From assembly GCF_016653405.1 (NCBI RefSeq), contig NZ_NHSN01000029.1, positions 1 to 47,677 of the forward strand: a stretch of 47,677 nt of DNA, read 5' to 3'. The stretch comes from Halorhodospira halophila (GTDB taxonomy: Bacteria; Pseudomonadota; Gammaproteobacteria; Nitrococcales; Halorhodospiraceae). The notes beneath the pieces were generated by a model, which saw nothing but the letters and a program-made list of their open reading frames with translations, was not told the origin of the DNA and made no database searches. The position numbers and the translations under genes were made by a program. Numbering within the stretch: the first letter of the stretch is position 1; every line of letters begins with the position of its first letter. This document shows positions 1 through 47,677 of the stretch, one piece after another.

Positions 1-34
1 GGTCTACCCGCGTGATCCGCCAAACCGCCCCGCC

Positions 35-997
35 CTACTCCGTCAGCGCGCGGACGATGGTCGTCGCGTTGTGGCGCATCAGCTGCAGGTAGCTGGCGGC
101 CGGACCATCCGGTCCGCTGAGCGAATCGACGTAGAGGGGACCAGCGATCTCGGTGCCGGTCTCGTCGGCCACCGATCGGACGTGGCGATCCGAGATGGTG
201 CTCTCCCAGAACACCGCTGCCGGCTGCCACTCGCGGACCCGGTCGATGACCCGCATGATCTGCCGGGGCGACCCCTCCTGCTCGGCGTTGGTGCCCCAGA
301 TCCCATCGTGCTCGAAGCCAAAGGCGTCGGCGAAATACGGGAAGGCCGCCTCGCTGGTGACCAGGAAGCGCCGCCCCTCGGGGACGGCCTCGAGGCGCTC
401 CTTGAGCTCCTCGTAGAGCGCCTCCAGCTCGTCCCGGTAAGCGGCCGCATTGTCGCGGTAGACGTTCTTGCCCTCGGGGTCGAGCTCGATCAGGGCGTCG
501 CGGATGGCATCCACATAGCCCTCGACGGCGCGCGGATCCATCCACAGATGCGGATCCGGATCGCCCTCAAAGTCGCCGGTACGGATCGGCAGGGTCGCAT
601 GACCAGAGCGCTCGGCCACGGCAATAACCGGCACGCCATCCCCGGCAGTGGCACGCACCTGGCGCATCCACTGCTCCAAGTCGTAGCCGTTGTAGAAGAC
701 CAAGTCGGCCCGCTCAAGATCCCGGAAGTTGCTCGGCTGCAGCTCCCACTCATGAACCTCGGCGTCCACCGGGGTGAGGCTGCTGACCGTCACCCGCTCC
801 CCACCGACCTGCTCAACCAGGTCCGCCAGAATGGTGAAGGTGGCAGCCACACGCAGCTGCTCCGCGGCCGCGGCGCTCCATGGGATCAGCACCAAAGCGG
901 CAGCTAGCCCCAGCAACCCGTGCCTAGCGCGGGCCACCCGCCAGCCACGCCTGCCCCCAGGCGTAACCGGCCCCTTCGGCTTGTCGATGTCTTTCAT
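35..997 (-). CDS. Metal ABC transporter solute-binding protein, Mn/Fe type
   Basis: Periplasmic metal-binding component of a cluster A-I (TroA/PsaA/ZnuA) ABC importer, 320 aa. A basic N-terminus and hydrophobic stretch (about residues 27-45, ending SAAAA) form a signal peptide. Metal ligands can be read from family motifs: His in VHEWE, His in DPHLWMDP, Glu in VTSEAAFPYF and Asp in VDSLSGPDG. A His-His-Glu-Asp set is the pattern of Mn/Fe binders such as PsaA; zinc binders usually have a third His. There is no His-rich loop. The ATG at 997 has an AGGGA about 10 nt upstream; an in-frame GTG at 937 and a longer frame to 1096 are alternatives. The permease and ATPase genes would lie beyond the left edge. 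An inverted repeat at 1146-1190 sits upstream. Confidence 0.85.
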   Translation of the reverse strand: MKDIDKPKGPVTPGGRRGWRVARARHGLLGLAAALVLIPWSAAAAEQLRVAATFTILADLVEQVGGERVTVSSLTPVDAEVHEWELQPSNFRDLERADLVFYNGYDLEQWMRQVRATAGDGVPVIAVAERSGHATLPIRTGDFEGDPDPHLWMDPRAVEGYVDAIRDALIELDPEGKNVYRDNAAAYRDELEALYEELKERLEAVPEGRRFLVTSEAAFPYFADAFGFEHDGIWGTNAEQEGSPRQIMRVIDRVREWQPAAVFWESTISDRHVRSVADETGTEIAGPLYVDSLSGPDGPAASYLQLMRHNATTIVRALTE

Positions 998-1145
998 GCT
1001 GGTCAGTTTCCCTGCTGCGATCGCCCACGTCCAGCCACCCGCGCCGACGCCCGTGGCAGCCACAGCACGACTGATTGGCCGCCGGGCGGCGCGCACTGCG
1101 GGCGATCCGGCTACGGAGCGCGGTTGCGGGCTTCATGGCTACACC

Positions 1146-1190
1146 TTTGAACGCTTCTAATCTTTGATTCTTACTTTAGAAGCGCTCAAA
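1146..1190. promoter_or_regulatory. 15-bp inverted repeat, candidate metalloregulator operator
   Basis: Arms 1146-1160 (TTTGAACGCTTCTAA) and 1176-1190 (TTAGAAGCGCTCAAA) pair at 14 of 15 positions across a 15-nt spacer, inside an AT-rich island between pgi and the metal-binding protein gene. There is no T-tract, so it does not look like an intrinsic terminator. Its position about 150 nt upstream of a metal importer gene suggests an operator. I cannot assign it to Fur, Zur, Mur or MntR by sequence. Confidence 0.5.
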
Positions 1191-1214
1191 AGAGATGTCA
1201 ACACGCCCGCAGGG

Positions 1215-2810
1215 CTACGCCCCGGTACCCGGCGACCCGGCCCAGCGCAGCGCAAGACGGGTGGCGGCATCCGCCTCCGCAGGCGGTGGCGCCTCGCCGC
1301 AGGCAGCCGGTGCCAACTCCTTGGCCACACGCTTACCGAGTTCGACCCCCCACTGGTCGAACGGGTTGATCCCCCAGACGCTCGCCTGGACAAAGACCCG
1401 GTGCTCGTGCAGCGCGAGCAACCGCCCCAGCGTAAAGGCATCGAGCCGACGGAAGAGGACCAGCGTGACCGGTCGATTGCCCTCATAGCGGTGATGTTCG
1501 GCCTCCGGCCCTTCTCCCCGAGGGGCCTGCCCCTGGCACAGCGCCTGGACTTGCCCCAGGGCACTGGCCAGGTTCAGCCCGGCGTGGCGCCCGGGCAGCC
1601 CGCTCTCCTCCACCGGGACCAGAAACTCGGCGATCACCCGGCCGGTGCCCTGGTGCAGCCACTGGAAGAAGGAGTGCTGCCCGTTGATGCCCACCTCGCC
1701 CCAGCAACTGGTGCCGGTGGGGTAATCGACCGGCTGCCCGTCCCGCGTGACCGACTTGCCGAGGCTTTCCATATCCAGCTGCTGCAAATAGGCGGGCAAC
1801 CGGCGCAGCCCCGGATGGTAGGGCAGCACCACATGCCCGGTGGCGCCGCGCAGGCTGATCTGCCAGACCCCGAGGAGCCCCAACAGCAGCGGGATGTTCC
1901 GCGCCGCCGGCGCACTGCGAAAGTGCTCGTCCATGGCGCGCATGCCGCGGCGCAACTCGTTGAAGCGTTCCATGCCGATGACCGCCGCCAGTGGCAACCC
2001 CATGGCCGACGGTAGCGAGTAGCGCCCGCCGACCCACTCCCAGATCCGGAAACGGCGCTCGGCGGGGATGCCGAACTCGGCCATGGCGGTATCGCTGGCC
2101 GAGATGCCGACGAACTGCTCAGGCACCGGACGCCCGGCCTCGGCTTCCAGCCACGCCCAGGCGGTCCGGGCGTTGGTCAGTGTCTCCAGGGTGGAGAAAG
2201 ACTTGGAAGCGACACAGAAGAGGGTCTCAGCCGGATCGATACGGTCCCAGACAGCCGCCAGCTCGCGGCCATCGACCCCGGAGACGGTATGCAGCCGCAG
2301 CGGCTCGTCGCCATCGGCCAGGGCCTGGTGGGCCATGGTCACTCCGGCCTCGGAACCGCCGATCCCGATATTCACCACATGGCGCAGCGGCCGGCCGTCG
2401 TAGCCACAGATCCCGCCCCCGCGCAGCGCCTCAACGAAGGCGCCCATGCGCCTCAGCTCCTCGTGGACCGCCGGGATCACGTCCTCGCCGTCCACCCTCA
2501 CGCAGGCGTCGGGACTGCTGCGCAGCGCCGTGTGCAGGGCCGGCCGACCCTCCGACTCGTTGACCGTCTCTCCCGAGAACAGCGCCTCGATGCGCTGGGG
2601 CAGCCCGCGCTCCTCGGCCAGGCGCAGCAGCCGCTCCCAGGTGGCATCGGTGAGCGGGTGGCGCGAAAGGTCCACGCGCAGATCGTCGTGGTCCAAGCAG
2701 TACCGCTCGGCGCGTCCCGGATCGGTCTCAAGGAGCGCACCGGCGTGCCCGGCATCATCCTGGTCAAGCAACTCTTGCCAGACCGGAGAGTGCGTCAGCG
2801 CGGTCGTCAT
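1215..2810 (-). CDS. pgi: Glucose-6-phosphate isomerase
   Basis: Interconverts glucose-6-phosphate and fructose-6-phosphate in the cytoplasm (glycolysis and gluconeogenesis); 531 aa, near the usual length of about 550. The two family signatures are visible: EWVGGRYSLPSAMGLP in the middle and GINPFDQWGVELGKRVA near the C-terminus. The latter carries the catalytic Lys. The active-site segment WGEVGINGQHSFFQ carries the catalytic Glu and substrate-binding residues, and NIGIGGSEAG is the sugar-phosphate loop. I chose ATG 2810 (MTTALTHS); an upstream in-frame ATG at 2840 adds ten residues without similarity to the family. It lies 82 nt downstream of ugd on the same strand and probably shares its transcript, supplying hexose phosphate to the nucleotide-sugar branch. 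Confidence 0.95.
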   Translation of the reverse strand: MTTALTHSPVWQELLDQDDAGHAGALLETDPGRAERYCLDHDDLRVDLSRHPLTDATWERLLRLAEERGLPQRIEALFSGETVNESEGRPALHTALRSSPDACVRVDGEDVIPAVHEELRRMGAFVEALRGGGICGYDGRPLRHVVNIGIGGSEAGVTMAHQALADGDEPLRLHTVSGVDGRELAAVWDRIDPAETLFCVASKSFSTLETLTNARTAWAWLEAEAGRPVPEQFVGISASDTAMAEFGIPAERRFRIWEWVGGRYSLPSAMGLPLAAVIGMERFNELRRGMRAMDEHFRSAPAARNIPLLLGLLGVWQISLRGATGHVVLPYHPGLRRLPAYLQQLDMESLGKSVTRDGQPVDYPTGTSCWGEVGINGQHSFFQWLHQGTGRVIAEFLVPVEESGLPGRHAGLNLASALGQVQALCQGQAPRGEGPEAEHHRYEGNRPVTLVLFRRLDAFTLGRLLALHEHRVFVQASVWGINPFDQWGVELGKRVAKELAPAACGEAPPPAEADAATRLALRWAGSPGTGA

Positions 2811-2892
2811 GCACGGTCCATCCTCTATCGCCTCACACACCCTCGGTCATCGAGGCAGCCGCCGCCGGTTTCAAGCCCCGCGGCACCCCCGC

Positions 2893-4236
2893 CTAGAGGG
2901 GGCGGCGGATGCTCTCGCCCCGCCCCATACCGTAGTAGGTAAAGCCGAGGGCCTCCATCATCGATGGCGGGTAGACGTTACGCCCGTCGAACACCACCGG
3001 TTGGCGCAGGGCATCGCGGATACGTTCGAAATCAGGGCTGCGGAAGACCTGCCACTCGGTGCAGACGATCAGCGCATCGGCGTCCTCCACGGCATCGTAG
3101 AGGTTGTCGCAGAGTTCCAGGTCCTGGCGGTTGCCGTAGACGCGCTCGGCCTCATCCATCGCTTCGGGGTCGTAGGCCTGCACCCGCGCGCCGGCTTCCC
3201 AGAGCGCCTCCATGACCACACGGCTGGGGGCCTCGCGCATGTCGTCGGTATTCGGCTTGAATGCCAGCCCCCAGAGACCGAAGGTACGCCCGGCAAGATC
3301 TTCCCCGAAGTGGGCGTGCAGCCGACGCACCAGCAACCGCTTCTGCCGGTCGTTGACGTTCTCCACCGCCTCAAGCAGCTCGGGCCGGTAGTCGTACTCG
3401 TGGGCGGTGTGTGTCAGTGCCTTGACATCCTTGGGGAAACAGGAGCCGCCGTAGCCACACCCCGGGTAGATGAAGTGGTAGCCGATCCGCGGATCGGAGC
3501 CCATCCCCACCCGAACCTGCTCGATGTCGGCCCCCAGGCGCTCGGCCAGGCTAGAGAGCTCGTTCATGAAGCTGATCTTGGTCGCCAACATCGCGTTGGA
3601 GGCGTACTTGGTCAGCTCCGCGGCGCGCACATCCATGGTCAGCAGCCGGTCGTGGTTGCGGTTGAACGGGGCGTAGAGGGCCTTCATCAACTCGCCGGTG
3701 CGCGGATTGTCGGTGCCCACGATGATGCGGTCCGGCTTGACGAAGTCGTCGATGGCCGCCCCCTCTTTGAGGAACTCCGGGTTGGAGACGACGTCGTACT
3801 CGAGCTGCTCCCCACGGGCGGCGAGCTCCTCGCCCAGGGCGGCGCGCACCCGGTCCGCCGTGCCCACCGGCACGGTGGATTTGTTGACCACCACGCGGTA
3901 GTCGTTCATGTGCTGACCGATGCTGCGGGCCACGGCGAGCACATGCTGCAGATCCGCCGAGCCGTCCTCGTCCGGCGGCGTGCCCACGGCGATAAACTGG
4001 AACAGCCCGTGGTGAACCCCTTCGGCGGCGTCGGTGGTAAAGCGCAACCGGCCCTCCTCCTGGTTGAAGGAGAGCATCTCGTCGAGTCCCGGCTCATAGA
4101 TGGGAACCTCGCCGCTCCGAAGCTGCGCCACCCGTTCCGCGTCGATATCAACACAGACGACATCGTTGCCGGCATCGGCGAAACAGGTCCCGGTAACCAG
4201 ACCCACGTAGCCGCTGCCGAAGATCGTGACCTTCAT
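2893..4236 (-). CDS. ugd: UDP-glucose 6-dehydrogenase
   Basis: Oxidises UDP-glucose to UDP-glucuronate with two NAD+ (447 aa, normal length). The N-terminal Rossmann fold begins [16 protein letters not shown]. The catalytic Cys lies in [16 protein letters not shown], with the general Lys/Asp pair of the UDPGDH central domain nearby. The C-terminal UDP-binding domain contains [24 protein letters not shown] 7 nt before ATG 4236 supports the start. It sits 30 nt downstream of the epimerase gene (4267-5277) in the same direction, so the pair probably forms an operon that feeds UDP-hexuronic acids into lipopolysaccharide or capsule synthesis. galU (20228-21121), which supplies UDP-glucose, is elsewhere in the window. 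Confidence 0.95.
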
Positions 4237-4266
4237 GATTCACTCCACTCCATGAGGGGCCTGCTC

Positions 4267-5277
4267 TCAGACCCCGTAAAACGCTCGATACCAGGCCACA
4301 AACCGCGGCAGCCCCTGCTCGAGTTCCGTGCGGGGCTGCCACCCCGTGGCGGCGGTCAGATCGTCGATCTCAGCACACGTCGCGGCCACGTCCCCCGGCT
4401 GCATGGGCAGCTCCCGGCGCTCCGCCCGGCACCCGCAGGCCTGCTCGAGCACCGCGATGAAATCCTCGAGGGCCACCGGCCGGTGATTGCCGATATTGTA
4501 GACCCGGTAGGGGGCATTGCTGCGCGCCGGGTCCGGAGCATCGGTGGAGAATGCCGGGTCCGGCTCCGGCAGGGTGTCCATCACGCGCAGGACGCCGTCG
4601 ACAATGTCGTCGATGTAGGTAAAGTCACGGCGCATGCGCCCGTAGTTGTAGACCTCAATAGGCTCCCCGGCGAGGATCGCCCGTGTGAACTTGAAGGGCG
4701 CCATGTCCGGGCGCCCCCAAGGGCCGTAGACGGTGAAGAAGCGCAGGCCGGTCACCGGCAGGCGATAGAGGTGCGCATACGTGTGCGCCATCAGCTCGTT
4801 GGACTTCTTCGTGGCCGCATAGAGCGAAACTGGATGGTCCACGTTGTCGTGGACCGAGAACGGCATGCGCGTATTGGCGCCGTAAACCGAACTCGACGAG
4901 GCGTAGACCAGGTGCCCGGCGTCGTGGTGGCGACAGCCCTCGAGGATGTTGCCGAAGCCCACCAGGTTGCTGTCCAGATAGGCGCGCGGATTGTCCAGCG
5001 AGTAGCGCACCCCGGCCTGAGCGGCCAGATGGATGACGCGATCGAAACGCCCCTCGCGGAAGAGCGCGTCGATACCCGCGGCATCGGCGAGATCGACGCG
5101 GGCGAAGTAGAAGTCCCCGCCGCAGCGGCGCAGCTCGTCGAGGCGCGCCTGCTTGAGGGTGACGTCGTAGTAGTCGCAGAGGTTGTCGATGCCGACGACC
5201 TGATGGCCCGCCTCGATCAGCTGCCGGGCCAAATGCATGCCGATGAAACCGGCCACGCCGGTGACGAGGATTCGCAC
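4267..5277 (-). CDS. NAD-dependent epimerase, UDP-glucuronate 4-epimerase type
   Basis: Extended short-chain dehydrogenase of the UDP-glucuronate epimerase (CapI/LspL) group, 336 aa. It likely converts UDP-glucuronate to UDP-galacturonate. The NAD-binding motif GVAGFIGMHLA is at the N-terminus; catalytic residues are the Ser/Thr of ASSSSVYG and the Tyr and Lys of YAATKKSNE. Family-typical segments HLAAQAGVRYSLDNP, GLRFFTVYGPWGRPDMA and RRDFTYIDDIVDGV follow. The start is GTG 5277, preceded by AAGGA about 6 nt upstream. Its position directly upstream of ugd supports a uronic acid substrate. UDP-glucose 4-epimerase activity cannot be excluded from sequence, but the TVYGPWGRPDMA segment favours the glucuronate group. 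Confidence 0.88.
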   Translation of the reverse strand: MRILVTGVAGFIGMHLARQLIEAGHQVVGIDNLCDYYDVTLKQARLDELRRCGGDFYFARVDLADAAGIDALFREGRFDRVIHLAAQAGVRYSLDNPRAYLDSNLVGFGNILEGCRHHDAGHLVYASSSSVYGANTRMPFSVHDNVDHPVSLYAATKKSNELMAHTYAHLYRLPVTGLRFFTVYGPWGRPDMAPFKFTRAILAGEPIEVYNYGRMRRDFTYIDDIVDGVLRVMDTLPEPDPAFSTDAPDPARSNAPYRVYNIGNHRPVALEDFIAVLEQACGCRAERRELPMQPGDVAATCAEIDDLTAATGWQPRTELEQGLPRFVAWYRAFYGV

Positions 5278-5363
5278 GGGTATCCTTCCTCTCGCGCAGA
5301 TGGACCGGGGATCAAACGGGCTCTAGCGTACCCGACGCCCCATGCGCCGTACAGGGCGGTGGC

Positions 5364-5993
5364 TCAGGTACCCGACGCGTCGCCCCCCGGCCGGGCCAGC
5401 ACCAAACAGGAGGCGCGCCCGCCGTGCTCGGCGAGGGTTTCGAAGCGCTCCAGCTCGAGGCCAGCGGCCCGAAGCTGGGCCCGGAACGGCTCCTCATAAG
5501 TCACGCGCCCGAAATCGATGCTGGTCAGGCGCCTGAGCATGGGCTTGAGGCGCTCGAGCCACGGAGCACGCCGCCGCTGGATGGTCTGGGTGAACACCAG
5601 GCGTCCTCCCGGACGCAGGAGCTTGCAGCCGTGGCGCAGGGCCCGCTCCGGCTCCGGCAGGAGCATGAAGCTGGCCGAGAAGTAGACCGCGTCGTAGGGC
5701 CCGCCATGATGGTCGTAGACGGACTCGTGGCGAAGCGTGACCCGATCGGCCACCGCGGAGGCGGCAACCCGGCGGCGGGCCCGCTCGATGTAGTCGCCGT
5801 CGATATCGACCCCGGTCACCCGCAGATCCCGCTCGCGCAACTGCCCGGCGTTGGCCAGCAAGGCGCCTGCCGTCCCGACGCCGACATCCAACACATGCGC
5901 CCCCGCCGGCAGCTGCTCAAGCACCGCCGCGTACCAGCGGGCGGTAAGCCGGAGGATCAAGGCGTCGTAAACGGCACTGCGGATGCCTCGCAT
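5364..5993 (-). CDS. Class I SAM-dependent methyltransferase
   Basis: A 209-aa Rossmann-fold methyltransferase. Motif I (VLDVGVGTAG) begins near residue 34, the acidic motif II residue is in VTGVDIDGDYIERA, and YDAVYFSASFMLL is the motif IV region; LLRPGGRLVFTQTI follows as a post-motif strand. The substrate cannot be told; the fold resembles small-molecule methyltransferases. I chose ATG 5993 (MRGIRSAVYD), preceded by TGAGG about 6 nt upstream. The reading frame remains open far upstream, but that extension overlaps the lipoprotein gene 6074-6526 and is Gly/Arg-rich shadow sequence. It lies upstream of the nucleotide-sugar genes on the same strand, with an 86-nt gap. Confidence 0.8.
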   Translation of the reverse strand: MRGIRSAVYDALILRLTARWYAAVLEQLPAGAHVLDVGVGTAGALLANAGQLRERDLRVTGVDIDGDYIERARRRVAASAVADRVTLRHESVYDHHGGPYDAVYFSASFMLLPEPERALRHGCKLLRPGGRLVFTQTIQRRRAPWLERLKPMLRRLTSIDFGRVTYEEPFRAQLRAAGLELERFETLAEHGGRASCLVLARPGGDASGT

Positions 5994-6073
5994 GGGGGGC
6001 CTCACGGGTGGCGGCTGACTGCTGCGGGCCGGCGAGCGCCCGTACCGGACCGCCGCGCCGACCGCCCGGGATC

Positions 6074-6526
6074 CTACCAGATCCGCCACTCGCCCTGATC
6101 CGTCCGCACCAGTTCCAGCTCGTCCTTGTGCTCCATGGTGCTGCCCGGCTCCACCTGGCCGGCCTGGCGCAGGGCGAACCCCCACAGCGAGAGGACCATC
6201 TCCAGGCTGTCCAGCGGCGTATCGGTACTGAAGGCCCGGTCGCCGAAGGCCCCGGGATCGCGCAACAACTCGACACCATCCTCGGTGATGGCCACCTCCT
6301 TGCGCACGCGGATCAGGTAGGAGCCGTCGTCGCGCTCGTGGGTGGAGACCAGCTCGAAGTCCACCAACTCGAAGACCTTCACGTCGCCGAGGTAGAGCTC
6401 GGAGTCGTCCTCGAACAGCAGCTCGCGAACCTCCTGCTCGGTGGGGCCGGACTGGCCGCGCTCGCAACCGGCGGCCAGCAGCGCCAGGACCAGGATCAAA
6501 ACGGACCAGCGAATGCACCGCTTCAT
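6074..6526 (-). CDS. Predicted lipoprotein of unknown function
   Basis: A 150-aa protein with a clear lipoprotein signal peptide: MKRC basic start, hydrophobic run, and lipobox LLAAGC with the acylated Cys near residue 21. The mature part is acidic and looks like an alpha/beta domain. I do not recognise a family. ATG 6526 is preferred because GGAGG is 8 nt upstream; ATG 6532 would place that element directly against the start codon. It is the first gene of the minus-strand run that continues through the methyltransferase. Divergent from the gene at 6712. Confidence 0.7.
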   Translation of the reverse strand: MKRCIRWSVLILVLALLAAGCERGQSGPTEQEVRELLFEDDSELYLGDVKVFELVDFELVSTHERDDGSYLIRVRKEVAITEDGVELLRDPGAFGDRAFSTDTPLDSLEMVLSLWGFALRQAGQVEPGSTMEHKDELELVRTDQGEWRIW

Positions 6527-6650
6527 GCTCATCTCCTCCAGAGGAACCCAAACCCGTACCGATGCGTGATCGCCCAGGATCGCACCGGCGACGCGCATCC
6601 GACAGCCGAGCCAAAGGCGCACGGCTCGCCGCCACCCCCTAGCGTAGTGG

Positions 6651-6656
6651 CATACT
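6651..6656 (+). promoter_or_regulatory. Possible extended -10 element
   Basis: TGG directly before CATACT (6648-6656) resembles an extended -10 element, placing transcription start near 6663, about 50 nt before the 6712 gene. No good -35 is visible. Confidence 0.3.
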
Positions 6657-6711
6657 GGCCCGGCCCGCGGGACGGAACCCCGCCGGCCAACCCGAGCCGC
6701 CAGGAGCGAGG

Positions 6712-7236
6712 ATGGAACACCTGCACCCCGAGGAGCTGATCCGGACCGGTTCGCGCATCGTGGAGCGGCTGCGCCAGCGTAGCGTCTGCGTCCCCATCCC
6801 GGAGCGCGCCATGGCGCGCACGGTCACCGGGGTCCGGGACCCCAGCCTACGCCACCTGGCCCTGCGCATCCGCCAAGGTGGGCGCATCGTGGTCAGCGGC
6901 GAGAAAAGGAAGGGGGTGTGGATCCCCTTCTCGGTGACCTTCATCGCCGTGGCGCCACCGCCGGGGACCGCCGGTCCCTGCGTAGAGCTGCACCTCGAGC
7001 GCACCACGCCCTTCTTCGCTGCCCCCTTCGTCCTGAAGGCGCTCGGCCGCATGCCCGAGATGGAGATCATCGGCACCCGGGCCCGCGTGCACATCCACCG
7101 GTGGCTCGATCAGCAGGAGTGGTCCGGCCCGCTGCCCACAGGCGTCTTCAACCGGGTCTGTGTCACGGAGGTACGCACGGACGCCGCGAAGCGCCAGCTG
7201 CTGGTCACCTTGTCCCTGACGGAATCCGGCCAGTAA
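6712..7236 (+). CDS. Conserved-looking protein of unknown function (174 aa)
   Basis: A 174-aa reading frame starting at ATG 6712 after an AGGAGCGAGG ribosome-binding region. It has no signal peptide or obvious transmembrane helix. The composition is basic with alternating hydrophobic residues (for example RIVVSGEKRKGVWIPF, VELHLERTTPFF and MEIIGTRARVHIHRWL), suggesting a mostly beta domain, perhaps lipid- or membrane-surface-binding. I do not recognise the family. It is a single gene, divergent from the lipoprotein at 6074 and convergent with ssb. Confidence 0.65.
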   Translation: MEHLHPEELIRTGSRIVERLRQRSVCVPIPERAMARTVTGVRDPSLRHLALRIRQGGRIVVSGEKRKGVWIPFSVTFIAVAPPPGTAGPCVELHLERTTPFFAAPFVLKALGRMPEMEIIGTRARVHIHRWLDQQEWSGPLPTGVFNRVCVTEVRTDAAKRQLLVTLSLTESGQ

Positions 7237-7329
7237 GCGGGGCCTGCACCGCACGCCCGGCAACGCGGGCGAGAGAACCCGGGGCTATCAACTAAGACCG
7301 TTGTTGACGCTCGAAAGCGGGGTAGGCAG

Positions 7330-7365
7330 AGGCTGAGCGCCCGCGCTACGCGGACGCCCCAGCCT
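7330..7365. terminator. Strong hairpin between convergent genes
   Basis: A nested hairpin lies between the unknown gene ending at 7236 and ssb ending at 7406. Paired blocks are AGGCTG (7330-7335) with CAGCCT (7360-7365), GCG with CGC, and CCGCG with CGCGG, closing on a CTA loop. No T-run follows on either strand, so it would be a weak, bidirectional or Rho-assisted terminator, or an mRNA 3'-end stabiliser. A smaller pair, CCAAGA/TCTTGG (7373-7395), lies nearer the ssb stop. Confidence 0.45.
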
Positions 7366-7405
7366 AGAGATCCCAAGAATCTTTACGAGTCTTGGCGCAT
7401 GTCCT

Positions 7406-7888
7406 TCAAAACGGGATGTCGTCGTCGAAATCCGCCGGCGCCTCCTGCATGCCGCCGCCGCTACCGCCGCTGCCGCCGCCGGCATCCCCCGCTGGGGCCT
7501 GGGCCGGGCGCTGCTCGCCGCCGCCCATCGGGGCACCACCACCGCCGCTTCGGCTGTCGAGCATCTGCATCTCGTTGGCGACGATCTCCGTGGTGTAGCG
7601 GTCCTGGCCATTCTGATCCTGCCACTTGCGCGTCTGCAGGCGCCCCTCGATATAGACCTTGCTGCCCTTGCGCAGATACTCGCCGGCGATCTCGCCAAGC
7701 CGGTTGAACATGACCACGCGATGCCACTCGGTGCGCTCCTGCTGCTCACCGGTCTGACGGTCGCGCCAGGTATCCGAGGTTGCCAGGGCGAGATTGGCCA
7801 CCGCGCTACCCGACGCGGTATATCGAACCTCGGGGTCCCTCCCCAGGTTGCCGATCAAGATGACCTTGTTGACACCTCTGCTGGCCAT
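7406..7888 (-). CDS. ssb: Single-stranded DNA-binding protein
   Basis: Binds single-stranded DNA during replication, recombination and repair; 160 aa. The N-terminal OB-fold (about residues 1-112) begins [20 protein letters not shown] and includes the WRDRQTG and TEWHRVV segments. A Gly/Pro/Gln-rich linker (about 113-150) leads to the acidic C-terminal tip DFDDDIPF, which binds partner proteins such as Exo I, RecO and PriA. ATG 7888 has GGAGGAG 7 nt upstream; in-frame sequence above it is not SSB-like. It is divergent from uvrA, as in E. coli, but the shared 228-nt region holds no recognisable LexA box. Confidence 0.97.
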
Positions 7889-8116
7889 GGCCGTGCTCCT
7901 CCAAAAAAAATGCTTTACTGAACAGTGGGATCGAGAACCGCTGGGCGGTCGGGCGAGCAGGGTGCACACCCTCCCTGTGCGTCACCCCGCAGGTGGCCTC
8001 AATGTAAAGGTTTTGCCGGCGCGGCGAAACCGACCCCCTTGGCACCGGCAACCTGACAGGATGCCGGCGGCGCGATACCGTAGAGGGTTCGCCCGCTATC
8101 CCGCGTCGAGAGCAGC

Positions 8117-10939
8117 ATGGACCATATCCGCATCCGCGGCGCCCGCACCCACAACCTCGATAACCTGGATATCGACATCCCGCGCAACCGCCTGGTGGTG
8201 ATCACCGGGCCCTCGGGTTCCGGGAAGTCGTCGCTGGCCTTCGACACCCTGTACGCCGAAGGGCAACGGCGCTACGTCGAGTCCCTCTCGGCCTATGCGC
8301 GGCAGTTCCTGTCGATGATGGACAAGCCCGACGTGGACCACATCGAGGGTCTCTCCCCGGCGATCTCCGTGGAGCAGAAGTCGGCGTCCCACAACCCCCG
8401 TTCCACGGTGGGCACCGTCACCGAGATCCACGACTACCTGCGCCTGCTCTTCGCCCGCGCCGGCACCCCCTACTGCCCCGAGCACCAGGTGGCGCTGGAG
8501 GCGAGCAGCGTCTCGGAGATGGTCGATCGCATCCTCGCCGAGCCCGCGGGCACCAAGATGATGCTGCTCGCCCCGGCAGCCGACTGGCACCCGGACGAAC
8601 AGCAGCGCACGCTGGAACAGCTGCGCAGCCAGGGCTACATCCGCGTGCGGATCGACGGCCGGGTCGTCGAGCTCGACCCGTTACCCCAGCTCGATGGGGA
8701 CTGCAAGCACGACATCGAGGCGGTGATCGACCGCTTCCGCGTGCGCGACGACCTGGCCGGGCGGCTGGCCGACTCCATCGAGACGGCGCTTCGCATCGGC
8801 GAAGGCGTCGTACGGGCCGCCTGGATGGACGCGCCCGAGCGCGAGCCGCTGGCCTTCTCCGCGCAGCCGGCCTGCCCGCAGTGCGGCCACGCGGTGGAGC
8901 CGCTGGAGCCGCGCATGTTCTCGTTCAACAACCCGGAAGGCGCCTGCCCGACCTGCGACGGCCTGGGGACACAGCACTTCTTCGACCCGGAGCGGGTGGT
9001 CAGCCGCCCCCAGCTCACGCCCGCCGAAGGAGCGATCCGCGGGTGGGACCGGCGCAACCTCTACTACTTCGCCATCCTGGAGGGGCTGGCCGCGCACTAC
9101 GGATTCAGCCTCGAGACCCCGTGGGCCGAACTGCCGGAGCCGACCCGGGACTGCATCCTCTACGGCTCGGGGGACGAGCCGATCACCTTCCGCTACCCCG
9201 GCCGCAACGGTCACACGGAGCGGGTCCACCCCTTCGAAGGTGTCATCCCCAACCTGGAGCGACGCTTCCGCGAGGCCGACTCCGCCACGGTGCGAGAAGA
9301 GCTGGGCCGCTTCATGGCGCAACGCACCTGCCCGGAGTGCCGCGGCGGACGGCTCAACAAGCGCGCCCGGAACGTGCGGGTGGAGGGCTACAACCTGCCA
9401 GAGATCGCGGCGCTGCCGATCCATGTTGCCCGCGAGCGTGCGCGGGCCCTGGAGCCGGAGGGCGCCCGCGGGGCCATCGCCCGGCCAATCCTCGAGGAGA
9501 TCCGGCAGCGTCTCGGGTTCCTGGAGGATGTGGGGCTGGGCTACCTGACCCTCGACCGGGCGGCGGAAACGCTATCCGGCGGGGAGGCCCAGCGCATCCG
9601 CTTGGCCAGCCAGATCGGCGCCGGCCTGGTGGGAGTGCTCTACGTCCTCGACGAACCCTCCATCGGGCTCCACCCCCGTGACCACGGCAGGCTACTCGAC
9701 ACCCTGCGCCGGCTCCGCGATCTGGGCAACAGCGTCATCGTGGTCGAGCACGAGCAGGATGCCATGCGCGCCGCCGATCACATCATCGACATGGGGCCCG
9801 GAGCGGGCGTCCACGGTGGCACGGTCGTGGCCGCGGGCCCGCCACAGGCGGTCGCCGAGCACCCGGATTCGGTCACCGGTGCCTTCCTCAGCGGCCGGCG
9901 CAGCATCCCGCTGCCGCAGCGCCGGCGACCGCCGGAGGACGAACGCTGGGTGCGGATCACCGGCGCCCGCGGCCACAACCTGCAGGACGTGAGCGCCGAA
10001 ATCCCCGTGGGCCTGCTGACCTGCGTAACCGGGGTGTCCGGTTCCGGCAAGTCGACGCTGATCAACGACACCCTCTACCGCAGCGCCGCCCGCGATCTCA
10101 ACGGCGCCCAGACCAGCCCTGCGGAGCACGACGGCCTCCAAGGGCTTGAGCACTTCGAGAAGGTGGTGGATATCGACCAGAGCCCCATCGGCCGGACGCC
10201 GCGCTCCAATCCGGCGACCTACACCGGGGTCTTCGGCCCGGTGCGCGAGCTCTTCGCGGCCACGCCCGAGGCACGGGCCCGTGGCTACAAGCCGGGGCGC
10301 TTCTCGTTCAACGTCCAGGGCGGGCGCTGCGAGGCGTGCCAGGGTGAGGGCGTGGTGCGCGTCGAGATGCACCTGCTGCCGGATCTCTACGTAGCCTGCG
10401 ATAGTTGCCACGGCACCCGCTTCAATCGCGAGACCCTGGAGATCCGCTACCGCGGCTACACCATCCACGAGGTCTTGGAGATGACCGTGGACCAGGCCCA
10501 CGACTTCTTCGAGGCGGTCCCCGGCATCCGGCGCAAGCTTGAAACCCTGCGCGAGGTGGGCCTGGGCTACCTGCGCCTGGGGCAGAGCGCGACGACCCTC
10601 TCCGGCGGCGAGGCGCAGCGCGTGAAGCTGGCCCGGGAGCTCTCCCGGCGCGAGCACGGCCGCAACCTCTACATCCTCGACGAGCCGACCACCGGGCTGC
10701 ACTTCGCCGACGTGGAGCAGCTGCTGGCGGTGCTCCAGCGCCTTTGCGACCACGGCAACACAGTGGTGGTGGTCGAGCACGATCTGGACATCATGCGCTG
10801 CGCGGACTGGATCATCGACCTCGGCCCGGAGGGGGGCGACGGCGGCGGGCAGGTCTTGGCGGCCGGCCCGCCGGAGACCGTCGCCACCGCAGAGGCATCC
10901 CACACCGCCGCCTACCTGGGCCCGCTGCTCGGCGGCTGA
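8117..10939 (+). CDS. uvrA: Excinuclease ABC subunit A
   Basis: DNA damage-recognition ATPase of nucleotide excision repair, working as a dimer with UvrB; 940 aa, the normal length. It has two ABC-type ATPase modules: Walker [11 protein letters not shown] near residue 31 and [10 protein letters not shown] in the second half. ABC signatures are [14 protein letters not shown] and [14 protein letters not shown], each followed by a Walker B such as [12 protein letters not shown]. Two zinc-binding sites are visible: CPQC...CPTC in the first insertion and CEAC...CDSC in the second. The UvrB-binding region with [19 protein letters not shown] is present. It ends 10 nt before the stop codon of convergent copA. 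Confidence 0.98.
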
Positions 10940-10949
10940 GCGGCCCGGC

Positions 10950-13223
10950 TCAGCGCCCCGGCGCCGGCGCCGGCTCCAGCCCTCCGCCGGGCAGCACCGT
11001 CCGGCGCAACCGCAGACTGTTGGTCACCACCAGCAGGCTCGAGAGGCTCATCGCCCCGGCGGCCATCATCGGCGAGAGGAGCACACCGAAGAACGGGTAC
11101 AGCGCCCCCGCGGCCACCGGCATCAGGGTCACGTTGTAGACGAAAGCCCAGAACAGGTTCTGCCGGATGGTCCGGAAGGTCTGACGGGCCAGTCCCAGAC
11201 CGCGCGCCACGCTGCGCGGATCGCCGGCCATGATCACCACGTCGCCGGCCTCGATGGCCACGTCGGTGCCCGTGCCCACGGCCACCCCCACGTCCGCCCG
11301 CGCCAGGGCCGGCGCGTCGTTGATGCCGTCACCGACGAAGGCCACGTGCCGCCCCTCGGCCTGTAGATCCCGGATCGCCGTCTCCTTGTCCGCTGGCAGC
11401 ACCTCGGCGCGCACCTCGCGGATGCCCAGCTCGGCGGCCACCGCCTCGGCGGTGGCGCGGTCATCGCCGGTGAGCATCACCGTGCGCAGCCCCAGCCCCT
11501 GCAGGGCCGCCACGGCGTCCACCGCGCCATCTTTGATCGGGTCGGAGACCGCCACCAGACCGGCGACGCGACGGTCGACGGCGACGTACATCGGCGTCCG
11601 CCCACGCCGGGCCAGGGCGTCGGCCTCCGCCGCCTGATCCGGCTCGATGTCCGCGCCCAGCTGCTCCATATAGCGCCGCGCGCCGACGGCCACATCGGTG
11701 CCGGCGACCCGACCGCGGATACCGAAGCCGGCCACGGCCTCGACCTGCTCGGCGGCCGGTACCGCCAGCCCCCGCTCCTGCGCGGCCGCCACCACGGCCA
11801 CACCCAACGGGTGCTCGCTGTGCGCCTCCACGGCAGCGGCCTGCGCCAGGACCTCGTCGTACTGCCAGTCGCCGCCGGGCACCAGCTCCGTCAGGGCGGG
11901 ACGCCCCTCGGTCAGGGTCCCGGTCTTGTCCAGGACCACGGTGTCGATCCCCGCCGAGGCCTGGAAGGCAGCCCCCCGGCGGAAGAGGATGCCCTGCTCG
12001 GCCCCCCGCCCGGTGCCCACCATGATGGCCATGGGCGTGGCCAGACCCATGGCGCAGGGGCAGGCGATCAGCAGGACCGCCGCGGCCACGACCAGGGCGT
12101 GATCGATACCGAACCCCAGCATGGTCCACAGCACCACCGCGCCCAGTGCCAGGAAGATGGCCCCCCAGACGACCACCCCGGCCACCCGGTCCACCAGGGA
12201 CTGGATGGGCGGCTTGGAGGCCTGGGCCCCCTCGACCATGCGCACGATCTGGCCAAGGACGGTGTCGCCCCCGACCCGGGTGGCCCGGAAGGCAAATGCG
12301 CCGCTGCCGTTGATGGTGCCACCGATGACCTCGTCCCCGGCGCCCCGGGCCGTCGGCACCGGCTCGCCGGTGACCATGGACTCGTCGACGTAACTCGAGC
12401 CCTCGATGACCTCGCCGTCCACCGGCACCCGTTCGCCGGGGCGCACCAGCACCCGCTCGCCGGGCTGCACCTCCTCAACCGGGACCTCGCGAACCGCGCC
12501 ATCGCGCTCCACCCGGGCCGTCGGGGCCTGCAGGGCCATCAACCGCTGAATAGCCTGGGAGGCCCGCCCGCGGCTCTTGAGTTCGAGGTAGCGCCCGACG
12601 AGAACCAGCGTGATGATCACGCCGATCGCCTCGAAATAGACGCCGCGGGCCTCCTCGGGAAACAGCCCGGGGGCAACCAACACCGCGGTGGAGTAGCACC
12701 ACGCCGCCGAGGTACCGAGCATCACCAGGGTATTCATCTCGGGGGCCAGCCGGCGCAGTGCGGGCAAGCCGTGGCTGAAGAAACGCCGCCCCGCCCAGGC
12801 CAACACCGGCGTGGCCAGCGCCCACTCGACCCACAGCCAGGCCCGATCCGGCGCCAGTGCCGCCATGGCATCCGCCAGGGCCGGCCAAAGCATCGGGCCC
12901 ATGGCCACCAGGACCAGCGGGACGGTCAGTGCAGCGGCCAAAACCAGATCACGCCACAGACCGCTCAGCTCCCGATCGCGACCCGCAGCGGCGGCCTCGT
13001 CACTCTTCCGCGGCGAGGCCCGAAACCCACCCCGGGTCAGGGCCTCAGCGATCGTAGCGGGACTCACACGGGCCGGATCGTAGGCGATGCTGGCCCGTTC
13101 GGTGGCAAGGCTGACGGAGGCTTCGCTGACCCCCGGCAGACGCTGGGCAATGCGCTCCACCCGCGCCACGCACGAGGCGCAGGACATGCCCTCAACGCTC
13201 AGTTCAACGCGCGCCTCGGCCAA
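10950..13223 (-). CDS. copA: Copper-exporting P1B-type ATPase
   Basis: Inner-membrane Cu(I) export ATPase, 757 aa. It has one N-terminal heavy-metal domain (GMSCASC, residues 12-18), then transmembrane helices with the CPC metal site (388-390). The actuator motif TGE is at 285-287, the phosphorylated Asp in DKTGT (432-436), the SEHP nucleotide-domain motif at 469-472, and GDGINDAPAL near the C-terminus. The start is TTG 13223, 4-5 nt after GAGGAGG; no in-frame ATG exists before the metal-binding motif. copZ ends 30 nt upstream, so the two are cotranscribed. I found no CueR-type palindrome upstream. Confidence 0.95.
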   Translation of the reverse strand: MAEARVELSVEGMSCASCVARVERIAQRLPGVSEASVSLATERASIAYDPARVSPATIAEALTRGGFRASPRKSDEAAAAGRDRELSGLWRDLVLAAALTVPLVLVAMGPMLWPALADAMAALAPDRAWLWVEWALATPVLAWAGRRFFSHGLPALRRLAPEMNTLVMLGTSAAWCYSTAVLVAPGLFPEEARGVYFEAIGVIITLVLVGRYLELKSRGRASQAIQRLMALQAPTARVERDGAVREVPVEEVQPGERVLVRPGERVPVDGEVIEGSSYVDESMVTGEPVPTARGAGDEVIGGTINGSGAFAFRATRVGGDTVLGQIVRMVEGAQASKPPIQSLVDRVAGVVVWGAIFLALGAVVLWTMLGFGIDHALVVAAAVLLIACPCAMGLATPMAIMVGTGRGAEQGILFRRGAAFQASAGIDTVVLDKTGTLTEGRPALTELVPGGDWQYDEVLAQAAAVEAHSEHPLGVAVVAAAQERGLAVPAAEQVEAVAGFGIRGRVAGTDVAVGARRYMEQLGADIEPDQAAEADALARRGRTPMYVAVDRRVAGLVAVSDPIKDGAVDAVAALQGLGLRTVMLTGDDRATAEAVAAELGIREVRAEVLPADKETAIRDLQAEGRHVAFVGDGINDAPALARADVGVAVGTGTDVAIEAGDVVIMAGDPRSVARGLGLARQTFRTIRQNLFWAFVYNVTLMPVAAGALYPFFGVLLSPMMAAGAMSLSSLLVVTNSLRLRRTVLPGGGLEPAPAPGR

Positions 13224-13253
13224 TCAGCCTCCTCGCGCCCGAATATCGGGACG

Positions 13254-13466
13254 CTAATCGTCGGTCACCATACCGGTAAAGCCCAGCTCTTCCAGGCGCT
13301 GGGCGACCATCGCCGGATCGGGACGCCCTTCCACGGCGGCCTCGTCGTCCTCAGCGCTGACGCTGACCACCCGCTCGACCCCGGGCAGGCTCTCCAGAGC
13401 CTCGCGCACCGAGGCCTCGCAATGGGCACAACTCATGCCCTCAATCCGGATTCTGACCGTTTCCAT
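13254..13466 (-). CDS. copZ: Copper chaperone, heavy-metal-associated domain
   Basis: A 70-aa single HMA-domain protein carrying GMSCAHC (residues 10-16), the Cu(I)-binding MxCxxC motif. It should deliver copper to CopA, encoded 30 nt downstream. ATG 13466 has GGAG 6 nt upstream. Its first 26 nt overlap the 3' end of the sodium channel gene (stop at 13441) in another frame, so copZ is probably translated from a transcript that includes the channel gene. The His in CAHC is common in CopZ proteins. Confidence 0.93.
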   Translation of the reverse strand: METVRIRIEGMSCAHCEASVREALESLPGVERVVSVSAEDDEAAVEGRPDPAMVAQRLEELGFTGMVTDD

Positions 13467-14343
13467 GACTCGCTCCGTCTGCTTGGACCCGTTGCTCCAG
13501 CCTATCGACTTTCGCGTGCAACTCGCGCAGGTGGCGGAGCATCTCCTCGCGCTCGTCGTGCGCTTTCTGCTCCGTGGCCACCCGTTTCTCTTCCTCTTCT
13601 TCCCAGTGCAGGGACTGCATGCTATTGACGATGATACCGATGAAAAGGTTCAGAACGGTAAACGCTGAAACCAAGATGAAGGTCACGAAGTAGAACCAGG
13701 CCCCGGTGTGCTCCTCCATGACGGGCCGCGCGATGGCCTCCGACCAGCTTTCCAGCGTCATCACCTGGAACAGCGTGTACATGCTCGCGCCGATGCTGCC
13801 GAACCAGTCCGGGAAGGTGTCGCCGTAGAGTTCGGTACCCATCACGGCGAAGACGTAGTAAACCAGCCCGAGCAGCGCACCGATCCAGCCGATGCCCGGC
13901 AGCGCGCGCAGCAGCGACTCGACGATCACCCGCAGCCGCGATACCTGAGAGAGCAGGCGCAGCAGGCGCAGGATGCGCAGCGCGCGGAGCACCGTGTAGG
14001 CGCCGGCGTCGGGCACCAGAGAGATGGCCACGATACCGAAATCGAACAGGTTCCAGGGCCCGCGGAAGAAGCGCGGCCCCCAGGCGACGACCCGCAGCGT
14101 GATCTCCACGACGAAGAAGGCGAGGATGATCTCGTTGATCAGCGGGATGGCGCCGCGGCTCCAGGCCACCAGGTCGTCGGAGGTCTCCAGCCCCAGAGTG
14201 ACACCGTTGATGCAGATCACGGCAATGACCGTGTTCTGGAAAAGCGGCGCCTCGACCAGCGCCTGCAGGCGCGCGTGCCATTTCCGGAGCGGGGAGCGCG
14301 CCCCCGGCTCGCGGCCACTTGAAAAAGCCAAACCCGCCTCCAT
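13441..14343 (-). CDS. Bacterial voltage-gated sodium channel (NaChBac/BacNav type)
   Basis: A 300-aa six-helix ion channel subunit, expected to form a homotetramer in the inner membrane. S1 is about residues 36-53. S4 is about 117-131 with Arg at 120, 123, 126 and 129, every third residue. The selectivity filter is TLESWS (196-201), the Na+-selective signature of NaChBac and NavAb, in the P-loop after S5. S6 ends near LNLFIGIIVNSMQ (231-243). A run of Glu (248-252) leads to a C-terminal coiled coil (about 258-287), the neck and tetramerising bundle of this family. Family members relate to Na+ homeostasis, motility or pH response. The ATG at 14343 has AAGG directly abutting it, a poor spacing, so the start is less certain. 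Confidence 0.9.
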   Translation of the reverse strand: MEAGLAFSSGREPGARSPLRKWHARLQALVEAPLFQNTVIAVICINGVTLGLETSDDLVAWSRGAIPLINEIILAFFVVEITLRVVAWGPRFFRGPWNLFDFGIVAISLVPDAGAYTVLRALRILRLLRLLSQVSRLRVIVESLLRALPGIGWIGALLGLVYYVFAVMGTELYGDTFPDWFGSIGASMYTLFQVMTLESWSEAIARPVMEEHTGAWFYFVTFILVSAFTVLNLFIGIIVNSMQSLHWEEEEEKRVATEQKAHDEREEMLRHLRELHAKVDRLEQRVQADGASHGNGQNPD

Positions 14344-14345
14344 CC
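14318..14345 (+). promoter_or_regulatory. Sigma-32-type heat-shock promoter for hsp20
   Basis: CTTGAAA (14318-14324), a 13-nt spacer and CTCCATCC (14338-14345) match the sigma-32 (RpoH) consensus CTTGAAA / CCCCATNT well. Transcription would start near 14352, about 75 nt before the Hsp20 start codon. The element overlaps the first codons of the divergent sodium channel gene. Confidence 0.65.
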
Positions 14346-14426
14346 TTACTGTTACGGACGGGGACGCCGCCCACCGGGCCCCGCTCCGAAGAACCCCCCA
14401 GTATAACCAGACAGGAGGTGATGCGT

Positions 14427-14897
14427 ATGGCCATCATGCGTTACGACCCCTGGAGCACGCTGCGCGACCTGCAGAGCGACCTGGACCGGATCTTTGCACC
14501 GGGCTCGGCTCGCCCAGGCGCCATGGCGCAAGCCGGCGACGACAACGGCGAGACCGCCAGCAACTGGCTGCCGGCCGTGGATATCCACGAGGATGAGCAG
14601 AACTACGTGGTCCACGTGGACCTGCCCGGCGTCTCCCCCGAGGAGATCGAGGTAGCCATGGACAACGGCATGCTGACCATCAAGGGCCAGCGCGAGTCCG
14701 AGGAGAGGGAGAGCGGCGCCAACTGGAAGCGCATGGAGCGGGTCCGCGGCACCTTCTTCCGCCGCTTCACGCTGCCCGACAACGTGGACGCGGAAGGGAT
14801 TCAGGCCCGCGCCCGCAACGGCGTCCTGGAGGTGACGGTCCCCAAGCGCCAGGAAGAGCCCGCCAAGCGCATCCAGGTCCAAGCCGACGACGGGTAA
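14427..14897 (+). CDS. Small heat shock protein, Hsp20/alpha-crystallin family
   Basis: ATP-independent holdase chaperone, 156 aa. A short N-terminal arm (MAIMRYDPWSTLRDLQSDLD) precedes the alpha-crystallin domain (about residues 48-145), which contains DLPGVSPEEIEVAMDNGMLT and the closing ARNGVLEVTVPK strand. The C-terminal tail has an I-x-V motif (RIQVQ) that anchors oligomers. ATG 14427 is preferred over 14421 because the GGAGG element lies 8 nt away rather than 2. A sigma-32-like promoter at 14318-14345 and an intrinsic terminator at 14924-14948 bracket it as a single-gene unit. Confidence 0.93.
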   Translation: MAIMRYDPWSTLRDLQSDLDRIFAPGSARPGAMAQAGDDNGETASNWLPAVDIHEDEQNYVVHVDLPGVSPEEIEVAMDNGMLTIKGQRESEERESGANWKRMERVRGTFFRRFTLPDNVDAEGIQARARNGVLEVTVPKRQEEPAKRIQVQADDG

Positions 14898-14923
14898 CCT
14901 CCGGCGCGCCGACCACTCCACCG

Positions 14924-14948
14924 GCCGCGGCCCCGCCGCGGCTTTTTT
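14924..14948 (+). terminator. Intrinsic terminator after hsp20
   Basis: GCCGCGGC (14924-14931), a CCC loop and GCCGCGGC (14935-14942) form a perfect 8-bp stem, followed directly by six T residues (14943-14948). Confidence 0.9.
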
Positions 14949-15022
14949 CGTGCCGGACCGCGCCCATCGACGACGTCGGGCGGGGGTTCCCCGACGGCGT
15001 GGCGCATCGCATACTGCCAAGG

Positions 15023-15388
15023 ATGAAGGATCGAAGCTGGACAACGGCGATCGGCCTCGGATCCCTGCTGCTCGCCGCCCTGATGGCGGGCGGCTGCACC
15101 GGCTACGGGCAACCACCCGCCGCGGAGCAGGCCGAGCCGCGGCCGGATTACAGCGATCCCCGCCAGTGGCCCGGCGGATATCAGATGGACCCGGACGCCG
15201 GCGACCGCCAGGCCCGGGAGGAGATGCGTGCGACGGGCACCGAGATGCGCAACCTGGGCCGCGACGCTGAACTCGAGGCCGGCTTCCGCGAACTCCAGCA
15301 AGGCATCCGCCAAGAGCAGTCGGAGATCCTCGGCACCTTCCCGGAGATCTACGGCCGCGACGCCTGGCGGCGCTTCCCGCAGCGCTAG
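15023..15388 (+). CDS. Small predicted lipoprotein
   Basis: A 121-aa protein with a lipoprotein signal peptide (MKDRSW, hydrophobic run, lipobox LMAGGC with Cys near residue 25). The mature part is charged and Gln-rich, with a short helical segment near the C-terminus (DAELEAGFRELQQGIRQEQS). No family recognised. ATG 15023 follows CCAAGG directly; an in-frame GTG at 14999 would put eight extra residues before the signal peptide. It lies after the hsp20 terminator and is convergent with the universal stress protein gene. Confidence 0.65.
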   Translation: MKDRSWTTAIGLGSLLLAALMAGGCTGYGQPPAAEQAEPRPDYSDPRQWPGGYQMDPDAGDRQAREEMRATGTEMRNLGRDAELEAGFRELQQGIRQEQSEILGTFPEIYGRDAWRRFPQR

Positions 15389-15409
15389 GCCCGGGGCGCT
15401 GCGAACCTT

Positions 15410-15856
15410 CTAGGCGTCACGCCCGTGGGGGACCACCACCACCGGGCAGGTCGCGTGCTGAAGCACCTGGTGGCTCACCGAGCCGAGCAGCAGCCCGGCA
15501 AAGCCGCCGTGGCCCCGACTGCCCACCACGAACAGCTCGGCATCCTGCCCCGCCTGGTCGAGCAGCGTGCCGACGATCCCATGGCGCTCGGCGTGCACCA
15601 CCTCCTTACGGATCTCGACGCCCTCGGGGAGCTCGCCGACCCCGTTGACCGCCCGATCGAGGATCGCCTGCGCTTCCGCCTCCAACTCCGAGGCGGCGGG
15701 GGCAACCAGAACGCCGAGATCGGAATCCAGGTAGCGCCGGTCGATGACGTAGACCGCGCGTACCGGGCACCGGCGCAGCGCCGCCTCATTGACGGCCCAG
15801 TTCAGGGCACGCTGCGCGCCTGTGGAGCCGTCCATGCCAACCACTATCGAACTCAT
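15410..15856 (-). CDS. Universal stress protein, UspA family
   Basis: A single-domain, 148-aa cytoplasmic Usp protein. The N-terminal strand SSIVVGMDGS supplies the Asp typical of ATP-binding Usps. The C-terminal nucleotide loop GSRGHGGFAGLLLGSVS matches the G-2x-G-9x-G-S/T motif, so ATP binding is likely. The last strand, CPVVVV, is typical. It is divergent from the cstA operon across 95 nt. A perfect TATAAT on the minus strand (15903-15908) could be its -10 element. Confidence 0.93.
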   Translation of the reverse strand: MSSIVVGMDGSTGAQRALNWAVNEAALRRCPVRAVYVIDRRYLDSDLGVLVAPAASELEAEAQAILDRAVNGVGELPEGVEIRKEVVHAERHGIVGTLLDQAGQDAELFVVGSRGHGGFAGLLLGSVSHQVLQHATCPVVVVPHGRDA

Positions 15857-15902
15857 AAGTCCCCCTTGGGTCGTGCAGGCTGTTTTTCGGCGTACCGTGT
15901 GA

Positions 15903-15908
15903 ATTATA
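15903..15908 (-). promoter_or_regulatory. Possible -10 element (TATAAT) for the universal stress gene
   Basis: A perfect TATAAT on the minus strand places a start near 15896, 40 nt before the Usp ATG. No convincing -35 lies 17 nt upstream. The same AT-rich patch reads TATAGT on the plus strand (15905-15910), where it could serve cstA. Confidence 0.4.
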
Positions 15909-15951
15909 GTCCGTTAACCACCGGCACAGACTACGGGGAAAGGAAGGCGAA

Positions 15952-17727
15952 ATGAATGCCATCTGGCTTGCGGTTGCCGTTGTCGCCCTCTACATCTTCG
16001 GTTGGCTCTGGTACTCGCGATTCCTGGCGGAGCGGATTTACCGCCTGGATCCGCGTTTCACCACCCCCGCCCACCGCTACCGGGACGGCGTCGACTTCGT
16101 CCCCACCAACAAGTGGGTGCTCTGGGGGCACCACTTCACCTCGGTCGCTGGCGCCGCGCCCATCGTCGGGCCGGCCATCGCCATGTACTGGGGCTGGGGA
16201 CCAGCGCTGGCCTGGGTGGCCCTGGGGACCGTCTTCGCCGCCGGCGTGCACGACTTCGGCGCCCTGGTGCTCTCCAACCGCCACCGCGGTCAGTCGGTGG
16301 GCACCATGGCCAACCGCCTTATCGGCCGCCGCGCCAAGCTCCTGTTCCTGTTCATCATCCTGATCCTCATCCTGATGGTGAACGCGGTCTTCGCCTGGGT
16401 GATCGCCAACCTGTTCATCAGCAACCCGGCGGCCGTCCTGCCCGTGGTCCTGCAGGTGCCGGTGGCGATCTGGATCGGCTACATGGTCCTGCGCCGCGGC
16501 GGCAGCCTGCTGGTGCCGTCGCTGATCGCACTGGTGATCATGTACGGAACGGCGATCCTCACCACGCACTACGAGTTCCTGCAGATCGACCTGGTGCGCT
16601 GGTTCGGCGGCGAGGGCGAGACCACAGCCCTGTTCGGGCTGGAGGCCACACCGGCGAGCTTCCTGGTGTGGATCCTGGTCCTGCTGGCCTACGTCTACTT
16701 CGCCAGCACCCTGCCGGTGTGGAAGCTCCTGCAGCCGCGGGACTACATCAACGCTCAGCAGCTGGTCGTCGGCCTGGGCATCCTCTACCTCGGCCTGTTC
16801 GTGATGCAGCCCGAGGTCACGGCCCCGGCCTACAACACCGAGGCGACCACCTCCTGGTTCCCGCTGCTGTTCATCACCATCGCCTGCGGCGCCATCTCCG
16901 GCTTCCACGGCCTGGTGGCCTCGGGGACGTCCTCGAAGCAGTTGGACAAGGAGACCGACGCCCGCACGGTGGGCTACCTGGGGGCGCTCGGCGAAGGCAC
17001 CCTGGCGCTGATCACCATCATCGCCGTAGCCACGCTGTTCGCCAGCACCGCCGAGTTCACCGACAGCTACTCGAGCTTCGCCGCCGCCGGCCAGGCCGGT
17101 GTCGGCAACTTCGTCGAGGGGGCTTCGCAACTGGCCGGCGGCATCGGCATCCCCTCCGACGTGGCCGCCACCATCGTCGCCCTGATCATCGTCTGCTTCG
17201 CCGCCACCACGCTGGACTCGGCGGTGCGCCTGCTGCGCTATATCATCGGCGAGCTGGGCACCGAGTACCGCATCCCCAACCTCACCCGCCGCCACGTGGC
17301 CACCTCGCTGGCCGTGGGCCTGACCGCTTTCCTGGTGCTGGTCCCCGACGGCGGCGAGGGGCTCGGCTCCGGCGGCTATCTGCTCTGGCCGCTGTTCGGC
17401 ACCTCCAACCAGCTGCTGGCCGGGATCACCCTGATGCTGATCTCGCTGTGGCTTTACCGGAAGGGCCGCAGCCCCATCCCGACGCTGATCCCGATGGTCT
17501 TCCTGCTGGCGATGACCATCTGGGCGATGACCGAGCAGGTGGTCCTCGAGTGGTCCGGCCTGCGCGAAGCCGACGCCGAGTGGCTGCTCTTCGGCCTGGG
17601 CGCGGTGATCCTCGGCTTCGCCATCTGGATCCTGCTCGAGGCGGTGCGGCTGTTCCGCAGCCGTGACGAACTCGAGGCGCTGCGGGACCCGGCCGACGAA
17701 GAGCCGGAGCGCGAGGGGCGGTCATGA
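15952..17727 (+). CDS. cstA: CstA-family transporter (peptide/pyruvate uptake)
   Basis: A large polytopic inner-membrane protein of 591 aa, shorter than E. coli CstA (about 700). Typical N-terminal family sequence is PAHRYRDGVDFVPTNKWVLW, followed by GHHFTSVAGAAPIVGPAIA and HDFGALVLSNRHRGQSVG. Conserved ATTLDSAVRLLRY and FGTSNQLLAGITL lie toward the C-terminus. CstA proteins are carbon-starvation transporters; E. coli CstA and BtsT import pyruvate. The start ATG 15952 has AAGGAAGG just upstream. Its stop overlaps the next gene's start (ATGA, 17724-17727), so the small CC-ending protein is translationally coupled. Confidence 0.93.
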   Translation: MNAIWLAVAVVALYIFGWLWYSRFLAERIYRLDPRFTTPAHRYRDGVDFVPTNKWVLWGHHFTSVAGAAPIVGPAIAMYWGWGPALAWVALGTVFAAGVHDFGALVLSNRHRGQSVGTMANRLIGRRAKLLFLFIILILILMVNAVFAWVIANLFISNPAAVLPVVLQVPVAIWIGYMVLRRGGSLLVPSLIALVIMYGTAILTTHYEFLQIDLVRWFGGEGETTALFGLEATPASFLVWILVLLAYVYFASTLPVWKLLQPRDYINAQQLVVGLGILYLGLFVMQPEVTAPAYNTEATTSWFPLLFITIACGAISGFHGLVASGTSSKQLDKETDARTVGYLGALGEGTLALITIIAVATLFASTAEFTDSYSSFAAAGQAGVGNFVEGASQLAGGIGIPSDVAATIVALIIVCFAATTLDSAVRLLRYIIGELGTEYRIPNLTRRHVATSLAVGLTAFLVLVPDGGEGLGSGGYLLWPLFGTSNQLLAGITLMLISLWLYRKGRSPIPTLIPMVFLLAMTIWAMTEQVVLEWSGLREADAEWLLFGLGAVILGFAIWILLEAVRLFRSRDELEALRDPADEEPEREGRS

Positions 17728-18002
17728 GCGCCACGGACGGCTCCTGGTGGGAACGGCTTCAGCAGCTGCTGCGCGGCTACGATCAGTCGCTGCGCCTCGG
17801 CCACGACGCCGAGGTCAAGCGGGAGCTGCAGGACCAGGAGGACCTGATCCTGCTGATGCTCTTCGGGGAGGCCATGGGCCTCCCCAACCCGGCCTCCTAC
17901 TACACCCTGGAGCTCTACCCGGCACTGATCGAGTCTTACCATGAGTGGCACCAGCGCATGGGGATGGATCACTCGCCGCTGGACCACATCCGGTGCTGCT
18001 GA
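17724..18002 (+). CDS. Small protein ending in Cys-Cys, partner of CstA and ArsA-like ATPase
   Basis: A 92-aa, mostly helical, acidic protein without a signal peptide or membrane helix. It ends in Arg-Cys-Cys followed directly by the stop codon (residues 91-92). To my knowledge this matches the group named cory-CC-star protein, found beside ArsA-family ATPases; this assignment is from memory. As I recall, the E. coli cstA and btsT partners YbdD and YjiX also end in Cys-Cys, but their sequence is otherwise different. The start ATG overlaps the cstA stop by 4 nt and the ArsA-like gene begins 25 nt downstream, so the three are one transcript. Function is unknown; the terminal vicinal cysteines may bind metal or form a redox pair. 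Confidence 0.8.
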   Translation: MSATDGSWWERLQQLLRGYDQSLRLGHDAEVKRELQDQEDLILLMLFGEAMGLPNPASYYTLELYPALIESYHEWHQRMGMDHSPLDHIRCC

Positions 18003-18027
18003 ACGACGAACCGCGGGAGGCCAAGCG

Positions 18028-18966
18028 GTGATCAGCGAACCGATCCTGTTCTTCTCCGGCAAGGGCGGCGTGGGCAAGACCACCACGGCAGCCGCCCATG
18101 CAATGGCCGCGACGGACAGCGGGCAACGGGTCCTGCTGGTCTCCACCGACCCGGCCCACAACCTGGGCGACGCCTTCGGCCGCCCCCTCGGCGGGGAGCC
18201 CACCCGCGTGGCCGGGAACCTCGATGCCATCGAGATCGACCCGGACGCCGAGTGCGCCCGCTACATCGAGCAGGTCAAGCAGAACATCCGGGCCACGGTC
18301 CGCTCGACCATGATCGAGGAGGCGGAACGGCAGATCGACATGGCCGGCCGCGCCCCCGGGGCGTACGAGGCGGCCCTGTTCGACCGCATGGTGGGGATCC
18401 TGCTGGACGAGGCGCACCCGGGCGAGGCGCAGGGCTACGATCAAGTGGTCTTCGACACCGCACCCACGGGGCACACCATCCGGCTACTGACCCTGCCGGA
18501 GCTCATGGGCGCCTGGGTAGACGGCCTGCTGCGCCGGCGCACGGAGCACAACCGCGAGCGCTCGCAGTGGCTCGGCGATGGCGAGGTGCCCGAGGATCCG
18601 CTCTACGATCTACTCAGCGAGCGGCGCCGGCGGATCGCGGCGGTCCGCGATCTGATGCTGGATCCGGCCATGACGGCCTTCGTCTTCGTCCTCACCCCGG
18701 AACACCTGCCGGTGGAGGAGACGCGGCGCGCGCTGGCGGAACTCGACAGCCACCGCTTGCGGGTGGGGGCGCTGGTGATCAACAAGGTGCTGCCGGAGGA
18801 GGCCGACGGCACCTTCGTCGCCCGCCGCCGCGAGGCCGAGGCGGAGCACCTGGCGGCGATCGAGCAGCACTTTGCCGATCGGCGGCGCTACTACGTGCCG
18901 CTTCGCGCCGCCGACGTGCGCGACCTGGACGACCTCCGTGCCGTTGCCGGGCATCTGCGGGACTGA
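18028..18966 (+). CDS. ArsA/Get3-family ATPase
   Basis: A 312-aa deviant-Walker ATPase. The P-loop GKGGVGKTT (residues 11-19), switch I STDPAHNLGDAF (39-50) and switch II DTAPTGHTIRLLTLP (143-157) are the signatures of the ArsA/Get3 family. It has a single ATPase module and no ArsB-type neighbour, so arsenite export is unlikely. The CxxC zinc motif of eukaryotic Get3 dimers is absent; the only Cys I see is at 76. The start is GTG 18028, 7 nt after GGGAGG; the frame is open further upstream but that overlaps the previous gene. Its operon partners are cstA and the CC-ending protein, so a role in that transport system is inferred. Confidence 0.88.
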   Translation: MISEPILFFSGKGGVGKTTTAAAHAMAATDSGQRVLLVSTDPAHNLGDAFGRPLGGEPTRVAGNLDAIEIDPDAECARYIEQVKQNIRATVRSTMIEEAERQIDMAGRAPGAYEAALFDRMVGILLDEAHPGEAQGYDQVVFDTAPTGHTIRLLTLPELMGAWVDGLLRRRTEHNRERSQWLGDGEVPEDPLYDLLSERRRRIAAVRDLMLDPAMTAFVFVLTPEHLPVEETRRALAELDSHRLRVGALVINKVLPEEADGTFVARRREAEAEHLAAIEQHFADRRRYYVPLRAADVRDLDDLRAVAGHLRD

Positions 18967-19205
18967 CCCCGGCGCGGGGGAGGCCCCCTGGTCCGCCGGC
19001 GTCATTGAGCGCGCCGAGCAGCGCAGCCGGCGCGGGGGCCAGCGCGAACCTTTGCGGGTTCGCGCTGGTCAGCGAGGTTTTGTCCGAGCGGCGCGGCAGC
19101 GCCGCGAGTTAAGCGAGCGGCCCCGCGCCGGTGAGCAGCGCAGGGAACCCCGCAGGGGCGCGCTCGTTCGACGCCGGCGGACCCGGGGCATCCCCCGCGC
19201 CGGGG
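18967..19205. repeat. Nested palindromic non-coding element, about 240 nt
   Basis: Fills the whole gap between the ArsA-like gene and convergent qor. The outer arms, 18967-19003 and 19170-19205, are near-perfect inverse copies. Pairing extends inward over GAGCGCGCC (19007-19015 region). Inside are CCGGCGCGGGG...(19027-19040) pairing with 19119-19131, a perfect 12-bp hairpin (19039-19050 with 19057-19068) and a 7-bp hairpin (19088-19105). GAGCAGCGCAG occurs as direct copies at 19016 and 19133. It would fold as a multibranched RNA on either strand. It could be a bidirectional terminator, a BIME/MITE-like repeat or a structured RNA. Confidence 0.75.
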
Positions 19206-20195
19206 TCAACCCGCTGCGCCGAGATCGAGCACCGTGGCCCCGCTGGTCGCCCGGGCCTCCAGATCCGTGTGGGCCTGCGCCGCCTTCTCCAGCGGGTAGC
19301 GCCGCCCCACCCGGGGCTCGATCACGCCCTGGGTGAGCGCATCGAAATACGCCGAGGCGCCGGCCAGCAACTCGTGGCGATCGGCGATGTAGTGGAACAG
19401 CACCGGACGGGTCAGGAACAGCGACCCCTTCTGCGCCAGCAACCCCGGCTCAATCGCCGGCGGCGCCCCAGAGGCATTCCCGTAGCTGACCATCAGCCCC
19501 AGCGGGCGCAGGCAGTCCAGCGACCCCTCAAACGTGGCCGCCCCCACGGAGTCGTAGACCACGTCCACACCCCGGCCACCGGTGATCGCCTCGACCTTCT
19601 CGCGGAAGTCGTCCCGGGTGTAGACAATCGGATGGTGGCAGCCGTGCTCCGCAGCCACCTGCGCCTTCTCCTCATCGCCCACGGTGCCGATCACGGTGGC
19701 CCCGAGGGCGTCGGCCCACTGGCAGAGGATCTGCCCCACGCCGCCGGCGGCGGCATGGACCAGCAACGTGTGCCCACGGCGGACCGTGAACGTGCGGTGC
19801 AGCAGCAGCCAGGCGGTCAGGCCGCGCAGGGTGGTGCCGCCGGCCACCGCATCGTCGATCTCGTCGGGGACCGGAATCAGCCGTTCCGCCGGCAGGATGC
19901 GGGCCTCGGCGTAGGCCCCCGGCGGCGGCGTGGCGTAGGCCACGCGCTCGCCCACCTGCACCTCGCGGACCCCCTCGCCAACCGCCTCGACCACGCCGCT
20001 GGCCTCCACGCCGATGCCGTGCGGCAGTCGCGGCAGCGGATACAGCCCGCTGCGGTGGTAGCAGTCGATGAAGTTGACCCCGCAGGCAGTCTGGCGGAGC
20101 AGCACCTCGCCGGCGCCCGGGGCGGGCACCTCAACCTCTTCGACCTGCAACTGCTCGGGGCCACCCGTTTGCTGGATGCGGACGGCGCGGGCCAT
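19206..20195 (-). CDS. qorA: NADPH:quinone oxidoreductase, zeta-crystallin type
   Basis: A 329-aa medium-chain dehydrogenase/reductase of the Qor group, reducing quinones with NADPH. The N-terminal GroES-like domain has the segment GVNFIDCYHRSGLYP; the Rossmann domain has HAAAGGVGQILCQWA (about residues 140-154), where the AAxGGVG loop binds NADPH. Zinc ligands are absent, as expected for this subfamily. Later segments GRGVDVVYDSVG and LFLTRPVLFHYI match Qor proteins. The ATG at 20195 has GGAGGAC just upstream. It lies 32 nt downstream of galU on the same strand. Confidence 0.92.
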   Translation of the reverse strand: MARAVRIQQTGGPEQLQVEEVEVPAPGAGEVLLRQTACGVNFIDCYHRSGLYPLPRLPHGIGVEASGVVEAVGEGVREVQVGERVAYATPPPGAYAEARILPAERLIPVPDEIDDAVAGGTTLRGLTAWLLLHRTFTVRRGHTLLVHAAAGGVGQILCQWADALGATVIGTVGDEEKAQVAAEHGCHHPIVYTRDDFREKVEAITGGRGVDVVYDSVGAATFEGSLDCLRPLGLMVSYGNASGAPPAIEPGLLAQKGSLFLTRPVLFHYIADRHELLAGASAYFDALTQGVIEPRVGRRYPLEKAAQAHTDLEARATSGATVLDLGAAG

Positions 20196-20227
20196 GGCGT
20201 CCTCCTGTTGGCCGGGGCGGGAGCCGC

Positions 20228-21121
20228 TCAGGCGTCGTCCCCCAACCCTCTGACATAGTCCCGGAAATCCGGGCCGAGCTCCGGGTGCTCGAGCCCGTAG
20301 GCCACGGTAGCCTGCAGGTAGCCGAACTTGCTGCCGCAGTCGTAGCGCTCGCCGGCGTACTCGTAAGCGTACACCGGCTCCTCGGCCATCAGCGAGACGA
20401 TGGCGTCGGTCAGCTGGATCTCGCCGCGGTGATCGGGGCGGGTCCGATCCAGGTGGTGGAAGATGTTGCGCGAGAGGATATAGCGCCCGACCACCGCCAG
20501 GTTGGACGGCGCCTCGGCGGGGCTGGGCTTCTCGACCATGGCGCTGACGGCGGTGACACCGTCGCCGACGGTCTCGCCCTCGACGACGCCGTACTTGTCC
20601 GTCTCGGCCTGCGGGACGCGCTCGACGCCGAGCACCGAGCCGCCTCGCCAGGCCGCCACTCCGGCCATTTGGGCCAGGGCCGGGGCGTCGTCGCCGGCAT
20701 TGATCAGATCGTCGGCGAGGATGACGCCGAACGGCTCGCGACGACCGACCGCCGGCCGGGCACAGGCCACGGCGTGACCGAGCCCCAGGGCTTCGCCCTG
20801 GCGGATGTAGATGCAGCTCACCCCCTTAGGCACAGTATCCTTGACCAGCTGGAGGAGCTTCTCCTTGCCCTTGGCCTCGAGCTCCCGCTCAAGCTCGGTG
20901 GCGGTGTCAAAGTGATCCTCGATGGCGCGCTTGGTGCGGCCGGTCACAAAGACGAGGTACTCGGCCCCGGCGGCCACCGCCTCCTCCACCGCGTACTGGA
21001 TCAGCGGCTTGTCGACCACCGGCAGCATCTCCTTGGGACTGGCCTTGGTGGCCGGCAGGAAGCGGGTGCCGAGCCCGGCAACCGGGAAGACAACAGTTCG
21101 GATCGGGTAGTTGGCGCTCAA
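20228..21121 (-). CDS. galU: UTP-glucose-1-phosphate uridylyltransferase
   Basis: Makes UDP-glucose from UTP and glucose-1-phosphate; 297 aa, normal length. The nucleotidyltransferase signature [21 protein letters not shown] lies near the N-terminus, with [13 protein letters not shown] after it. [11 protein letters not shown] and [10 protein letters not shown] are the substrate and metal-binding segments. The start is TTG 21121 with GGAGGT about 7 nt upstream; no ATG lies closer than the conserved core. It provides the substrate for ugd (2893-4236). A perfect 9-bp hairpin (21164-21191) separates it from purL. Confidence 0.95.
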
Positions 21122-21163
21122 GATTCGACCTCCTGACGTTGTTCGGTCTTTCCCTGTCCGGCG

Positions 21164-21191
21164 GCCGGCCGGCCCCTGCGCTCCGGCCGGC
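21164..21191. terminator. Hairpin between purL and galU
   Basis: GCCGGCCGG (21164-21172) and CCGGCCGGC (21183-21191) form a perfect 9-bp stem with a 10-nt loop, 30 nt after the purL stop codon on the minus strand. No T-tract follows; it may attenuate read-through into galU. Confidence 0.45.
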
Positions 21192-21220
21192 GGCGCTACC
21201 GGATAAGGTACGGGCCGATC

Positions 21221-25120
<3,900 letters not shown>

Positions 25121-25122
25121 GG

Positions 25123-25722
25123 TCAGTAGAGCTGGCGATCGAGCAGGGTCAGCAGCCGTTCGGCGACCGCTTGTGCGGCCGGCTCGCCGTCCTCGTCGAG
25201 GACCCTGGCCACCACCTGCCCGTCCTCACGGGCGATCTGGATACGGAAGCGCTGCGGCGCGGTGTCGATGCGCTCGGCCCCGCCGAACCAGCGCGCGAAC
25301 AGGCCGGGCTGCTCGATCTCCTCGTCCGCCCGCGGCTCGTAGCGGATCAGGTAGTAGAGCTCGTCGCGCTGGCGCTCGAGCACGGTGAAATCCAGACGAT
25401 TGAGCGCGGCGCCGGTACCGGTCCAGGCCTGATTGATCCCCATCCCCAAGGCGAGCCGCGGATCGCCGTCGACCTCGGTGAGCCGCGAGGGGATGGTGCG
25501 CTCGACGTCCACCGGCAGCTCCTCGTCGGCGTCCGGCTCCGCGGCCGGCGGCTCCGCTGCGGCGGGGTCCGGCTCACCGACCAGATCCGGCGGGATGACC
25601 AGGTGGTCGGGGTACTCGGCCTCGTCGCGGGTCAGCGGGTCGGTGGCACAGGCGCCAAGCAGCCCGGCGGCGAGCAGCGCCACCGGGAGCCAGCGCACGC
25701 CCCTGGCGGTCGCTCCCCTCAC
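25123..25722 (-). CDS. bamC: BamC/NlpB-like outer membrane lipoprotein
   Basis: A probable lipoprotein subunit of the outer-membrane beta-barrel assembly (BAM) complex, 199 aa, shorter than E. coli BamC (about 344). A hydrophobic signal ends in lipobox LLGAC followed by [22 protein letters not shown], like the extended N-terminus of BamC that binds BamD. An acidic linker leads to one helix-grip-like domain (about 95-199), so one of the two domains of E. coli BamC is probably missing. The start GTG 25722 overlaps the dapA stop (GTGA); GTG 25698 is an alternative. Position after dapA is the classical bamC location, which supports the call. Confidence 0.8.
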
Positions 25723-26606
25723 AGCAGACCGGCGTCGATCATCGCCTGCCGGACCCGCGCCTGACCGGCGTCGGTCAAGCGGGTCATGGGCAGCCGCATA
25801 CCCGAGTCGGCCATGCCGAGCTGCTCCACCGCCCACTTGACCGGCACCGGGTTCGGCTCGCAGAACATCGCCTGGTGCAGCGGCGTCAACCGCTCGTTGA
25901 TGGCCTCGGCGCTCTCCATGTCGCCACTCAGCGCGGCGGCGCAGAGCTCGCGCATCTGCCGCGGCGCCACGTTGGCGCTCACCGAGATGACCCCCTTGCC
26001 GCCGACGCGCATCATGCCCAGCGCGTTGAAGTCGTCACCGGCGAAGACATCCAGCCGATCGCCGCAGAGCCGGATCACCTCCTCGGCGCGCTCGACCGTA
26101 CCCTGCGCCTCCTTGAGGCCGACCACGTTGGGCAGATCGGCCAGGCGGGCGACGGTCTCGGGGAGCATGTCGCAGCCGGTGCGCCCGGGCACGTTGTAGA
26201 GGATCTGCGGGATCGGCACCGCCTCGGCGATGGCCGTGAAGTGCTGGACCAGCCCCTCCTGGGTGGGCTTGTTGTAGTAGGGCACCACCAGCAGCGCCGC
26301 GTCACAGCCGGCTTCCATCGCGCTGCGGGTCAGCTCGATGGCCTCCCAGGTCGAGTTGGCGCCGGTGCCACCGATGACCGGGATCCGGCCCGCAGCGGCC
26401 TCCACCGTGGCGCGGATGACGTCCCGGTGCTCTTCGTAATCGAGGGTGGCCGACTCGCCGGTGGTGCCGACGGCCACGATGGCGTCGCTGCCCTGCTCGA
26501 CGTGGAATTCGACGAGCTGCTTGAGCGCCTTCTCGTCCACGGCGTCCCGAATTCCATCCTGCGCCTTCATCGGGGTGACCATCGCCACCATGCTGCCGCG
26601 GAACAT
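25719..26606 (-). CDS. dapA: 4-hydroxy-tetrahydrodipicolinate synthase
   Basis: First committed enzyme of diaminopimelate/lysine synthesis, condensing pyruvate and aspartate semialdehyde; 295 aa. It starts MFRGSMVAMVTPMK, very like E. coli. GTTGESATLDYEEH is the substrate-binding signature. Tyr in PYYNKPTQEGL belongs to the proton relay, and the Schiff-base Lys is in VVGLKEAQG. ATG 26606 has GGAGG 5 nt upstream; ATG 26621 gives a longer, less typical N-terminus. dapA-bamC-purL form a run on the minus strand; gcvR is divergent, as in E. coli. Confidence 0.97.
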   Translation of the reverse strand: MFRGSMVAMVTPMKAQDGIRDAVDEKALKQLVEFHVEQGSDAIVAVGTTGESATLDYEEHRDVIRATVEAAAGRIPVIGGTGANSTWEAIELTRSAMEAGCDAALLVVPYYNKPTQEGLVQHFTAIAEAVPIPQILYNVPGRTGCDMLPETVARLADLPNVVGLKEAQGTVERAEEVIRLCGDRLDVFAGDDFNALGMMRVGGKGVISVSANVAPRQMRELCAAALSGDMESAEAINERLTPLHQAMFCEPNPVPVKWAVEQLGMADSGMRLPMTRLTDAGQARVRQAMIDAGLL

Positions 26607-26727
26607 CACCACCTCCGTCATCGGTCTCGAGTCAGATCGGCAAGGGACTCATGGTACTAAGCGGGGTGCGCGGCGCCAAGCAAGGATGACGCCGGGCGGC
26701 GCGCCCCATCCAGGCCAAGTTCCGTGC

Positions 26728-26733
26728 TAGACT
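26728..26733 (+). promoter_or_regulatory. Possible extended -10 of gcvR
   Basis: TGC directly followed by TAGACT (26725-26733) resembles an extended -10. The start would fall near 26740, 27 nt before the gcvR ATG. No clear -35. Confidence 0.35.
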
Positions 26734-26766
26734 GCCGCCGCACACCCAAGCAGGGCGAGCAGTGCG

Positions 26767-27294
26767 ATGCACAACCTGATGGTCATCACCGCCCTCGGGC
26801 ACGACCGCCCGGGCATCGTGCGCGAGTTGGCCGGCGCGGTTACCGAAACCGGCTGCAACATCGCCGACAGCCGCATGAGCGTGCTCGGCGGCGAGTTCGC
26901 CATGATCCTCATGGTTTCCGGGCGCTGGAACGAGTTGGCCAAGCTCGAGACCAGCCTGCCCCACTCGGCGCGGCGTATGGGCCTGGAGATCCATATCCAG
27001 CGCACTGAGCCGGCTAGCACCGGTGAGCAGCTGCTGCCTTACTCGGTGGAGGTCGTCGCCCTCGATCACCCGGGGATCGTCGCCGAGCTCGCCAACTTCT
27101 TCGCCACGCGCGAGATCAACATCCGCGACATGAACACCGCCAGCTACGCGGCGGCGCACACGGGCACTCCGATGTTCTCGGTCTACCTGACCGTGGACGT
27201 CCCGGCCGGCGTACACATCGCCAGCCTGCGCGACGAGTTCATGGACTTCTGCGACCAGTTCAATCTGGACGCCATCATGGAGCCGGCCAAGTAG
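26767..27294 (+). CDS. gcvR: GcvR-like ACT-domain regulator
   Basis: A 175-aa protein with two ACT domains (about 1-80 and 88-170), no DNA-binding domain, like E. coli GcvR, which binds GcvA and represses the glycine cleavage operon. The first domain begins MHNLMVITALGHDRPGIVRELAGAV, with the Gly-rich ligand turn HDRPG; the second has VVALDHPGIVAELANFF. Divergent from dapA, the usual gcvR position, which supports the call. In GcvR the ACT domains are thought to respond to glycine. Confidence 0.88.
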   Translation: MHNLMVITALGHDRPGIVRELAGAVTETGCNIADSRMSVLGGEFAMILMVSGRWNELAKLETSLPHSARRMGLEIHIQRTEPASTGEQLLPYSVEVVALDHPGIVAELANFFATREINIRDMNTASYAAAHTGTPMFSVYLTVDVPAGVHIASLRDEFMDFCDQFNLDAIMEPAK

Positions 27295-27339
27295 CCGTCG
27301 CCCCGGAACAAGCAACCCCGGCACGGGGATGAAACCGCC

Positions 27340-28674
27340 ATGAACCAGCCGCTCGCCGAACGCATCTACGTGCTCGACACGTCGGTCCTGGTGCACGACC
27401 CGACCGCACTGTTCCACTTCGAGGAGCACGACGTCTGCCTGCCCTCGGCGGTGCTCGAGGAACTCGACGCCGCCAAAGAGGGGCTCTCCGAGGTGGCGCG
27501 CAACGCCCGCCAGGTCAGCCGCTTCCTCGACGACCTGCTCGCCGGCCACACCCCCGGCTCTCTGCACGACGGCGTCGCCCTGGGCAGCGGCGCCCCGGGC
27601 GAGCCGTCCGGGCGGCTGTTCTTCGAGACCGAGGGCCACGGCCGCGGCGACTCGGCCATCCTCGCCGCCGCCGGACGTTTGCGCGAGGGCCGGGCGCAGA
27701 CCCCGGTCCTAGTCTCCAAGGACATCAACCTGCGCATCCGCGCCCAGGTGGCCGGCATCGCCGCCGAGGACTACGAGAGCGACCGGGTCATCGACGACGT
27801 CGATCTGCTGCCGACGGGCGTCGAGGCCATCCCGGCGGACGTGTGGCAACGGGCCCGCGCCCACGAGCGCGGCTACCGGGTACCGGTGCCCGAGGACACC
27901 GTGTGGCGGGTCAACCAGTGCCTCTACGCCGAGGACGGCTTCGAGGGTGTGGTGCGCGGCTTCGAGGACCGGCACGCCGTGCTCGCGCCGGTGGCCGATT
28001 TCCGCGAACGCAACGCGGTCTGGGGTGTCCGGGCCCGCAACCGCGAGCAGAACTTTGCCCTGCACCTGCTCATGGACCCGGAGATCGACCTGGTCTCGCT
28101 GCTAGGCGCCGCCGGCACCGGCAAAACCCTGCTCACCCTGGCCGCCGGACTGGCGCAGACCATGGACCAGGGCCGCTACCGCGAGGTGATCGCCACCCGG
28201 GCCACCGTGGCCATCGGCGAGGAGATCGGCTACCTCCCGGGCACCGAAGAGGAGAAGATGACCCCCTGGATGGGGGCGCTGATGGACAACCTGGAGGTGC
28301 TCAGCGCGCCGGACAGCGGGCTTGGCGGCGACTGGGCGCGGGCGGCCACCGCCGACCTGCTCCACTCCCGGGTGCGCATCCGCTCGATGAGCTTCATGCG
28401 CGGGCGGACCTTCCTGGAGAAGTTCGTCATCCTCGACGAGGCGCAGAACCTCACCGCCAAACAGATGAAAACCCTGATCACCCGGGCCGGCCCGGGCACC
28501 AAGGTGATCTGCCTCGGCAACATCGGCCAGATCGACACCCCCTACCTGACCGAGAGCACCTCGGGGCTGACCTACGTGGTCGACCGCCTCAAGGACTGGC
28601 CCCACAGCGGCCACGTGACCCTGCGTCGGGGCGAGCGCTCGCGGCTGGCCGATTACGCCTCGGACGTCCTCTGA
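27340..28674 (+). CDS. PIN-PhoH fusion protein (PhoH2/YlaK type)
   Basis: A 444-aa protein with an N-terminal PIN nuclease-like domain (about 8-140) joined to a PhoH ATPase domain (about 240-444). The PIN part has acidic residues in YVLDTSVLVHDP, ELDAAKEG and GRGDSAILAAA, the expected catalytic Asp/Glu set. The PhoH part has Walker A GAAGTGKTLLTLAAG and Walker B VILDEAQNLT. Members of the PhoH2 group are toxin-like RNA helicase/nucleases in some actinobacteria; YlaK-type versions are of less clear role. No antitoxin-like partner gene is seen. It follows gcvR by 45 nt on the same strand. Confidence 0.92.
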   Translation: MNQPLAERIYVLDTSVLVHDPTALFHFEEHDVCLPSAVLEELDAAKEGLSEVARNARQVSRFLDDLLAGHTPGSLHDGVALGSGAPGEPSGRLFFETEGHGRGDSAILAAAGRLREGRAQTPVLVSKDINLRIRAQVAGIAAEDYESDRVIDDVDLLPTGVEAIPADVWQRARAHERGYRVPVPEDTVWRVNQCLYAEDGFEGVVRGFEDRHAVLAPVADFRERNAVWGVRARNREQNFALHLLMDPEIDLVSLLGAAGTGKTLLTLAAGLAQTMDQGRYREVIATRATVAIGEEIGYLPGTEEEKMTPWMGALMDNLEVLSAPDSGLGGDWARAATADLLHSRVRIRSMSFMRGRTFLEKFVILDEAQNLTAKQMKTLITRAGPGTKVICLGNIGQIDTPYLTESTSGLTYVVDRLKDWPHSGHVTLRRGERSRLADYASDVL

Positions 28675-28704
28675 CCCGCCGCGGCCACGGGGAACCCGCC
28701 CGGC

Positions 28705-29802
28705 TCAGGGCACCAGCTCCTCCTCAACCCCCGCGGACTCTTCATCCGGCGGTTTGCGCCGTCGCACCCAGGCCTTGATGATCGCCTGGATGAAGGTGGC
28801 CAGCGGGATGGCGAAGAAGATCCCCCAGAACCCCCAGATCCCGCCAAAGACCAGGATGGAGACGATGATCGCCACCGGGTGGAGGTTGACCACCTCGGAG
28901 AAGAGCAGCGGCACCAGCACATTGCCGTCGAGGACCTGAATGATCGTGTAGGCCACCAGGACGTAGACCAACTCCTGACTGACCCCGAAGTGGAAGTAGG
29001 CGATCAGCGCCACCGGCACGGTCATCACGAAGGCGCCGATATAAGGGATGATCACCGACAACCCGGTGGCCACCGCCAACAGCATGGCGAACGGCAGACC
29101 GAGGACCGAGAACGTGATGTAGGTCACCGCCCAAACGATCACGATCTCGATGAACTTGCCGCGGACGTAGTTGCCGATCTGCTGATCGACGTCGAGCCAG
29201 ACCTCCGAGGCGAAGGCGCGGTGGCGCGGCATATGGTTGCTGACCCACTGCAGCAATAGCCGCTTGTCCTTGAGCAGGAAGAAGACCAGGAAGGGGACCA
29301 GCACGGCATAGATGACCAGGGTGCCGAGGATCATCAGCGACTGCACGGTCACCGAGGCCACCACCCGCTGCCCCAGATCGGTGATCTCGCGCCGGGCGGT
29401 ATCCAGCATCTCGCGGATCTGAGCCTCGGAGAAGAGCTGCGGGTAGTGTTCGGGCAGCTGCAGGAGCAGCATCTGCCCCTGGGCGAGGATCGCCGGCAAC
29501 TGATCGACCAGCTGCCCCACCTGGCGGTAGAGCAGCGGGATCAGCGCGAATAGCACCAGGATCAGGAAGGTGGTGAGGAAGAGGATCACGATCACCACCG
29601 CCAGCATCCGGGGCACCCCAAAGCGCTCGAACGCCCGCACCACGCCCTCGAGCAGATAGGCGATGACCACGGCGGCGATCACCGGCGCAAGGATGCTGCC
29701 AAGCATCAGCAGCGCCCCTAGGCCGACCACCATGAGGATGATGAAGGCAGCGATCTGAGGATCGTTGAATGTGCGGCGCAGCCAGCTACGTATCAGCTCC
29801 AA
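28705..29802 (-). CDS. perM: AI-2E/PerM-family transporter-like permease
   Basis: A 365-aa polytopic membrane protein of the AI-2E transporter (UPF0118) superfamily. Strings of hydrophobic helices alternate with a soluble central helical domain (about 110-220), and the PYIGAFVMTVPVALIAYF and GNVLVPLLFSEVVNLHPV segments are typical. E. coli PerM (YfgO) is similar and, as here, divergent from bepA. TTG 29802 is the likely start: AAGGAGA lies about 7 nt upstream. The frame extends to an upstream ATG at 29877 but that adds residues unlike the family. Substrate unknown. Confidence 0.87.
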   Translation of the reverse strand: MELIRSWLRRTFNDPQIAAFIILMVVGLGALLMLGSILAPVIAAVVIAYLLEGVVRAFERFGVPRMLAVVIVILFLTTFLILVLFALIPLLYRQVGQLVDQLPAILAQGQMLLLQLPEHYPQLFSEAQIREMLDTARREITDLGQRVVASVTVQSLMILGTLVIYAVLVPFLVFFLLKDKRLLLQWVSNHMPRHRAFASEVWLDVDQQIGNYVRGKFIEIVIVWAVTYITFSVLGLPFAMLLAVATGLSVIIPYIGAFVMTVPVALIAYFHFGVSQELVYVLVAYTIIQVLDGNVLVPLLFSEVVNLHPVAIIVSILVFGGIWGFWGIFFAIPLATFIQAIIKAWVRRRKPPDEESAGVEEELVP

Positions 29803-29905
29803 GGGCGCATCTCCTTCGCGGATCGCGCATTGATGATAACGTAGCGGGATCATCCTTGCGCCCGCGGGAACTCGCATCCGCGGCGACCGGTCTCATCATA
29901 TAACC

Positions 29906-31366
29906 ATGCTCGATCGCCTCCTCCGAACGGCCTCGGCCCTGCTGCTGGCTGCGCTACTGCTCACCGCCCCGGCCCTGCAGCCGGCCCAGGCGGACGGCGT
30001 CCAGCTGCCGCAGCTCGGCGTACCCGGCGCCGAAGCCCTGCCCGTGCACAAGGAACGCGAACTCGGCACCGAAATCATGCGCCAGGTCCGGCAGCACCTG
30101 CCGCTGCACGAGGACCCGGAGACCAACGAGTACCTGCAGAACCTCGGGCAACGCCTGGCGGCGCACAGCAACGAGCCGGGGTTCGGCTACAGCTTCTTCC
30201 TGGTCGAGGACGACCAGATCAACGCCTTCGCCCTGCCCGGCGGGTTCATCGGGCTGCATACCGGGCTGATCCGCGAAACCCGCACCGAGAGCGAACTCGC
30301 CGGCGTGCTCGCCCACGAGATCGCCCACGTCACACAGCGCCACATCGCCCGGCAGTACGCCCAGTCGCAGCAGCTCAATCTGCAGACCGCCGCCGCGGTC
30401 CTGGCCGCCATTCTGGTCGGCTCGCAGAACCCTCAGGCAGGCAGCGCCGCAGCCATGGCCGGCATCGCCGCCCCCATCCAGCAGCAGCTGAGCCACTCCC
30501 GCGCCCACGAGCAGGAGGCCGACCGGGTCGGCCTGCACAATCTGGTCGCGGCGGGTCTCGACCCGCACGGCATGCCCGGATTCTTCGAGCGTCTGGCCGA
30601 GGCCTCCCGCTTCGCCGAGGATCCGCCGGAGTATCTCAGCACTCACCCGCTGACCGAGCGGCGCCTCAACGAGGCGCAGCGCCTGGCCGAACGCCTCGAG
30701 GGTGGCGCCATCTATGAGAGCGGCCACCACGCCTTCATCCGCGCCCGGCAGCAGGTCTTCACCCACGAGGACCGCAGCACCAGCGCGGTGGCGTTCATGC
30801 AGGACCAGCTGCGGCGCAGTGCCGACAACCCGACCGCGCGGGCCGCCGCCCTCTACGGCCTGGCCCTGGCACTCTCCCGCGAGTCGGGCCAGCACGCCCA
30901 GGCCCTGGCACTGCTCGACAGCCTCAGCGCCATTGAGGGCGAGCGGCTCTACGTGCTCCTCGGCCGCGCCGAGATCCTGCGCGCCGCCGGCGACACCGAG
31001 CAGGCGCTGGCCACCTACCGTGAGGCCCGCTCCCTCTACCCGGGCAGCTGGGCCACCACCTACCGCCTGGCCGAGACCCTGCTGGCGACCGACGACGCCG
31101 AACAGGCCCGCCGGGTGCTGGCCCGCGCCGCCCGCGGGTCCGGCGGATCGCCGCAGCTGCTCCGCCTGCTCGCCGACGCCGCCCACGCCTCCGGGCGCGA
31201 GGCCGAGGGCTACATCGCCCTGGCCGAGCACTATCGCGCCCGCGGCGAGCAGAACCTGGCCGTGGCTCAACTGAACAACGCCATTCGCCACGCCGGCGAG
31301 GATCGCTACCAGCGCGCCCGCGCCGAGGCGCTCAAGGAACGCTGGACGCAGCGCAGCGCGGACTAG
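29906..31366 (+). CDS. bepA: BepA-like M48 metalloprotease/chaperone
   Basis: A periplasmic M48 zinc metalloprotease with TPR repeats, 486 aa, like E. coli BepA (YfgC), which promotes LptD assembly and degrades misfolded beta-barrel proteins. The signal peptide is residues 1-29. The HEIAH zinc motif is at 137-141 and the third ligand is Glu in HEQEADRVG about 60 residues later. The C-terminal half (from about 300) is helical TPR-like, with repeats such as ALATYREARSLYPG. ATG 29906 has no clear ribosome-binding site; a TATAAC sequence lies just before it. The divergent perM neighbour matches E. coli. Confidence 0.93.
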   Translation: MLDRLLRTASALLLAALLLTAPALQPAQADGVQLPQLGVPGAEALPVHKERELGTEIMRQVRQHLPLHEDPETNEYLQNLGQRLAAHSNEPGFGYSFFLVEDDQINAFALPGGFIGLHTGLIRETRTESELAGVLAHEIAHVTQRHIARQYAQSQQLNLQTAAAVLAAILVGSQNPQAGSAAAMAGIAAPIQQQLSHSRAHEQEADRVGLHNLVAAGLDPHGMPGFFERLAEASRFAEDPPEYLSTHPLTERRLNEAQRLAERLEGGAIYESGHHAFIRARQQVFTHEDRSTSAVAFMQDQLRRSADNPTARAAALYGLALALSRESGQHAQALALLDSLSAIEGERLYVLLGRAEILRAAGDTEQALATYREARSLYPGSWATTYRLAETLLATDDAEQARRVLARAARGSGGSPQLLRLLADAAHASGREAEGYIALAEHYRARGEQNLAVAQLNNAIRHAGEDRYQRARAEALKERWTQRSAD

Positions 31367-31387
31367 CCAGTGGTTCCGCGGACTTAG

Positions 31388-31393
31388 TAGACT
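31388..31393 (+). promoter_or_regulatory. Possible -10 element of phaE-phaC
   Basis: TAGACT at 31388-31393 lies 25 nt before the phaE ATG and is followed by the small palindrome TGCCGCGGCA (31392-31401). No convincing -35 was found; bepA read-through is also possible. Confidence 0.3.
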
Positions 31394-31418
31394 GCCGCGG
31401 CACCCTGGGAGCGCGCTA

Positions 31419-32204
31419 ATGGCGTCCGGCGAAGCCTTCGACAGCGACTGGATCCTACGCATGAACGATGCCACGCCCGTCGGCGTGCTTTGGCGCGCGC
31501 TGGAGGCCGACGGTGGCACGCCGGGGCCGGCCTGCGCGGCCGCCTTCGGCAGCCTGCGCGCCCAGCTCGACACCACCCTGGCCGGCCTGAACACCGTGCC
31601 CGGCGCGGCCAGAACAGGCGACCCCCCCGAAGACGAACACCCCAATTGGCTGGCGCCGTGGCTGCAGACCCTCGCCCGGCTCGGCCCCTGGCAGCACGGC
31701 CTCGAGCGCACCCAGGGACTGCAGATCGCCCTGGACCGCTACCTGCACGCCCACGCCCAGTGCGCCCGGATCCTGCTCGAATCGGCCCGCACTGGGCTCG
31801 ACACCCTGGAGCAGCACCTGCAGACAGCCGCACAGGACCCACAGCAGTCGCTACCGGAGAGCTACCGGGCGCTTTACGAGTGGTGGCTGACCGACAGCGA
31901 GGCCTGCTACGAGCAGACCCTGGCCTCACAGCAGTGGGCCTCGGCCTTCGGCCGGCTGACCAACGCCACCACCGAGCTCGTCGGCCGCTACCAAGAGCAG
32001 CTCGACACCGGGCTGCGCACCCTGGACCTGCCCAACCGGGATGACTTCCTCGATACCCAGCGCCGCCTGGTCGAGCTCGAGCGCGGCCAGCGCCGCACGG
32101 CGCAGGGCGACGAGCTGGCCGCCCTGCGCGAAGAGGTGGCACGCCTGCGCGAAGAGGTGAAGGCCCTGCGGGCCGAACGCACAGCAGGGCGACGGGAGCA
32201 GTGA
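31419..32204 (+). CDS. phaE: Class III PHA synthase subunit PhaE
   Basis: Non-catalytic partner of the class III polyhydroxyalkanoate synthase, 261 aa. It is Gln/Leu/Ala-rich and helical, with the TDSEACYEQTLASQQWASAFG-like segment (around residues 151-170) typical of PhaE and a C-terminal coiled coil (about 215-250). GGGAG 7 nt upstream supports ATG 31419. Its TGA overlaps the phaC ATG by one base (TGATG), so translation is coupled. It is smaller than the PhaE of Allochromatium (about 357 aa). Confidence 0.9.
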   Translation: MASGEAFDSDWILRMNDATPVGVLWRALEADGGTPGPACAAAFGSLRAQLDTTLAGLNTVPGAARTGDPPEDEHPNWLAPWLQTLARLGPWQHGLERTQGLQIALDRYLHAHAQCARILLESARTGLDTLEQHLQTAAQDPQQSLPESYRALYEWWLTDSEACYEQTLASQQWASAFGRLTNATTELVGRYQEQLDTGLRTLDLPNRDDFLDTQRRLVELERGQRRTAQGDELAALREEVARLREEVKALRAERTAGRREQ

Positions 32205-33244
32205 TGGCCGAGAACCCACCCGACAGCGGCCTGACCGACTGGCAGCGCCGCCTGATCGAGACCCTCGAGCAGGGGGCCGAGCTACCCGTGGACACCCGGG
32301 GCGCAACCCCCTTCACCCTCCACGCCGAACCGGGGCCGGGCATGCACCTGCGCCGCTACGCCCCGGCGCGCAGCACCGGCCAGCGGCCGGTGCTCATCGT
32401 CTACTCGCTGGTCAACCGCCCCTTCATCCTCGACCTCACCGAGCGCCGCTCGCTCATCGCCGCCCTGACCCGGGCCGGCCACCCGGTCTACCTCCTCGAC
32501 TGGGGCTACCCGAAGGGCGCCGACCGCTTCCTGGGCCTGGCGGACTACATCGACGAGTTCCTTGCCGCGGCGGCCGCAGAGGTGGCCACCAGCGAGGGCG
32601 CCTCCCCCGACCTGCTCGGCGTCTGCCAGGGCGGCGTCTTCGCGCTGTGTCTGGCCGCGCTGCAGCCGCACCGCGTCCACCGGCTGGTGAACCTGGTGAC
32701 CCCGGTGGACTTCCACACCCCCGGGGACAACCTCAGCCGCATGGCTCAGGAGGTCGACTTCGACCAGGCGACACAAACCCTCGGCAACATCTCGGCGGAG
32801 TGGCTCAACGGCGTGTTTGTCGCCCTCAAGCCCTACCGCCTGCTCGCCCAGCGCTACATGGACCTGCCCGAGCTGGCCGGCCACCCGGAGGCCCTCCACG
32901 ACTTCCTGCGCCTGGAGCGCTGGATGTACGACAGCCCCGACCAGGCGGCCACCGCTTTCGCCGAATTCGGCCGCGAGTGCTACCAGCGCAACGGGCTGCT
33001 GCGTGGCACGCTGACCCTTAACGGCCGGCCGGTGCACCTGGGCAACATCGAGCACCCGACCCTCAATGTCTACGCCGAACAGGACCACCTGGTCCCGGCC
33101 GATGCCGCGCGCGCCTTGCGGGACCACATCGGCTCAACGGACTACGGCGAACTGGCCTTTCCCGGAGGGCACCTGGGCGTGTTTATCAGCCGCCGAGCCC
33201 ACGCCGAACTCCTGCCACGGATCGTGGCCTGGCTGGCGGAGTAG
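32204..33244 (+). CDS. phaC: Class III PHA synthase subunit PhaC
   Basis: Catalytic subunit polymerising 3-hydroxyacyl-CoA (mainly hydroxybutyrate) into PHA granules; 346 aa, the class III size. The lipase-box-like GVCQGG holds the catalytic Cys141; Asp294 (EQDHLVPAD) and His323 (PGGHLGVF) complete the triad. DWGYPKGADRFLGLADY and the EHPTLNVYAEQDHLV regions are family-typical. The first codons are GTGATG; I chose ATG 32204, with GGGAG about 6 nt upstream, which overlaps the phaE stop. phaA (thiolase) is not in the window, and phaB lies just downstream on the other strand. Confidence 0.95.
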   Translation: MAENPPDSGLTDWQRRLIETLEQGAELPVDTRGATPFTLHAEPGPGMHLRRYAPARSTGQRPVLIVYSLVNRPFILDLTERRSLIAALTRAGHPVYLLDWGYPKGADRFLGLADYIDEFLAAAAAEVATSEGASPDLLGVCQGGVFALCLAALQPHRVHRLVNLVTPVDFHTPGDNLSRMAQEVDFDQATQTLGNISAEWLNGVFVALKPYRLLAQRYMDLPELAGHPEALHDFLRLERWMYDSPDQAATAFAEFGRECYQRNGLLRGTLTLNGRPVHLGNIEHPTLNVYAEQDHLVPADAARALRDHIGSTDYGELAFPGGHLGVFISRRAHAELLPRIVAWLAE

Positions 33245-33346
33245 ACGCCGATGATGCAGCGCCGCATCGAGAATGCTTGCAGCCGACGCCCGGCGTCACC
33301 ACAATCTCCAGCCCATACCGGGTGCGGTTGAGCCGGGGCTGCGCCC

Positions 33347-33372
33347 AAAAAAAAACCCCCTCAGAGAGGGGG
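33347..33372 (-). terminator. Intrinsic terminator of the predicted sRNA / phaB
   Basis: CCCCCTC (33356-33362) and GAGGGGG (33366-33372) form a perfect 7-bp stem with an AGA loop. Nine A residues (33347-33355) become a U-tract on the minus-strand RNA. Confidence 0.92.
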
Positions 33373-33526
33373 CAAGGAGTTGGCGACAATTGTCTCCGGG
33401 GAGGAGACGCCGCCAGGAGGAGACCGGCTAACAAAACTTTGGCTCCTTCAGGAGCCTCACCGCAGGCCCGCTTGGCGCCTGGCCGCCGGAGTCCGGCGCG
33501 CCGGGTGGGCCGCGGCATTGTTGCTA
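33347..33526 (-). ncRNA. Predicted small RNA with UCCUCC-type loops
   Basis: A minus-strand transcription unit of about 180 nt in the 368-nt gap between phaC and phaB. It has a strong promoter (33533-33561), no plausible reading frame, and an intrinsic terminator at 33347-33372. Three small hairpins are visible: GGCTCC/GGAGCC with a 4-nt loop (33441-33456), a 5-bp stem with a UCUCCUC loop (33412-33428), and GUCUCC/GGAGAC with a UCCCC loop (33392-33408). The exposed CUCCU motifs are complementary to Shine-Dalgarno sequences. I recognise no known Rfam class: it does not resemble 6S, tmRNA or RNase P RNA. It could also be the 3' UTR of phaB, whose stop is at 33613. Confidence 0.6.
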
Positions 33527-33532
33527 CGCAAC
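33520..33532. promoter_or_regulatory. Palindrome at the sRNA start site
   Basis: GTTGC and GCAAC, 3 nt apart, sit immediately downstream of the -10 element and cover the predicted start site. This could be an operator or a 5' hairpin stabilising the RNA. Confidence 0.4.
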
Positions 33533-33561
33533 ATGATAGCCCCGTCACATTGGGCTGTCAA
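33533..33561 (-). promoter_or_regulatory. Sigma-70 promoter driving the predicted sRNA
   Basis: On the minus strand: a perfect TTGACA (33556-33561), a 17-nt spacer and TATCAT (33533-33538), five of six bases of the -10 consensus. The start would fall near 33526, in the middle of a GTTGC-TAC-GCAAC palindrome (33520-33532). Confidence 0.8.
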
Positions 33562-33612
33562 ATACTGCCCGCCCCTGAGCAATCGCTGATCACCGGGGCG
33601 GGCCAAACCGGC

Positions 33613-34359
33613 TCAGAAGCTGCAGAACTGACCACCGTTGACCGGCACATTGGCGCCGGTGATGTAGCCCGACTCGTCCGCTACCAGGAAGCCGATCACC
33701 CGCGCGATCTCACCGGGCTCGGCCATGCGGCCCGCCGGGATCTGCGAAACGATCTGCTCGCGCACGTTATCCGGGATCGCCGCCGTCATGCTCGTCGCCA
33801 CGTACCCGGGTGAGACGGTGTTCACCGAGACACCCTTACGTGCGTTCTCCTTGGCCAGCGCCATGGTGAAGCCGTGCATGCCGGCCTTGGCCGCGGAGTA
33901 GTTCGCCTGACCGAACTGCCCGGTCTGACCGTTCACCGAGGCGACATTGACGATGCGCCCGAAGCCGCGATCCCGCATGCCGTTGAGGAACTGGCGCGTG
34001 ACGTTGAACACGCTGTCCAGGTTGATGTCGATGACATCCTGCCAGTCCTGGTGCTCCATCTTGTGGCAAAAGGCGTCACGGGTGATGCCGGCGAGATTGA
34101 CCAGCACCTCCACCTCGCCGTAGGCCTGCTTCATCTGTTCGGCCATGCGCTGGCAGGACTCGTAATCCGCCACGTTGCACTCAACGTAGCCGACCTCGTA
34201 GCCCTCCTCGCGCAGCTGCGCCTGCCAATCCTCAACGCGCTCCGCCTTGGCGTCCACGCAGGTGGTGACCACGCGATATCCCTGCGCGGCGAGTTCGCGA
34301 CAGACAGCGGTGCCGATGCCACCGTTGCCTCCGGTTACCAGGGCCAAACGACCTGCCAT
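33613..34359 (-). CDS. phaB: Acetoacetyl-CoA reductase
   Basis: Reduces acetoacetyl-CoA to (R)-3-hydroxybutyryl-CoA, the PHA monomer; 248 aa short-chain dehydrogenase. The cofactor loop TGGNGGIG is at residues 9-16, and the catalytic Ser141, Tyr154 and Lys158 (YSAAK) are present. The late segment PVNGGQFCSF, near the C-terminus, is typical of PhaB. I chose ATG 34359 (AGGAA about 9 nt upstream); the frame is open further up but the sequence is not PhaB-like. A promoter and two palindromes lie upstream (34442-34493). phaR is 264 nt upstream on the same strand and phaE-phaC converge on it. Confidence 0.95.
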   Translation of the reverse strand: MAGRLALVTGGNGGIGTAVCRELAAQGYRVVTTCVDAKAERVEDWQAQLREEGYEVGYVECNVADYESCQRMAEQMKQAYGEVEVLVNLAGITRDAFCHKMEHQDWQDVIDINLDSVFNVTRQFLNGMRDRGFGRIVNVASVNGQTGQFGQANYSAAKAGMHGFTMALAKENARKGVSVNTVSPGYVATSMTAAIPDNVREQIVSQIPAGRMAEPGEIARVIGFLVADESGYITGANVPVNGGQFCSF

Positions 34360-34441
34360 ATCGGTATTCCTCGCTTTTCTGCATTGGACTTGCACGCAGC
34401 GGGCGCACGGCCGGATGCCGCGCTGCACCACTTTTGTGCAT

Positions 34442-34457
34442 CGCAGCATATGCTGCG
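34442..34457. promoter_or_regulatory. Perfect 16-bp palindrome near phaB start site, candidate PhaR site
   Basis: CGCAGCATATGCTGCG is a perfect 16-bp palindrome beginning one base after the predicted phaB start site. TGC-rich palindromes of the form CTGC-N3/4-GCAG are, to my recollection, the DNA target of PhaR in Paracoccus. Confidence 0.55.
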
Positions 34458-34464
34458 CCTAAGA

Positions 34465-34493
34465 AGCTTATGCTGCGCCGCAGCGAGTGTCAA
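34465..34493 (-). promoter_or_regulatory. phaB promoter with embedded TGC palindrome
   Basis: Minus strand: TTGACA (34488-34493), 17-nt spacer, TAAGCT (34465-34470). The spacer holds the palindrome GCTGCG-C-CGCAGC (34472-34484), which contains CTGC-N3-GCAG. A near-copy of the whole module lies upstream of phaR. Confidence 0.65.
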
Positions 34494-34497
34494 CGCG

Positions 34498-34514
34498 GGC
34501 CGGCAAGCCCGGCC
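34498..34514. terminator. Possible hairpin after phaR
   Basis: GGCCGG (34498-34503) and CCGGCC (34509-34514) form a 6-bp stem with a 5-nt loop. It lies just upstream of the phaB -35, with no T-tract. It could weaken read-through from phaR. Confidence 0.3.
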
Positions 34515-34623
34515 AACGACGGCGCAGGGCGGAATCTGGAGGGGTTACGGGAGACCTGCGAAATCACCCGGCACAGCGCACCCTGGAAAGCCGGAAAGCC
34601 TTGGCGGGGTCAGTTATTCAGCT

Positions 34624-35154
34624 TTACTGATCCTGGCGGTGGCGACCGGGGCCCCGGTTGGAGGCGGGCGGATCCTCGAACCCGCCGCTGCCTTCCTCGT
34701 CACGGCTGCCTTCCTCGTCGCGGCTGCTGTCCATCCCGCTCATCTGGCGCCACAGGGCCAGGTTACGCTCGGCGAACTGGGTCATGATGTTCATGGGGTT
34801 ATGGTCCATGAACTCGCGGGTACGCTGCTGGAAGACGCGCTGCTGATCCGCCCAGAGCTCCAGGCTCTTCTCCAGATAGCTGGTGAGCATGTTCTGCATG
34901 TTGCCGCCGTAGGCCCGGATCAACTGGGCCAACAGCTGGCTGGAGAAGATCGGCTCGCCCTCCTCCTCCTCCTCGCTGATGATCTGGAGCAGGATGCTGC
35001 GGGTAATGTCCTCACGCGTCTTGGCGTCGACGACCTGGAAGTCGACACTCTCGAGCACCAGGCGCTTGACGTCGGCCAGGGTGATATAGCTCGAGATCGC
35101 CGTATCGTAGAGGCGGCGGTTGGGGTACTTCTTGATGATCCGGGTATCTGACAT
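34624..35154 (-). CDS. phaR: PHA synthesis repressor/granule-associated regulator PhaR
   Basis: A 176-aa regulator that binds both DNA and PHA granules and represses phasin and its own gene in Paracoccus and Ralstonia. The N-terminal domain (about 3-62) begins RIIKKYPNRRLYDTAISSYI, the PHB accumulation regulatory DNA-binding signature. The second domain (about 65-110) has PIFSSQLLAQLIRAYGG and LTSYLEKSLELWADQQ. A tail of SRDEEG repeats and basic residues follows. ATG 35154 has GGAGG 6 nt upstream. Its promoter (35181-35209) is almost identical to that of phaB, consistent with autoregulation. Confidence 0.93.
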   Translation of the reverse strand: MSDTRIIKKYPNRRLYDTAISSYITLADVKRLVLESVDFQVVDAKTREDITRSILLQIISEEEEEGEPIFSSQLLAQLIRAYGGNMQNMLTSYLEKSLELWADQQRVFQQRTREFMDHNPMNIMTQFAERNLALWRQMSGMDSSRDEEGSRDEEGSGGFEDPPASNRGPGRHRQDQ

Positions 35155-35180
35155 TCAGGGCCTCCGGCGCGGGCAACCGA

Positions 35181-35209
35181 ACCCTATGCTGCGGTGCGTA
35201 GAGTGTCAA
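35181..35209 (-). promoter_or_regulatory. phaR promoter, near-copy of the phaB promoter
   Basis: Minus strand: TTGACA (35204-35209), 17-nt spacer, TAGGGT (35181-35186). The shared module reads TATGCTGCG..GC...GAGTGTCAA on the plus strand in both places. The start would fall near 35174, 20 nt before phaR. Confidence 0.65.
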
Positions 35210-35296
35210 GCGAGTTGCTAACATGGGGGAGAACTTTCACGCGGCGCTGGCCCGACCCCCCAGGCTGGCCCCACCGAACCGCAACCGAGGTTTCTC

Positions 35297-36142
35297 ATGG
35301 GCAACGCCGACCGGGTGGCCACACTGGAGCGGCTGGGTGATTCCGAGACCCTGCCCGCCCTGCCCTACGTCGCTCACGACATCCTTGTGGCCACCAGCCA
35401 CAACGAGGTCAACATCAGTGATGTCGCCGAAACCCTGGCCCGCGAGCCGGGCCTGGCGGCGCGCATCGTGGCCATCGCCAATTACGCCTTCTTCTCCCGG
35501 CGCGAGACCGTCTACTCGCTCGAGCAGGCGATCATGCGCATCGGGCTCAACCGGGTACGCGTGCTCGCCACCTCGCTGCTGCTCAACGAACTCTTCCGGA
35601 CCGCCCAGTGCCCACACTTCCAGCTGCAGCGCTATTGGCACGAGGCCCTGGGCACCGCCTTCTGTGCCGCCCGCCTCGCCCCCGATGCCGCGCCGCGCGA
35701 GAGCCGCGACGCCGCCTATCTGGGCGGCGTCCTGCACAGCATCGGCCTGCTCCTGCTGGTCCACATCTTCCCGCAGACCATGGATGAGATCCTCGCCGAA
35801 CATGAGGCGGACCCGGAGCGCTCGCTGGCCGGACTGACCTACCAGGCGCTCGGCTGCGACTACGGCGAGGCCGGCGCACTGCTGTTGCGCGAGTGGTCGA
35901 TCCCCGAGCCGATCGCCGTCGCCACCGAGAACGCCCACCGCGACCGCTACGAGGGCCCCCACGCGGACCTGGTGGCCACCATCCGGTTCGCCAACGAGTG
36001 GCTGCAACGGGGCTTCGATCCGGAGCAGTGCGCCGACGCCCCGCCCATCCCGCAGCGCAAACTCGAACGCGTGAGCACCGCCTGCCGCGAGGAGTACGAG
36101 GCCCTGGCAGCCTTCGCGCAGCTGCTCAGCGGCGACGACTGA
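35297..36142 (+). CDS. HDOD-domain signalling protein
   Basis: A 281-aa protein dominated by an HDOD domain (about 18-215), a catalytically inactive relative of HD phosphohydrolases. DVAETLAREPGLAARIVAIAN and SLEQAIMRIGLNRVRVLATSL are typical HDOD helices, followed by YLGGVLHSIGLLLLV. No second signalling domain (GGDEF, EAL) is present. HDOD proteins often take part in signal transduction, motility or stress regulation, but the target here is unknown. It begins at ATG 35297, divergent from phaR, and its last 17 nt overlap the end of convergent pabB. Confidence 0.9.
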   Translation: MGNADRVATLERLGDSETLPALPYVAHDILVATSHNEVNISDVAETLAREPGLAARIVAIANYAFFSRRETVYSLEQAIMRIGLNRVRVLATSLLLNELFRTAQCPHFQLQRYWHEALGTAFCAARLAPDAAPRESRDAAYLGGVLHSIGLLLLVHIFPQTMDEILAEHEADPERSLAGLTYQALGCDYGEAGALLLREWSIPEPIAVATENAHRDRYEGPHADLVATIRFANEWLQRGFDPEQCADAPPIPQRKLERVSTACREEYEALAAFAQLLSGDD

Positions 36143-37511
36143 CCGCCGCCGCGGGCCCTCCGCCTTCGGCCAGTGACAGGAAGCCGGCGGCCTTGTCCTC
36201 CGTCTCCTGCAGCTCGGCCTCGGCGGTGGAGTCCGCTACCACGCCCCCGCCGGCCCAGTAGGTCATGGTCCCGCCGCGACAGGTGGCGGTCCGAATGGCG
36301 ATGCTGGTGTCCATGCGCCCGTCCAGCCCCAGGTAGCCGATGGCCCCACAGTAAACACCGCGCGGCCCCGGCTCGAGCTCGGCGATGATCTCCATGGCCC
36401 GGCGCTTCGGCGCACCGGTGATGGAACCGCCGGGCAGGCAGTCACGCAGTAGATCGGTGGCACACCGCCCCGGCGCCAGGCGTCCGGTCACGGTGCTGAC
36501 CAGATGGTGCACGCTGGCAAAGCGTTCCGCCCGGCACAGCGAGGGCACCCGCACGCTGCCCACCGCGCACCCCTTGCCCAGGTCGTTGCGCAGCAGGTCC
36601 ACGATCATCACGTTCTCGGCCCGGTCCTTGGCACTGCCCAACAGATCACGCCGGGCCGCCGCATCCTCAGCCGGATCGGCCGCCCGCGGCCGGGTGCCCT
36701 TGATCGGCTCCGTGGTCACTCCCCCATCGCCATCGAGATGCAGGAAACGCTCCGGCGACAGGCTGAGCACATCGCCCCCGGGGAAGCGCAGCCACGCCGC
36801 GAACGGTGCCGACGAAGCGGCGCGCAGGGCGAGGTAGGCGGCCCGCGGATCGCCCCGGTAGGGCACCGAGAAGCGGCGGGCCAGATTTACCTGATAACAG
36901 TCGCCGGCGTGCAAATACGCCTGCACCCGCCGGAAGGCGGCGGCGTACCCGTCGGCCTCCGGTTCGCGCCGGAGCGCTCCGGCCGTGGACCACGGCTGCA
37001 CGCTGCCACCCGCCTCCCGGCGCCGCGCCATATCGGCCAACCAGTCCTCATCGAGGCGCCGCCCCACCGCCATGCTGCAGCCGTGATGATGGTCGGTGAT
37101 CACCGCCTGCTCGTAGATGCCCACCGCCATCTCGGGCATGCCGGGGTCCGGTCCCCCCACCCCCATCAGCCGCCGCCCCAGATCGTAGCCGAAATACCCC
37201 ACTGCGCCGCCAGTGAACGGCCAGCGGCCATCGACCGGCAGCGGCCCGAGGGCATCGAGCTCGGCGGCCAGGTGCGCCAGCGGATCGCCGCCGCGGCGCT
37301 CTACTCGCCCGCCGCGGCGGATGGTGGTCTGCCCGCCGGCGGCGACCAGGGTAACCGTCGGCCGGGCGACGAGGATGTCGTAGCGCGCTCCGGCGCAGCC
37401 ACCGTGGCCCGAATCGAGCCACGCCGACCACGCCTCGCCGCCAAGCGCGCGCATGGCCGCGGGTCCATCAGCGATGTACGGCAGGGTTCGGATTCGCAGG
37501 GGTGCAGACAC
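36126..37511 (-). CDS. pabB: Aminodeoxychorismate synthase component I
   Basis: Converts chorismate and ammonia to 4-amino-4-deoxychorismate for folate; 461 aa. The Lys in PIKGTRPR (residues around 269-276) is the catalytic Lys of PabB that forms a covalent intermediate; TrpE has Ala at that place. Later conserved segments are NLARRFSVPYRG, LLRNDLGKGCAVGSV and LPGGSITGAPKRRAMEII. The start appears to be GTG 37511, with GGAG about 10 nt upstream. Its 3' end overlaps the HDOD gene by 17 nt. The PabA amidotransferase partner is not in the window. Confidence 0.93.
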   Translation of the reverse strand: MSAPLRIRTLPYIADGPAAMRALGGEAWSAWLDSGHGGCAGARYDILVARPTVTLVAAGGQTTIRRGGRVERRGGDPLAHLAAELDALGPLPVDGRWPFTGGAVGYFGYDLGRRLMGVGGPDPGMPEMAVGIYEQAVITDHHHGCSMAVGRRLDEDWLADMARRREAGGSVQPWSTAGALRREPEADGYAAAFRRVQAYLHAGDCYQVNLARRFSVPYRGDPRAAYLALRAASSAPFAAWLRFPGGDVLSLSPERFLHLDGDGGVTTEPIKGTRPRAADPAEDAAARRDLLGSAKDRAENVMIVDLLRNDLGKGCAVGSVRVPSLCRAERFASVHHLVSTVTGRLAPGRCATDLLRDCLPGGSITGAPKRRAMEIIAELEPGPRGVYCGAIGYLGLDGRMDTSIAIRTATCRGGTMTYWAGGGVVADSTAEAELQETEDKAAGFLSLAEGGGPAAAVSRRR

Positions 37512-37588
37512 AGTGATGGTGCTCCGGACAGATCAGATCGTTTAACCTCACAACGACAAAAAAAACCTACGGTCGACGGAGGAGAACC

Positions 37589-39322
37589 ATGAGCGATCAA
37601 GGCGCCGCCGCATTCTACGATGCCCGCCCCTGGGAGCGCTGCTACGGCACCCGTCACGGCACCGACCCGACGCTGCAGGAACTGACCACGGTGGCGGACA
37701 TCGCCCGGCGGCGGGCCGAGCAAACCCCGCGGCTGCCTGCCTACACCGCCTGCCTGGAGAACGGCCTGCATGCCAGCCTGGATTTCGCCACCGTCGACCG
37801 CCTGGCCGACTGCTTCGCCGCCTGGCTGATCGCCGAAGCCGGGATCCGCCCCGGCGACCGGGTGGCGCTCCAGATGCCCAACTCCCTCCCCTACCCGATC
37901 GCCGTCTTCGGCACTCTGCGCGCCGGCGCGGTGCTGGTGAACATCAACCCGCTCTTCACCCCGCGGGAGATGCAGCACCAGCTGAGCGACAGCGGCGCAC
38001 GCGTGCTGGTCATCGTCGATCTCTTCGCCGACAAGCTCTCCGGCGCCCTGACCGGAACCGCGGTCGAGGAAGTGGTGCTGACCGGCATCGCCGACCTCTT
38101 CCCCTGGCTCAAACGCGGACTGGTCCACGGCGTGCTGCGGGCCAAGCGCGAGATCCCGGCAGCACCGCCGAACGCCCGCCGGCTCGGGGCGGTCCTGAGC
38201 CGCGGCGAACACCTGGGCCCGCAGCCCTGGCCCGAGCGCGGCGCCGACGACCTCGCCCTGCTGCAGTACACCGGCGGCACCACCGGGCTACCCAAGGGCG
38301 CAGAGCTGCGCAACCGCAACATCCTCGCCAACCTCGGCCAGATCAGCGCCATGGCCGGCGACGCCATCCGCCCGGGGCAGGACGTGGTCCTGACCGCGCT
38401 GCCGCTCTACCACATCTTTGCCTTCACCTTTAATCTGCTGACCTTCCACCACTACGGCTGCCGAAACATCCTCTGCCCCTCGCCGCGACCGGTGGACAAG
38501 CTGCGCAAGGCCTTCGAACAGTTCCCGGTCAGCAAGTTCTCGGCGGTCAACCTGCTCTTCCACGGCCTGCTGCAGGCGGAGTGGTTCCGCAACAACCCGC
38601 CAAGGCACCTGGATTTCGCCATCGCCGGCGGCACCGCCCTGCACCGCAGCACCGCCGAACAGTGGCGGTCGCTCCTTGGCCACACCCCACTCGAAGGCTA
38701 CGGACTGACCGAGACCAGCCCGGTCCTGGCGGTGAACCCGCCCCACGGCGAGAACCGCCTGGGCAGTGTCGGGGTTCCACTGCCCGGCACGGATGTGCGC
38801 ATCGTCGACGACAACGACCAGCCCGTCCCCCAGGGCCAGACCGGCGAGATCGTCGGCCGCGGCCCGCAGGTGTTCGAAGGCTACTGGCAACGCCCCGAGG
38901 AGAACCGCCTGGCACTGCGCGGAGGATGGTTCCACACCGGTGACATCGGCTACATGGACAGCGACGGCTACATCCACATCGTCGACCGCAAGAAGGACAT
39001 GATCGACGTCTCCGGCTTCAACGTGTACCCCAATGAGGTCGAGGAGGCCCTCGCCGAGCACCCGGCCGTGGCCGAGGTCGCCGTAGTCGGCGCGCCGCGG
39101 GGCGAGGCGGGCGAAACGGTGGTCGCATTCGTGGTCACGCCCGGCGACGAGGAACTCACCGAGCCGGAGCTGATCGATTTCGCCCGGCAGCAGCTGACCA
39201 ACTACAAGGTACCCCGGCGGGTGATCTTCCGCGACGCCCTACCCAAATCCGCCGTGGGTAAGCTACTGCGCCGCGACTTGCGCGAGGACGCCCGGGCCGT
39301 GATCGAGCCGGCCGCGGCGTAA
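37589..39322 (+). CDS. fadD: Long-chain fatty acid-CoA ligase
   Basis: Activates fatty acids to acyl-CoA with ATP in two steps; 577 aa, the size of FadD. The AMP-binding loop is LLQYTGGTTGLPKGAEL (about residues 229-245). GYGLTETSPVLAVNP is the A5 segment. GDIGYMDSDGYIHIVDRKKD and VYPNEVEEAL follow. The conserved C-terminal Lys is in PKSAVGKLLRRDLR. ATG 37589 follows GGAGGAGAACC. The fatty acyl-CoA product can feed beta-oxidation and hence PHA monomers, which would fit the neighbourhood. Confidence 0.94.
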   Translation: MSDQGAAAFYDARPWERCYGTRHGTDPTLQELTTVADIARRRAEQTPRLPAYTACLENGLHASLDFATVDRLADCFAAWLIAEAGIRPGDRVALQMPNSLPYPIAVFGTLRAGAVLVNINPLFTPREMQHQLSDSGARVLVIVDLFADKLSGALTGTAVEEVVLTGIADLFPWLKRGLVHGVLRAKREIPAAPPNARRLGAVLSRGEHLGPQPWPERGADDLALLQYTGGTTGLPKGAELRNRNILANLGQISAMAGDAIRPGQDVVLTALPLYHIFAFTFNLLTFHHYGCRNILCPSPRPVDKLRKAFEQFPVSKFSAVNLLFHGLLQAEWFRNNPPRHLDFAIAGGTALHRSTAEQWRSLLGHTPLEGYGLTETSPVLAVNPPHGENRLGSVGVPLPGTDVRIVDDNDQPVPQGQTGEIVGRGPQVFEGYWQRPEENRLALRGGWFHTGDIGYMDSDGYIHIVDRKKDMIDVSGFNVYPNEVEEALAEHPAVAEVAVVGAPRGEAGETVVAFVVTPGDEELTEPELIDFARQQLTNYKVPRRVIFRDALPKSAVGKLLRRDLREDARAVIEPAAA

Positions 39323-39354
39323 GCGGCTCCTCGGAGCCAACCCGGCGGGCGTGG

Positions 39355-39360
39355 TATCCT
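39355..39360 (+). promoter_or_regulatory. Extended -10 element of yebC
   Basis: TGG-TATCCT (39352-39360) is an extended -10. The start would fall near 39367, 39 nt before yebC. No clear -35. Confidence 0.45.
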
Positions 39361-39405
39361 GACGCGCTCGAGCGACCCCCCGACGAGCAAGCCTGTAGAG
39401 GATCC

Positions 39406-40149
39406 ATGGCTGGACACAGCAAGTGGGCCAACATCAAGCGCCACAAGTGGGCGCAGGACGCCAAACGGTCCAAGATCTTCACCAAGCACATCCGCGAGAT
39501 CACCGTCGCGGCGCGCCTTGGCGGGCCCGACCCGGAGATGAACGCGCGGCTGCGGCTGGCCCTGGACCGCGCCTTCGCGGTGAACCTGCCCAAGGACCGC
39601 GCCGACGCCGCCATCAAGAAGGGCGCCGGCCTGGAGGAGGCGGAGGCCTACGAGGAGATCCGCTACGAGGGCTACGGCCCCGGCGGCTCGGCGATCATGG
39701 TCGACTGCATGACCGACAACCGCAACCGCACCGTCTCCGAGGTTCGCCACGCCTTCAGCAAGCACGGCGGCAAGATGGGCACCGACAACTCGGTCGCCTA
39801 TCTCTTTCAGGAGCGCGGTGTGCTGATCTTCGCCCCGGGCACGGACGGCGACCAAGTGCTCGAAGTCGCCCTGGAGGCCGGCGCCGATGACCTGGTAGAG
39901 AACGACGACGGCTCGCTGGAGGTGCTCACGACCCCGGAGGCCTACCGGGGCGTGCGCGATGCGCTGATCCTCGCCGGGCTGGAGCCGGCCCAGGCGGACG
40001 TGACCCAGCGCCCGGACCTGACCGTACAGGTCGAGGGCGAGAACGCCCGCAGCACCGCCAAGCTGATCGAGCGCCTGGAGGATCTGGACGACGTGCAGCA
40101 CGTCTACACCAACGCCGACCTGCCGGCGGAGGCCTACGAAGAAGGCTAG
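39406..40149 (+). CDS. yebC: YebC/PmpR-family transcription or translation regulator
   Basis: A 247-aa, three-domain cytoplasmic YebC protein starting MAGHSKWANIKRHKWAQDAK and IFTKHIREITVAARLGG, with later EGYGPGGSAIMVDCMTDNRNRT. YebC proteins are described as transcription regulators and, more recently, as ribosome-associated factors affecting elongation through proline stretches. It is directly upstream of ruvC with 3 nt between, the classical arrangement. Acidic C-terminal sequence fits the general composition here. A proline-stretch role would be notable beside the Glu-Pro repeat of TolA. Confidence 0.96.
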   Translation: MAGHSKWANIKRHKWAQDAKRSKIFTKHIREITVAARLGGPDPEMNARLRLALDRAFAVNLPKDRADAAIKKGAGLEEAEAYEEIRYEGYGPGGSAIMVDCMTDNRNRTVSEVRHAFSKHGGKMGTDNSVAYLFQERGVLIFAPGTDGDQVLEVALEAGADDLVENDDGSLEVLTTPEAYRGVRDALILAGLEPAQADVTQRPDLTVQVEGENARSTAKLIERLEDLDDVQHVYTNADLPAEAYEEG

Positions 40150-40152
40150 GCG

Positions 40153-40656
40153 ATGACCCGCATCCTCGGCATCGACCCCGGCTCGCGGGTCACCGGCTAC
40201 GGGATCGTCGACGACGGCCGGCCCTGTCGCCTGGTGGCTGAGGGGACGCTGCGCCTGCCCCGGCAGTCTGGACTGGCCGAGCGACTGGGCCGCATCTTCG
40301 ACGGCCTGGCCGGGCTGATCGCCGAGCACCACCCCGACGAGGTCGCCCTCGAGCAGGTCTTCGTCCACCGCAACGCCGACACCGCGCTCAAGCTCGGGCA
40401 CGCCCGCGGCGCCGCGCTGACCGCCTGCGTCCACGCCGGACTGCCGGTGGCCGAGTACGCGCCGGCGCGGATCAAGCAGGCCGTCGCAGGCAGCGGCCGC
40501 GCCGACAAGGGCCAGGTGGGCTACATGGTCCGGGCGCTGCTGCGTCTGCGCACCAACCCGGCCGAGGACGCCGCCGACGCTCTGGCCGCCGCCCTCTGCC
40601 ACGCCCATCACCGCAGCGCGCCGCTGGCGCAGGCCGCCTCCGGAGCCCCGCGATGA
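40153..40656 (+). CDS. ruvC: Holliday junction endonuclease RuvC
   Basis: Structure-specific endonuclease that cuts Holliday junctions after branch migration by RuvAB; 167 aa. The RNase H-like fold shows catalytic Asp8 in ILGIDPGSR, Glu in ALEQVFVHRN and C-terminal acidic residues in EDAADALAAA. The central loop KQAVAGSGRADK is typical. Tight spacing after yebC and a 4-nt overlap (ATGA at 40653) with ruvA indicate cotranscription. Confidence 0.97.
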   Translation: MTRILGIDPGSRVTGYGIVDDGRPCRLVAEGTLRLPRQSGLAERLGRIFDGLAGLIAEHHPDEVALEQVFVHRNADTALKLGHARGAALTACVHAGLPVAEYAPARIKQAVAGSGRADKGQVGYMVRALLRLRTNPAEDAADALAAALCHAHHRSAPLAQAASGAPR

Positions 40657-41267
40657 TCGCCCGACTGCGCGGTACCCTGCTCGAGAAGCGCCCCCCCACC
40701 CTGGTGGTCGAGGTCAACGGGCTCGGCTACGAGGTCGAGGCACCGCTGTCCACCATCGAGGCCCTCCCCGAGACCGGCCAGGAGGTCATTCTGCATACCC
40801 ACCTCAGCGTCCGCGAGGACGGGCAGACCCTGTTTGGCTTCCGCGCGCGCACCGAGCGCGACCTGTTCCGGCGGCTGATCCGGGTCTCCGGGGTGGGGCC
40901 CAAGCTGGGCCTGGCCCTGCTCTCCGGTGTCGACGGCGAGGAGCTGGTCCGCTGCGTCCGCGACGACGACCCCAAACGGCTGACTCAGGTACCGGGAATC
41001 GGCCGCAAGACCGCCGAGCGACTCATCGTCGAACTGCGCGACCGACTCGAAGGCATCGCCTCCGGCGGCGCCGGCACCGCCACGCAGCAGGCCGACCAGC
41101 CCGCAGGCGGGGATGACCCGGTGGGCGAGGCCGTTGAGGGCCTCGTCGCTCTGGGCTACAAACCGCCCGAAGCCTCGCGCATGGCCCGCGGCGCGGCCGA
41201 GCCGGGCCTTGGCTGTGAAGCGATCATCCGGCGTGCGCTTCAGCGCGCCGTGCCGCGAGGGGGGTGA
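40653..41267 (+). CDS. ruvA: Holliday junction DNA-binding protein RuvA
   Basis: A 204-aa tetrameric protein that binds four-way junctions and loads RuvB. It starts [12 protein letters not shown] with the OB-fold; helix-hairpin-helix motifs are [18 protein letters not shown] and [20 protein letters not shown]. The C-terminal domain (about 150-204) that contacts RuvB contains [13 protein letters not shown]. Its start overlaps the ruvC stop (ATGA). Confidence 0.97.
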
Positions 41268-41269
41268 TC

Positions 41270-42310
<1,041 letters not shown>

Positions 42311-42355
42311 CTCGCCGGGAGCGCGGACCGGGCGACGACGCCCCGGCACTTGTCA

Positions 42356-42396
42356 TTCCAGTGGAACTTGTTTCTGTAACTAGCTGTCGTTAAATT
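42356..42396 (+). promoter_or_regulatory. Tol operon promoter with adjoining palindrome
   Basis: TTGTTT (42368-42373), 17-nt spacer and TAAATT (42391-42396) form a plausible sigma-70 promoter in a locally AT-rich patch, with a start near 42403 and a short leader. The palindrome TTCCA-G-TGGAA (42356-42366) ends one base before the -35 and could bind a regulator. Confidence 0.5.
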
Positions 42397-42430
42397 CGAT
42401 CCTCCGGCCCTGCCAGCGCGAACGACAACC

Positions 42431-43129
42431 ATGACCGCCGACGTCTCTGTCATCCGTCTCATCCTCGACGCCAGCCTGCTGGTGCAGGCCGTGATGCTGT
42501 CGCTGATCCTCGCCTCGATCACCTCGTGGGCGCTGATCCTCTACAAGCGCCTGATCCTCAAGCGCGCCGAGCAGACCGCCATCCGCTTCGAAGAGGAGTT
42601 CTGGGCCGGCGGCAACCTGGCCGAGATCTACCGCCGGCTCAGCGACGAGGGCCCCGGCGAGCACGCCGGCATGGAGCGTATCTTCCGCGCCGGCTTTCAG
42701 GAGTTCTCGCGCATGCGCAAGCAGAGCGGAGCCCCGCCGGCGGCAGTGGTCGAGGCCGCCCATCGCGCCATGCGCGTATCGGTCAGCCGCGAACTGGACA
42801 ACGCCGAGCGCCACCTGCAGTTCCTGGCCACGGTGGGCTCGGTCAGCCCGTACGTGGGGCTGTTCGGGACCGTGTGGGGCATCATGAACTCGTTCCGCGC
42901 CCTGGCCGGGCAACAGCAGGCGACCCTGGCCACCGTGGCGCCGGGCATCGCCGAGGCCCTGATCGCCACCGCCCTGGGGCTGTTCGCGGCCATTCCGGCG
43001 GTCATCGCCTATAACCATTACGCCAACCGCGCCGAGCGGCTCGCCAACCGCTACGAGACCTTCGTCGAGGAGTTCACCAGCATCCTCGAGCGGCATACGC
43101 ATGCGGCCGGCGCGGCGCCGGCCAGGTAG
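42431..43129 (+). CDS. tolQ: Tol-Pal inner-membrane protein TolQ
   Basis: A 232-aa MotA/TolQ/ExbB-family proton-channel subunit. One N-terminal helix (about 15-38, VQAVMLSLILASITSWALIL) is followed by a cytoplasmic loop and two further helices: SPYVGLFGTVWGIMNSF and the one around ATALGLFAAIPAVIAYN. TolQ with TolR uses the proton motive force to energise TolA. ATG 42431 begins the operon tolQRAB-pal-cpoB. Confidence 0.96.
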   Translation: MTADVSVIRLILDASLLVQAVMLSLILASITSWALILYKRLILKRAEQTAIRFEEEFWAGGNLAEIYRRLSDEGPGEHAGMERIFRAGFQEFSRMRKQSGAPPAAVVEAAHRAMRVSVSRELDNAERHLQFLATVGSVSPYVGLFGTVWGIMNSFRALAGQQQATLATVAPGIAEALIATALGLFAAIPAVIAYNHYANRAERLANRYETFVEEFTSILERHTHAAGAAPAR

Positions 43130-43140
43130 GAGGGCACGCC

Positions 43141-43605
<465 letters not shown>

Positions 43606-43615
43606 GGCCCTGCCC

Positions 43616-44434
43616 ATGCGCTGGCTGAGAGTGCCAACCCCCAGACTGCCGCGCCGGCTGGCGAGCAGCCCGTCGCGTTTTGTGATCTACTCCACCCTGG
43701 GGCATGTGGCGGTATTCACGGTGGTGGGTGCGAACTTCGCAACCTGCACCCGCACCCCCGAAGCCCCCTCGTTCGACGGCCCGGTCATCGAGGCCACCGC
43801 GGTGGACAGCGCCGCCGTGGAGGCGGAGATGGAGCGGCGTCAGGAACCGGAGCCAGAACCGGAGCCGGAGCCCGAGCCGGAGCCGGAACCCGAGCCGAAG
43901 CCAGAACCGGAGCCGGAGCCGGAGCCGGAGCCAGAGCCAGAGCCGGAGCCCGAGCCCGAACCGGAGCCGGAACCGGAGCCCGAGCCGGATCCAGCCGAGC
44001 AGCGGGCGGAAGAGCAGGAGCGGCTTCGCGAGGAGATCCGCCAGCGCATGGCGGAAGAGCGCGAGGCGCAGCGCCAGCAGGAACTCGAAGCCGAACGCCA
44101 GCGCCAGGAAGCGGCCCGCCAGGAGGCCGAGGAGCAACGCCGACTGCAGGGGCAGCAGCAGCGCTACACCGCGGCGATCGCCGAGGCTGTCGAGCGCAAC
44201 TGGCGACGCCCCACCGGCACGCCCGAGGGGCTCGAGGCGGTCATCCGGGTGTCGTTCTCGCGAAGCGGCGACGTGCGCCGGGTCGAGGTCGTCAGCGGCA
44301 GCGGTGACTCCGGCTTCGACCGTTCCGTCGAGCGCGCCGTCCAGGCCGCCTCGCCGGTGCCTTTCCCCGACGAGGCCGCGCTGCAGGAGCGCATGCAGAC
44401 CATAACCTTCCGATTCGCACCGGACCGGAGTTAA
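43616..44434 (+). CDS. tolA: Tol-Pal linker protein TolA with Glu-Pro stalk
   Basis: Spans the periplasm from TolQR to TolB and Pal; 272 aa, shorter than E. coli TolA (421). One N-terminal signal-anchor helix (about residues 22-42) is followed by a stalk. Residues 77-126 are 25 successive X-Pro dipeptides: nine Glu-Pro, one Lys-Pro, fourteen Glu-Pro, one Asp-Pro. A short Glu/Gln/Arg-rich helix (128-180) replaces the long Ala/Lys/Glu helix of E. coli TolA. The C-terminal TonB-like domain (181-272) contains [16 protein letters not shown]. It is probable that TolA works normally but with a stiff polyproline-like stalk. Confidence 0.9.
43844..43993 (+). repeat. Hexanucleotide repeat encoding Glu-Pro dipeptides in tolA
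   Basis: Twenty-five successive GARCCN-type hexamers (one AAGCCA, one GATCCA) run without interruption. Synonymous variation between units shows selection for the peptide rather than recent slippage. The opposite strand reads as a Gly-Ser string, which is not a gene. Confidence 0.95.
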
Positions 44435-44437
44435 GCC

Positions 44438-45745
44438 GTGACGCGACTGAACCGAGTATGGAGCACCGTGTACCTGGCAGCCCTGCTGATGCTGCCCGGG
44501 CAGGCCAGCGCCGATGACGTGGTGATCGACATCATCGGCGGCATCGAGGGCGCCACCCCCATCGCCGTCGTGCCGTTCCAGCGCGCCGATGGCGCCGACC
44601 CGGAGACCGGGATCGCCCCGATCATCACCGCCAACCTCGCCCGCACCGGCCGCTTCGACGTCCTGCCGGAGGACGACCTGGTGGCCACCCCGGGGCGCAT
44701 GGAGGACGTGCGCTTCTCCACCTGGCGCGCCCAGGGCGTGGACCATCTGGTGGTCGGCGGCATCGATAATGCCACCGACGGCCGTTACGAGGTGCGCTTC
44801 GAACTCCTTGACGCCTTCCAGGGACAGCGGACCGACGGCCGGCGCTACCGCGCCGAAGAGCGCCACCTGCGCACCCTGGCCCACACCATCTCCGACCGCA
44901 TCTACGAGGCGATCACCGACCGCCCAGGCACCTTCACCAAGCGGATCGCCTACGTCGCAGTCGAGCAGCGCGAGGACGGCGAGGGCCGGCAACATCGACT
45001 GGTGGTAGCCGATTCCGACGGACACCGGCCACAGACCATCCTGACCTCCGATGAGCCACTGCTCTCGCCCGCCTGGTCACCGTCGCGGGACCGCCTGGCT
45101 TACGTCTCCTTTGAAGGCCGCCGCTCGGAGGTTTTCGTCCAGGAGATCCGCACCGGAGAGCGCGAGCAGGTAGCCAGCTTCCGCGGGATCAACAGCGCCC
45201 CGGCCTGGTCACCGGACGGCGACCGGCTGGCGGTCACCCTGTCGCGCGACGGCGCCGCCAACATCTACCTGATCGACCTAGCCAGCGGTGAGGTCCGCCC
45301 CGTCACCGACCACTGGGCCATCGACACCGAGGCCACCTGGAGCCCCGACGGCGAGTGGATCTACTTCACCTCCGACCGGGGCGGACGGCCACAGATCTAC
45401 CGCACCACGCCGGATGGCGGCGAGACGGAACGGGTTACCTATGAGGGGGCGTACAACGCCCGGCCGAGCATCTCACCCGACGGTGAGCGGATGGCCATGG
45501 TTCACCGCCACGACGGGCAGTACTATATCGCCCTGCAGGATCTGGAGACCGAGGCGGTGCAGATCATCAGCGACGGGCCGGCCGACGAATCGCCGAGCTT
45601 CGCCCCCAACGGTGACCTGGTCATCTACACCGCTGGCGGCACCGAGGGGCAGCGACTGGCCACAGCCTCGGTCATCGGCGGCGCGGTGGCCCCACTGGAG
45701 TCCACCGAACGACCGGATACCCGCGTACGCGAACCGGCCTGGTAA
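44438..45745 (+). CDS. tolB: Tol-Pal periplasmic beta-propeller protein TolB
   Basis: A 435-aa periplasmic protein that binds Pal and TolA. The signal peptide is about residues 1-25 (...GQASA). The N-terminal domain contains EGATPIAVVPFQ. The C-terminal six-bladed propeller (about 175-430) shows repeated SPAWSPSRDRLAYVSFEG, SAPAWSPDGDRLAVTLS and EATWSPDGEWIYFTSD motifs. GTG 44438 is the start, 7 nt after GGAG. It follows tolA by 3 nt and is followed by pal after 23 nt. Confidence 0.97.
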   Translation: MTRLNRVWSTVYLAALLMLPGQASADDVVIDIIGGIEGATPIAVVPFQRADGADPETGIAPIITANLARTGRFDVLPEDDLVATPGRMEDVRFSTWRAQGVDHLVVGGIDNATDGRYEVRFELLDAFQGQRTDGRRYRAEERHLRTLAHTISDRIYEAITDRPGTFTKRIAYVAVEQREDGEGRQHRLVVADSDGHRPQTILTSDEPLLSPAWSPSRDRLAYVSFEGRRSEVFVQEIRTGEREQVASFRGINSAPAWSPDGDRLAVTLSRDGAANIYLIDLASGEVRPVTDHWAIDTEATWSPDGEWIYFTSDRGGRPQIYRTTPDGGETERVTYEGAYNARPSISPDGERMAMVHRHDGQYYIALQDLETEAVQIISDGPADESPSFAPNGDLVIYTAGGTEGQRLATASVIGGAVAPLESTERPDTRVREPAW

Positions 45746-45768
45746 ACCACCTGCGAGGACGAGACACC

Positions 45769-46386
45769 ATGACCGCCAGAAGCCACCGAAACGTCGCGCT
45801 CCGCCCCCTGCGCACCCTGGGGCTGGCAGCCAGCCTGGCCCTGCTGGCCGGCTGCGCCCACTGGATCGAGGACCCGGAGACCGCACCCGGCGAAGAGACC
45901 GAACTGGAAACGGAAGACTTCGATCCGACCGAGGCCGAGGCCCTGGAAGACCCGAGCGATGCCGACGAAGAACGCCTGGAGCGGGCACGCGCCGAGGGGC
46001 TGGACCCCGACGACCCGCTGGACGCCGCCGTCCTGGATGAGCCCGACAGCCCGCTGGCGACCCGGCGCGTGCACTTCGCCTTCGACTCCAGCGACATCCG
46101 CGACGAGGACATACCGGTCCTCGAGGCCCATGCCGAGTTCCTGCGCGAACACCCCGACGAGCGGATGACCATCGAGGGCCATACCGACGAGCGCGGCTCG
46201 CGGGAGTACAATCTGGCCCTGGGCGAGCGGCGCGCCGAGGCGGTCGAACGGCTCCTGCGCGCCAACGGGGCCCGCTCGGACCAGCTCGAGGTGGTCAGCT
46301 ACGGCGAGGAAGACCCGCTGATCGACGAATCCAACGAAGACGCGTGGGCGGAAAACCGCCGCGCGGAGCTGCTCTACGAGCGCTAA
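45769..46386 (+). CDS. pal: Peptidoglycan-associated lipoprotein Pal
   Basis: Outer-membrane lipoprotein linking the envelope to peptidoglycan; 205 aa. The signal ends in lipobox LLAGC (Cys near residue 29). An unusually acidic linker of about 70 residues (Glu/Asp-rich, for example EETELETEDFDPTEAEALED) follows, then the OmpA-like domain (about 96-205). VHFAFDSSDI begins that domain, and GHTDERGSREYNLALGERRA contains the peptidoglycan-binding residues. The acidic linker is consistent with a halophile. Confidence 0.96.
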   Translation: MTARSHRNVALRPLRTLGLAASLALLAGCAHWIEDPETAPGEETELETEDFDPTEAEALEDPSDADEERLERARAEGLDPDDPLDAAVLDEPDSPLATRRVHFAFDSSDIRDEDIPVLEAHAEFLREHPDERMTIEGHTDERGSREYNLALGERRAEAVERLLRANGARSDQLEVVSYGEEDPLIDESNEDAWAENRRAELLYER

Positions 46387-46401
46387 CGCGGTACACCGGC
46401 T

Positions 46402-47142
46402 ATGCGAAAGATCGCCACCATCACCGTACTTCTGGCCTTCGCCGCGCCTGCCGTGGCCGAGGACGTCGAGCAGCGCCTCGACCGCCTCGAGGACCTGCTC
46501 GACGGACGCGGACTGGCCGAACTGGTCCGCGACGTCGAGCGCATCAAGCAGGAAAACCGCGAGCTGCGGGGCGATATCGAGAGCCTCGACCGCCAGGTCC
46601 GCCGACTCCAGGAACGCCAGCGCGAACACTACGCCGACCTGGACGACCGGCTGCGCGAGCTTCAGGAGCGCGGGCTGGCCCAGGAGCAGGAGCAGGTCCC
46701 CATCCCCGACCTCGACGGCCCGGACAGCGAGGCCAGCGAAGAGGACGCCGACGCCGGGGAACTCTACCAGGCGGCCTTCCGCCAGCTCGGCGACGGCCTC
46801 TACGAGGACGCCCGCGAGGGCTTCCGTGGCGTCCTTGAAGCCGACCCGGAAAGCGACTACGCCGCCAACGCCGTCTACTGGATCGCCGAGACGTACTACG
46901 CCGAGCGCGACTTCGAGGCCGCCGGCGAACACTTCGAACGGGTGATCGACGAGTACGGCGACAGCGACAAGGTGCCGGACGCCCGCCTGAAGCTCGGCTA
47001 CATCGCCTTCGAGGAGGATCGACTGGAGGACGCCCGCGACAAGCTCGAGGCTGTCCAGGAGGAGCACCCGGACAGCACCGCCGCCAACCTGGCGCAACAG
47101 CGGGTCGCGGAGATCCGCCGTCTGCTGCCCGAGGACGAATAG
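46402..47142 (+). CDS. cpoB: Cell division coordinator CpoB (YbgF)
   Basis: A 246-aa periplasmic protein coordinating outer-membrane constriction and peptidoglycan synthesis with TolA. The signal peptide is residues 1-19. A coiled-coil region (about 20-90) mediates trimerisation, an acidic linker follows, and TPR repeats begin near residue 122 (LYQAAFRQLGDGLYEDAREGF, then AANAVYWIAETYYAERDFEAA). It closes the tol operon, 15 nt after pal, as in E. coli, where tRNA-Lys genes also follow. Confidence 0.95.
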   Translation: MRKIATITVLLAFAAPAVAEDVEQRLDRLEDLLDGRGLAELVRDVERIKQENRELRGDIESLDRQVRRLQERQREHYADLDDRLRELQERGLAQEQEQVPIPDLDGPDSEASEEDADAGELYQAAFRQLGDGLYEDAREGFRGVLEADPESDYAANAVYWIAETYYAERDFEAAGEHFERVIDEYGDSDKVPDARLKLGYIAFEEDRLEDARDKLEAVQEEHPDSTAANLAQQRVAEIRRLLPEDE

Positions 47143-47176
47143 CCGCCGGGCGCTTCCCTGCAGGCGGCAGCTTGGT

Positions 47177-47182
47177 TAGAAT
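47177..47182 (+). promoter_or_regulatory. Probable -10 element of tRNA-Lys
   Basis: TAGAAT at 47177-47182 is followed by a GC-rich discriminator (GCGCGC), typical of stable RNA promoters. TTCCCT (47154-47159), 17 nt upstream, is a poor -35. The start would fall near 47189. Confidence 0.5.
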
Positions 47183-47194
47183 GCGCGCTCCGGT

Positions 47195-47270
47195 GGGCCG
47201 TTAGCTCAGCTGGTAGAGCATCGGACTTTTAATCCGCTGGTCGCAGGTTCGAATCCTGCACGGCCCACCA
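47195..47270 (+). tRNA. tRNA-Lys (TTT anticodon)
   Basis: A 76-nt cloverleaf with encoded CCA end. The acceptor stem GGGCCGT pairs with ACGGCCC. The D arm has AGCTCAGC..GGTAGAGC. The anticodon loop CTTTTAA places TTT at 47228-47230 (Lys). The T arm GCAGG-TTCGAAT-CCTGC is perfect. It lies 52 nt after cpoB. Confidence 0.98.
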
Positions 47271-47318
47271 ACTTCCCTCTCCCTGGTGGTCACCCACGCG
47301 ATTCGCGATGGGCCCTTG

Positions 47319-47531
47319 TCATGCATACATCAAACGCCCTCGCGGCTCGGGGACTGGCCGGCCAAGCTCCCGCGCCGTCTCGATCCACTCCTCGATGACC
47401 AGCTGAACGTTCGCCACGGCCTGTTCGTAGGTTTCCCCGTCCGCCATGCAGCCCGCCAACTCCGGAACCTCCACGACGAAGGACTGGTCCCCATCGCTCC
47501 AGTAGATGATCAGCTCGTACTTAATCGACAT
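47319..47531 (-). CDS. hicB: HicB-family antitoxin
   Basis: A 70-aa HicB-like protein with the diagnostic FVVEVPELAGCMADGETYEQA segment (about residues 18-38) and the tail ARELGRPVPEP. It would neutralise a HicA RNase. This short form lacks an added DNA-binding domain. ATG 47531 has GGGGGAG close upstream. The stop codon of a probable hicA lies 53 nt upstream on the same strand. Confidence 0.88.
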   Translation of the reverse strand: MSIKYELIIYWSDGDQSFVVEVPELAGCMADGETYEQAVANVQLVIEEWIETARELGRPVPEPRGRLMYA

Positions 47532-47584
47532 CAGTCTCCCCCAGCGCTAAGTAAGCGGTCATTCCGTGACGTCGTTGACGGGGA

Positions 47585-47677
47585 TCACTGGACATCCCGG
47601 AGCATCTTGATGAGCCCGGGGGAGACTTTCCACTGACGGTGATCCTCGGTGTGGACCACCACCGTCTTGCGGTTAAT
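47585..47677 (-). CDS. 3' end of a probable hicA-like toxin gene (truncated by window edge)
   Basis: Only the last 30 codons are visible, ending KVSPGLIKMLRDVQ. The pattern, a Val/His strand followed by a Ser-Pro-Gly-Leu turn into a helix, fits the end of HicA double-stranded-RNA-binding-like toxins. Its position directly before hicB supports this. Because most of the gene, including the catalytic Gly-Ser-His motif, lies outside the window, the call is provisional. Confidence 0.5.
   Translation of the reverse strand: MNRKTVVVHTEDHRQWKVSPGLIKMLRDVQ

Follow-up and report, generated by a model that had tools for sequence, protein, structure and literature searches.

A conserved small RNA gene, probably under PhaR control, between phaB and phaC in Halorhodospira halophila

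The gap between phaC and phaB of Halorhodospira halophila almost certainly holds a real and conserved small RNA (sRNA) gene, judging from sequence comparison with its relatives. The sRNA, about 180 nt long, is probably controlled by PhaR, since a PhaR-type operator lies on its promoter, and it is likely to act by pairing with ribosome-binding sites. A trans-acting sRNA of the PhaR regulon that pairs through a CUCCUCC motif with ribosome-binding sites is the explanation that we favor, with reasonable confidence. The unit sits between the convergent genes phaB and phaC in the window (the whole stretch of 47,677 nucleotides that was analyzed), with the following neighbors:

31419-32204, plus strand: phaE, PHA synthase III subunit E (PF09712)
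32201-33244, plus strand: phaC, class III PHA synthase, a name based on synteny and the adjacent phaE
33613-34449, minus strand: phaB, short-chain dehydrogenase of the acetoacetyl-CoA reductase type, with translation probably beginning at codon 31 of its longest frame
34624-35154, minus strand: phaR, PHA-responsive repressor (PF07879 and PF05233)

For the phaC product, the Pfam family above cut-off was Abhydrolase_1.

The original prediction described a TTGACA and a TATCAT at 17-nt spacing and a terminator with nine U residues in this gap, and all of these were confirmed on the minus strand. The elements of the predicted gene are:

33556-33561, minus strand: -35 hexamer, TTGACA
33533-33538, minus strand: -10 hexamer, TATCAT, with a 17-nt spacer to TTGACA
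33347-33526, minus strand: sRNA gene, about 180 nt, with its start site placed from the position of the -10 hexamer
33416-33422, minus strand: first CUCCUCC, a mostly unpaired anti-Shine-Dalgarno motif and the proposed pairing site
33381-33415, minus strand: hairpin UGGCGGC...GUCGCCA with inner stem GUCUCC/GGAGAC
33400-33406, minus strand: second CUCCUCC, within the loop of this hairpin and shared with only some close relatives
33347-33373, minus strand: intrinsic terminator, a stem (33373-33356) followed by nine U (33355-33347)

The promoter is a near-consensus sigma-70 promoter with 11 of 12 matches. No other site on either strand of the window reached 11 of 12 matches at spacings of 16-18, and no promoter of this quality occurred in 20 Markov shuffles of the window. 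The terminator follows about 170 nt downstream. The predicted fold of the sRNA had an energy of -88.6 vs. -74.6 kcal/mol for dinucleotide shuffles (z = -3.2), and was better than all 200 of them. Within this fold, the mean unpaired probability was 0.78 for the first CUCCUCC and 0.43 for the copy in the loop. The layout is better described as a largely unpaired CUCCUCC, a hairpin with a loop copy, and a terminator than as the trio of compact CUCCU-loop hairpins that had been proposed.

The same prediction held that no reading frame lies between promoter and terminator. Two long frames do cross the stretch, and neither is likely to be a gene:

33186-33548, minus strand: frame of 120 aa, beginning upstream of the inferred transcript start
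33277-33813, plus strand: frame of 178 aa, crossing the sRNA stretch

Neither reached a Pfam cut-off (the best match being DUF5535, at 14.1 of 25 bits), the first starts before the transcript, and both were interrupted in the closest relatives, where tblastn to nine relative loci showed stops or broken frames in the stretches that matched. A small protein was thus rejected as the product. A product of the phaB 3'-UTR was rejected because the sRNA has its own promoter, and a CsrA sponge on the minus strand because the motif is CUCCUCC and not GGA.

When 59 genomes were searched by blastn with the 216 bases, two genomes of the same genus matched over nearly the full length (83%); in others the match covered the 3' half, and the low-scoring rows were due to chance. 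At loci L001-L015 the match adjoined phaB, and it lay between phaB and phaC in all 14 with DNA reaching phaC. At E<=0.01, a model of 63 positions (R1) had matches in 44 of the 54 order genomes, the weak ones being unreliable; all 12 genomes of the window's own family and 13 of the 14 of another (f2) were matched at <=6.2e-8, and the source genome gave one match. The DNA after phaR was read in 20 further genomes, two of which had good R1 matches. A CUCCUCC stretch followed phaB in 15 of the 20; no CUCCU was found after phaB in four, and in the last the contig ends.

Regions downstream of phaB from 35 of the 54 order genomes were analyzed, leaving out ended contigs, genomes that lack the elements, some that were treated elsewhere (including G016, below), and some others. 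By simple scans, 21 of the 35 regions had a minus-strand promoter (10-11 of 12 matches, with TTGACA or TTGACG as the -35 hexamer) together with a terminator. The CUCCUCC, the covarying hairpin and the terminator hairpin stay between the promoter and the end, and the middle of the sRNA varies in length, leaving an sRNA of only about 110 nt in one genome. Across much of the order, the sequence of promoter, palindrome, CUCCUCC, hairpin and terminator is kept after phaB, facing phaC. The conserved CUCCUCC is the first copy. Its mean unpaired probability was 0.39-0.97 across the 21 RNAs, compared to all-position means of 0.33-0.48, and was merely 0.39-0.48 in three of them. The promoter, hairpins and terminator, on whose conservation in relatives the original prediction depended, are kept as a unit in these 21 regions, and the comparison supports an independent sRNA gene.

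The hairpin also shows covariation. In an alignment made with the model (A4; 32 copies in 28 distinct rows), which retains the first CUCCUCC, 8 of 15 pairs had changed on both sides, as had five of the eight helix pairs of the hairpin at 33381-33415. The covariation score was 0.256, vs. 0.110 when shuffled; none of 500 shuffles scored as high and slid structures reached at most 0.061, although this alignment was fitted to the model and so favors the structure. One of its rows (L002) is in the wrong register, with its own CUCCUCC further upstream. In an alignment made with MAFFT (A3), three pairs had changed on both sides, a number reached by 91 of 500 shuffles, and the covariation score was again matched by none of 500; A3 shows the trend of A4 with less power. 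Both replaced an earlier MAFFT alignment (A1), in which the CUCCUCC of one family was aligned with the loop copy in another family, and two more (A5 and A6) were left unused because the first hairpin was unaligned. At two pairs of the hairpin, A4 contains 15 G-U cells; the other strand would have A-C mismatches there, which favors an RNA from the minus strand.

The strongest link to PHA metabolism, which had been raised as a possibility, came from an element absent from the original prediction: a PhaR-type operator on the sRNA promoter, one of two strong candidate sites in this locus.

33518-33534, minus strand: PhaR-type operator ATGTTGCGTAGCAACAA, over the edge of the -10 hexamer and the start site (matrix score 22.8)
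34433-34449, minus strand: the other strong operator of PhaR type, ahead of the likely phaB start (matrix score 21.6)

The palindrome at the start site, TGTTGCGTAGCAACA, resembles the published PhaR sites of Ralstonia, YTKNTGCRNYGCANMAR (PMC12849132), and Sinorhizobium, YGCRNYGCR (PMC12542648). Phasin matches were present in 19 genomes, and 30 phasin loci were examined as classical PhaR targets. TGCN3GCA was present within 300 nt upstream in 29 of the 30, giving 50 sites vs. 5.1 in Markov shuffles, often as two sites 27 bp apart. A matrix built from 45 phasin sites, all from genomes other than the source, was run over 447,677 bases of the source genome (the window plus 400 kb in stretches chosen to include both phasin loci; 16% of the genome). 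The six best sites were those of phasin 2 (25.3 and 19.8), the sRNA (22.8), phasin 1 (22.4 and 22.3) and the phaB upstream region (21.6), so that the sRNA palindrome ranked second; the seventh-best site scored 14.9. The source genome contains the 15-mer TGYTGCRNAGCARCA a single time, at the sRNA. All 21 promoter-keeping regions had a PhaR-type site scoring 17.0-23.9 at the -10/start position and, as a check on the matrix, a site above 16 was found in 18 of 30 phaR loci (the window's own and G013 included). Apart from a difference in the spacer (discussed below), the sRNA operator is like those of the phasin genes in the same genome, and the comparison thus bears out the link to PHA metabolism. 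A weaker PhaR-type site lies at 34470, near the operator upstream of phaB. A dyad such as GACAGACAGATTGGTCT was seen in the promoter spacer at four loci from the second family and others, and is possibly the operator of a second regulator.

One order member (G016) has three copies of the sRNA core: two in tandem at pha (G016:C1 513158-513554) and a third elsewhere under another promoter (G016:C1 892769-892829), near a gene pair that we take to be cydAB-like. The promoter of the third copy has no operator palindrome, suggesting sibling sRNAs under different control.

Look-alikes were also found outside the order. Across 369 genomes of the class, R1 gave 18 matches at E<=1e-4, the source genome included; by tblastn, phaB or phaC was found at none of the 18 other loci of this search, and phaR at one. 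Several of these matches look like chance, and it was through three loci, L062, L065 and L067, that the wider class was reached. At L062, a promoter of similar build carries an operator. At L065 and L067 the RNA lies downstream of a 109-110-aa gene that has operators before it; phaR precedes this gene at L067, and was not seen in the L065 stretch. The small Ala-rich protein of L067 had no Pfam match, so to call it a phasin would be a guess. The CUCCUCC double-hairpin RNA at L067 (1055-1566) and L065 is perhaps a 3'-UTR-derived sRNA.

A second model (R2) was built from five RNAs found with R1 and contains no order member; the R1 and R2 searches are consequently not independent. R2 matched 24 of the 369 class genomes, the source genome included, with the window RNA at 1.8e-7. 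In G223 and G091 the RNA follows phaR by ~0.1 kb and ~0.6 kb, respectively. Both loci have the layout of the window: a promoter (TTGACT and TTGACA, with TATACT and TATGAT), an operator on the promoter (23.2 and 21.5) and a CUCCUCC double hairpin. An operator (21.5) and the RNA were also present in G078, near a gene that is presumably polynucleotide phosphorylase-like. PhaR was detected in 107 of the 369 genomes and in 10 of the 24 R2-positive ones, and is thus only mildly commoner among the latter. Among 28 phaR loci (the window's own and G013 left out), R2 gave clear matches in three, one of which had gone into the model. Five genomes with strong R2 matches had no detected PhaR, which shows that this kind of RNA is not confined to PHA. 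Strong RNAs of the form UCUCCUCC-hairpin-CGCACUU-terminator were observed at four loci, in genomes with no PhaR match, and represent a wider sRNA type; Rfam cut-offs were not reached at the three of these four that were compared.

In 40 class loci, some of them overlapping, an operator above 16 was found in 11 vs. 1.3 in shuffles, and one above 20 in 7 vs. 0.1. Operators at two loci, each over 1 kb away from the RNA, were excluded from this support. The 120 pattern-scan loci made an unclean control because they contain order members: 14 of the 120 scored above 16, at least 8 of these with phaB/phaC. In a DNA-pattern scan of genome contigs that gave at least 120 stretches, most of the 80 matches listed were from other phyla and look like chance.

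The proposed mode of action starts from PhaR. When no PHA is present, PhaR bound to the palindrome at the -10 and start site would repress the sRNA in the way that it represses the phasin genes. As granules form, PhaR would be drawn onto them, and the sRNA would be made together with the phasins. Its CUCCUCC would then pair with purine-rich ribosome-binding sites, probably with the help of Hfq, and translation of a set of mRNAs would be lowered, which might limit phasin and granule build-up, damp carbon uptake, or both. The genome has an hfq gene (Hfq, 104 bits) and the RNA ends in U9, as expected for an Hfq-dependent sRNA. The anti-Shine-Dalgarno motif of the original prediction is borne out by the conservation of CUCCUCC, which can pair with Shine-Dalgarno sites, very many of them.

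Target prediction against ribosome-binding sites, which had been suggested as a check, identified no targets and did not single out the phasins. A duplex scan with 20-nt segments against 190 confident starts of the source genome, for which start-codon calls were crude, ranked phasin 1 30th, phaC 87th, phaE 96th, phaB 107th, phaR 123rd and phasin 2 144th. (A scan with the whole sRNA was dominated by GC-rich structure and was discarded in favor of the segments.) The predicted pairing with phasin 1 consists of 5 + 6 pairs around one bulge (AGGAG-A-GAGACC) and is present in G006 too; it is suggestive only.

These low ranks of phasin and pha ribosome-binding sites, and the fit of CUCCUCC to very many Shine-Dalgarno sites, are what might be seen if the sRNA served global or carbon-uptake control, with PHA setting the timing and the phasin and pha genes not among its targets. 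We consider this quite possible, at somewhat under an even chance; it is a sub-case of the favored explanation, differing in targets only. It is in keeping with what is reported on the double-hairpin RNA NcS27, the overexpression of which slows growth, and on its group, with predicted targets among transport and metabolism genes (PMC5688073). That the sRNA lies within the pha cluster here, and next to phaR in other genomes, argues for a closer tie to PHA, as does MmgR, which is likewise repressed by PhaR and is described as affecting phasins (PMC12542648, PMC8401924).

The spacer of the palindrome bears on whether PhaR is the reader. The central spacer was RNY in 44 of 49 phasin sites vs. none of the 21 sRNA promoters: the centers of the sRNA palindromes (e.g., 33521-33531) are mostly TGCRNAGCA and those of the phasin promoters TGCRNYGCA, and the GTA spacer in the window departs from the published RNY. 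This may reflect weaker binding of PhaR, a constraint from the start site, or another protein as the reader, and somewhat lowers our confidence in PhaR control. A real sRNA whose palindrome is recognized by some protein besides PhaR, or acts as a 5' hairpin of the RNA, would account for the difference; the palindrome could fold at the 5' end if transcription started early enough. We regard this as unlikely, since the palindrome is among the best PhaR-type sites scanned in the genome, and the RNY form occurs at the same position outside the order in G223, G078 and G091 (and not at L062).

The locus also carries predicted transcription signals on the other strand, including a putative promoter that points into the sRNA and is stronger in several relatives.

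33251-33306, plus strand: decayed opposing promoter, TTGCAG-17-CACAAT

This promoter has an operator-like palindrome, ATGATGCAGCGCCGCAT, scoring 12.4. In many relatives, a terminator on the phaC strand (GGGAG..CTCCC-T) and a promoter of the TTGCCA/TTGCGA-16-TACAAT type face the sRNA, making up a second predicted sRNA gene that was absent from the original prediction. The phaC-strand terminator was present in 22 of the 35 regions. Both promoters and both terminators were found in six; three had the opposite-strand promoter and terminator without a minus-strand promoter; and in nine the opposite terminator was present while neither strand had a scored promoter. A promoter element is still recognizable in some of these nine, and three of them have a weaker terminator-like hairpin on the minus strand as well. 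The opposite terminator was not found in the window or in seven regions from the same genus, and was present in one other from that genus.

That the functional product is the opposite-strand RNA or a sense/antisense pair, with the minus-strand RNA as antisense regulator, appears improbable. It would fit the 12 of the 22 terminator-bearing regions that have no minus-strand promoter, as well as the operator-like palindrome before the opposing promoter. Against it, the window and seven same-genus regions have no opposing terminator that we could find and the promoter is weak, and both the G-U pairs in the hairpin and the duplicated cores in G016 favor the phaB strand.

Strand usage seems to have changed among the regions, as judged from their differing promoter and terminator sets in consensus scans rather than from transcripts. 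The active strand would be the opposite one in a group of small genomes (g10) that we take to be Spiribacter-like, both in Aquisalimonas-like genomes, and the minus strand only in the close relatives of the window. To our knowledge, strand turnover at a single locus is unusual for sRNA evolution. The pha locus of this one order would hold a convergent sense/antisense sRNA pair, each with a PhaR-type operator. The PhaR regulon would have an RNA arm, in which the repressor that senses granules governs an sRNA with CUCCUCC, much as MmgR is governed in Alphaproteobacteria. As a general statement, that PHA-storing Gammaproteobacteria possess such an arm coupling storage to translation, with a convergent, strand-switched sRNA pair at pha, is tentative and rather doubtful.

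The position between convergent genes would also suit a cis element, whose promoter and terminator insulate phaB from phaC or interfere with transcription without any role in trans. This is very unlikely, since CUCCUCC is conserved and the middle of the RNA is not, a copy lies away from the pha genes in G016, and the neighbors outside the order are different ones. A functionless chance pairing of promoter and terminator has a negligible probability, being contradicted by the conservation, covariation and operator results.

At Rfam gathering scores, the window contained one tRNA only, and eight relative loci gave nothing. The original statement that the RNA matches no known class thus holds for the Rfam cut-offs. 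Its architecture is nevertheless like that of the double-hairpin RNAs (RF02278/NcS27) and resembles MmgR; lenient Rfam matches are taken here as leads and not as membership. Cuckoo RNAs of Alphaproteobacteria have a CCUCCUCCC-type motif. The likeness to these is one of motif, and we do not claim homology.

MmgR of S. meliloti (alpha-r8, RF00519 'suhB') shares a CU-rich core and an intrinsic terminator; it too has a link to PHA and a palindrome in its promoter, the counterpart in the window being a candidate PhaR operator. MmgR is repressed by PhaR (AniA), which binds the palindrome of the mmgR promoter in EMSA (PMC12542648), and it affects PHB as well as phasins (PMC12542648, PMC8401924). The window RNA differs in scoring 18.2 bits against a cut-off of 41, in coming from a different bacterial class, and in being about 180 nt long and inside the pha locus, compared to 77 nt for MmgR. 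Of the MmgR traits, the palindrome is present here at a score of 22.8 with a non-RNY spacer, and pairing with the phasins ranks 30 and 144 of 190.

As a sensor of PHA granules PhaR has been studied in depth, and in the available texts we found an sRNA under PhaR described only for Sinorhizobium (MmgR); a search of open-licence full texts, and of titles and the starts of abstracts, found no PhaR-controlled sRNA in Gammaproteobacteria. Together with the similar RNAs that neighbor phaR in other families, the halophile sRNA suggests that control of translation by granule state may be common, and a PhaR-linked sRNA bears on PHA production in halophiles.

The betaproteobacterial toxic small RNAs (RF02278; NcS27, NcS03) share the CU-rich unpaired stretch, the hairpin and the terminator hairpin. 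In the excerpts available, the CU-rich unpaired stretches of the Burkholderia double-hairpin RNAs are complementary to ribosome-binding sites (PMC5688073, PMC10987360, PMC11722255), Bordetella S17 is described as similar to them, and a link to PHA is not mentioned for the group. The window RNA differs in its score (18.0 bits against a cut-off of 50), its long 5' part and its PhaR-type operator, and when six related loci from outside the order were scored with the RF02278 model, four of them reached 26.3-28.5 bits. The anti-hemB RNA of Burkholderia (RF02837) likewise has a CU-rich stretch and a terminator, whereas the window RNA scores 19.3 bits against its cut-off of 49.5. The window sRNA is a new family of a known kind.
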